Below are positions 1 through 41,354 of a stretch of 41,354 nucleotides of DNA, in pieces; within the stretch, counting starts at the first letter, position 1, and each line of letters starts with the position of its first letter. A program made the position numbers and the translations under genes. The stretch is from Terriglobales bacterium. GTDB taxonomy: Bacteria > Acidobacteriota > Terriglobia > Terriglobales > Acidobacteriaceae. The notes below the pieces were generated by a model. It had not been told where the DNA came from and searched no databases. It was given only the letters and a program-made list of their open reading frames with translations. Location of the stretch: positions 1 to 41,354 of the forward strand of contig JAICKN010000004.1 in NCBI GenBank assembly GCA_025927855.1, read 5' to 3'.

Positions 1-1397
1 AGGTTTCCCGATTGTTGATCCGCACCATCTGGGGACATGGTTCTGGGAGTGAAATTTTTACCGCGCATCCTGACTTTCACGTTCTCGCTTTTAATTTCGC
101 ACTGGCTATCTTCGTGAGTCTGCTGTTCAGTCTGGCACCCGCGTTGCAATTCTGGCGGCCCAATGTAATCGAGGCGCTCAAGCAACAGTCCACGACGATT
201 GCAGGCGGCTCATTTCTGCGCCGAGCGGCGGTTGCCGCGCAAATCGGCATCAGCTTGATGCTGCTTGTAGGCGCAGGCCTGTTTGTGCGCACGCTACATA
301 ATCTCAAGAACGCCGATGTTGGATTCGCCACCGACCATTTAGTCAAGTTCACAATTGATCCGAGCCTCGCCGGATACAACAAGAATGACGCACAGATGAT
401 CTATCAGCAGGTCCTGGAAAAACTTCCCACGCTTCCTGGCGTACGCTCTGCCGCAGGAACCACGGATTCCCTACTGTCGGATACCAATTGGGGCAGCAAC
501 ATCACGATTGCCGGATATCGGGCCCTCGATGAGGACAGAAATGTGGAATGGTCACCTGTGAGCGCGGGATTCTTCGCCACGATGAAGATTCCGCTGCTCG
601 CAGGCAGGGGAATTACGAAAGGCGATCAGGCGAATACCGCGAAAATCGCGGTGGTAAATGAAGCCTTCGCACGCCACTTTTTTGGTCAACCGCAGAATGC
701 TCTTGGTCATTATTTATGTAAGGGCGCGGGAAATGTGACGCCGAATATTGAAATCGTAGGCGTGGTAGGGGACTCAAAGCATACCACCATCCAAGAGGCT
801 ACTCTTCGCGCTGTTTTCACGCCGTACTCGCAAGAATTGAGTCTCGATCAAGTCAGCCTCGGCATGACTTTTTACGTCCGCACGTGGCAGGACCCCGAAG
901 CTGCCGAGTCCACAATCCGCGCAGCAATGCAGGCATTCGATGCAAAGCTTGTGCTCAAAGGCCTCGGCACAATGCAGGAGCAGATTGACGGAGACATGAG
1001 CGACCAGCAGGTCATTGCATTTCTGGCCGCGGGTTTCGGTGTGCTGGCCATACTGATGGCTGCCATCGGAATTTACGGCGTGTTGGCCTTCTCCACCGCG
1101 CAACGGACGCGCGAAATCGGCATTCGTATCGCCATGGGCGCAACGCGAGTGGAAATTGTCCGGGTTGTCTTCGTGGAAGTCGCCCGCCTGGCGGCTATTG
1201 GCCTGGCGATTGGGCTTCCACTCTGTTTCCTCCTGGTGCGCACGATACGCAGCCAAGTATTCGGTGTCTCAGTCTACGATCCGCTGACCATGTGTGCGGT
1301 CGTGGGTTTGATTCTGGTTGTTGCGTTTGCCGCAGCTGCGTTGCCCGCGCGGCGCGCGGCGAAGGTGGATCCCATGGTGGCGCTGAGGTACGAGTGA
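1..1397 (+). CDS. MacB/FtsX-type ABC permease (ADOP family), C-terminal part
   Basis: The reading frame is open to the left window edge, so this is the C-terminal part of a longer gene; a TTG at position 12 is not a credible start. The visible protein has a hydrophobic segment followed by an ALKQQ-containing linker, a second membrane segment preceding a MacB-type periplasmic domain, and a C-terminal FtsX-like block of hydrophobic helices with the motif TREIGIRIAMGA. It ends in ARRAAKVDPMVALRYE, which is nearly identical to the end of the next gene, so the two are paralogues. The family exports unknown substrates or works in mechanotransmission with a MacB-type ATPase. It lies 9 bases upstream of the second permease, in an operon with an ATPase and a TolC-like protein. 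The substrate cannot be told from sequence. Confidence 0.9.
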   Translation, partial: VSRLLIRTIWGHGSGSEIFTAHPDFHVLAFNFALAIFVSLLFSLAPALQFWRPNVIEALKQQSTTIAGGSFLRRAAVAAQIGISLMLLVGAGLFVRTLHNLKNADVGFATDHLVKFTIDPSLAGYNKNDAQMIYQQVLEKLPTLPGVRSAAGTTDSLLSDTNWGSNITIAGYRALDEDRNVEWSPVSAGFFATMKIPLLAGRGITKGDQANTAKIAVVNEAFARHFFGQPQNALGHYLCKGAGNVTPNIEIVGVVGDSKHTTIQEATLRAVFTPYSQELSLDQVSLGMTFYVRTWQDPEAAESTIRAAMQAFDAKLVLKGLGTMQEQIDGDMSDQQVIAFLAAGFGVLAILMAAIGIYGVLAFSTAQRTREIGIRIAMGATRVEIVRVVFVEVARLAAIGLAIGLPLCFLLVRTIRSQVFGVSVYDPLTMCAVVGLILVVAFAAAALPARRAAKVDPMVALRYE

Positions 1398-1406
1398 GAT
1401 TCACTA

Positions 1407-3902
1407 ATGACCAGACTGGCTCAACATCTTCGTTATGCGCTGCGGCAGATAAAAAAGTCACTGGCGTTTTCCGCGTTGGTAATCGGGACGCTTGCGCTTG
1501 GCTTGGGAGCGACCGCTGCCATGTTCACGATTGTGGATCGCGTCATGCTGCGCCCACTGCCCTACGAAAAGGCAGATCAGTTGGTGACAATCCATGAAAC
1601 TGGACGCAGGGGCCAGCTCAATGGTTCTCCTTTCCTCGACATTCAACAGTGGATAGAACGCAGCCACACGCTTGATGAAATTGCGTTTTACAGCCCAGAC
1701 AATCACGGCGCTTTTCTTAATGGCAAGACTGCTTCCATCCAAGTGGCCGCGCCAGGTATAAGCGCGAATCTGTTTCCTACGTTGGGTGTGCAGCCGGTCA
1801 TGGGCCGGGATTTCAGCACATCAGCCAATCGCATGGGCGTTCTGCCAGACGATAAAAATTCCATCATTCTGAGCGATGTCGTTTGGAGAAATATCTATGG
1901 CGGCGACCGCAACATTCTCGGCAGGACCATTTCGCTTAACGGCGAGCCATACGTCGTTATCGGCGTAATGCCCCGTGGATTTACCTTTCCGTTCGGCGGC
2001 GCGAAACCGGTTGTTTGGCGCGCGGCTGTGCTGGGAAAAAACGATGCCGTCCGAAAAAAGCATGTCAGCCCGTGGTACGCGGCAATTGGACGGCTGAAAG
2101 CAAACGCGACCGTCGCATCTGCCCAGACGGAATTGCAAGGCATCCAGAGCGAGGTTGCCAAGCTATATACCGACCCTTACGAGCGCGAGGACGTCTCCAC
2201 AATACAGGTACAAAGCTATGCGGATTCATTACTGGGAACGGACCTGAAGAAGCTGCTCGCAATCCTCCTTGGTGCAGCGGCCCTGTTATGGCTCATCGCA
2301 TGTGTGAATGTCACAAACCTCTTGCTGGCCCGTTCTACCAACCGGGAGCGTGAGGTCGCGCTTTGCGCAGCGCTGGGGGCAGGCCGGGGGCGATTGGCAC
2401 TGCAATTTTTTACTGAAGGACTGGTCCTGAGCGCCATTGCGGCATTCTTTGGGCTTGCTATTGCCAGGATTACAGTCACTTTCTTCAGTCATGCGCTCGT
2501 CACGAGATTCAACATTCATACCGATCTCACACCTAATCTTTCTGTAGTGCTCGCGCTGAGTGGACTGACGCTGCTGACTGCGGTGATTTCGTCCTTGCTG
2601 CCGGCAACAGCAGCCGCAAGAGCGTCCATTCAACCACTCTTAAACCAGCAGAGCAGCCAGGCAGGAACCGCGAAGAGTAAACATCGCACCCGCTCCTTAC
2701 TCGTGGTGACGGAGATCGCATTGTCGCTGACGCTGCTGGTGGGCTGCAGCCTGCTACTACGAACGATCTACCAGCTGAGGCATGTGCCGCTGGGATTCCG
2801 AACGGATCATGTCATCGTAGCCAATATGACCGTCCCTTCATACAAGTTCACTGGCAGAGATATTCAAACCGAACTTTATCAGCCGCTTCTTGAACGCGTA
2901 CAGCACTTACCGGGAGTTAAGAGTGCCGCGTTGATGACGGAAGTCCCCCTCGGTAAGACATTTTCGATGGTTTTCACTCTCATGCCGCAAGGAAATACCG
3001 CTGCCGCCGTTCGGCAAAGAAATCTCAGCGCTCAATTCCGCGCCGTGACACCTGAAATGCAGCAAGTTTTTCGTTTCCGCATGAGGGCAGGCCGGTTTTT
3101 CAATGAGCACGACACTGCCGCATCGCAGGCGGTGGTCGTTGTGAATAGCGCTTTCGTGAAAGCATTCTTGGGAGACGATGAGGATCCGGCCAAGATTCTG
3201 GGGCACCAGATGCTCAGTTATGCGAAGGACCGACCTGCAATTGTGATAGGCGTTCTGGACGATCAGCATCAGGTATCCGTTGCGGAACAGTCGCAACCGG
3301 AAATTGAAATCTGTATTCCGCAGCTCACGCCAACCAGCTCTTTGTACCAGAGTGCGGAAGGCATAAAGATGGATATTGCGGTGCGAGCCCAGCGAAATCC
3401 TGCCACCCTCATTCTCGAATTGCGCCGAGTAATGCAGGAAGTGAGCCCAGAGCTCGCGGCTGGAAACTTCAGCACGATGGACCAGATCGTCGAAGACTCT
3501 TACGGAAGCCAGCAGTTCGCCGCGCGAATTCTCGAAGTATTTGCCGGTTGCGCGTTGCTGTTATGCATTGCAGGAATTTACGGATTGTTGTCCTACCTAG
3601 TCGCGCAGAGAACAAAAGAACTGGGCGTGCGAATCGCTTTAGGCGCCGAACGCAAAAACATCATGTGGCTGGTATTTCGTCAGGCCGCTTGGATGTTACT
3701 CGCGGGTCTGGGCATTGGATTGACGTTGGCGTATTTTTCCTCAGTTTTGTTGCGCGGTTTTCTGTTCGGCGTCCAGCCTCAGGATCCCTGGATTATGGCA
3801 AGCGTGAGCATTTTGCTGATCGTATCTGGTTTGGCGGCTTGCGCGTTGCCCGCTCGCCGCGCGGCGAAGGTGGACCCGATGGTGGCGTTGCGGTACGAGT
3901 GA
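1407..3902 (+). CDS. MacB/FtsX-type ABC permease (ADOP family), full length
   Basis: This 831-residue inner-membrane permease has duplicated MacB architecture. An N-terminal basic segment is followed by a membrane helix (about residues 18-42) and a MacB periplasmic core domain. A first FtsX block (about 280-410) contains NREREVALCAALGAGRG. A further helix (about 430-450), a second periplasmic domain and a C-terminal FtsX block (about 710-825) with TKELGVRIALGAERK follow. This length, about twice that of a simple MacB permease, is typical of permeases described as abundant in Acidobacteria. The ATG start lies 9 bases after the previous stop, which suggests translational coupling. The ATPase gene follows after 56 bases. 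Such permeases usually lack their own ATPase domain, so the neighbouring ATPase is the likely partner. The exported substrate is unknown. Confidence 0.92.
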   Translation: MTRLAQHLRYALRQIKKSLAFSALVIGTLALGLGATAAMFTIVDRVMLRPLPYEKADQLVTIHETGRRGQLNGSPFLDIQQWIERSHTLDEIAFYSPDNHGAFLNGKTASIQVAAPGISANLFPTLGVQPVMGRDFSTSANRMGVLPDDKNSIILSDVVWRNIYGGDRNILGRTISLNGEPYVVIGVMPRGFTFPFGGAKPVVWRAAVLGKNDAVRKKHVSPWYAAIGRLKANATVASAQTELQGIQSEVAKLYTDPYEREDVSTIQVQSYADSLLGTDLKKLLAILLGAAALLWLIACVNVTNLLLARSTNREREVALCAALGAGRGRLALQFFTEGLVLSAIAAFFGLAIARITVTFFSHALVTRFNIHTDLTPNLSVVLALSGLTLLTAVISSLLPATAAARASIQPLLNQQSSQAGTAKSKHRTRSLLVVTEIALSLTLLVGCSLLLRTIYQLRHVPLGFRTDHVIVANMTVPSYKFTGRDIQTELYQPLLERVQHLPGVKSAALMTEVPLGKTFSMVFTLMPQGNTAAAVRQRNLSAQFRAVTPEMQQVFRFRMRAGRFFNEHDTAASQAVVVVNSAFVKAFLGDDEDPAKILGHQMLSYAKDRPAIVIGVLDDQHQVSVAEQSQPEIEICIPQLTPTSSLYQSAEGIKMDIAVRAQRNPATLILELRRVMQEVSPELAAGNFSTMDQIVEDSYGSQQFAARILEVFAGCALLLCIAGIYGLLSYLVAQRTKELGVRIALGAERKNIMWLVFRQAAWMLLAGLGIGLTLAYFSSVLLRGFLFGVQPQDPWIMASVSILLIVSGLAACALPARRAAKVDPMVALRYE

Positions 3903-3958
3903 GGAACAAATGGAAATAAATGGGCTTTGAAAACGACCTGTTTAAGAATTGAGGACCA

Positions 3959-4669
3959 ATGATTCAACTTAAAAACATCGAACGTAGCTACAAAACCGCG
4001 GCGGGACAATCATGGGTCCTGCGCCGCATCAACCTCGAAATTGAGCAAGGCGAATTCATCACCATCATGGGACCGTCCGGCGCAGGCAAGTCTTCCCTGT
4101 TGAATGTGCTCGCACTGCTCGACGACGCATGGCAGGGCGAGTACTGGTTCCGCGAAGAAGCGGCGCACCAGATGAAGCGCAAACAACGCGGCGAATTGGC
4201 CAAGAAGAACATCGGCGTCGTATTCCAGAGCTACCACTTGCTGGACGATCTTACCGTGCGCGAGAACATTGATCTTCCGCTCTCATATAAAGACATTCCC
4301 AATAAACAGCGCCAAGGGATGGTCGCCGATGCGCTCGACCGTTTTCAGATGGTCGCAAAAAAAGATTTGTTTCCCAGTCAGCTCTCCGGCGGGCAGCAGC
4401 AGCTTGTGGGTATTGCCCGCGCGGTGATCCACAAACCTTCGCTCCTATTGGCGGACGAACCAACCGGCAATCTTCATTCTTCACAAGCAAAGGAAATCAT
4501 GGAACTTTTTCTTGAATTAAATAAGCAAGGCACGACCATCGTCCAGGTAACGCATTCGGAGGCGAACGCCGCCTACGGGTCGCGCACGATCCAACTGCGC
4601 GATGGTTGGATGGTCAGCGACACAGCCCACCCGGAATTCGTCTCCGGCGCAGCGGTGGTGAACCAATGA
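3959..4669 (+). CDS. ABC transporter ATP-binding protein (MacB/LolD type)
   Basis: This cytoplasmic ATPase of 236 residues has all the expected motifs: Walker A GPSGAGKS (38-45), Q-loop Gln near 90, signature LSGGQ (142-146), Walker B LLLADE (162-167) and an H-loop His near 199. It belongs to the MacB/LolD/FtsE-like group by length and by the QQQ run after the signature. The usual Arg after that run is Leu here (QQQLVGIARA). A GAGG ribosome-binding site sits just before the ATG. It most likely powers the two upstream permeases. Its stop overlaps the start of the TolC-like gene by ATGA, so the four genes form one export operon. Confidence 0.93.
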   Translation: MIQLKNIERSYKTAAGQSWVLRRINLEIEQGEFITIMGPSGAGKSSLLNVLALLDDAWQGEYWFREEAAHQMKRKQRGELAKKNIGVVFQSYHLLDDLTVRENIDLPLSYKDIPNKQRQGMVADALDRFQMVAKKDLFPSQLSGGQQQLVGIARAVIHKPSLLLADEPTGNLHSSQAKEIMELFLELNKQGTTIVQVTHSEANAAYGSRTIQLRDGWMVSDTAHPEFVSGAAVVNQ

Positions 4670-6567
4670 AACGTGCGCCCTTCGCGAAATTCCGTGCATT
4701 GCGCGCGGCAATTTGTTTTTTCGCAATCTCATCAAGTTGCGCTTTCGCGCAGACGTTTACTCCCGCGCGGCTGGAGATGCCAAAGTCTCACAATCCGCTT
4801 AATGCTTACATGCCCGATCAGGTTCCGGAACCTGCGCTCAAGAATTCCCCGCGCCTGGACCAGCTCATTCATGATGGCAAACTTTACCTGTCCCTGAAAG
4901 ACGCGATTGATCTGGCGCTGGAAAACAATCTGGATATCGCCATTGCGCGATATAACCTCCCTATTGCAAATACCGATCTTTTTCGCACGAAGGCGGGAGG
5001 CTCGTTTTTAGGAGTCAATACCGGAGTAGTGCAAGGAACTCCCGGCGGCGGTATAGGGGGGTTGGGTTCAGGAGCTCCCGGTTCCGGGGCGGGCGGAACG
5101 ACAGGAGGCGCTGGCGGTGCGGGCGCGGGCGCGAACGGATTGGTCCAATCCACGCTGGGAACGGGAACTGTGATCCGCTCCTACGATCCGACAATCTCAG
5201 CCAATGTAGGCGATGAACACCAGACAAGTCCGGTGGCAAACCTGCAAAGTTTCGGGGTGCCTTCGTTGCAGGCAAACACGGGGAATTTCGACATTTTCTA
5301 TAACCAGGCGTTTCCTACGGGCACGTCCGTTGGATTTCAATTTCAAAACAACAGGCAGACAACGAACAGCCCGTTCTTCACATTGTCGCCCGCGATTAAC
5401 TCTACGTACCGCTTTACCTTTTCCCAGGAATTGCTTGCCGGATTTGGGTTTGGCCCAAACTTACGGTTTGTTAGAATTGCCAAAAATAATAAGCGAATCT
5501 CCGATATCGCATTTAAAGACCAGGTGATTGCAACTGTCACACAAATTGAAAACATTTATTGGGACCTGGTGAACGCCTACGAACAGGCGCAGGTGAATGA
5601 GCAATCCTTGGCATTCGCGCAGCAAACCTTCGAAAACGATAAAAAGCAGCTTGAGCTGCAGAGCATTCCCGAGCTCGACGTGATGCGCGCCGAAGCCGAC
5701 GTTTCCAAGAGCGATCAGGACCTGACCGTCGCGCGCACCAATCTTGAGCTTCAGGAATCGCTCATGAAAAATGCGCTCACCCGCACCCTGGATGATCCTG
5801 TGATTGAAACTATTCCGGTAGTTCCCACCGATCACACGGATGTGCTCGAGTCCGGGCCGTCCTCTCCCATTGAAGATCTCATTGGGCAGGCGCTTCATGA
5901 CAGGGCCGAATTAGCGGAGACCGATATTGACTTAATCAACCGGCAAATCAGCCGTAAAGCGGCGCGCAATGCGCTGTTGCCTTCGCTTTCGCTGGTGGCA
6001 TTTTATGGCGGTTCCGGGTTGGCCGGGCCGCTCAATCCTATTTATAGTCTCGGCACAAATACATCGAATGTTCCCGTTGACTATTCCGGAGCTATCGGCG
6101 ACGCATTTAACAATTCCTCGCCCGATTATTTTGTCGGCTTCAACCTGAACGTCCCTCTGCGTAACCGGGTTGCCAAAGCGGACCAATACCGCTCCGAGCT
6201 GGAATACAGACAGGCGGAGCTGCGCCAGGAGCAATTGAAAAAGCAGATCCGCATTGAAGTGCGCAATGCGCAATATGCTCTGGAGCAGAGCCGCGCCCGC
6301 GTACAGGCTGCGCAAAAAGCCCGCGATCTGGCGGAAAAGACGTTTGAGATAACAAAGAAGGAGCAAACTTTGGGTTCCGGCTCGAACTTCCAGACCATGA
6401 CGGCGCAGCACGATCTAGCGGTGGCGCAATTGGATTTGGTCACCGCCATGACCACCTACGAAAAAGCCCGAGTCGAATTGGACCGCGCGACAGGTATGAC
6501 TTTGGAACACAATGGAATTAAGATTCAAGATGCGGTCAATGGTACGATTAGTTCCCCGCATCCCTAG
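4666..6567 (+). CDS. TolC-family outer-membrane efflux protein
   Basis: The start was placed at the ATG that overlaps the ATPase stop (ATGA); this gives a clean signal peptide ending near CAFAQ, about residue 29, in a protein of 633 residues. Two outer-membrane-efflux-protein repeats with long alpha-helical, Gln/Ala/Glu-rich coiled-coil stretches are visible, for example around IENIYWDLVNAYEQAQ and again near the C-terminus at KARDLAEKTFEITKKEQ. The family forms a trimeric outer-membrane channel with a periplasmic tunnel. A Gly/Ala-rich low-complexity insert occupies about residues 122-160. The gene presumably completes the export path for the MacB-like pump, and the response regulator starts 5 bases downstream. 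No adaptor protein gene is visible in the window. Confidence 0.9.
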   Translation: MKRAPFAKFRALRAAICFFAISSSCAFAQTFTPARLEMPKSHNPLNAYMPDQVPEPALKNSPRLDQLIHDGKLYLSLKDAIDLALENNLDIAIARYNLPIANTDLFRTKAGGSFLGVNTGVVQGTPGGGIGGLGSGAPGSGAGGTTGGAGGAGAGANGLVQSTLGTGTVIRSYDPTISANVGDEHQTSPVANLQSFGVPSLQANTGNFDIFYNQAFPTGTSVGFQFQNNRQTTNSPFFTLSPAINSTYRFTFSQELLAGFGFGPNLRFVRIAKNNKRISDIAFKDQVIATVTQIENIYWDLVNAYEQAQVNEQSLAFAQQTFENDKKQLELQSIPELDVMRAEADVSKSDQDLTVARTNLELQESLMKNALTRTLDDPVIETIPVVPTDHTDVLESGPSSPIEDLIGQALHDRAELAETDIDLINRQISRKAARNALLPSLSLVAFYGGSGLAGPLNPIYSLGTNTSNVPVDYSGAIGDAFNNSSPDYFVGFNLNVPLRNRVAKADQYRSELEYRQAELRQEQLKKQIRIEVRNAQYALEQSRARVQAAQKARDLAEKTFEITKKEQTLGSGSNFQTMTAQHDLAVAQLDLVTAMTTYEKARVELDRATGMTLEHNGIKIQDAVNGTISSPHP

Positions 6568-6572
6568 TATTC

Positions 6573-7985
6573 ATGCCCAAATTGTCCAAAGCGTCCGCTG
6601 TTGAAATGCCCGGTGCAGGCGCGTCCGGCGTTGCCAAAGCAAGAATTCTGGCAGCGGACGACCAGCCGCATATTCTCCAAGCACTGGAACTGCTGCTGCG
6701 TTCCAATGGATACGAGATTGAGGCGGTCAAATCTCCTGCATTGGCGCGCGAGGCAATTTTTTCCGGCTCTTATGACGTTCTTCTGATTGACCTGAATTAC
6801 ACGCGGGACACAACTTCCGGGCAAGAAGGCCTGGCATTGCTTTCTGACATTATGGCCTTCGATAGCACTCTGCCAGTCATCGTAATGACAGCCTGGGGAA
6901 ATGTTGCGCTGGCAGTCGAGGCCATGCGGCGCGGCGCGCGCGATTTTATTCAGAAGCCCTGGGAAAATGACCGCCTGCTCGCGATTTTGCGGACGCAAAT
7001 TGAGCTTCGCCGCGTTCAGCAACAAGCCGAGCGGCTGGCCGCAGAAAATGAATTGTTGCGCTCGGCGGGGCGCCCGGAATTCATTGCAACTGCGCCGGCC
7101 ATGCAACATGTGTTGGAAATAATCAGGCGCATCGGGCCTTCGGACGCGAACGTGTTAATCACGGGAGAACACGGCACTGGAAAAGAGGTCGTCGCCAAAA
7201 CGCTGCACGCGCTTTCCGGAAGAGCTTCTCTGCCTCTGATTGCGGTGAATACAGGCGCGGTACCGGAAGGAATTTTTGAAAGCGAGATGTTTGGTCACAT
7301 TAAGGGCGCATTCACCGACGCGCGCAGCGACCGCATCGGCCGCTTTGAACTGGCCGACAAGGGAACGATTTTTCTGGATGAAATCGGAAATCTGCTTTCC
7401 CGGCAGCAAGCCAAGCTGCTGCGCGTGCTGGAAACCGGCGAGATCGAAAGGGTGGGATCATCACGCTCCCGGCGGGTGGATATCCGCATCATCTCGGCCA
7501 CTAATGCGGATTTGGGCCTGGCCTGCTCCGCTGGTGAATTCCGCGAAGACCTGTTGTTCCGCCTAAACACGATTGAAATTCATCTGCCGCCGTTGCGCGA
7601 GCGCCAGGAGGATATTCCGGCGCTGGCGTTGCATTTTCTCTCGCGCTTTACCGCCCAATACCGGCGGAACATTGAGGGGTTTCATCCGGCGGCGTTGCAG
7701 CTTTTGCGTCAATACGCATGGCCGGGAAATGTCCGCGAGCTGGAGCATACGCTGGAACGCGCGGTGTTGATGTGCCGGAGCGGGGAAATTCAGTCGGGCG
7801 ATCTCGGACTAAATTTACAAAAGCCTGCCGGCCAAAATCTTGACGAACTCAGCCTGGAGCAGGTGGAAAGCATTCTGGTTCGCAAGGCATTGCAGCGCTT
7901 CCAGGGCAACGTTAGCCAGGCCGCTGAGGCTCTGGGTTTAAGCCGCGGGGCGCTCTACCGCCGCATGGAAAAGTATGGGCTTTAA
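6573..7985 (+). CDS. Sigma-54-dependent response regulator (NtrC family)
   Basis: The 470-residue protein has three domains. The receiver (about 23-140) has acidic residues D29 and D30, phospho-acceptor D73, T106 and K128. The AAA+ domain (about 170-400) has Walker A GEHGTGKE (198-205), a Walker B ending FLDE (near 270) and the WPGNVREL motif. The C-terminal Fis-type helix-turn-helix (about 432-470) includes GNVSQAAEALGLSRGALYRR. The sigma-54-contact loop reads GAFTDA (245-250) instead of the canonical GAFTGA. It should activate sigma-54 promoters when phosphorylated by the kinase encoded next, with which it overlaps by 11 bases. Its position right behind the export genes suggests it regulates them, but no -24/-12 promoter was identified in the window. 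Confidence 0.94.
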   Translation: MPKLSKASAVEMPGAGASGVAKARILAADDQPHILQALELLLRSNGYEIEAVKSPALAREAIFSGSYDVLLIDLNYTRDTTSGQEGLALLSDIMAFDSTLPVIVMTAWGNVALAVEAMRRGARDFIQKPWENDRLLAILRTQIELRRVQQQAERLAAENELLRSAGRPEFIATAPAMQHVLEIIRRIGPSDANVLITGEHGTGKEVVAKTLHALSGRASLPLIAVNTGAVPEGIFESEMFGHIKGAFTDARSDRIGRFELADKGTIFLDEIGNLLSRQQAKLLRVLETGEIERVGSSRSRRVDIRIISATNADLGLACSAGEFREDLLFRLNTIEIHLPPLRERQEDIPALALHFLSRFTAQYRRNIEGFHPAALQLLRQYAWPGNVRELEHTLERAVLMCRSGEIQSGDLGLNLQKPAGQNLDELSLEQVESILVRKALQRFQGNVSQAAEALGLSRGALYRRMEKYGL

Positions 7986-9426
7986 TGCGGGCGCGAGTCA
8001 TAATGCCGCCATGCTTGGTCCGCGCCGCAAACGGTATCGCATCATCTACGAACGGCGCGTGTGGCTTTTTTCCTTGGTTCTCATCCTTCCCGGACTCATA
8101 ACGCTCGGAGCACTGCTCTGGATACAGGATTGGGCTGCCGCTTCCAAACTGACCATTCTTATATTTGCGGCGATTGTCTATTGGATACTCATGGCGTTAT
8201 TGCACGAGCATATTACCCGCCCGCTGCAAACGCTCACCAATGTCATTGCCGCCCTCCGCGAGGATGACTATTCATTCCGCCTGCGAGGCGTTTCGACTAA
8301 CGACGCTTTTGGCGGGCTTTCGGCAGAGGTGAATGAACTCGCGGACATTCTCTCCTCTCAGCGCTCACGCGCAATGGATGCCGTCGCGCTGCTTCGGCGC
8401 GTCGTTGAAGAAATTGAAGCCCCGTTGTTTGCGTTTGATCCGCAGCATGTACTAGTACTCGTGAATCCTGCGGGAGAAAAGCTGCTACAAAAACCTGCTC
8501 AGGCATTGTTGGGCGCGACCGCCGAACATATTGGCATTTCGCATTTCCTCTCCGCAGAAAATGAGAGTGTAATCGTGCTCTCGTCCGATGGCCCTTCGCC
8601 GCAGTGGCTGCTGCGCAAGAGTTCCTTCCGTCAGAACGGTGTGCCCCACGTTCTGGTTGTCTTGTCGGACGTGAGCCGCGCCTTGCGCGAGCAGGAACGC
8701 ACCGCGTGGCAACGTCTGGTCCGCGTACTCGGCCACGAGTTAAACAACTCCCTGGCCCCGATTAAATCCATCGCTGGGACCCTAAATGCCCGTCTGGCGG
8801 AAGCAACGTTGAATGACCAGCAGCGCCGGGATTTTACGCAGGGGCTGGAAATTATCGAATCCCGCGCCGGGTCGTTGAACCGGTTTGTTGAAGCTTACCG
8901 CCAATTGGCGCAGATACCCCGGCCGAATTTGCGGGAAACAGGTCTCGGTCCACTCGTGAAACGAGCCGCCGGACTGGAAACAAGGGTGGCTGTTACCGTA
9001 GTTCCCGGGCCTGACATTATTCTCATGGTTGATCCCGATCAAATCGAGCAGATGCTCATCAACCTGGTCCGCAACGCTGCTGAAGCGTCGCTGGAAGCCG
9101 CGGATGAAAAACTTTCCGCCTCAAACGGAAATGCAAAAGCCATAGATCCCGCGGATTCGGCACAGGTGCGCCTGCGTTGGGAAGTCAGCGATTCCCGTGC
9201 TGTAATCCTGATTGAAGATAACGGCCCGGGGCTGGCAAACCCGGCGAACGCGTTTGTTCCCTTCTACACGACAAAAGCCGGGGGAAGCGGGATTGGGCTG
9301 GCTCTTTCAAGGCAAATCGCCGAAGCGCACGGCGGCTCGGTAGAGCTGACGAATCGTGAAAAAAGACAGGGCTGCCGGGTCACCGTTATGCTGCCACTCG
9401 ATTCCGGCAGCGCCCGATTTTCCTAG
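7975..9426 (+). CDS. Membrane sensor histidine kinase (NtrY-like)
   Basis: This 483-residue kinase has two membrane helices near the N-terminus (about 30-50 and 58-76), separated by only a few residues so that almost no periplasmic sensor is present. A HAMP-like region (about 80-130) and a PAS-like domain (about 140-235) follow. The DHp domain carries the phospho-acceptor H254 in GHELNNSLAPIKS. The ATPase domain has an N-box near N367, G1 DNGPG (415-419) and G2 GSGIGLAL (437-444). The start ATG at 7975 lies inside the end of the regulator gene; an ATG at 8011 is an alternative. The kinase very likely phosphorylates that regulator. The short loop suggests it senses a membrane or cytoplasmic signal, perhaps through the PAS domain. 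Confidence 0.93.
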   Translation: MGFNAGASHNAAMLGPRRKRYRIIYERRVWLFSLVLILPGLITLGALLWIQDWAAASKLTILIFAAIVYWILMALLHEHITRPLQTLTNVIAALREDDYSFRLRGVSTNDAFGGLSAEVNELADILSSQRSRAMDAVALLRRVVEEIEAPLFAFDPQHVLVLVNPAGEKLLQKPAQALLGATAEHIGISHFLSAENESVIVLSSDGPSPQWLLRKSSFRQNGVPHVLVVLSDVSRALREQERTAWQRLVRVLGHELNNSLAPIKSIAGTLNARLAEATLNDQQRRDFTQGLEIIESRAGSLNRFVEAYRQLAQIPRPNLRETGLGPLVKRAAGLETRVAVTVVPGPDIILMVDPDQIEQMLINLVRNAAEASLEAADEKLSASNGNAKAIDPADSAQVRLRWEVSDSRAVILIEDNGPGLANPANAFVPFYTTKAGGSGIGLALSRQIAEAHGGSVELTNREKRQGCRVTVMLPLDSGSARFS

Positions 9427-9427
9427 C

Positions 9428-10567
9428 TCAGAAATGCAAAATGGAAACAACTTTCAAATAATTGCCCAGGCCGACCACGACCGTCGAAAGCACCAGAACG
9501 CCCAGGCCCCAGGCAACCAGAAAATGAGTGCGGCGGCTCGATCCTTTCCACTCATTCAGGAACACTCCCCACAAAGTTGAAAAGATGATGATGCTCGCCA
9601 TGTGCAGCGTCCAGCTGGAAAAGTCATACTTCCCCATCTTGGTTTGTCCCATGCTGTAGAAAAAAAACTGGAAATACCACATGAGGCCGGTAGAAATGGA
9701 AAGCAGGTAATTTGCAGTAAGAATCCTGGAGCCAAGCCTTGCAGGTGTTGCCGCGGCCGCTCCCAGCGAAGTTGCGGGCAGCGCCCTGGCAGAGGGTAAA
9801 CCCAAATATTCAACTGCGGTACGGTTGCGAACAATGAGGACAATTGACCAGATGAAATTGCTGGTGAATCCTCCCAATAGGACCACCACCAGAACCGGAA
9901 GGTTCTGCCAAAGATCGGCACGGCCATTTTTTAGTAGCGATTCTTTGGCAATTTGTGCAATGGGCTTCCCTGCCGCCAATCCATATGCGAAACAGGCGCT
10001 CATCACTCCGGCAAAAATTGCCACCATCAAACCTTTGCCAAAGTTGAATTCTTTAATGGCGCCGGTTTTCTCTTCGGAACTAAGCTCCCATTCTTTGCGC
10101 CGGCCAGCCATGCCGGTCAGAACAATTCCAAACAGGCAAATAGCAACGCCCAGCAAAATCACTTGGCCGGGCAACTCGGCTGCAATGCTGCCCAGTTCGC
10201 CGGAAAATAACGGCGGCATCAACGTGCCAAAAGCCGCCGTAAGTCCGAGAGCGATGGCATACCCTAAAGACTGGCCTAAATACCGTACGGAAAGCCCGAA
10301 CGTGAGGCCGCCAAATCCCCACATGAATCCCCAGAAATAAGCTAGGGCCAGGCTGCGCGCCGGCGATTGATGAAGAATCTGCGAAAGGCCGGGAACAAAA
10401 AGCGTGCCAATCAGGATGGGAGCGACGATCCAGCTTACAACGCCTTGCAGCAACCAATATGTTTCCCATGACCAGCGTTTAATGCCACGAAAAGGCAAAT
10501 AGCAACTTCCCGAAGACAATCCGCCGAGCCAGTGGAAAACAACTCCTAACAGTGGATTGGGGCCCAA
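9428..10567 (-). CDS. rhaT: L-rhamnose/proton symporter RhaT
   Basis: This 379-residue inner-membrane protein has about ten hydrophobic helices and a sequence characteristic of the RhaT family, including the N-terminal block GVVFHWLGGLSSGSCYLPFR and the region FWGFMWGFGGLTFGLSVRYLG. The family imports L-rhamnose with a proton. The start is a TTG at 10567 preceded by AAAGGA at good spacing; no in-frame ATG is closer. The gene is divergent from the rhamnose regulator gene, with a 195-base shared promoter region containing a dyad. The 3' end is convergent with the histidine kinase gene and separated from it by one base, so no terminator fits between them. Context with the rhamnose operon strongly supports the substrate. 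Confidence 0.93.
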   Translation of the reverse strand: MGPNPLLGVVFHWLGGLSSGSCYLPFRGIKRWSWETYWLLQGVVSWIVAPILIGTLFVPGLSQILHQSPARSLALAYFWGFMWGFGGLTFGLSVRYLGQSLGYAIALGLTAAFGTLMPPLFSGELGSIAAELPGQVILLGVAICLFGIVLTGMAGRRKEWELSSEEKTGAIKEFNFGKGLMVAIFAGVMSACFAYGLAAGKPIAQIAKESLLKNGRADLWQNLPVLVVVLLGGFTSNFIWSIVLIVRNRTAVEYLGLPSARALPATSLGAAAATPARLGSRILTANYLLSISTGLMWYFQFFFYSMGQTKMGKYDFSSWTLHMASIIIFSTLWGVFLNEWKGSSRRTHFLVAWGLGVLVLSTVVVGLGNYLKVVSILHF

Positions 10568-10762
10568 AAATGTTCCTTTCGGTTCAATTCCGTGAGTAAA
10601 TGAACCTTAGGCAGGTGCCGACCTGCTTAGCCAAAGCCCTGAACTGTAGACGTGGAAGATGTTGTTGTCAATAGCAAGTGAAATTGCCTATTGAAAATAG
10701 GGATGGGCTCAAGCATACTACTCAGGCTTCGCAATGATGTTCGGAACGATCCGGAGTGAAGA
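10568..10762. promoter_or_regulatory. Divergent rhaT / regulator promoter region
   Basis: A minus-strand promoter for rhaT can be read as TTGACA (10671-10666), a 17-base spacer and TACAGT (10648-10643). A plus-strand promoter for the regulator can be read as TTGAAA (10691-10696), a 17-base spacer and CATACT (10714-10719). The two -35 boxes lie about 20 bases apart, back to back, with the dyad CAATAG-N13-CTATTG between and over them. Regulation of both genes by one bound protein is inferred. Promoter assignments rest only on similarity to the sigma-70 consensus. Confidence 0.55.
10669..10700. promoter_or_regulatory. Candidate operator dyad (CAATAG-N13-CTATTG)
   Basis: CAATAG at 10669-10674 is the inverse complement of CTATTG at 10688-10693, with 13 bases between. 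The right half also forms a tight palindrome CTATT-GAA-AATAG (10688-10700). The element touches the predicted -35 boxes of both rhaT and the regulator gene. A similar CAATAG-N11-CTATTG dyad stands at the rhaEW promoter. It is probably the binding site of the regulator encoded next to it; this is inference. Confidence 0.5.
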
Positions 10763-11881
10763 TTGACCCGATCCGCGCCCAAGCGCCTATATCTAATTCC
10801 CGTCCTCTCCAAAGCCCTCGACATTCTCGAGTTACTTCAGAACGAACGCAATCCTCTTTCCCTCGAAGCCATTTACCAGCGGACAAATATTTCCAAGACG
10901 ACGATTTACCGTATTTTGAAAACATTCGTTCACCGTGGATATTTGGCGCAGACACAAGATGGACTGTACCGGCTGATCGCTCGGCCCAAGAAAGCGCGCT
11001 TTGGCTTTGGCAGCCAGTCAGCAGAAATGCCATTTTCACAGGCGGTAACGGACAGCCTTAAAGCTGCCGCGTCGGCCGCGGGAGTTGATTTAGTTGTCCT
11101 GGACAATCACTACGATGCTGCCACTGCATTAAGCAATGCCGATGAGTTCGTGCGTCATCCCGTGGATTTGGTAATCGAATTCCAAATTGATCAGCGCGTC
11201 GCGCCCGTGATTGCCGACAAAATTGCGGGGGCCGGCATTCCTCTTATCGCCATTGACATTCCCCATCCCCACGCGACTTTTTTCGGCGTGGACAATTACC
11301 GCGTTGGATTTGAAGCAGGCGAATTCCTGGCGCAGCACGCCAAAAATTCTTGGGACGGCAAGGCGCGCTGGGTTCTAGGGCTGGATATTGAGGAAGCGGG
11401 ACCGATGGTGCAGAGCCGGATCACCGGCGCATTCGAAGGGATACGCGCTTCCCTCCCCGGACTGGGAGATAGAAACTTCCTCCGCATGGATGGACGGGGA
11501 ATGCGGGAGAAGAGTTACCGGCTGGTGATGGATTTTTTGCGGCGGCACGACGACCGCGGAGTTCTAATCGCCGCCGCCACCGATACCAGCGCTCTGGGAG
11601 CGGTGCAAGCCGTGCGGGAGCTCAAATGGGAAAAACATGTGGCCATTGTCGGACAAGATTGCATTCCCGAAGCTCTGGAAGAGATGCACATTAGCGGGAG
11701 TCCGCTGATTGCTTCGGTTTCACACGAAGCGCAAAGCTACGGCCCCCGGCTGATTCAACTCGCACTCGGATTATTAAGCGGGCAACGTGTCCCCCCTTAT
11801 AATTATGTAGAACATCAATTGGTCACAGCTTCCTCCGTGCGCAAGGCAAACAAAGTTCTCGATGTCCCCGCGCAAGGGTAA
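10763..11881 (+). CDS. Hybrid regulator: IclR-type HTH with sugar-binding (PBP-like) domain
   Basis: The 372-residue protein begins with an IclR-type winged helix-turn-helix (about residues 12-72: SKALDILELLQ, then TNISKTTIYRILKTFVHRGYL). It continues with a type-I periplasmic-binding-protein-like domain (about 95-360) of the kind found in sugar ABC binding proteins and LacI regulators, including VDLVIEFQ, GVDNYRVGFEAGEFLA and a C-terminal region like LacI. There is no signal peptide, so it acts in the cytoplasm. Classical IclR proteins carry a GAF-like effector domain and LacI proteins a different HTH, so the combination is unusual. The TTG start at 10763 is supported by GGAG six bases upstream; no nearby in-frame ATG exists. 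It sits between rhaT and the rha operon and most likely senses rhamnose or a phosphorylated intermediate. Repressor or activator action is unknown. Confidence 0.85.
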   Translation: MTRSAPKRLYLIPVLSKALDILELLQNERNPLSLEAIYQRTNISKTTIYRILKTFVHRGYLAQTQDGLYRLIARPKKARFGFGSQSAEMPFSQAVTDSLKAAASAAGVDLVVLDNHYDAATALSNADEFVRHPVDLVIEFQIDQRVAPVIADKIAGAGIPLIAIDIPHPHATFFGVDNYRVGFEAGEFLAQHAKNSWDGKARWVLGLDIEEAGPMVQSRITGAFEGIRASLPGLGDRNFLRMDGRGMREKSYRLVMDFLRRHDDRGVLIAAATDTSALGAVQAVRELKWEKHVAIVGQDCIPEALEEMHISGSPLIASVSHEAQSYGPRLIQLALGLLSGQRVPPYNYVEHQLVTASSVRKANKVLDVPAQG

Positions 11882-11927
11882 GCAGAGTTGGCCATTCTTG
11901 CTGCGGAGCTAACAGACCAATATTCCC

Positions 11928-11968
11928 CAATAGAAATTGTTGCCCTATTGCATTTAAGGTATGATAAT
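11928..11968 (+). promoter_or_regulatory. rhaEW-rhaB-rhaI promoter with overlapping dyad
   Basis: TTGCCC (11940-11945), a 17-base spacer and GATAAT (11963-11968) form a plausible sigma-70 promoter. The dyad CAATAG (11928-11933) N11 CTATTG (11945-11950) spans the -35 box. The same half-sites occur in the rhaT/regulator promoter region with a 13-base gap. Binding by the neighbouring IclR-HTH/PBP hybrid regulator is inferred. Confidence 0.55.
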
Positions 11969-11985
11969 GCGAGCTTGTCTTCAGT

Positions 11986-12011
11986 GTCCGATCTCTTCTT
12001 ATGGATCGGAC
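11986..12011 (+). promoter_or_regulatory. Hairpin in the rhaEW leader
   Basis: GTCCGATC (11986-11993) pairs perfectly with GATCGGAC (12004-12011) across a 10-base loop. The hairpin ends 14 bases before the rhaEW start codon and would lie in the 5' untranslated RNA if transcription begins about 7 bases after the predicted -10 box. No convincing Shine-Dalgarno sequence is seen between the hairpin and the ATG. A role in translation or mRNA stability is possible, but unproven. Confidence 0.45.
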
Positions 12012-12025
12012 GGTAGTGCATCGTC

Positions 12026-14233
12026 ATGAAAGTACAAACAGAACTACGTTATCTACCGAATTTGTGGGACGAACGGACTGCGCATGGCCTGGACGGCCCT
12101 GGCTTGTTGCGTTACCGCTCCAATCTGCTCGGATCAGACCTTCGCATTACTAACTTTGGCGGGGGAAATACCAGCTCGAAAATTGTATTGCCCGATCCGC
12201 TGGACGGCACCCCGAAGGAAGTTCTATGGATCAAAGGCAGCGGGGGAGACTTGGGAAGCATTAAGCGCGAAGGTCTGGCTGCTCTCTATCTCGAAAAGCT
12301 GCACGCTCTCGAAGCGCGTTACCGAGGCGCGGAGCACGAAGATGAAATGGTGGAGATGTATCCTCTCTGCGCCTTCGGCAAAAGCACAGTCGCAGCTTCA
12401 ATTGACACTCCCCTGCACGGATTTCTTCCCTTTCCCCACGTGGACCATTTGCACCCTGACTGGGGCATTGCTCTGGCCGCCTCGGCCAATGGCCGCGAAA
12501 AGATGGAAGAGTTCAATCGGCTGTTTGAGCACCGCCTGATTTGGGTTCCCTGGCAGCGTCCGGGTTTTGAGCTGGGCATGATGCTGAAACGCGCAGTGCA
12601 GGCAAACCCGGGATGCGATGGCATTGTTCTCGGCGGCCATGGCCTCTTCACATGGGGCGAAACGCAGCAGGATTGTTACGAAAACACGCTGGCCATTATT
12701 GATCAGCTGGGTCAGTTCGTCCTGGAGCACGTCGAGAAAAAAGACAGCGCTTTGTTCGGCGGTCCGCAATATGAAACTTTAAAGACCCATCGCGACCTCG
12801 CGATTGATATTTTTCCTTTTCTACGCGGGCGGGTTTCGGGCGCGAAGCGGCTCATTGGCAACTATAGCGATCTTCCCGAAGTGCAGCAGTTTGTAAATTC
12901 GCGCGATGCAGAAAAATTGGCGCATCTGGGAACGAGTTGCCCGGACCATTTTATCCGGACCAAAGTCCGGCCTTTATTCGTGCCCTGGAAGCCAAGCGCT
13001 GCTTCAGATTCGCTACGGGCACAAATTACCTCTTCCCTCGAAAAATACCGCAGAGAATATGCGGAGTACTATCAGGCGCATGCCCTGCCGGATTCTCCGG
13101 CCATGCGCGACGCCAGCCCAACCGTAGTGTTGGTCCCTGGCATCGGCATGTTCAGCTTCGGCAAGAACAAGACTGAAGCCCGTCTGACCGGCGAGTTTTA
13201 TGTCAATGCCATTCATGTAATGGAAGGGGCCACTTCGTTAGGCAATAGCAGCACACCTGCCTCGTTGCCACAAGCGGGAGCCGCTGCGCCCGCTTCCGCT
13301 TTCCAAACACATGCCAATTATGTAGCTTTGCCGCTGTCCGAGGCGTTTCGCATTGAATATTGGGCTCTCGAAGAGGCCAAAATCCGCCGGCAGCCTGCGG
13401 AAAAAGAACTCAGCCGCCAAATTGTGTTCGTTGCCGGAGGAGGAAGCGGCATTGGAAGAGAAACCGCCCTGCTGGCGGCCGAACGCGGCGCGCACGTCAT
13501 CATTGGCGACCGTGATCTTGCTTCCGCGGAAAAAGCCGCTGAAGAGGCAAAAGCGAAAGCCGGGAAAGAGTCTGTTTCCGCCCTCACCGTAGACATTCGC
13601 AACCGTGAGGACATCAGGCGCGCCATTCGTGAGGTGATCGGGGTTTATGGCGGCATTGACATACTTGTGAATACGGCAGCTCTTTTCCCTTCTTCGCCGG
13701 ATGGCATAATCGGCGACGCGCAGTGGGGCGCCACTCTCGATCTGAACATTACTGCGAACTATTTGCTCGTGGACGAGGCTGCCGCAGTATTTCGCGCGCA
13801 AGACCTTGATACTTCGATCGTCCTGACCAGCTCTGCCAACGCGGTGGTCGCAAAGCGCGGCAGCGAAGCCTATGATGTAAGCAAAGCCGGGGTCAGCCAT
13901 TTAGTACGCGAGATGGCAGTGTCGCTGGCGCCTAAAGTTCGCGTGAATGGCATCAGTCCAGCCACAGTGGTGAAGGGATCCACCATGTTCCCGCGCGACC
14001 GGGTAATTGCCTCCCTCAAAAAATACAAGATTGCTTACGAAGAAAATCTAAGCGATGAGCAGCTACGCTCATTGCTGGCAAATTTTTATGCCAAGCGCAC
14101 CCTCACGCATCGTCCCATTGGTCCCAGGGATTGCGCCGAGGCGATTCTTTTTCTTGCAGGTCCGAAATCTGCTTGCACCACGGGCCACTTCATTCCCGTG
14201 GATGGCGGACTGGTCGAGGCATTCCTGCGATGA
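12026..14233 (+). CDS. rhaEW: Bifunctional L-rhamnulose-1-phosphate aldolase / L-lactaldehyde dehydrogenase
   Basis: This fusion protein of 735 residues splits rhamnulose-1-phosphate into dihydroxyacetone phosphate and L-lactaldehyde, then oxidises lactaldehyde to L-lactate. The N-terminal class-II-aldolase-like domain (about 1-430) has FGGGNTS (near 44-50), GSGGDLG (71-77), the His-rich PHVDHLHP segment and GGHGLFTWG. The C-terminal part (about 462-735) is a short-chain dehydrogenase with the nucleotide-binding GGGSGIG (near 470) and catalytic Tyr-x-x-x-Lys (near Y616-K620, YDVSK). Known RhaEW enzymes have this order. The gene overlaps rhaB by ATGA, and rhaI follows. The start ATG has no strong ribosome-binding site but is the only credible one and fits family N-termini. 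Confidence 0.92.
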   Translation: MKVQTELRYLPNLWDERTAHGLDGPGLLRYRSNLLGSDLRITNFGGGNTSSKIVLPDPLDGTPKEVLWIKGSGGDLGSIKREGLAALYLEKLHALEARYRGAEHEDEMVEMYPLCAFGKSTVAASIDTPLHGFLPFPHVDHLHPDWGIALAASANGREKMEEFNRLFEHRLIWVPWQRPGFELGMMLKRAVQANPGCDGIVLGGHGLFTWGETQQDCYENTLAIIDQLGQFVLEHVEKKDSALFGGPQYETLKTHRDLAIDIFPFLRGRVSGAKRLIGNYSDLPEVQQFVNSRDAEKLAHLGTSCPDHFIRTKVRPLFVPWKPSAASDSLRAQITSSLEKYRREYAEYYQAHALPDSPAMRDASPTVVLVPGIGMFSFGKNKTEARLTGEFYVNAIHVMEGATSLGNSSTPASLPQAGAAAPASAFQTHANYVALPLSEAFRIEYWALEEAKIRRQPAEKELSRQIVFVAGGGSGIGRETALLAAERGAHVIIGDRDLASAEKAAEEAKAKAGKESVSALTVDIRNREDIRRAIREVIGVYGGIDILVNTAALFPSSPDGIIGDAQWGATLDLNITANYLLVDEAAAVFRAQDLDTSIVLTSSANAVVAKRGSEAYDVSKAGVSHLVREMAVSLAPKVRVNGISPATVVKGSTMFPRDRVIASLKKYKIAYEENLSDEQLRSLLANFYAKRTLTHRPIGPRDCAEAILFLAGPKSACTTGHFIPVDGGLVEAFLR

Positions 14234-15798
14234 AGCCCTCCGATAACAACGGCCAAACGTCACAAGGCAACAAAACCAGCAACCCTGCTTCCGTCCGCAT
14301 CGGAGCCGGAGTGAAACCTTCTCTCGTTGCGATTGACCTTGGAGCAGAGAGTTGCCGCGTTTCATTGCTTCGCTGGAACAACGGTGAACCGGAGATAAAT
14401 CTCATACACCGTTTTCCGAATGCTCCATTCACGGAAACTGACCATCTTTATTGGGACTTGCGTCATATTTGCGAAGGCGTTGAGCATGGGCTGCGTTTAT
14501 GCGCTGAGATTGCCTCCGAAAAGATCGCGGCCATTGGAGTGGATGGCTGGGCCGTGGATTATGTGCACTTAAATTCCGAAGGCCAGCCCATCCAAAATCC
14601 CTTTTGCTACCGCGATGAACGGAGCATCTCCGCTCAAAAGGAAGTCCACCAGAAAATCTCTAAGGAACGGCTTTATGAGATCACAGGAATCCAATTCCTT
14701 CCTTTCAACACGCTTTATCAGCTTTATGCCGATGGGCCGAAACAGAATTCTTCCTGGCTGAATTTGCCGGAATTTGTTTTGCATCATCTGGGCGCAAAGA
14801 AGGTCTCCGAATATACAAACGCCACGCATACGCAGCTTTTGTCTGCCAATACCGGGAAATGGAGTGAGGAAATTTTCTCAGCCGTAGGACTTAATCTTGC
14901 CTCTGCGCCGCCGATTGTGCGGCCCGGAACCAACCTAGGGCGGCTGAAAGGGCCGCTCGCATCCCTGCAGGCTTTTACAGCTACAAAACTTATCGCTCCG
15001 GCATGTCACGACACGGCGTCGGCAATTGGCGGCATTCCTGCGCCAAAAGATGGCCGGAATTGGGCCTTCCTTAGCTCAGGAACATGGTCCCTGATCGGGC
15101 GGGTACTCGATGAGCCGTGCTTTTCTACCGCAGCTCGAGAGGCCAACTTCAGCAATGAAGGCGGAATCGGCGGGAAAATAAATTTCCTGAAAAATGTAAA
15201 CGGCATGTGGGTATTGCAACAGTGCATGGAGGAATGGCAAAAGCAGGGAGCAGCTCTTGCGTTCGAATCGTTGGTGGAGGAATGTGCCACATTTCCCCGT
15301 CCCGATTTCCTGATTGATTTGGACGATCCTGAACTTCTTTTGCCCGGCAACATGCTGGAGCGAATTAACCATCAATTTTCGCGGCGGAAGTTACCGGCAA
15401 TCCCGCAGACATTCTCCCGGGCGCCCGTGGTGGCCAATTTAATATTCCACAGCCTGGCGGCGCGCTACGCTCAAGTCCTCTCCGACTTGGCAAATATCAC
15501 CGGCTTGCCCATCAAATATTTATATGTTGTGGGCGGTGGCAGTAAAAATTATCTTCTTAATCGGCTGACGGAAGAAGCAACAGGCATTCCTGTACTAACG
15601 GGATCGGCGGAAAGTTCCACTATCGGTAATTTCGCGGTCCAACTGGCGAGTTTATCGGGCGATTATACGAATGAATCCGGAGTGAGGAGCAGCGCAGTCG
15701 TGCAATGGGCCAGTCTCCTGAATCAACAGGCTTTCAAACAGATCGGTCCGGAAAAAGAAGCAGCACTAAGTAGCTGTTCATCCCGCGGTTCGTCTTAA
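14230..15798 (+). CDS. rhaB: L-rhamnulokinase
   Basis: This FGGY-family carbohydrate kinase of 522 residues phosphorylates L-rhamnulose at C1. It shows the N-terminal phosphate-binding strand VAIDLGAESCRVS (about 33-45), the GVDGWAVDYVHL block (near 103) and the FGGY signature region around SSGTWSLIGR (near 282), followed by GGGSKNYLLNRL in the C-terminal ATPase lobe. The ATG at 14230 overlaps the rhaEW stop (ATGA), which is why it is preferred over start codons further upstream inside rhaEW. The first 30 residues are polar and not part of the kinase fold. RhaI is encoded 15 bases downstream. Confidence 0.93.
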   Translation: MKPSDNNGQTSQGNKTSNPASVRIGAGVKPSLVAIDLGAESCRVSLLRWNNGEPEINLIHRFPNAPFTETDHLYWDLRHICEGVEHGLRLCAEIASEKIAAIGVDGWAVDYVHLNSEGQPIQNPFCYRDERSISAQKEVHQKISKERLYEITGIQFLPFNTLYQLYADGPKQNSSWLNLPEFVLHHLGAKKVSEYTNATHTQLLSANTGKWSEEIFSAVGLNLASAPPIVRPGTNLGRLKGPLASLQAFTATKLIAPACHDTASAIGGIPAPKDGRNWAFLSSGTWSLIGRVLDEPCFSTAAREANFSNEGGIGGKINFLKNVNGMWVLQQCMEEWQKQGAALAFESLVEECATFPRPDFLIDLDDPELLLPGNMLERINHQFSRRKLPAIPQTFSRAPVVANLIFHSLAARYAQVLSDLANITGLPIKYLYVVGGGSKNYLLNRLTEEATGIPVLTGSAESSTIGNFAVQLASLSGDYTNESGVRSSAVVQWASLLNQQAFKQIGPEKEAALSSCSSRGSS

Positions 15799-15813
15799 CA
15801 GAAGGCAGGCAGC

Positions 15814-17004
15814 ATGACGGAAAAGCTCGAAGGGCTGATCTACAAAGCTCTGGATACATTTAAAATCGAGGTTCCTTCCTGGGGATTTGCAAATACAGGG
15901 ACCCGTTTCGGAAAGTTCCTGCAAGCCGCAGCTGCTATTACCATAGAAGACAAATTCAGTGACGCCGCGCAGGTCCACACTCTTACCGGTTCCTGCCCGA
16001 CAATTGCTCTACACGTGCAGTGGGACCTGCCTCGCGGGATGCAGGACGTTGCGGCTGTCCGCGCTCTGGAAGAGAAATACGGAATTCGCGGCGGATCTAT
16101 CAATCCCAACGTATTTCAGGACCAGGAATACAAATACGGGTCGCTGGGCAATCCTGACCCTGAAATCCGGCAGCGCGCGCTTGATCACATTCTGGAGTGC
16201 GTAAAGATCGCGGGTGCTCTTGAATGCCGCGATATTTCACCGTGGTTTGCCGACGGGTCGAATTATCCCGGCACGCAGAACATGCGCAGCCACATTGAAT
16301 GGTTTGAAGCCGGATTGAAAAAAGTCCACGAGCGCCTAAGCCCCACACAGCGTTTGCTGGTGGAATACAAACCGTTCGAGCCGGCCTTCTACCATACCGA
16401 CATCGCGGATTGGGGAATGGCGTTTCTGCTGGCACGCGCGGCGGGGCCGCAGGCCTTTGTTCTTGTAGATACGGGCCATCATTACCAGGCGCAAAATATT
16501 GAACAAATCGTAGCCTGGTTGCTGCATCACCAGATGATTGGCGGCTTCCATTTCAATGACCGCCGCTATGCCGACGATGACCTTACCCTCGGCTCGATGG
16601 ATCCCTACCAGGTATTCCGCATTTTTCACGAGCTGCACAACTTCGCATGGCAAACCGGACGCTATGCCGATATTGCTTTCATGATTGACCAGAGCCACAA
16701 CTTAAAGGGCAAGATTGAGGCCATGATCCAAACCGTTTGCACAGCCCAGGAGCTTTATGCCAAATCTGCCCTGGTCAATCACGGGCAGCTGGCAATTCTG
16801 CAAAAGGAATGTACGCTGGTGGAAGCAGAAGAGTGCCTGCGAAGCGCATTCTGGGAAGATGTTCGCCCCGTCGTGCGCAAATGGCGTAAAGACCGTGGTC
16901 TGCCGCAAGATCCATTGCGGGCGCTCCGCGAGAGCGGGTACCTCGAACGGATCACGGCAGACCGCAAGAAGCGGGGAGTGGACTCCTCTGCCACATACGC
17001 TTAG
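15814..17004 (+). CDS. rhaI: L-rhamnose isomerase (RhaI / rhizobial-Pseudomonas type)
   Basis: This cytoplasmic (beta/alpha)8 isomerase of 396 residues converts L-rhamnose to L-rhamnulose. It resembles the Pseudomonas stutzeri / Rhizobium-type isomerase rather than E. coli RhaA. Likely metal ligands are the Glu in LLVEYKPFEP, the Asp in VLVDTGHH, the His in GGFHFNDRRYADDD and the Asp residues after it. An AAGGCAGG ribosome-binding site precedes the ATG. The enzyme performs the first step of the pathway, although its gene is the last of the operon. The gene is convergent with the GlcG-like gene; only a run of six T residues separates the two. Confidence 0.93.
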   Translation: MTEKLEGLIYKALDTFKIEVPSWGFANTGTRFGKFLQAAAAITIEDKFSDAAQVHTLTGSCPTIALHVQWDLPRGMQDVAAVRALEEKYGIRGGSINPNVFQDQEYKYGSLGNPDPEIRQRALDHILECVKIAGALECRDISPWFADGSNYPGTQNMRSHIEWFEAGLKKVHERLSPTQRLLVEYKPFEPAFYHTDIADWGMAFLLARAAGPQAFVLVDTGHHYQAQNIEQIVAWLLHHQMIGGFHFNDRRYADDDLTLGSMDPYQVFRIFHELHNFAWQTGRYADIAFMIDQSHNLKGKIEAMIQTVCTAQELYAKSALVNHGQLAILQKECTLVEAEECLRSAFWEDVRPVVRKWRKDRGLPQDPLRALRESGYLERITADRKKRGVDSSATYA

Positions 17005-17009
17005 TTTTT

Positions 17010-17480
17010 TTACTTATTAGATTTAAATGCAGCGTCAAGGCCCGCCTGCGCAATGGCTTCATCAATTTCCGATTTCGAGCCACTGGCCGCAATTCCCCCA
17101 ATCGTTTGTCCATCCACCTGTATCGGCAAACCGCCTTGGTTGGGAAAATAGTCGGGATAAGTCAGCACAGAAAGATCGCCGTTTTTCAGCGCTTCTGCGC
17201 CATTGCGGGAAGGCTGACGGTACAGCGCGGCGGAGCGCGCCTTTTTACGGGCAAAATCCAAGGTGTTGAAAGACGCCGTGTCGGCTTTTTCCAAAAAGAG
17301 CAAGTTACCGCCATCGTCCACAATGCAGATTGTGACTTGAACGCCCAACTCTTTGGCTTTGGCTTCGGCGCCCGCAACCATGATCTTAATGGTCGCAAGA
17401 TTCAACGTTTTCCTGGTTGGCAAATCAGCAGCGAAGGTCATGGTTACCAGCAATAAGACTACTAGAAGTAATTTCGACAT
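17010..17480 (-). CDS. GlcG/HbpS-like (DUF336) protein with signal peptide
   Basis: The start was placed at the ATG at 17480, which gives a 156-residue protein beginning with a clear signal peptide (MSKLLLVVLLLVTMTFAADL). The mature part is a GlcG/HbpS-like domain: VTICIVDDGGNLLFLEK, the KKARSAALY helix, and GGLPIQVDGQTIGGIAASGSKSEIDEAIAQAGLDA. The family binds small ligands such as haem in HbpS, and it occurs in glycolate and sugar-acid loci, but its biochemical role is mostly unresolved. The protein is probably periplasmic. It lies downstream of the TonB-dependent receptor on the same strand, after two stem-loops, so co-transcription is uncertain. Confidence 0.8.
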   Translation of the reverse strand: MSKLLLVVLLLVTMTFAADLPTRKTLNLATIKIMVAGAEAKAKELGVQVTICIVDDGGNLLFLEKADTASFNTLDFARKKARSAALYRQPSRNGAEALKNGDLSVLTYPDYFPNQGGLPIQVDGQTIGGIAASGSKSEIDEAIAQAGLDAAFKSNK

Positions 17481-17571
17481 GCGCAGGATAGTACCAAGCG
17501 TGTCGTCTGTTTTCCATAGAATTTGTGCGGCCGCCAGGGTCAAATTGTAACTTTTCGTATGAAGAGTCGCA

Positions 17572-17616
17572 CGCAAATATCTTCGCAGACAGCGCGGCAT
17601 TTCAGGGATATTTGCG
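17572..17616. terminator. Stem-loop between receptor and GlcG-like gene (second)
   Basis: CGCAAATATC (17572-17581) and GATATTTGCG (17607-17616) are perfect 10-base inverse complements separated by 25 bases. The element lies downstream of the receptor gene and about 90 bases upstream of the GlcG-like start. It may be an mRNA structure, part of a termination region or a regulatory dyad. No T tract follows it closely. Confidence 0.4.
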
Positions 17617-17626
17617 AGTGACTAAC

Positions 17627-17663
17627 GAAGCAGCGCAGAGGAGGCGTCCATCTGCGCTGCTTC
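17627..17663. terminator. Strong stem-loop after the TonB-dependent receptor gene
   Basis: GAAGCAGCGCAGA (17627-17639) and TCTGCGCTGCTTC (17651-17663) form a perfect 13-base stem with an 11-base loop, six bases beyond the receptor stop codon. On the minus strand the stem is followed by GTTAGTCA and not by a T run, so it is an imperfect intrinsic terminator or a 3'-end-protecting structure. Confidence 0.6.
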
Positions 17664-17668
17664 CATCC

Positions 17669-20600
17669 CTAAAAGAAAACCTTTAGGGAAAGCTGGCCAA
17701 TGCGCGGGTCAAACGAGCCGGTAATGCGCCCTAAGCTGCCGCCGGTAGTAGTCCCCGGATCGGCGAAATTCGGGTGGTTCAGTACGTTAAAGTACTCGGC
17801 CCGGAATTCCGCGCTCCACCGCTCGGTAAAATTGAAGTGCCGCATTAAGCTAACGTCCCAATCGGCGTATGCCGGACCCACGACGGAGCCTTTTACCACG
17901 TCCCCAAAGGTTCCCGGCGCATTCACCTGGAACGAGGCTGGATTCAGAAATCCAACACAGGGAGTCGTCACTCCGGCACACGCTCCGGGACCGTATGGAT
18001 CGCCCACTTTCACGGCGCGGTCACGATTCTGTCCGGTGCCTGAATTGTTGTTAGAGCCGGAAACAATCGTGAGCGGATCCCCGCTGCGGTATTGGAAGAT
18101 GCCATTCGTCTGCCATCCATTCACAATGTAGCGAAGAGCATTGCCTCCGTGCATTTGAGGGAGATGCCACACGTATGAGAGCGAGAATACATTCCGGTGA
18201 TCAAAGTCCGATGGACCGTAGTCGAGCCTCTGGTAATTTGGAACATATGTCGGCATGACATAGGAATTTCCTGAGCCGATTGCGGTCACTGCGGCGTTCC
18301 AGGGCAAATTATCTAAAGCCTTGGACCAGGTGTAATTGCCCAGGATGGACATTCCATGATGGAAGCGCTGCTCGAATGAAGCCTGCAAGGAATGATAGGA
18401 GCTATCGCCTCCGTAATTCACTTCCGTAATGGGCTGAGAATAAACCGGAGCATATACGCGCTGCCCATTCTGCACCGGGTTCAATTCCAAGGGAAACCAC
18501 AAGTGGCTGCCATGCGAGCCGACATAGGCAACGCGCAACAATGCGCTCGTGGTGACCTGATGTTCCAGCGCCAGATTCCAGGAATCAATCAGCGGAACAT
18601 CAAATTGCCGGTACGGATCAAACGTGAGATATGGTTGAGGGGGAAGGATGGTGTTGCTGGGCGGCGGCTGCGGCGCTGGAAATGGATTCACCATTCCCGC
18701 GTAGGGGTTGCTGAAATTCGCTCCCGGATTCGCAGTCGCCGGAAAATTTACGCTCACCTGGGTGACGAAAGGCGAGCCATTGGAGAAGATGTTGTTAAAC
18801 ACACTGCTCAGGCGCGTGTCGTAAAACATTCCGGCGCCGCCGCGCAAGCTGGTCCGGCCATCGCCAAAAATGTCCCAGGCGAAGCCTACCCGGGGCATAA
18901 AGTCGCTATAGACGTGCCGGATGCCTTCCTGCGAGACGCCCTGATCGCCCACAAAAAGCAATCCGATTGGAGCATTCGGAAAGACGGAAGAATGTACGCC
19001 GGCGGCAAAAGCTGTGGGGCTAAATTCGCCCATCCGGTTGGCGACTTCGTTCCATGGGAAAAACGGCTCCCAGCGCAAGCCGTAATCTAAAGTCAGCCGG
19101 CGAGTGACCTTCCAACTGTCCTGGCCATAGAAGCCGAAGAACTTGCCTCGATTGTTAAAGAACTGGCCTGAAGCCTGCTGGAAATTGGCTAAATATCCAA
19201 AGAGAAAGCTGGCGATGTTGTTGTTCGAAACGTTGGAGTCGAAGGTGAATGTGCCCGGCTGCCGGAACTGGTTGATGATGTCCACGTGCGCCCACTCTGC
19301 GTGAACGCCAAAAGCTAGGTTGTGCGCGCCATGCACCATGTGGAGATCATCGGTGAGCGTGTAATTGAAACGGCTGAAGGTGGCGGCGGGGTTATCGCCG
19401 ATCGTGAACGCGCCGCTGACCAATATCTGGTTGATTTGCTTAAACGCGGGCTGCCACATATTGACGCCCAGATCGTTTACGCTCATCCCTCCAGAAAGAG
19501 GGCCACGTTCCGAACGGTCTCGCTGATAACTGATTACAAAGTCATTCAGCAGGCGGTCAGAAAAAATGTGGGTCTCTGAAAGTAAAACATTCTGGTAATT
19601 GATCGTAGCCTGGTCGGAATAGGTCAAAAGATTCGTCAGGTCGAGTACGCCGCCGTTATGGAACTGATCATAGAAGTAGCGGACGGCCAGACGGTCCTTC
19701 GAGCCAATCTCCTGATCGAAGCGGCCAACAAACTCGTCGAAGGTTTGGCGGGTTGGCTTGCGGAAAATAAAACTTCCTGATGTGCCTCCATCCGGAAGAA
19801 ACTTCAAGAGCGCCAACGCAGAGGAGTTGTAGTCTGCAGGATTGACGGTGCTGACCCCCGGCGAAGAGCCTACGGCCGTGCAGGGATAGACGACTCCGGT
19901 GAACGGATTTTTAATGCACTGCGCTTGCGAGCTCACATTGTAAGTGCCCGCAAGTTGGGCGGTTGTCGGCAGCAGCGCTGCGCTGTTTTGCGTGGCGATG
20001 TTGTGCAGAATCGTCTTTTGATAGCCGGCAAAGAAGAATGAATGCGGAGTCGAGATGTGCGGGAGCTTGACCGGGCCGCCGATGGTTCCGCCAAATTGAT
20101 TTCTTTTCAGAGGATCCACAACGCCTTTTTTGCCGTTGGCAAAGCTGAAGTAAGGCGCAGCGTTATAAGCCGCATTGCGGTTATATTCGAATACATCTCC
20201 GTGCAAACTGTTCGTCCCGCTCTTGGTGACAATGTTCACCACGCCGCCCGCATTCTGCCCATATTGCGCGCTGTAATTGCTGGTTTGGACGCTGAATTCC
20301 TGTAGTGCATCGGGAAACGGGAAGGGCGCGTTGACGTTTGTGTATTCGTCTACGTTGTTGCCGCCATCGAGCAAATAACTCATCTGGCCGACCCGTGTGC
20401 CGTTCGCTGTCACCGTTACGGCCACGGGAAATGTCTTCGTAAGCCCCTGGTCGGCTTGGGCGTTGGGCGCAACAACTACGCCTGCGACAAGCGTTGTCAA
20501 TGAGGCAGCGTTTCTTCCATTCAGAGGAAGATCATTGATGCGGCGCTGATCTACAACCTGCGAAAGAGTCGGAGTTGTTGTATCCACCTGCGAGGCATCG

Positions 20601-21046
20601 GCGTTCACCGTAACTGTCTCAGTTCTGCTCCCCACTTTTAAAACGAGATTGACTGTAACCGCGGCATCGGCCTGCACGACAATCCCGTTCTGCACATAGG
20701 TTCCGAAGCCGGGGCTGGTAACGGAGAGGTTGTAGGGCGAGGGATGGAGCGCGGGGAACACATATTTGCCGTCAGCGCCGCTCGTTGTGTCCACTGCGAT
20801 TCCGGTTGTGGCCTGTGTCGCCGTGATGGTTGCCGCGGGGACAGCCGCGCCGGAAGGATCGGTCACAACACCGGTGATGCTGCCGTAGCCTTGAGCAAGC
20901 GCGGCAGATGGGGCCAGCACCGCAAGTGTTAACGTGACGGCTACCGCCAATATGCGGTTCCTGACGAGTGACGAAACTGACGGGCGGCTGATGAAAGAAA
21001 GTTTTTCTAGATATAAAACCCAGAAGTTCCTAAAACGAACACTCAT
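17669..21046 (-). CDS. TonB-dependent receptor, Oar-like with carboxypeptidase-regulatory-like domain
   Basis: This outer-membrane protein of 1125 residues starts with an extended N-region and signal sequence ending near ALAQ (about residue 52). An Ig-like carboxypeptidase-regulatory-like domain follows (about 55-140: GSITGVVTDPSGAAVPAATI and YVFPALHPSPYNLSVTSPGF). A plug domain comes next (about 150-270, with INDLPLNGRNAASLTTL), then a long beta-barrel ending in an aromatic residue (LSLKVFF). The ATG at 21046 has a G-rich ribosome-binding site. This receptor class is very abundant in Acidobacteriota and is thought to import oligosaccharides or peptides. Being divergent from a GH28 gene and inside a rhamnose locus, it probably takes up rhamnose-containing oligosaccharides; that is inference. 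No SusD-like partner is encoded nearby. Confidence 0.92.
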   Translation of the reverse strand: MSVRFRNFWVLYLEKLSFISRPSVSSLVRNRILAVAVTLTLAVLAPSAALAQGYGSITGVVTDPSGAAVPAATITATQATTGIAVDTTSGADGKYVFPALHPSPYNLSVTSPGFGTYVQNGIVVQADAAVTVNLVLKVGSRTETVTVNADASQVDTTTPTLSQVVDQRRINDLPLNGRNAASLTTLVAGVVVAPNAQADQGLTKTFPVAVTVTANGTRVGQMSYLLDGGNNVDEYTNVNAPFPFPDALQEFSVQTSNYSAQYGQNAGGVVNIVTKSGTNSLHGDVFEYNRNAAYNAAPYFSFANGKKGVVDPLKRNQFGGTIGGPVKLPHISTPHSFFFAGYQKTILHNIATQNSAALLPTTAQLAGTYNVSSQAQCIKNPFTGVVYPCTAVGSSPGVSTVNPADYNSSALALLKFLPDGGTSGSFIFRKPTRQTFDEFVGRFDQEIGSKDRLAVRYFYDQFHNGGVLDLTNLLTYSDQATINYQNVLLSETHIFSDRLLNDFVISYQRDRSERGPLSGGMSVNDLGVNMWQPAFKQINQILVSGAFTIGDNPAATFSRFNYTLTDDLHMVHGAHNLAFGVHAEWAHVDIINQFRQPGTFTFDSNVSNNNIASFLFGYLANFQQASGQFFNNRGKFFGFYGQDSWKVTRRLTLDYGLRWEPFFPWNEVANRMGEFSPTAFAAGVHSSVFPNAPIGLLFVGDQGVSQEGIRHVYSDFMPRVGFAWDIFGDGRTSLRGGAGMFYDTRLSSVFNNIFSNGSPFVTQVSVNFPATANPGANFSNPYAGMVNPFPAPQPPPSNTILPPQPYLTFDPYRQFDVPLIDSWNLALEHQVTTSALLRVAYVGSHGSHLWFPLELNPVQNGQRVYAPVYSQPITEVNYGGDSSYHSLQASFEQRFHHGMSILGNYTWSKALDNLPWNAAVTAIGSGNSYVMPTYVPNYQRLDYGPSDFDHRNVFSLSYVWHLPQMHGGNALRYIVNGWQTNGIFQYRSGDPLTIVSGSNNNSGTGQNRDRAVKVGDPYGPGACAGVTTPCVGFLNPASFQVNAPGTFGDVVKGSVVGPAYADWDVSLMRHFNFTERWSAEFRAEYFNVLNHPNFADPGTTTGGSLGRITGSFDPRIGQLSLKVFF

Positions 21047-21128
21047 AAAGCCCCCCTGAAAAGTTCGGTCCCAAACTCCGCCCGCAGAAGTTATTGTTCT
21101 TTTGAAATTACTTCCCCATTGAAACGCG

Positions 21129-21149
21129 ATGATAGTAGGATACGATCAT
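21129..21149. promoter_or_regulatory. Palindrome over the predicted receptor -10 box
   Basis: The 21-base element has outer arms ATGAT / ATCAT and inner arms GTA / TAC around a GGA centre, with one mismatched pair on each side. It overlaps the predicted -10 box of the TonB-dependent receptor gene (ATAGTA on the plus strand, 21132-21137). It may be an operator, but no second copy was seen in the window. Confidence 0.4.
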
Positions 21150-21161
21150 TGCAGATGTCAA
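21132..21161 (-). promoter_or_regulatory. Promoter of the TonB-dependent receptor gene
   Basis: On the minus strand TTGACA (21161-21156) is followed by an 18-base spacer and TACTAT (21137-21132). The -35 box matches the sigma-70 consensus exactly, and the -10 box matches in four of six bases. The resulting leader would be about 80 bases long. The box is flanked and overlapped by two palindromes, which suggests regulation. Confidence 0.5.
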
Positions 21162-21178
21162 GATGAAATATTTTCATC
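21162..21178. promoter_or_regulatory. Perfect palindrome GATGAAA-TAT-TTTCATC
   Basis: The two 7-base arms are perfect inverse complements around a 3-base centre. The element abuts the predicted -35 box of the TonB-dependent receptor gene and lies 67 bases upstream of the GH28 start. It has the size of a typical LacI/GntR-type operator. It differs from the CAATAG dyads at the rha promoters, so a second regulator may be involved. Confidence 0.5.
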
Positions 21179-21245
21179 CTAGAAACTTGGAATATTTGGG
21201 GTTGCTGTTCTAAAGTGAGTGGTCTTCTCAAACTCAGGAGGGAAT

Positions 21246-22868
21246 GTGTTCTCCAATGGAATAACCAGAAAAGACTTTTTGGCTGCCAGTTTGGCGGCTG
21301 GAATCGGCTCCGCGGCGGAATTGGGGAAGCCTCTGAGCGCAGAAGCGAAGTCCGCTGGACCAGCGAAAGCACAGCCGGGGATGGGCATGTCGAGTGTGCG
21401 CACGTTCGGAGCGGCTGGCAATGGAAAAACACTGGATACTTCTGCGATTAATAAAGCAATTGAAGAAACAGCTGCCGCTGGGGGTGGAACTGTGTTCTTC
21501 CCTACGGGAACTTATCTTTGTTATTCCATTCACCTCAAGAGTTCTGTTGCGCTTTATCTCGATGCTGGGGCCGTTATTCTGGCGGCAAGCGTTCCTCCCG
21601 AAGGAACGACGACCGGTGGTTACGATCCCGCGGGGCCGCCGCAGCCATGGGAAAGGTTCCAGGATTTTGGCCACAATCACTGGCCCAACAGTCTTATTTG
21701 GGGAGAGGACCTGCGCGATGTAAGCATTCTTGGCCCAGGAATGATTTGGGGGAAGGGCCTAAGCCGTGGCGAACAGAATGAATTGCCGCGCGCGGAAAGT
21801 CCGGGCGTGGGCAACAAAGCCATTGCCCTGAAAAATTGCCGCAACGTTACCTTACGTGATTTTTCCATTCTTCAGGGAGGCCATTTCGCCATCCTGCTTA
21901 CCGGAGTAGATAACGTAATTATTGACGGGATCAGGATTGACACAAACCGCGACGGAATGGACATTGATTGCTGCAAAAACGTCCGTGTTTCGAACTGCAC
22001 AGTCAACTCGCCATGGGACGATGCTATTTGCCCCAAGAGTTCCTTCGCCCTGGGTCATCCTCGCGTTACGGAAAACGTCACCATCAGCGACTGCTATGTA
22101 ACCGGAATCTACGATTACGGCACGCTCCTTGATGGCACTTTCAAACGAATGTCTTATCCGCTCAACTCGCGTCCACCAGTGGGACGAATCAAGTGTGGGA
22201 CGGAATCGAATGGAGGATTCAAAAACATTGCAATCTCCAATTGCATTTTTGAAAGCTGCCGGGGACTGGCGCTGGAAACTGTAGACGGAGCACAGATAGA
22301 GGATATTGCGATCACTAATATAACCATGCGTGGTGTTGTGCATTCACCGTTGTTTTTGCGGTTAGGCGCGCGCATGCGCGGGCCGCAGGGAATGGTTCCG
22401 GGAACTCTAAAGCGCGTTTTGTTGAGCAATATTGTCAGTTCGGGCGCGGTGGCCGAGTATCCTTCCATCCTCAGCGGGATTCCGGGCAGCTATATCGAAG
22501 ACATAAAAATCGCGGACATGTATTTGCAGGAGTTGGGCGGAGGAACAAAAGAATGGGCGGCGCTCAATCCGCCGGAAAAGGAAAATAGTTATCCAGAGGC
22601 TACGATGTTTGGGACACTGCCCGCGCGGGGCTTTTTTGTACGTCATGCGCGCAACCTGGAATTCAGCAACATTGAAATTGCTTCCGAAAAGCCGGATGAG
22701 CGCCCTGCATTCTGGATGCGGGATGTAGAAGGCGTGGACCTGTTCCGCGTCAAAGCCGGCAAGAATACGCTTGGCTATTCGCTCCACGACGTGAAAGATT
22801 TTCGCAGCTTTGGCAGTCGGGATTTCCCGGATAAAACCGAAGCGAACATCGGCAGCCTTCAATTTTGA
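21246..22868 (+). CDS. Glycoside hydrolase family 28 (polygalacturonase/rhamnogalacturonase-like)
   Basis: The protein is a right-handed beta-helix pectin hydrolase of 540 residues. The GTG at 21246 was chosen because AGGAGG ends four bases before it; an in-frame GTG at 21219 has no such site. The N-terminus carries a Tat-like signal (TRKDFLAASLAAG, with Lys in place of the second Arg). Catalytic motifs of the family are recognisable: a DTNRDGMD block (near 232, corresponding to the NTD motif), WDDA (Asp 258-259) and RIK (314-316). The usual HG motif appears altered to GHPRV. Substrate could be polygalacturonan or rhamnogalacturonan; the rhamnose context favours the latter. It is divergent from the receptor gene, and the next glycosidase follows after 23 bases. 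Confidence 0.85.
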   Translation: MFSNGITRKDFLAASLAAGIGSAAELGKPLSAEAKSAGPAKAQPGMGMSSVRTFGAAGNGKTLDTSAINKAIEETAAAGGGTVFFPTGTYLCYSIHLKSSVALYLDAGAVILAASVPPEGTTTGGYDPAGPPQPWERFQDFGHNHWPNSLIWGEDLRDVSILGPGMIWGKGLSRGEQNELPRAESPGVGNKAIALKNCRNVTLRDFSILQGGHFAILLTGVDNVIIDGIRIDTNRDGMDIDCCKNVRVSNCTVNSPWDDAICPKSSFALGHPRVTENVTISDCYVTGIYDYGTLLDGTFKRMSYPLNSRPPVGRIKCGTESNGGFKNIAISNCIFESCRGLALETVDGAQIEDIAITNITMRGVVHSPLFLRLGARMRGPQGMVPGTLKRVLLSNIVSSGAVAEYPSILSGIPGSYIEDIKIADMYLQELGGGTKEWAALNPPEKENSYPEATMFGTLPARGFFVRHARNLEFSNIEIASEKPDERPAFWMRDVEGVDLFRVKAGKNTLGYSLHDVKDFRSFGSRDFPDKTEANIGSLQF

Positions 22869-22891
22869 AACATTGAATCACGCGCACCTTT

Positions 22892-24538
22892 ATGAATCGC
22901 CGCGAATTTTTGGCCGAATCTTCAACCAAGACAGGATTACTCGCTGGTTCCGTGTGGTTACAACGACGACTCGCCCCGTTCTTCAATGCGATGAAAACAA
23001 CCGGAAAAGCCAGCCAGAATTCGTCCCCTGGCAAACTTTCCTCCGCCAACCTTTCTTTTGAGACCAGCGATCCGTCTTATCAAAATACTTATACAAAAGC
23101 CCTCGACGTACTTGCTCATAACGTAACGGCTGTTTCCGGTTACCCGCAGCCGGTATTGATTGAAGGCAGCAGCTATTCCGGAATATGGCAGGAATGTGCC
23201 CCGCAGGAAGGCCTCGTCTATTCCCGGATCCGCCCGGACGTGGCGCGCGATAATCATCTCGCATTTTTTGCCTCGCAGCGCGAAGACGGGCAACTTCCCT
23301 GCTGGATACGGACGAAAGCAGTTGGCTTCGCGCAAATTCAGATGGTTGTGCCCATTGCGGCCACAGCCTGGGAGCTTTCACAGCAAACTCAGGATAGCGA
23401 ACTGTTGGAAGCAGCTTACACCGCCTGTAGCCGCTGGGACGCGTGGCTGCGCCGCTATCGCGATACGCGCCACACCGGTTTGTGCGAAGGCTTCTGCACG
23501 TGGGACACGGGGCAAGACAACAGTCCGCGCTGGGCAGGGATGCCCAACCGCTGTCCGGATGGCGATGCCCGAAAATGCCCTCCAGTTCCCTCCTTGCCAC
23601 GGCTTTGCCCTGATCTTTCCGCGACGGTTTATGGAGGCCGAGTTGCGCTTGCGGCCATGGCGCATGCCCTTGGAAAACACTCCGAAGCCGAGCGCTGGCA
23701 GAATGATGCCGAAGCCATTCGCAAGCTCATTATCAATAAGCTTTATTCTGCAAGCGATGCCGCGTTTTATGATCTGGACGCGCAAAACAAACTTGTACGC
23801 GTACGAGGAGATGTCATTAGCCGCGTGCTGGGAGAACACGTGGTTGATCAACGCATGTTCGAAGAAATTTACCGGCGCGAGATTTATAATTCCAAAGCGT
23901 TCTGGGCGCCCTATCCACTGCCCTCGATCGCTCTGGACGATCCCACATTTGTGCGGCCCATTCCGCGCAACTCCTGGGGAGGCGCTTCACAAGCTTTGAC
24001 CGCGTTGCGCGCGCCGCGCTGGATGGAATATTACGGCAAGCCTGCTCATCTTGCTCACATGATGCAGCAGTGGGTAAATGCCATTGTTCGTGAAGGTAAG
24101 TTTTTGCAGCAGATGGATCCGCTGGATGGAAACTTCACCCCGGACACGGGAGATTATTCCCCGGCGGCGCTGGTTTTTATGGACTTCACGTGGAGGCTCG
24201 CGGGAGTGCGGGAACTGGGGAATGGTATCGAATGGAATCTCCGGCCCGCGGCTGGACAAATTCCCTCAAACTACCGTTTAAAATTGTCCCCCGGTCAAAC
24301 CGCCGAAATTAAATATCCCGCTGCGGCCAAAGATCACGGTGCCGCAGAATGTTCGTTGAACAATAGGGTGCTCTTCCGCACAAACAGCACCGTTCGCTTA
24401 ATCACAGATCGAAATGGCAAGCTTTCCGGTGCGGCAGGTATTGCTTCCGAAAAAGCGCACATAGTGCTGCAACGAAATGGTGGGACCCACCAACAGCAAT
24501 TTTCGCTTGAGCCGAATCAACAAATCAGCCTTACTTAG
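22892..24538 (+). CDS. Secreted (alpha/alpha)6-barrel glycoside hydrolase, family uncertain
   Basis: The 548-residue protein begins with a twin-arginine-type signal (NRREFLAE, then a hydrophobic stretch GLLAGSVWL). The rest resembles six-hairpin glycosidases of the GH63/GH37/MGH1-like type. An N-terminal helix pair contains HLAFFASQREDGQLPCWI. A central helical repeat region follows, then a C-terminal NSWGGASQALTALRAPRW segment and MDPLDGNFTPDTGDYSPAALVFMDF. A beta-rich tail of about 80 residues follows. It lies directly behind the GH28 gene in what is probably one operon. By context it could release rhamnose or another terminal sugar from plant cell-wall oligosaccharides, but activity cannot be assigned from sequence alone. 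Confidence 0.65.
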   Translation: MNRREFLAESSTKTGLLAGSVWLQRRLAPFFNAMKTTGKASQNSSPGKLSSANLSFETSDPSYQNTYTKALDVLAHNVTAVSGYPQPVLIEGSSYSGIWQECAPQEGLVYSRIRPDVARDNHLAFFASQREDGQLPCWIRTKAVGFAQIQMVVPIAATAWELSQQTQDSELLEAAYTACSRWDAWLRRYRDTRHTGLCEGFCTWDTGQDNSPRWAGMPNRCPDGDARKCPPVPSLPRLCPDLSATVYGGRVALAAMAHALGKHSEAERWQNDAEAIRKLIINKLYSASDAAFYDLDAQNKLVRVRGDVISRVLGEHVVDQRMFEEIYRREIYNSKAFWAPYPLPSIALDDPTFVRPIPRNSWGGASQALTALRAPRWMEYYGKPAHLAHMMQQWVNAIVREGKFLQQMDPLDGNFTPDTGDYSPAALVFMDFTWRLAGVRELGNGIEWNLRPAAGQIPSNYRLKLSPGQTAEIKYPAAAKDHGAAECSLNNRVLFRTNSTVRLITDRNGKLSGAAGIASEKAHIVLQRNGGTHQQQFSLEPNQQISLT

Positions 24539-24571
24539 GTGAGAGGCCGCGGGAAAAGGTAGACTACTGGA

Positions 24572-25069
24572 ATGCACTCTGAAATTGCCGAACTCTTTGT
24601 CGCTTATTCCGTCAAAAAACTCACACAGATGACGGACACCGTTAATTCGTGTCTGGGGAAGTTGAACAATGAACAAGTATGGCAAAGAGGCGGAGCCCAC
24701 GAAAACGCCATCGGCAATTTGATTGTGCATTTGTGCGGCAATATGCGCCAGTGGATCATGCATGGCGTCAATGGCGAAGCCGATGTGCGCACTCGGGATG
24801 CAGAGTTTTCCGCCGATGGCGGGCTTACGACTCAGCAATTATCGGAACTATTCGGCAAAACCATTGCCGAAGCGAAGGCAATCATTGCTGCATTGCCGCA
24901 CGAAAGATTGACCGAACGTACTGACCCCCAACGTATGGGCCAAGTTTCCGTTCTCGATGCCATTTACCAGGTGGTTGGCCATGTGCAGCAGCATGTGGGC
25001 CAGATGATTTTGCTGACGAAGCAAATGACGGGCAAGGACCTCGATCTCACAATTCCGCGTCCGCGGTAA
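24572..25069 (+). CDS. DinB/DUF1572-family metal-binding protein
   Basis: This four-helix-bundle protein of 165 residues has a likely metal triad: H53 in NLIVHLCGN, and H137 and H141 in GHVQQHVGQM. This pattern is typical of the DinB superfamily, which includes thiol S-transferases and isomerases; the DUF1572 branch has no assigned reaction. The protein has no signal peptide. It lies 33 bases after the glycosidase gene and 52 bases before lutA, so it may belong to the same transcript. A role in detoxifying lactaldehyde or another reactive intermediate is possible, but this is speculation. Confidence 0.8.
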   Translation: MHSEIAELFVAYSVKKLTQMTDTVNSCLGKLNNEQVWQRGGAHENAIGNLIVHLCGNMRQWIMHGVNGEADVRTRDAEFSADGGLTTQQLSELFGKTIAEAKAIIAALPHERLTERTDPQRMGQVSVLDAIYQVVGHVQQHVGQMILLTKQMTGKDLDLTIPRPR

Positions 25070-25121
25070 AGATGCTTGCCTTACTAATGATGCGTCGCTG
25101 TCCAAGGTCCGCGAATAACGC

Positions 25122-25865
25122 ATGTTGATCTCCTTTTTTATTACTTGCTATAACGACACGCTTTTCCCAGACACCGGAAAAGCCGTCGTTACCGTGTTCG
25201 AGCGCCTGGGCCACACGGTGGAGTTCCGTTCTGCGCAGACCTGTTGCGGTCAAATGCATTACAACACCGGCTACCAGCAATATGCCCTCGACCTGATGCG
25301 CCACTTCGTTGGAGTCTTTTCTAATGCGGAAGTGATTTGCGTTCCTTCCGCTTCCTGCGTTGCCATGATCCGCGATCATTACCCCAAGCTGGCGGCGCAA
25401 TCGGGAGATGCCGAGCTTATTCGGGACATACAAACCCTACTCCCACGAGTGTTCGAATTTTCCGAGTTACTCACCGACCACCTTGGCGTACTCGACGTGG
25501 GAGCATATTTCCCTCACCGGGTCACCTACCATCCTTCCTGCCATTCACTGCGTTCGTTAAAGCTGGGCGATAAGCCTTTGCGCCTGCTGCAACATGTACG
25601 CGGACTGGAACTTCTCGAACTTGATTGCGCGGCCGAATGTTGCGGCTTCGGCGGCACATTCGCGGTTAAAAATGCCGATGTTTCAACAGCGATGCTGACT
25701 GAGAAAACCGCCTGCATTCAGAAGACCGGAGCAGAAATCTGCGTTGCGGCGGACAACTCCTGCCTGCTACATATTGGCGGAGGCTTGAGCCGCCAAGGAA
25801 TCAATATCAAGCGCATGCACCTTGCTGAAATTCTCGCAGCCACGAAATCCGGGAGCGCCGAATGA
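25122..25865 (+). CDS. lutA: L-lactate utilisation protein LutA (Fe-S oxidoreductase subunit)
   Basis: The protein of 247 residues has two cysteine-rich CCG domains: TCCGQMHYNTGY near residue 42, and YHPSCHSLRS plus CCGFGGTF near residues 128-180. These domains bind an iron-sulfur cluster of the heterodisulfide-reductase type. With LutB and LutC it oxidises L-lactate to pyruvate. Its stop overlaps the start of lutB by ATGA, and the three genes are in the standard A-B-C order. Following a rhamnose pathway that yields L-lactate, it would complete conversion to pyruvate. Confidence 0.9.
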   Translation: MLISFFITCYNDTLFPDTGKAVVTVFERLGHTVEFRSAQTCCGQMHYNTGYQQYALDLMRHFVGVFSNAEVICVPSASCVAMIRDHYPKLAAQSGDAELIRDIQTLLPRVFEFSELLTDHLGVLDVGAYFPHRVTYHPSCHSLRSLKLGDKPLRLLQHVRGLELLELDCAAECCGFGGTFAVKNADVSTAMLTEKTACIQKTGAEICVAADNSCLLHIGGGLSRQGINIKRMHLAEILAATKSGSAE

Positions 25866-27355
25866 CGGTACGGGTTGGCGAAGCCGCGCAGGCCCCGGAT
25901 TTTCCTTCTGCATCGCATGAGCTCTTGCAGAACGCGCAGCTACGCCGGAATGTCCGCCGCGCGACCGAAGTCATACGCGCAAAACGAAACCGCGTTGTGG
26001 CCGAAACCCCGGATTGGGAGGAACTACGCGAAGCCGCGCGCCAAATTAAAGACCACACTTTGCGGCATCTTGATTTTTATCTTGAGCAGTTCGAGGAAAA
26101 CTGTTCGCGCGCCGGCGGACAAGTGCATTGGGCACAGGATGCCGACGAGGCCAACCGCATCATCGTCGAGATTCTTCAGGAACGCGGCCATAAAGAAGTC
26201 ATTAAGGTAAAAACCATGACTTCGGATGAAATCGGCCTGAATGCCGCGCTGGAAGGCGAGGCCATCACTCCCTACGAAACTGACTTAGCTGATTTGATCG
26301 TGCAACTTGGGAACGACCGCCCCTCACACATTGTGGTGCCCGCGCTCCACCGTAACCGGAATGAAATAAGGCAGCTCTTCATGGAGAAGATGGGTTTGAA
26401 AGAGTTGGGCGACCGGCCGGAAGACCTTACGGCGGCAGCGCGCGCCTATCTTCGCGATAAATTTTTGCGGGTGGAAGCAGCCATCAGCGGGGCGAACTTC
26501 GCCGTGGCTGAAACCGGATCAGTTTGCGTCGTGGAATCGGAAGGCAATGGGCGTATGTGCCTTTCCCTGCCAAAGCTTTTGATCACCCTCGTCGGCATTG
26601 AGAAAATCATCCCTCACTTTACCGATCTCGAGGTTTTCCTGCAACTTCTTCCGCGTTCCGCCACGGGAGAACGAATGAATCCGTACAACTCCATCTGGAC
26701 GGGATTTTCAGCAAGCGATGGGCCGCAGGAGTTTCATGTCGTTCTGCTCGATAACGGCAGAACGAATGTTTTGGCGGATGCAGATGCAGAAAGCGCGGGA
26801 AGAGCGGCAGGTACAGCAGCCGCAGTTATGTCAGCAGGAGTTACGTCAGCAAAAGACACGCTCGATTGCATCCGCTGTGGGGCCTGCCTGAATGTTTGCC
26901 CGGTGTACCGGCAGACGGGCGGCCACGCCTATGGTTCAGTTTACGCGGGCCCCATTGGAGCAATCCTCACGCCGCAATTGCAATCCATGCAGCATTCGCA
27001 ATCCCTTCCCTATGCTTCCTCTTTGTGCGGAGCGTGTTATGAAGTGTGCCCCGTCAAAATCAATATTCCTGAAATCCTGATTCATCTTCGCAGCAAGATT
27101 GTGGAGCAAGGCGCCGCACCGTTAAGCGAGCGGTGGGAAATGAATGCAGCTGCATTCACACTAGCTCGAAGCAACCGGCTCGCCGTGGCCCAGAAGTTCG
27201 CCCGCGTGGCGCAATGGCCTTTTGAACGGGACGGTTTTCTGCACAACCTTCCCGGCCCCTTTCGGGCATGGCTACAATCGCGGGACTTGCCCGCGCTACC
27301 CAAAGAATCCTTCCGGGAGTGGTGGGCGAAAACAAAAAGAGGCCCCGGGAAATGA
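25862..27355 (+). CDS. lutB: L-lactate utilisation protein LutB (LUD domain and two 4Fe-4S clusters)
   Basis: The protein of 497 residues has an N-terminal LUD domain (about 60-310, including NFAVAETGSVCVVESEGNGR). Two 4Fe-4S motifs follow: CIRCGACLNVCPV (near 335-350) and CGACYEVCPV (near 390-400). The C-terminal helical part ends with an FREWW segment typical of the family. It is the central electron-transfer subunit of the LutABC lactate oxidase. It overlaps lutA by four bases at its start and lutC by four bases at its end, indicating tight co-translation. Confidence 0.92.
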   Translation: MTVRVGEAAQAPDFPSASHELLQNAQLRRNVRRATEVIRAKRNRVVAETPDWEELREAARQIKDHTLRHLDFYLEQFEENCSRAGGQVHWAQDADEANRIIVEILQERGHKEVIKVKTMTSDEIGLNAALEGEAITPYETDLADLIVQLGNDRPSHIVVPALHRNRNEIRQLFMEKMGLKELGDRPEDLTAAARAYLRDKFLRVEAAISGANFAVAETGSVCVVESEGNGRMCLSLPKLLITLVGIEKIIPHFTDLEVFLQLLPRSATGERMNPYNSIWTGFSASDGPQEFHVVLLDNGRTNVLADADAESAGRAAGTAAAVMSAGVTSAKDTLDCIRCGACLNVCPVYRQTGGHAYGSVYAGPIGAILTPQLQSMQHSQSLPYASSLCGACYEVCPVKINIPEILIHLRSKIVEQGAAPLSERWEMNAAAFTLARSNRLAVAQKFARVAQWPFERDGFLHNLPGPFRAWLQSRDLPALPKESFREWWAKTKRGPGK

Positions 27356-27990
27356 TGGACTCAAAAACTGTAGTCCTGCAAAAGATACGGAACGCTTTAC
27401 CGGCACAAAGGGAGCGCCGCGAGCCCGAATACGCCGCCATTCAGCGGAAATATTTGCAGGCAGGCGAACATGACAGCGCCCACAGGCTCGCGCTCTTTGA
27501 ACAACGATTGCGCGACTACGATGCTGGGCTGCATCGCTGCGGGAGTTCCACAATCGCCGAAACTATTGCCGGGGTTTTGCGTGAACGCCAAAAGAAGTCT
27601 TTGCTGGTTGCGGCGGAGATTCCCGTCAAATGGCTTCCACAGAATCTTACCTTCGTCCACAACGACGCCCTGACCTATGCAGAAATTGATCATAGTGAAG
27701 GCGTTTTGACCGGGTGCGCAACCGCCATCGCGTCCACGGGAACCATTGTGCTTCGGCATTCAAATGAGGCTGGCGGACGAGCGCTCACGCTCATCCCCGA
27801 TTACCACTTATGCATTGTGCATGCTGAGAAAGTTGTGGAAACTGTGCCGGAAGGTTTGCGGCAAATGGCGTCTTTTGCGGCAGCCGCTATCACGATGATT
27901 TCTGGACCGTCGGCGACTTCGGACATCGAAATGACCCGCATTAAGGGCGTGCACGGTCCGAGAACCCTGGACGTGATTTTAGTGATCTGA
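27352..27990 (+). CDS. lutC: L-lactate utilisation protein LutC (LUD domain)
   Basis: The start was set at the ATG at 27352 that overlaps the lutB stop (ATGA); a second ATG follows directly. The product of about 212 residues is a LUD-domain protein, recognisable by SEGVLTGCATAIASTGTIVL and by HLCIVHAEKVVETVPEGL, ending in IKGVHGPRTLDVILV. It is the third subunit of the LutABC complex. The gene ends 9 bases before the convergent end of the SDR gene, and no terminator is evident. Confidence 0.9.
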   Translation: MMDSKTVVLQKIRNALPAQRERREPEYAAIQRKYLQAGEHDSAHRLALFEQRLRDYDAGLHRCGSSTIAETIAGVLRERQKKSLLVAAEIPVKWLPQNLTFVHNDALTYAEIDHSEGVLTGCATAIASTGTIVLRHSNEAGGRALTLIPDYHLCIVHAEKVVETVPEGLRQMASFAAAAITMISGPSATSDIEMTRIKGVHGPRTLDVILVI

Positions 27991-27999
27991 ATGCCGCAG

Positions 28000-28737
28000 T
28001 TACAGCACTCCGATGCTGGGGCGAATGACCAATTCTTCTATGGTCGCGCTCTCCGGAATGGCCAGAGCGTTCACAACCGCTGTCGCCACGGCCTCCGGCG
28101 GCATCATCTTTTTTCGTGGAGCATCGGGCCAAACGGCTTTCCAGATGGCAGTGTCAGTCGCGCCGGGCAACAACGCGATCACACGAATCTTTTTAGGTCG
28201 AAGTTCTTCCCTTAATGTATTGGTAAATCCCAGCGCGCCGTGTTTGGAAGCACAGTAGGCCGCTGAGCCGGGGAACACCTCTTTGGCGGCGATCGAGAGA
28301 TTGTTGACAATCGCCGAGCCGCTCCTCATCAAAGGGAGCGCCGCCTGCGTCACAAGAAATGTTCCCGTCAGGTTGGTTTCGATTACTTCGCTCCAGGAGT
28401 CAAGAGGCAGCTCCGCGATATTTTTGCTCACCTGGCCGATGCCTGCATTGTTGATAAGAATATCGAGCCGATCAAAGCGCTGCTTCAGGCCCGCAAACAA
28501 AGCACGAACCGAGCGGAGATCGCGTATGTCGCAAATCATTGGCACGGCTCTTTTATTTGCGAGCTCTTTGGCCGCGCGATCCAACTTTTCTTGTGTGCGG
28601 CCAGTGATAACCACTTCGCAGCCCTCTGCCAGGAGCGCGCGGGCAATGGCCAGACCTATGCCCTGCGTTCCTCCGGTAACCAGTGCGGTTTGTTTGGAGA
28701 GCCGCCGTAAAATAGGAGCCGAGCGCCGGGAAGCCAT
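28000..28737 (-). CDS. Short-chain dehydrogenase/reductase (candidate sepiapterin-reductase-like)
   Basis: The start ATG at 28737 overlaps the folE stop in the form TAATG; a longer frame into folE is unlikely. The 245-residue protein is a classical SDR with the NADP-binding TGGTQGIG (near 21-28), NNAG (near 92), a catalytic Ser in NNLSIAA and Tyr-x-x-x-Lys in YCASK (near 160-164). An Arg after the second strand (TGR) fits NADPH preference. It is the last gene of a GTP-cyclohydrolase/PTPS operon, so reduction of a pterin side chain, as sepiapterin reductase does, is the likely role. The family alone does not prove this; it could also be a fatty-acid or sugar SDR. Confidence 0.8.
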   Translation of the reverse strand: MASRRSAPILRRLSKQTALVTGGTQGIGLAIARALLAEGCEVVITGRTQEKLDRAAKELANKRAVPMICDIRDLRSVRALFAGLKQRFDRLDILINNAGIGQVSKNIAELPLDSWSEVIETNLTGTFLVTQAALPLMRSGSAIVNNLSIAAKEVFPGSAAYCASKHGALGFTNTLREELRPKKIRVIALLPGATDTAIWKAVWPDAPRKKMMPPEAVATAVVNALAIPESATIEELVIRPSIGVL

Positions 28738-29336
28738 TAAATGCCGTTGCTCCGGTTGCGAATTAGCGACAAGAATTCTGTGCGCGTTTCCTCCTCCTCG
28801 CGGAAGCAACCAAGCATGGAGGATGTGACGGCGGCGGAATGCTGCTTCTCAACTCCGCGCATCATCATGCAAAGATGGCGCGCCTCAATCACAACACCGA
28901 CGCCTTGCGGAGTAATCGCCTGCTGGATCGTTTCGGCAATTTGCGTCGTGAGGCGTTCCTGTATTTGCAACCGGCGGGAAAAAATTTCGATGAGCCGCGG
29001 AATTTTGCTCAGGCCTATGACCTTTCCGTTCGGGATGTAGGCGACATGCACCTTGCCGAAAAACGGCAGCATGTGATGTTCGCACAGGCTGAACATCTCG
29101 ACATCTTTCACGATCACCATTTCGTCATAGGTCACGGTGAAAAGCGCCTTCTTCAGCATGGCCTCGGGATCTTCGCGGTAGCCTTTGGTCAGGAATTCGT
29201 AGGCCCGGTGGACGCGCTCGGGCGTTCGAACCAGTCCTTCCCGCTCAGGGTCTTCGCCCAGGCGGACGATCATTTCACGGACAAGTTCTTCAAAGGTTGC
29301 GCTGGTCAATGTTGCGGCTTCGGCCGGTGTCTTCAT
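28737..29336 (-). CDS. folE: GTP cyclohydrolase I
   Basis: The enzyme of 199 residues converts GTP to 7,8-dihydroneopterin triphosphate. Family motifs are clear: [21 protein letters not shown] with the zinc ligands Cys and His, [23 protein letters not shown], and the C-terminal zinc Cys in [16 protein letters not shown] ribosome-binding site precedes the ATG. It is the first committed enzyme for folate or biopterin. Here it lies 15 bases after the second PTPS gene and overlaps the SDR gene by one base, and no folB/folK/folP genes are nearby; this points to pterin synthesis other than folate. Confidence 0.96.
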
Positions 29337-29351
29337 CCTCTCACTCCTCGC

Positions 29352-29774
29352 TCAATGACGAATTTTCCCGCCGCCGGCATACTCGAAAGAATTCATCATC
29401 GTCTCTTCAACCCTTATCTTTTCCAGATGAGCTTGGCTGAATCCGCGCTGCAAAATTTGATAAAGGGTGACGCACAGGTTTTCAGTAGTCGGCACAACAT
29501 CGGCAAATTCCTGCATCGTATTCAGATTTTGCAGGTCAAATTTTTCTACAATCTCGGCCTTCACGAACCCATCCAGGTCGGCAAGATTGCAAACCATCCC
29601 GGTGTTTTCTGCCACCTGTCCGCTGACCGTTACTTCCAGGAAATAGTTGTGCCCGTGTCCGTATGGATTGTTGCACTTTCCGTATGCCGCGCGATTTTCT
29701 TCCGCCGACATTTCCGGGCTATGCAGCCGGTGCGAAGCGGAAAAACGATAGCGCCTTGTCAGGTAAGCTTTCAT
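29352..29774 (-). CDS. 6-pyruvoyl-tetrahydropterin-synthase-like protein, copy 2 (altered active site)
   Basis: The start at 29774 overlaps the stop of copy 1 (ATGA) and gives 140 residues. Zinc-binding His 15, 40 and 42 and the catalytic Cys 34 (KCNNPYGHGHNY) are kept. The Asp-His pair of the proton relay reads D80-L81 (FDLQNLN), so the catalytic His is missing. PTTENL and the C-terminal Glu (VEET) are kept. The KCNN motif is closer to true PTPS than to QueD. It may be an altered-activity paralogue, or a partner of copy 1 in a mixed hexamer. Identity with copy 1 is modest but clear along the whole length. Confidence 0.88.
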   Translation of the reverse strand: MKAYLTRRYRFSASHRLHSPEMSAEENRAAYGKCNNPYGHGHNYFLEVTVSGQVAENTGMVCNLADLDGFVKAEIVEKFDLQNLNTMQEFADVVPTTENLCVTLYQILQRGFSQAHLEKIRVEETMMNSFEYAGGGKIRH

Positions 29775-30181
29775 GCTTCCCCATAAAAATCCGCAAACAG
29801 GTCTGGCGTTTCGTAGACACGCACGCGATGTAACTGCGCGGCTTTTAATTTGGGCGCCAGGCGTTGCCACGCAACAATGGCAAGATTTTCCGTAGTCGGA
29901 ACTTTTGCAAAAAATTCCGGCACTTCTTTGTTGAGAAAACGATGGTCCATGGCGTCGAGAACTTCGCGATTCAGTACTTCTTTCAATTCTTTCAGGTCCA
30001 CGACAAATCCTGATTGCGGATTTATTTCGCCTTTTACTGTGACTTCAAGGGTGTAGTTGTGCCCGTGGCCATTGGGATTGTTGCATTTGCCGAATATGCG
30101 CTGATTCTCTTCCGCCGTAAAGTTTGGATTGTGGTAATAATGCGAGGCGGCGAATTCAGCTTTGCGCGTAAGATAAACCAT
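29771..30181 (-). CDS. 6-pyruvoyl-tetrahydropterin synthase-like protein, copy 1
   Basis: The protein has 136 residues and a complete PTPS active site: zinc ligands H14, H39 and H41, catalytic C33 in GKCNNPNGHGHNY, the D79-H80 pair in MDHRFLN, and the pterin-anchoring Glu in VYET (about 124). The sequence around the Cys is the same as in animal PTPS, whereas QueD of E. coli differs there. The reaction would be 7,8-dihydroneopterin triphosphate to 6-pyruvoyl-tetrahydropterin. A GAGG ribosome-binding site lies at the end of the upstream glycosyltransferase gene, 8 bases away. Annotation pipelines may call it QueD, but no queC, queE or queF is present nearby. Confidence 0.9.
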   Translation of the reverse strand: MVYLTRKAEFAASHYYHNPNFTAEENQRIFGKCNNPNGHGHNYTLEVTVKGEINPQSGFVVDLKELKEVLNREVLDAMDHRFLNKEVPEFFAKVPTTENLAIVAWQRLAPKLKAAQLHRVRVYETPDLFADFYGEA

Positions 30182-30189
30182 TCGTTCTG

Positions 30190-31449
30190 TTACCTCGAAG
30201 CCGAAAATTCGTGGATTTTTTTATCGCTGGGTTTCTGGTTTTCGGCGCTGGCGTTGTCTGCGCTCTTTATGGCCGGTGCGCCGGAAGATGAAATATTTTG
30301 CCCATTACCGGCATAGCTGCGGCCCTTCCACGTAACTCCGCCACTCTTATAGTAGACGCGCGAACGCCGTAAAAGATACGCATAAACCGGCAGTCCGGCG
30401 ATTGCCAACAAGCTGATTCCGAAAGAGAAATGGGCCCGGCGTACGCGGCTCATATAGTTCCCGGTGAGCAAAATCGCCATGACAGCAGCATTCAGGGCCA
30501 CCATGCCCCATCCCATGACAATCCCCACGACGATAACGGCAAGGCAGACCGAAATGGCGATAAATTCCGCCGTGCGTAATGTGGCCAGCCGCGATGAGTC
30601 CGGAAACAGTAAGGCCAGATTTTTCGTCCAGCCCTCGCGGAGTTGCGCAAAATTGCGGTACATCCGCGTGAAAACTGCGTCAGGACCATAGCGAAAGAAA
30701 ATCGGGCGGCCAGAAGATTTCACATTGCGCGCAAGTTGGACATCTTCAAGCAAACTGCCGGCGATTGCGGCGTGGCCGCCAACCGCGTCATACGCCTCGC
30801 GCGAAATCAAAAGATATTGCCCATTGGCTGCTGCTACCCGCGATGCCGGGTTGCTTACCATCGCAGGTTCAAAGTGCGCGGCGAGATCGGAGAAGACGAG
30901 AGGCATGACAGCTTTCTCCCAGAAGCTGCCTACTTTCTGTTCGGGAGAATAAGAAAGCAGAGCGGCACCGCGCTGTTCCGCTTCAGCAACGGCGCGGGCC
31001 AAAGACCCGGGCTGATGGACTGTATCGGCATCGGTAAAGAGCAGCCATTCGCCCGCCGCTCCCCGCGCGCCGGCGGCGACCGCATTATTTTTTCCAATCC
31101 AGCCAGGCGGCAGCGGCGGCGCGTCAATTACTTTCACACCAGCATTTACCCCGACATTCACGCGGACATTTCCCCCGCCAAACGACGACGCAATTTCGCG
31201 CGTACGGTCCGTTGAAGCGTCGTTTACAACGATGATTTCAAAGCCGACTCCCTCCTGAGATACAAGGGAAGCCAGACATGCGCCGATGTTTTCTTCTTCA
31301 TTGCGCGTCGGAATGGTGACAGAGACTTTGGGACGCAGCTCCGGTTGTGGGCGAGCGATATCTTTCTGCGGCAGATCGCGCTCTTGCAGATCGCCTGTTG
31401 CGCTCGACTGGGCAGAATGGCTAGCGGAATTTTGGTTCGACGGCATCAT
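30190..31449 (-). CDS. GT2-family membrane glycosyltransferase
   Basis: The protein has 419 residues and an inverting GT-A domain (about 41-275): VSVTIPTRNEEENIG, the nucleotide-sugar Asp in VVNDAST, PPLPPGWIGKNNAV, the DAD motif (140-142) and a LLEDVQLAR acceptor-site Glu-Asp. Three or so C-terminal membrane helices lie at about 280-380, followed by a polar tail. The PPGW.GK motif occurs in HpnB- and CrtQ-like enzymes. A GGAG ribosome-binding site precedes the ATG. It is the first gene of the pterin operon, with 8 bases to the PTPS gene. The acceptor is unknown: a lipid is usual for such membrane enzymes, while a pterin is suggested by context only. A Val/Asn/Gly repeat (VRVNVGVNAGVKV) is odd. 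Confidence 0.85.
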   Translation of the reverse strand: MMPSNQNSASHSAQSSATGDLQERDLPQKDIARPQPELRPKVSVTIPTRNEEENIGACLASLVSQEGVGFEIIVVNDASTDRTREIASSFGGGNVRVNVGVNAGVKVIDAPPLPPGWIGKNNAVAAGARGAAGEWLLFTDADTVHQPGSLARAVAEAEQRGAALLSYSPEQKVGSFWEKAVMPLVFSDLAAHFEPAMVSNPASRVAAANGQYLLISREAYDAVGGHAAIAGSLLEDVQLARNVKSSGRPIFFRYGPDAVFTRMYRNFAQLREGWTKNLALLFPDSSRLATLRTAEFIAISVCLAVIVVGIVMGWGMVALNAAVMAILLTGNYMSRVRRAHFSFGISLLAIAGLPVYAYLLRRSRVYYKSGGVTWKGRSYAGNGQNISSSGAPAIKSADNASAENQKPSDKKIHEFSASR

Positions 31450-31489
31450 GTGTCTCCGGCAAACCAGCCGGATTCTGTATTATAGCTTT

Positions 31490-32002
31490 GTGAAGCGATT
31501 GGCTGTTCTCATCGGCCTTATAGCCATTGGCCTTTTAGTGATTACAGGCGCGGGATGTTATCGGGGCACCCATCCTCCCCGCATTGGCTCTCCGGCCCCC
31601 GGCTTCACCATTCGTGATGCCGACCGCACCATAAGTCTTGACCAGTTCCGCGGGAAAGTAGTCGTGCTGAATTTCTGGGCCACATGGTGCGCTCCGTGCG
31701 TAGAAGAGATTCCATCGCTGGTGAAGATGCAGCAGGACCTTAAACCCCGCGGCATTGTGGTGCTTGCCGTCAGCATTGATGAAGATGCCGATGCTTACCA
31801 CCAGTTCCTGAAGAATCATGGGGTAGATTTGCTCACCGTGCGCGATCCGTCGCAAAAGACCAACGACATGTATGGCACGTTCAAGTTTCCGGAAACCTAC
31901 ATTATTGACCGGCAAGGAATCATACGGAGGAAATTTATCGGCGCGGCGGAGTGGACCCAGCCGGAGATTATTCAGTTTTTGAACAAGTTGAGCGCAGGTT
32001 AA
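31490..32002 (+). CDS. TlpA/ResA-like thioredoxin-fold lipoprotein
   Basis: A GTG start at 31490 gives 170 residues that begin with a signal peptide and a lipobox-like ITGAGC, although the -3 residue is Gly and not Leu. An ATG at 31448 in frame is an alternative. The mature domain is an AhpC/TSA-type thioredoxin with the active-site WCAPC in FWATWCAPCVEEIPSL, the cis-Pro region KFPETYIID, and a C-terminal helix. Such proteins reduce periplasmic disulfides, often for cytochrome c maturation. No cytochrome genes are near. It is divergent from the glycosyltransferase gene. Confidence 0.88.
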   Translation: MKRLAVLIGLIAIGLLVITGAGCYRGTHPPRIGSPAPGFTIRDADRTISLDQFRGKVVVLNFWATWCAPCVEEIPSLVKMQQDLKPRGIVVLAVSIDEDADAYHQFLKNHGVDLLTVRDPSQKTNDMYGTFKFPETYIIDRQGIIRRKFIGAAEWTQPEIIQFLNKLSAG

Positions 32003-32168
32003 ATTGGAATGGAATTTATTCGGGCAAACGCAGGCGGCCAATGTCATCGCAGGTTGCAGAAGGAGAACTGTTGGTTGGGGCATTGCCCCTGCTATCCTGA
32101 ACAGTTTAGAAAATATTGGCAGTCCGCCAATCGAAATTAGAATCCGCGATCAGAATGGAAGGAGAACC

Positions 32169-32876
32169 ATGCGAAAAATCTCAATCGCTTTTTTTCTTTT
32201 AATTTTTAGCGTTGCGTACTCTACGGCACAAACTCCGGCCCATAAATCGGCGTCCGCAAGTGCTGCTGCTTCGGATCAGCCCACTGCAATTATTCATACG
32301 ACGGCCGGGAATCTTACCTGCAAGCTTTTCCCGGACAAGGCCCCCATTGGAGTTGCAAATTTTATTGGCTTGGCCACCGGGAAGAAAGACTGGATTAACC
32401 CCAAAACCGGGAAAAAAGAGCACTTGGTCCCTCTTTACAATGGCACCATTTTCCATCGTGTAATTCCGAATTTTATGATTCAGGGCGGCGATCCCAAGGG
32501 CGACGGAACCGGAGATATTGGCTACACCTTTAAGAATGAGACGTCGCCTGACCTGACATTCGACCGGCCCGGACGCCTGGCGTATGCCAACGCCGGACCG
32601 GACACAAATGGATCGCAGTTCTTTGTGACCGAAGTTCCCTATCCTAGCCTGGATGGAAATTACACCATCTTCGGACAATGCGACGACGCCAGCGTGGCGC
32701 TGGTAAAGCAGATCGCCCGCATGGCCCGAGGTCCGGATGACAAGCCCTACGATCCGGTCAAGATCACTCACATCACCATTTTGCGCCATGCGGCAGTTCA
32801 CCATGCCGCGCCCGCGAAATCTTCGCCGCATACAACGCACAGCACGCACCATTCTTCGCCGACTACAGCGAAATGA
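32169..32876 (+). CDS. Exported cyclophilin-type peptidyl-prolyl isomerase with His-rich tail
   Basis: The ATG at 32169 has a strong AAGGAGAA site and gives 235 residues with a signal peptide cleaved near AQ|TP (about residue 21). The cyclophilin domain shows the catalytic Arg in FHRVIPNFMIQGGDP, and NTNGSQFFVT-like NAGPDTNGSQFFVTEV, with GNYTIFG. A helix-free insertion (KDWINPKTGKKEHLV) is shared with the next gene. The last 30 residues are rich in His, Ser and Thr (about seven His), which might bind metal. It assists folding in the periplasm. The next cyclophilin gene follows after 51 bases. Confidence 0.9.
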   Translation: MRKISIAFFLLIFSVAYSTAQTPAHKSASASAAASDQPTAIIHTTAGNLTCKLFPDKAPIGVANFIGLATGKKDWINPKTGKKEHLVPLYNGTIFHRVIPNFMIQGGDPKGDGTGDIGYTFKNETSPDLTFDRPGRLAYANAGPDTNGSQFFVTEVPYPSLDGNYTIFGQCDDASVALVKQIARMARGPDDKPYDPVKITHITILRHAAVHHAAPAKSSPHTTHSTHHSSPTTAK

Positions 32877-32927
32877 CGCGATAAAGAAACGAACGTTAAA
32901 CATAACTCTGCAAAGGAAAGGATTCTC

Positions 32928-33455
32928 ATGGCCCGCCAGCCCGGCACGTACGCAGTTTTCACCACTTCTGAAGGCAACATTGTTTGCCGCCTTTTCGAAA
33001 AAGATGCACCGAAAACAGTGCAGAACTTCACTGATCTTGCCGAGGGCAAGCGGGAGTGGACGCATCCTGTTTCCCGCAAGAAGAGTTCTGACCGTCTTTA
33101 CGACGGGACCATTTTTCACCGTGTAATTCCAAACTTTATGATCCAGGGTGGCGACCCGGCCGGAACCGGCTACGGTGGCCCCGGCTACCAATTTGAAGAC
33201 GAAACCAAAGGCTCCCCGCATAAATTCGATAAGCCCGGCAAGCTGGCGATGGCGAACTCGGGGCCGAACACAAACGGCTCGCAGATTTTCATCACAGTAG
33301 CGGCGACTCCCTGGCTCACGGGAAATCACACGATTTTTGGGGAGGTCGTGGAAGGCCAGGACATTGCAAACAAAATCGCAAATGTGCCACGCGGACGGCA
33401 AGACAAACCTAATCAGGACGTGATTGTGCGGTCAGTAGCAATTGAAAGGGTTTAG
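32928..33455 (+). CDS. Cytoplasmic cyclophilin-type peptidyl-prolyl isomerase
   Basis: The protein has 175 residues without a signal peptide and contains FHRVIPNFMIQGGDPAGTG, NSGPNTNGSQIFITV and GNHTIFG, all characteristic of cyclophilin A/PpiB. The ATG has an AAAGGA site about 7 bases upstream. Its closest relative in the window is the upstream exported cyclophilin; the pair is a tandem duplication with one secreted and one cytoplasmic copy. It catalyses cis-trans isomerisation of X-Pro bonds. A stem-loop follows the gene. Confidence 0.92.
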   Translation: MARQPGTYAVFTTSEGNIVCRLFEKDAPKTVQNFTDLAEGKREWTHPVSRKKSSDRLYDGTIFHRVIPNFMIQGGDPAGTGYGGPGYQFEDETKGSPHKFDKPGKLAMANSGPNTNGSQIFITVAATPWLTGNHTIFGEVVEGQDIANKIANVPRGRQDKPNQDVIVRSVAIERV

Positions 33456-33510
33456 CCGAATACAATTTGTGGGAAGCTTTAGCTGGTAAACGCTGATCCG
33501 ATTAGGGAGG

Positions 33511-33554
33511 GGCAGGGCCTGGCTTGAAAAGGGGAGGTAAAACCAGGGCCTGCC
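33511..33554. terminator. Stem-loop after the cyclophilin genes
   Basis: GGCAGGGCCTGG (33511-33522) pairs with CCAGGGCCTGCC (33543-33554) in 11 of 12 positions around a 20-base loop. It lies 55 bases after the cyclophilin stop. A pyrimidine-rich stretch without a clean T run follows, so it may act as a weak terminator or as an RNA structure. Confidence 0.45.
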
Positions 33555-33587
33555 TTCCGTCTCCTTCGCGTTGGGGTTAATGCCATT

Positions 33588-33656
33588 GATATAAGAATCC
33601 CGCGTTCCCCACCATCAGGCTCATACTGTAATTTCGTGAAGGTTAATCCTTATATC
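33588..33656. repeat. Interrupted inverted repeat upstream of the GH15 gene
   Basis: GATATAAGAATC (33588-33599) and AATCCTTATATC (33645-33656) are inverse complements in 10 of 12 positions, separated by 45 bases. They frame the region where the GH15 promoter should lie. No clear -35/-10 pair was identified. Function is unknown. Confidence 0.3.
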
Positions 33657-33703
33657 GAATTGGTTACTAGAAGGATTGTATTTGGCTAATTTTGAGCCTT
33701 TTA

Positions 33704-35728
33704 ATGGGATTCGGAAGAAAAGCCTGCATTCTGGCAAACGTTCCGCCAAAGTCCGCATCCACCTACATTCGCGTGAAACGCTCACGCGAGGAGGACACGA
33801 TCTCCGGCGCAGCAAATAGCAAGTCTCCCTCGACCATTTCTCCCGCCGGGGGAATCCATTTTCCTGACATTCAGTTTCCGGAGATACAGGATTATGCGGT
33901 CATCGGCGATTGCCGAGCGGCCGCTTTAGTTTCGCGCTATGGTGCCGTTGAATGGTTGTGCTGGCCCCGCTTTGAAAAACCCTCCATCTTTGCCGCAATT
34001 CTCGACCGCAAGCTCGGCGGCCACTGGACCATCTCTCCATCGTCTTATCAGCATACGGAGCGCAGCTATATACCTTCCACCAATGTTTTGCAGACGCGGT
34101 TTATAGGGCCGGAAGGCGCTGTTCTGCTCACAGATCTGATGCCGATGGCGTCCGCAGCATTCAGCAAGTCCAGAGTCTTGCCCGACCATGAAATCATCCG
34201 CCGCGTGGAATGCACAGAGGGCCAGGCCGAGGTGAAGTTCGATTTTTCACCCCGGGCAAACTATGGGCGGAACGCCGTCGTGATTGGCAATAAAGGCCAT
34301 CTCGGTCTACGAATGGAGTGTAGCCATGGAGTGTATTGGCTGCGCAGCCCCGTCCCGCTCGCAATCTCGGATGGCTCAGCTCAGGCTTCTTTTACAATGC
34401 GGAAGGGAGAGTCTCTAAACTTTTCCTTGAGCTATTCAGAAGAAGCCCCCGCCGTCCTCCCAGTTTTGAATGACGCGGTCGTTGAGCGGATACAGGAAAC
34501 GGTGACCTGGTGGCAAAAATGGGCAGAACTGGCCGAATACAAAGGTGAGTTTCGCGATCAGGTGATCCGCAGCGCGCTTACTTTGAAGCTCATGAATCAT
34601 CTTCCTTCCGGGGCCATCATCGCGGCACCCACAACTTCCCTGCCCGAAAAAATTGGCGCGGAACTCAACTGGGATTACCGTTACTGTTGGTTGCGGGACG
34701 CCTCACTCACCACGCACGCGCTGCTGGAACTCGGTTATTGGCGCGAGGCTGGAGACTTCCTCGACTGGATGCTGCATGCAACGCGGCTTACGCAACCCAA
34801 GCTTCGGATTGTTTACAGCGTGTTTGGAGAGATGGCGCCCAAAGAAGAATTATTGGAAGAATTGACCGGGTATAAAAATTCCCGCCCTGTGCGGGTGGGA
34901 AATGCCGCGCGAAACCAGCTTCAGCTCGACGTGTACGGAGAAGTGATTGATGCAGCCGCGCAATATGCCTTTCACGGAGGCACGCTGGACCGCGAAATGC
35001 AGAAAGCGTTGCGCGGATTCGCGAACTACGTTGTAAAGCACTGGGAACAGCCGGATGCAGGTATTTGGGAGCCGCGTTCCGGCCGCCAGAACCATACCCA
35101 TTCCCGCCTGCTTTGCTGGGTCGCGCTCGACCGGATGATCGCGCTGTGCGAAAAAGGCTCGTTAAAGAAAGCTCCTCTGGATACTTATAAAAAGCAGGCT
35201 GAGTTAATCCGCAATCAAATTCGAGAGCGGGCCTGGAATTCCGAATTGCAAAGTTACGTCAGCGTGTTGGGGGGAAATACTGTGGACGCTAGCCTGCTCT
35301 TGATCTCCTGGTATGGATTTGAAAAAGCAGATTCGCCGCGCATGCAGGGGACCTACAAAATGCTGCGGGAACGGTTGGGCAAAAACGGGCAGCTTATCAA
35401 TCGGAGCGAAGACTCCTCCGGCGAGGGCGCTTTTGCCATCTGCAGTTTCTGGGAAGCTGAGTTTCTGTCGCTCGGGGGTGGGACGCTCGAAGACGCCAAG
35501 CAATTGTTGCGGCAATTACTGAAGTTCTCGAATGATCTGGGACTCTATTCTGAAGAAATTGACCCCAAGACAGGCGCGGCTCTGGGAAATTTTCCGCAGG
35601 CGTTTACTCATATTGGGCTCATCGGCGCAGCCCTCTCCATTGCGCAACGCGAAGAAGGCGAGCAACAACTCGCGCACCGTCCCGAACAGGCGACCCAACA
35701 AGGTGCCACGCAAGAGGTGTCCGCATGA
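33704..35728 (+). CDS. Glycoside hydrolase family 15 (glucoamylase/trehalase-like)
   Basis: The protein has about 674 residues. The start is uncertain: ATG at 33704 or TTG at 33692, neither with a good ribosome-binding site; recognisable homology begins only near IQDYAVIGDCRAAAL, about residue 65. An N-terminal beta-sandwich (about 65-290) is followed by an (alpha/alpha)6 barrel (about 300-665), with NWDYRYCWLRDAS (near 320), GIWEPR holding a probable catalytic Glu (near 456) and YSEEIDP with a second acidic pair (near 617). Bacterial GH15 members of this type hydrolyse trehalose, maltooligosaccharides or other alpha-glucosides. No signal peptide is seen, so it is probably cytoplasmic. It overlaps the next gene by ATGA. 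Confidence 0.88.
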   Translation: MGFGRKACILANVPPKSASTYIRVKRSREEDTISGAANSKSPSTISPAGGIHFPDIQFPEIQDYAVIGDCRAAALVSRYGAVEWLCWPRFEKPSIFAAILDRKLGGHWTISPSSYQHTERSYIPSTNVLQTRFIGPEGAVLLTDLMPMASAAFSKSRVLPDHEIIRRVECTEGQAEVKFDFSPRANYGRNAVVIGNKGHLGLRMECSHGVYWLRSPVPLAISDGSAQASFTMRKGESLNFSLSYSEEAPAVLPVLNDAVVERIQETVTWWQKWAELAEYKGEFRDQVIRSALTLKLMNHLPSGAIIAAPTTSLPEKIGAELNWDYRYCWLRDASLTTHALLELGYWREAGDFLDWMLHATRLTQPKLRIVYSVFGEMAPKEELLEELTGYKNSRPVRVGNAARNQLQLDVYGEVIDAAAQYAFHGGTLDREMQKALRGFANYVVKHWEQPDAGIWEPRSGRQNHTHSRLLCWVALDRMIALCEKGSLKKAPLDTYKKQAELIRNQIRERAWNSELQSYVSVLGGNTVDASLLLISWYGFEKADSPRMQGTYKMLRERLGKNGQLINRSEDSSGEGAFAICSFWEAEFLSLGGGTLEDAKQLLRQLLKFSNDLGLYSEEIDPKTGAALGNFPQAFTHIGLIGAALSIAQREEGEQQLAHRPEQATQQGATQEVSA

Positions 35729-36201
35729 ACTGGCTCAGTTGGCTGTTTTCAGGGTTCCTGGCGACTTTGGCTCTTTCGACACTGCTGAGCGCGAGCCAGG
35801 GCCTTGGCTTCACCCGCATGAATTTGCCGTATCTCATCGGCACCATCGTCACTCCGAATCGCGAGAAGGCCCGCTTTTATGGATTTTTCATTCATATGCT
35901 GAACGGCTGGGCATTTTCGATTCTTTACGTTCTCATTTTCCAGTCCTGGCATTTCATAAACTGGTGGTCAGGGGTATTGCTTGGCCTCGCTCACGCATTG
36001 TTTGTGCTTACGGTAGGCATGTCTTTGATGCCGGGGTTACACCCGCGCATGGCCAGCGAGCAACACGGCCCCAATGCTTCGCGGCAATTAGAACCTCCGG
36101 GGTTTATGGCTCTTAATTATGGATTCCAGACTCCTCTCTCCGTTTTTCTGGCGCACGGCGTCTTCGGAGCGATCATCGGAATCTTTTATCACCTCAAGTA
36201 G
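35725..36201 (+). CDS. Small integral membrane protein, unknown function
   Basis: The 158-residue protein has about four membrane helices (near residues 3-25, 50-72, 77-102 and 136-157). Conserved-looking residues include the FTRMNLPYLIGT loop after helix 1, a His in the second helix (FFIHMLNGWAF) and a His in the third (GLAHALFVLTVGMSLMPGLHP). I do not recognise a characterised family. It overlaps the GH15 gene by ATGA, so the two are co-translated, and transaldolase follows 131 bases downstream after a stem-loop. Confidence 0.75.
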   Translation: MNWLSWLFSGFLATLALSTLLSASQGLGFTRMNLPYLIGTIVTPNREKARFYGFFIHMLNGWAFSILYVLIFQSWHFINWWSGVLLGLAHALFVLTVGMSLMPGLHPRMASEQHGPNASRQLEPPGFMALNYGFQTPLSVFLAHGVFGAIIGIFYHLK

Positions 36202-36220
36202 CGTTTCTGTTCACTCACAG

Positions 36221-36252
36221 CTACGAGCAGGAAGAAAGCAACCTGCTTGTAG
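36221..36252. terminator. Stem-loop between membrane protein and transaldolase genes
   Basis: CTACGAGCAGG (36221-36231) and CCTGCTTGTAG (36242-36252) form an 11-base stem with one G-T pair and a 10-base loop, 19 bases after the membrane protein stop. No T run follows. It may separate the GH15 transcript from transaldolase. Confidence 0.45.
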
Positions 36253-36332
36253 ATTCATCCATCCACTAAAGTGTCGCACTTATATTCGAGGCTCGCGGCC
36301 CCCGGGCATACCTTTGCAGGAGAAACTCTACG

Positions 36333-37448
36333 ATGAAGACAAACGTGACCAAACAGCTCCACAACTTGGGCCAGTCGCTGTGGCTGGACTACATCCGGCG
36401 CGATCTGATAACCAGCGGAAAGCTCCAGCAACTGATTGATGATGACGGCCTTTCCGGCATCACCAGCAATCCTTCAATATTCGAGAAGGCGCTTGCGGAA
36501 AATACGCTTTACGATGACGATATCCGGGAGATTCTCGCCGCCGAACCTGAAATCTCTGCACCAACCTTGTTTGAAAGGTTGGAGGTGCGCGATTTGCAGA
36601 TGGCTGCCGACACGCTCCGGAAAGTTTACGACCGGACAAACGGCGCGGATGGTTTTGTAAGCATTGAGGTCTCACCCAAGCTTGCCTTCGATGCCAGCGG
36701 CAGCATCACCGAAGCGCACCGTTTATGGGAAGAAGTAAACCGTCCCAACCTGATGGTAAAAATTCCGGCCACGCCGCAAGGAATGGAAGCAATTGAGACC
36801 CTGACTGCAGATGGAATTAACGTAAACGTCACATTGATTTTTTCCGTGCCGCAATACGAATGCGTGGTGGAGGCATTTCTGGGCGGACTCAAACGCAATT
36901 CCGCGCCGAAACAAGTGCGTTCCGTGGCGTCTTTCTTTGTGAGCCGGGTTGATACCGCTGTAGACCGCGTTCTTGGGGAAGCGGAGTTCCCGGAAGCTCC
37001 CACCCTGCAAGGAAAGATCGCCGTAGCGAATGCCAAATTGGCTTACCGCTGCTTCCGCGAATTTTTCCTGACCGAAAAGTTTAATGAATACAAAGAGCGC
37101 GGCGCGCACCTTCAGCGGCCGCTTTGGGCGAGTACCAGCACCAAGAGCAAGGAGTATTCAGACATTCTTTATGTGCAGGAACTTATTGGGCCGGACACGA
37201 TCAACTCCGTGCCGCTGGCCACGCTTGAGGCTTTCCGCGACCACGGCAAGGCCCACGCGACTTTAATGGCGGGCCTGAGCGAAGCAGAAACCGCCATAGG
37301 CATACTGGAACGCAATGAGATCAGCCTTCACTCCATTGGACAAAGCTTGCTGGATGACGGCGTGGAGGCTTTTTCCAAGGCTTACGATCAGTTAATGAAG
37401 CAGCTCGAGATCAAACGCCGGACATTCCAGGCAGAAAGGGCCGCCTGA
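36333..37448 (+). CDS. tal: Transaldolase
   Basis: The enzyme has 371 residues and transfers dihydroxyacetone units between sugar phosphates in the pentose-phosphate pathway. The Schiff-base lysine is K143 in NLMVKIPAT. Other family marks are QSLWLDYIRRDL near the N-terminus, GITSNPSIF (42-50), NVNVTLIFS (near 168) and SFFVSRVDTAVD. The length matches the longer actinobacterial/cyanobacterial-type transaldolase. An AGGAG site precedes the ATG. The gene is convergent with argJ, with 12 bases between them. Confidence 0.95.
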   Translation: MKTNVTKQLHNLGQSLWLDYIRRDLITSGKLQQLIDDDGLSGITSNPSIFEKALAENTLYDDDIREILAAEPEISAPTLFERLEVRDLQMAADTLRKVYDRTNGADGFVSIEVSPKLAFDASGSITEAHRLWEEVNRPNLMVKIPATPQGMEAIETLTADGINVNVTLIFSVPQYECVVEAFLGGLKRNSAPKQVRSVASFFVSRVDTAVDRVLGEAEFPEAPTLQGKIAVANAKLAYRCFREFFLTEKFNEYKERGAHLQRPLWASTSTKSKEYSDILYVQELIGPDTINSVPLATLEAFRDHGKAHATLMAGLSEAETAIGILERNEISLHSIGQSLLDDGVEAFSKAYDQLMKQLEIKRRTFQAERAA

Positions 37449-37460
37449 TCCGCAGTAAGC

Positions 37461-38675
37461 TCAGGTGGAGTAGTCGGCATTAATCCGGACGTATTCGGCG
37501 GTCAAGTCAGTAGTGGTGAAGCGCACATTGCTTTTGCCTCGGCCGAGAAGCACCCGCACCTCACATTCAGCTTGCGCTAAGTGCGAATGAGCTTCCCTTT
37601 CATCAAACGGACACTGCGCGCCGTTTTTGCAGAGCAACTGTTTGCCAACGAAAATGCTGACCCGTTGGGGATCAACCGGGATCCCAGAACGGCCCACCGC
37701 GGCCAGGATGCGTCCCCAGTTAGGATCTGATCCAGCCCACGCGGTTTTCACCAGCAACGAATGAGCGATGGCCCTGGCGATCGTGAGAGCTTCTTCCCTG
37801 CTTCTGGCCTGCTCGACAAACAGACGGATGACGTGATGCACGCCCTCACCATCGGCAATAATCTGGTCGGCGAGCGACTGGCAAATCCCATGGAGGGCAG
37901 AGGAAAACTTTTTTCTCACGCCCGCGCTCGAAAGCCTAATTCCGCTTTGACCGCTCGCCATCAGCAGAACTGTGTCATTTGTGGAAGTGTCGCCATCTAC
38001 CGACATACAGTTGAAGCTTTCATCGCACGCGTCCCGCAGCAAAGTTTTTAGCTCGCGCGGCGTGGCCGCGATGTCGGAAAAAATGTAAACCAGCATGGTC
38101 GCAAGCTGCGGATGAATCATGCCGGAGCCCTTTGCCACTCCCAGCAACGAGACGGCTGATTTTCCAAACTGCAATTGAGTGGACGAAGTTTTTCTTTTCG
38201 TGTCGGTGGTTAGGATTGTCTCCGCAAAGGCGATCGCGCTTTTCTCGTCCGCTGATAAGGAACTCACGAGAGCCGGAAGCCCAGCAAGGATTTTTTGTTC
38301 GGGTAAGGGAACGCCAATGATCCCCGTAGAGGAGGGCAGCACTTCAAAGGACTTTACGCGCAGTAATTTTCCTGCTTCCTGGCAGACGCGCCGGCATGCG
38401 CTCAACCCGGCTGCTCCCGTAGCACAATTTGCGTTTCCAGAATTCACCAGCACGGCACGAAGCCGTCCCTGGCTTTTGGTTAGATATTCCCGTCCCACCT
38501 GCACCGGGGCCGCAAGGACACGATTGCGCGTAAACATGGCGGCAGCGGTAGTCTGCTCAGAGGCGGCAGCCAATGCCAGGTCCGCGCGTCCGCTGGCTTT
38601 AATTCCGGCGGCAGCCGAGGCGAAGGAAAAACCTTTCGGCAGATGAATTGTGGAGGAAGGCGATTCCGGCGTCAT
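37461..38675 (-). CDS. argJ: Glutamate N-acetyltransferase / amino-acid acetyltransferase ArgJ
   Basis: The start at 38675 overlaps the stop of the upstream GNAT gene (ATGA) and gives 404 residues; an ATG 21 bases upstream is less likely. ArgJ transfers the acetyl group of N-acetylornithine to glutamate in the arginine cycle and may also use acetyl-CoA. It is an autoprocessed Ntn-type enzyme: the cleavage site and nucleophile Thr (about residue 193) lie in KGSGMIHPQLATML. Other marks are NSGNANCATGAAG near 80-90 and the C-terminal VRINADYST. It is the last gene of the operon argG-argH-GNAT-argJ. Confidence 0.95.
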   Translation of the reverse strand: MTPESPSSTIHLPKGFSFASAAAGIKASGRADLALAAASEQTTAAAMFTRNRVLAAPVQVGREYLTKSQGRLRAVLVNSGNANCATGAAGLSACRRVCQEAGKLLRVKSFEVLPSSTGIIGVPLPEQKILAGLPALVSSLSADEKSAIAFAETILTTDTKRKTSSTQLQFGKSAVSLLGVAKGSGMIHPQLATMLVYIFSDIAATPRELKTLLRDACDESFNCMSVDGDTSTNDTVLLMASGQSGIRLSSAGVRKKFSSALHGICQSLADQIIADGEGVHHVIRLFVEQARSREEALTIARAIAHSLLVKTAWAGSDPNWGRILAAVGRSGIPVDPQRVSIFVGKQLLCKNGAQCPFDEREAHSHLAQAECEVRVLLGRGKSNVRFTTTDLTAEYVRINADYST

Positions 38676-39181
38676 ACCTGGAGTTTCACCAACCAACTCG
38701 CAGGCTCAGGAAGAATCGCGAATTTCGGCAGCTCGCCTTTGATCATGGCCACTTCGTCGCAACAGTGATAGCGCGGGCAGACGCAGCAATCTTTGTGGAT
38801 TTTGTCCGGCAAGTCTTCCCGCTGGGCAATGGTAAAGCCCAGATGAGAAAAGAACTCCGGTTTGCGGGTAAAAAGGCAGATGCAGGTGACCTTATGCTTC
38901 TCGGCCTCTTCGAGCAATGCATCCACCAAACGCTTGCCGCCCCCGGACCGTTGATGCAGAGGGTCCACTGTAATCGAACGAATTTCCGCCAGGTGCTGCC
39001 CATAGAGGTGCAGGGCCCCGCAGCCAATGATGCGGCCGCGGTGTTCCAGTACGACAAAGTCGCGCACATTTTCGCATATCTCGGGGAAATTGCGCGGCAA
39101 AAGCGTGCCGTCACCCGAGTAGGCCGAAATCAATTCGTGGATTTTTTCCGCATCCGGCAAAATCGCTTCACGCACGCGCAT
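38672..39181 (-). CDS. GNAT N-acetyltransferase, probable short-form N-acetylglutamate synthase
   Basis: The 169-residue protein has a GNAT fold with the acetyl-CoA loop QRSGGGKRL (about 77-86), preceded by the strand EIRSITVDP. A cysteine cluster C132, C133, C135, C140, C141 near the C-terminus (DCCVCPRYHCCDE) could bind metal. Short GNAT proteins in arginine operons act as N-acetylglutamate synthases (ArgA type, without the kinase-like domain). It overlaps argH by 14 bases and argJ by 4 bases, so it belongs to the operon. Acetyl acceptor Glu is inferred from context. Confidence 0.85.
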   Translation of the reverse strand: MRVREAILPDAEKIHELISAYSGDGTLLPRNFPEICENVRDFVVLEHRGRIIGCGALHLYGQHLAEIRSITVDPLHQRSGGGKRLVDALLEEAEKHKVTCICLFTRKPEFFSHLGFTIAQREDLPDKIHKDCCVCPRYHCCDEVAMIKGELPKFAILPEPASWLVKLQV

Positions 39182-40571
39182 GGCTCACCTCGCGTAGCAA
39201 CTCGATTTTTTGTTTTGCAACGGCAATTGCCTGTCGCACCCGGCCCGGTTCCGTGCCACCGGGAACATCATGGATGGCAAGAACCGCCGAGAGCTTCAGT
39301 GAAGAATAGAAATCCTGATCGAAGGAGGAATTCAACTTTCGCAACTGCTCCAATGGCAAATTTTCCAGCTCACACCCCTGCTCCAGGCAAAGCTGTACGG
39401 CTTTGCCGATCTGTTCATGAGCAGTGCGGAAGGGCACGCCCTTGCAGACCAGGTAAGTTGCTGCGGCGAACGAATTCATGAAGCCATGCTGCGCGCCTTT
39501 TTGCATCGTTTCGAAATCGAACTCCATGCTCCGCATCCAACCGGAAGCCATTGGAAGCAATGAAAGCATGATTTCCACTGACTGAAATAGTGGCTCTTGA
39601 GTTTCCTGTAAATCTTTGTTGTAGGCGAGCGGAAGCCCCTTCACCGTGGTCTGCAGCGCCACGGCATTTGCCAGCACTCGCGCCGCTTTGGCGCGGGTCA
39701 GCTCGAGCAGGTCGGCGTTTTTCTTTTGCGGCATCGCGCTGCTGCCGGTCGAGTATGCCTCCGGCAGCCGGACAAATCCGTATTCCTGCGTAGAAAATAA
39801 AATCATTTCTTCCGCCCAACGGCTTAGATGCAGCGCCAATAGCGAAAGATCGTTAACAAATTCCAACGCAAAGTCACGGTCGCTGGTCACGTCCATGCTG
39901 TTAGCTGCGGGAGTGTCAAAGCCCAGAATCTTGGCCAGCAGCGCGCGATCGAGCGGAAGCGTCGTGCCTGCGACTGCTCCGCACCCAAGCGGACAGACAT
40001 TCAGGCGGTGCGCGCAGTCTTGCAGCCTGCCCGCATCCCGCAATAACATTTCAAAGTACACAAGCAGCCAATGGGCCACTAAAACCGGTTCCGCGCGTTG
40101 CAGGTGCGTGTAGGCGGGCATGGCGGCATTTCCCGCTTGCTCCGCCCGATCCACAAAAACTTCGAGCAAATCAGCGATCTGCTTGCGCAATTGCTCAATC
40201 GAAGCGCGTGCATAAAGCCGCAAATCAGTGGCAATCTGCTCGTTGCGGCTCCGCCCGCTGTGCAGCTTTAGGCCTGTGTTGCCGATGAGCGCGACCAGTT
40301 GTTTTTCGACGAAATGGTGGATATCTTCGGCTTCCTGATCGTCCAGAAACGCAGGATCGTCTTTTGCCCGCGCGCCGATCTTTTCCAGCCCATCGAGAAT
40401 CTCAATCAGCTCCGCTGAAGAAAGCACACCTGCTTCCTTCAAAGCCCGGGCATAGGCGCTGCTCGCTTCGAGTTCATAGGCGAGAAGGCGGCGGTCGAAA
40501 TCAAACGACCGCTGCCAACGCTCGAACTCCGGATCCAGAGGCTGCCGGAACCGGCCGGACCACATCTTCAT
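39168..40571 (-). CDS. argH: Argininosuccinate lyase
   Basis: The start at 40571 overlaps the argG stop (ATGA) and gives 467 residues beginning MKMWSGRF, as in the family; the frame continuing upstream is only the other strand phase of argG. The enzyme cleaves argininosuccinate to arginine and fumarate. The fumarase/aspartase-superfamily signature GSSAMPQKKN is present, as are LHSGRSRNEQIATDLRL and TYLQ-like YTHLQRAEPV with the catalytic His region. It ends by overlapping the GNAT gene by 14 bases. Confidence 0.96.
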   Translation of the reverse strand: MKMWSGRFRQPLDPEFERWQRSFDFDRRLLAYELEASSAYARALKEAGVLSSAELIEILDGLEKIGARAKDDPAFLDDQEAEDIHHFVEKQLVALIGNTGLKLHSGRSRNEQIATDLRLYARASIEQLRKQIADLLEVFVDRAEQAGNAAMPAYTHLQRAEPVLVAHWLLVYFEMLLRDAGRLQDCAHRLNVCPLGCGAVAGTTLPLDRALLAKILGFDTPAANSMDVTSDRDFALEFVNDLSLLALHLSRWAEEMILFSTQEYGFVRLPEAYSTGSSAMPQKKNADLLELTRAKAARVLANAVALQTTVKGLPLAYNKDLQETQEPLFQSVEIMLSLLPMASGWMRSMEFDFETMQKGAQHGFMNSFAAATYLVCKGVPFRTAHEQIGKAVQLCLEQGCELENLPLEQLRKLNSSFDQDFYSSLKLSAVLAIHDVPGGTEPGRVRQAIAVAKQKIELLREVSHARA

Positions 40572-41354
40572 CGAGCAACTCCCGATGGCTCTGGCTGCTT
40601 CACCTTGCTGCCTTCGATTCCTCCGCGGCACTGCGCCAGCGATCGCGCCGGAAGCCCAAGGATTCGGATGAAGCCCTCGGCATCTTTCTGGTCGTATTCC
40701 TGCCCCATAGTGAAAGAAGAAAGATCGGTGCGGTAAAGCGAGAACTCCGACTTGCGGCTCGCCACCGACACGTTGCCTTTGTAGAGCGAAAGCGCGACCG
40801 AACCGGTGACGTGCTCTTGCGTCTTGGCGACAAACGCATCCAAAGCTTCGCGCAGAGGGGTGAACCACAATCCGAAATACACGATTTCGGCATACTTCAA
40901 CCCGACATGCTGTTTGAAGTGGACCAAATCGCGTTCCAGGCACAACGCTTCCAGCTCGCGATGAGCATTGATGAGTAGAGTTCCGCCGGGAGTTTCATAG
41001 CAGCCGCGAGACTTAATGCCCACAAAGCGGTTTTCAACCAAATCCACGCGGCCAATTGCATTGCGCGCGCCGATTTCATTGAGCAGCTCGAGCAACGCTA
41101 CAGGATCCAGCTTCATTCCATTGACCGAAATTGGTATCCCCTTCTCAAATCCAATTTCAACTTTTTCTTCGCGGTCGGGCGCTTCCTGCGGAGAGCGCGT
41201 GATTTGCCATGTAGTTGCCAGCGGTTCATTGGCGGCATCTTCCAGTTCCCCGCCCTCATGGCTGATGTGCCACAGGTTGCGGTCGTGGCTATGGATTTTT
41301 TGACGGCTCTGGCCGACGGCAACGCCGTGCGCCTCCGCGTAATCCAGGCAATCC
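40568..41354 (-). CDS. argG: Argininosuccinate synthase, C-terminal part (gene runs off the window)
   Basis: The frame is open to the right window edge, so the N-terminal ATP-binding part is missing; about 260 residues are visible. Reading the frame from the edge gives DRNLWHISHEGGELE, then IGRVDLVENRFVGIKSRGCYETPGGTLL, both typical of ArgG. The enzyme joins citrulline and aspartate with ATP. It is the first gene of the visible operon and overlaps argH by ATGA. The first visible Met (41116) is internal and not the start. Confidence 0.95.
   Translation of the reverse strand, partial: DCLDYAEAHGVAVGQSRQKIHSHDRNLWHISHEGGELEDAANEPLATTWQITRSPQEAPDREEKVEIGFEKGIPISVNGMKLDPVALLELLNEIGARNAIGRVDLVENRFVGIKSRGCYETPGGTLLINAHRELEALCLERDLVHFKQHVGLKYAEIVYFGLWFTPLREALDAFVAKTQEHVTGSVALSLYKGNVSVASRKSEFSLYRTDLSSFTMGQEYDQKDAEGFIRILGLPARSLAQCRGGIEGSKVKQPEPSGVAR

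Follow-up and report, generated by a model that had tools for sequence, protein, structure and literature searches.

Recurrent loss of the Asp-His pair in one of two tandem PTPS copies points to a putative split-site hetero-oligomeric enzyme in Acidobacteriota

Introduction

The substrate of PTPS is dihydroneopterin triphosphate, the product of FolE. In rat PTPS the part of the active site that is given in trans is taken to be Asp88-His89. The title of a 1995 paper by Burgisser refers to an 'intersubunit catalytic triad motif' of this enzyme. PTPS has six sites, each placed between three adjacent monomers, in an assembly of two head-to-head trimers (PMC7546909), and the Cys of the enzyme has been credited with proton abstraction (PMC2229834). 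The family COG0720 contains subfamilies with different reactions, for which motif definitions (CxxxxxHGH and others) are given in PMC5041015.

Among the described systems, PTPS-II (rat 1b66/1gtq, human 3i2b) resembles the tandem pair reported here in its fold, its three zinc His, its CxxxxxHGH spacing and its Glu, and copy 1 of the pair also has the Asp-His. However, the known enzyme is described as a hexamer of identical subunits (PMC7546909 and PMC10767420), whereas here there are two paralogues, one of them without the catalytic His. QueD/PTPS-I and the PTPS-I/III hybrids are members of the same COG0720/Pfam family, and a third PTPS copy of the same genome belongs with them, but QueD/PTPS-I has the spacing CxxxHGH where the pair has CxxxxxHGH. 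In the bimodular QueF of V. cholerae and E. coli, each of two tandem T-fold domains contributes part of the active site (PMC5372742); the T-fold and the duplication are common to both systems, and the split elements would be too, but QueF has another reaction and another motif and is one fused chain, whereas the pair is encoded by two separate genes. In trypanosomes, the active enzyme AdoMetDC likewise works in a complex with a degraded, dead paralogue, the prozyme (PMC5201418); in that system the dead partner relieves autoinhibition, whereas the two halves considered here appear to share catalytic residues. A literature search at the level of titles and abstracts, with most subscription papers outside its coverage, returned no heteromeric or split-site PTPS.

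Results

The DNA analysed (the window; 41,354 nucleotides of contig JAICKN010000004.1 from a Terriglobales bacterium, assembly GCA_025927855.1) carries on its minus strand a cluster in the order glycosyltransferase family 2, PTPS copy 1, PTPS copy 2, folE and SDR (Table 1). The start of copy 2 and the stop of copy 1 share the four bases ATGA. The SDR matched sepiapterin reductase 2bd0 with an E value of 1.2e-30 (20th of 197 matched sequences), and is a possible candidate for a sepiapterin-reductase-like step. Elsewhere in the window, the three plus-strand genes listed in Table 1 resemble a LutA/LutB/LutC lactate-utilisation set, and two adjoining genes each encode a cyclophilin-type peptidyl-prolyl isomerase.

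Table 1. Positions of the features discussed; a locus code precedes positions that lie outside the window.
Feature	Position	Strand	Remarks
PTPS copy 1	29771..30181	-	136 aa; Zn His14/39/41, Cys33, Asp79-His80, Glu124; residues by alignment
PTPS copy 2	29352..29774	-	140 aa from ATG 29774; Zn His15/40/42, Cys34, Glu124; Asp80-Leu81
Asp80-Leu81 codons of copy 2	29532..29537	-	GAC CTG; plus strand reads caggtc
folE, GTP cyclohydrolase I	28737..29336	-	PF01227 260.9 bits; TIGR00063 above cut-off; directly 3' of copy 2
Short-chain dehydrogenase/reductase (SDR)	28000..28734	-	adh_short; start provisional
Three Lut-like genes	25122-27990	+	CCG, LUD plus 4Fe-4S, and LUD domains
Two cyclophilin-type genes	32004-33455	+	PF00160 in each
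Third PTPS, QueD-like	L001:1495-1872	+	other contig; GKCENPHGHNY, the CExxHGH motif of QueD/PTPS-III hybrids
Three-domain PTPS frame, family f77	L262:1527-3113	-	
Three-domain PTPS frame, family f77	L263:1537-2829	-	
Divergent PTPS of G356	L159:3771-4274	+	without Cys and Asp-His

Both copies scored far above the cut-off of Pfam PF01242 (129.5 bits for copy 1 and 109.1 bits for copy 2; cut-off 22.4). The top NCBIfam match of both was TIGR00039, yet its curated cut-off of 125.5 was missed (92.5 and 86.8 bits). The closest solved structure for both was rat PTPS (1b66; E 2.5e-38 for copy 1 and 1.6e-34 for copy 2). The PTPS-II motif CxxxxxHGH is present in each, as CNNPNGHGH and CNNPYGHGH, together with the three zinc His, the Cys and the Glu of PTPS-II; the PTPS-III motif ExxHGH is absent from both, and the QueD (PTPS-I) spacing CxxxHGH was not found in the pair. 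The PTPS-II Asp-His pair, in contrast, is present in copy 1 but not in copy 2. In an alignment in which the copies are 44% identical, Asp80-Leu81 of copy 2 falls opposite Asp79-His80 of copy 1, and rat PTPS 1b66 has Asp-His ('plDhkNLd') at the same aligned place. The first-pass annotation had described an Asp-Leu at this site beside retained zinc ligands, Cys and C-terminal Glu; the codons and the alignment bear out the substitution, and the retained residues of copy 2 align with those of other family members. The Leu codon CTG lies two substitutions away from either His codon, so that one base error would not create Leu81.

The AlphaFold model of copy 2 shows a confident PTPS fold (pLDDT 90.2), with PTPS 1gtq as its best solved match (E 1.3e-16, TM 0.91). 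The pN/pS of copy 2 was 0.20-0.27 in 12 of 12 comparisons, with synonymous sites near or at saturation, indicating purifying selection and upholding the earlier description of copy 2 as a selected paralogue. Because copy 2 is under purifying selection and has a confident PTPS fold, the change that it carries is, as judged from these data, not random decay.

We then compared orthologous pairs from the window's family (f1) and near relatives. Of 185 loci, 174 had both copies, 10 had one and 1 had none, and the merging of identical pairs gave a widest set of 134 distinct pairs, to which named records contributed 51 and the G-numbered genomes 83. One f1 locus (L138) was left out of this set. Loci L034-L113 do not carry the f1 code; their 66-77% similarity to copy 2, together with the record titles, placed them in the window's family. 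Short domains were dropped before counting (5 in a first set, 6 in a larger overlapping set and 7 in the 134-pair set). Both copies were full in 79 pairs, only the Asp-His of copy 2 was altered in 53, and in 2 the Cys of copy 1 and the Asp-His of copy 2 were both lost; no other combination occurred. Copy 1 had Asp-His, zinc ligands and Glu in 134/134 and Cys in 132/134, while copy 2 had Cys, zinc ligands and Glu in 134/134 and Asp-His in 79/134 (Fisher p 5e-20, with relatedness ignored). In the first set (80 unique copy 1 and 87 unique copy 2 sequences), Asp-His was present in 80/80 of copy 1, and copy 2 had Asp in 61/87, His in 49/87 and Cys, zinc His and Glu in 87/87; in the larger overlapping set, copy 1 (n=112) had Asp-His in 112/112 and Cys in 110/112, and copy 2 (n=120) had Cys, zinc ligands and Glu in 120/120 and Asp-His in 67/120. 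The altered fraction of copy 2 was 24/51 among named records and 31/83 among the G genomes.

The alterations were diverse. Among the 55 altered copy 2 sequences, in which 14 altered Asp-His states were found, 43 were without the His and 12 retained it with the Asp gone. The His was replaced by Leu in 25, Gln in 6, Ile in 4, Arg in 3, Val in 2, and Lys, Phe and Glu in 1 each. The first-pass annotation had asked whether Leu is a conserved feature of copy 2 or His is usual among its orthologues, the latter marking a strain-specific mutation. His proved to be common, in keeping with the 79 intact pairs, but the strain-specific reading fails on the 55 altered ones, and Leu is not a conserved residue. 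In both f1 genomes in which copy 1 has lost its Cys, the Asp-His of copy 2 is lost too: G041, the one other genome of the window's genus that was examined and taken to be the same as L062, has Ser for Cys in copy 1 and Asp-Ile in copy 2, and G189/L026 has Thr for Cys in copy 1 and Asn-Leu at the Asp-His site of copy 2.

A tree of 120 copy 2 sequences was built without the Asp and His columns. Parsimony required at least 16 changes for the presence of His and at least 21 for intact Asp-His, the latter being also clustered on the tree (shuffled mean 39.5); when just the starred (well-supported) branches are considered, no more than 3 changes of the Asp-His state are required. The window's copy 2 grouped (support 84) with one Asp-His and two Gly-Leu sequences. 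Asp-His is probably the ancestral state of copy 2, and within the window's family and near relatives its loss, as read from these sequences, has recurred and affects copy 2 only.

Gene order was constant, with copy 1 upstream of copy 2 in 134/134 pairs when scored by domain position (open reading frame starts would place copy 2 upstream in 3/134), and the copies overlapped by 4 bases in 75/134. PTPS-PTPS-folE occurred in this order at 134/147 near-relative loci, and at one more with an extra PTPS piece; the remaining loci were without one member within the stretch covered. An SDR was present at 73/147, many of the stretches ending early.

Across the phylum, a search with copy 2 had a match in 57/247 genomes, and a profile search based on the fused proteins had a match in 88/396 genomes, a sample overlapping the 247. 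Complementary losses were found in 16 genomes of eight families, with fused copies in three of them (f13, f7 and f77). In these genomes one copy or domain has Cys, Glu and zinc ligands without an intact Asp-His, and the other has Asp-His without the Cys and often without the Glu or a zinc ligand. In the two-domain fusions of f13 (G310, G406, G482, G496 and G546), the N-domain keeps Asp-His with Cys changed to Arg or His and Glu to Thr or Ala, and the C-domain keeps Cys and Glu with QG or SG in place of Asp-His. The f7 fusion (G304) has Lys for Cys beside Asp-His in its N-domain, and Cys beside Asp-Cys in its C-domain. In f77 (G617 and G634), a single frame encodes three domains, of which the first two score weakly and have Asp-His but lack the Cys, and the third has Cys, zinc ligands and Glu and QM or DG; one such chain is possibly a whole trimer. 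In f33 (G348, G384 and G450), f65 (G465) and f79 (G548), the pocket copy has Cys, zinc ligands and Glu with DR, DC or ER, and the Asp-His copy has neither Cys nor Glu, with one or two of its three zinc ligands missing (HYH or RYH); these two genes lie on different contigs, and many of the genomes are MAGs, in which unlinked pairs could be mis-binned. The adjacent genes of f52 (G432) encode one copy with Cys and RG and another that has Asp-His and HFH but Leu in place of the Cys. The two f1 genomes described above complete the list.

In f2 (G460 and G558), the only loss is the Cys of copy 1, copy 2 being full; as f2 shows, losses in these sequences do not follow one set order. Both copies were full in 4/4 f16 genomes examined, and a single full copy with no partner in the stretches examined was found in f4, f9, f24, f39, f44, f83 and f87. 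One of the two copies of G356 is full; the other, which lies near it, is without the Cys and without Asp-His, and a glycosyltransferase-like open reading frame separates the two. Among the sets with both members examined, no element was absent from every copy. G626 (L228) and G611 (L254), with one member each, were left uncounted, and low-scoring QueD-like or divergent PTPS of 28-74 bits (L161, L163, L166, L167, L169, L171, L172, L174, L175, L177-L180 and L185) were not counted as pair members; G384, G450 and G465, among the 16 genomes, have one extra low-scoring copy each. A tree of 73 domains gave 16 state changes by parsimony, but the starred branches on their own require just 1-2 per class. 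The f33, f65 and f79 pairs probably have one common origin, and f7, f13 and f77 may have another, which together with f1 and f52 would make at least four lineages of complementary loss; branch support is low and their independence is uncertain.

Discussion

Judging by which residues are lost, how often and from which copy, and by the gene order, we consider it likely that the two copies are subunits of a single hetero-oligomeric enzyme of PTPS type, with the working pocket in copy 2 and Asp-His supplied in trans by copy 1. In such an enzyme zinc, Cys and Glu would be supplied by one subunit and Asp-His by its neighbour, and with copy 2 as the pocket its own His would be dispensable. The reciprocal sites, made of the copy 1 pocket and the copy 2 Asp-His, would be dispensable too and could decay. 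In the window's family this decay would mostly have removed the Asp-His of copy 2, and in two genomes the Cys of copy 1 as well; the model would also allow the f2 route, which began with the Cys of copy 1. As stoichiometry, two trimers face to face, one of each copy, would fit. In the mixed assembly copy 1 would lend the Asp-His, which could explain why Leu, Ile, Gln and other residues are tolerated at this site of copy 2 while its Cys is invariant, and why copy 1, as the putative donor, shows no Asp-His loss in 134 pairs; the mixed assembly would also account for the position of the f1 Cys losses beside a copy 2 without Asp-His and for the overlap or fusion of the genes.

The assignment of Asp-His as the trans part draws on the rat biochemistry and the Burgisser title. 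The complementary losses are consistent with this assignment: Asp-His retained in subunits without most of the pocket, and a pocket retained without Asp-His, fit a residue pair working in trans. In principle, Asp-His could be conserved in the donors as structural residues, against which the fold of copy 2 does without it. Against a shared site stand the completeness of the window's copy 1, which could work alone, the pairs with both copies full, f16, the full copy 2 of f2, the unlinked genes of f33, f65 and f79, and the single-copy families.

The first-pass annotation had offered a structural partner as one role for copy 2. The partnership with copy 1 is retained here in a stronger form, with shared active sites most likely, as opposed to a catalytically dead structural or regulatory subunit beside copy 1 sites that do all the catalysis. 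A dead partner would suit the complete copy 1 of the window and the higher pN/pS of copy 2 than of copy 1 in 10/11 genomes compared for both, but the invariant Cys, zinc His and Glu of copy 2 would be odd for a dead pocket, and the Cys loss falls on copy 1 (L026, L062/G041 and f2); we regard this explanation as improbable. It is very unlikely that copy 2 alone catalyses a different step without Asp-His, such as the side-chain cleavage or epimerisation proposed earlier. COG0720 subfamilies do differ in reaction (PMC5041015), and the pocket stays intact while Asp-His varies; however, the position is relaxed, with no fixed new residue in place of the His, Asp-His is retained in most sister lineages, and the pair is without the folate-type ExxHGH motif. 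Moreover, in the 16 genomes the partner without Cys retains Asp-His, which would make sense only if the halves cooperate. Ordinary relaxation, with copy 2 a redundant PTPS drifting toward loss and no joint site, would account for the many alterations of Asp-His but is very unlikely, given the invariant pocket, purifying selection, the constant gene order, the complementary losses in eight families, and 0/134 pairs in which the same element was lost in both copies or the Cys of copy 2 was lost beside a full copy 1.

Extending the shared-site reading to the phylum, it seems rather probable from the sequence comparisons that PTPS of Acidobacteriota repeatedly turned into an obligate split-site hetero-oligomer after duplication, with a zinc/Cys/Glu pocket copy and a trans Asp-His copy encoded by separate genes or by two- and three-domain fusions, and that the window's genus stands between an intermediate and the finished state. 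Under this reading copy 2 would no longer count as damaged or repurposed. The genomes would form a natural gradient, with two full copies at one end and mutual dependence at the other, along which an intersubunit-site enzyme would become a heteromer by complementary loss. Annotation of each copy on its own can yield wrong functions, and the natural variants make the intersubunit triad of PTPS testable.

As a first guess from the motif and the neighbours (FolE and SDR), the pair would make 6-pyruvoyl-tetrahydropterin in a BH4-like route. A cofactor for aromatic amino acid hydroxylase was rejected as its purpose: PF00351 was not found in the window's own genome (completeness 90%), and it occurred in 21/57 phylum genomes with a copy-2-like protein versus 64/190 without (p 0.75). 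Here a copy-2-like protein is a match with E 1e-20 or better, and some of the 57 genomes come from single-copy families, while one family accounts for 27 of them.

FolB (PF02152) was not found in the window's own genome either, and among the 247 phylum genomes it was above cut-off in 3/57 with a copy-2-like protein (G304, G306 and G446) versus 74/190 without; G263 had a weak match below cut-off, and FolK was present in 55 of the 57. According to PMC4674097, many bacteria, Acidobacteria among them, have no folB, and PTPS-III can replace FolB. A folate role (FolB bypass) of the pair in f1 was set aside, because the third, QueD/PTPS-III-type copy better explains the loss of FolB: its CExxHGH motif was found in 21/21 f1 genomes examined. 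In the window's genome a radical SAM gene follows this copy, and its product was read as QueE by inspection. The QueD-like copy of f13 was without the Glu of CExxHGH in 4/4 genomes examined, and the f13 fusions may have a folate role.
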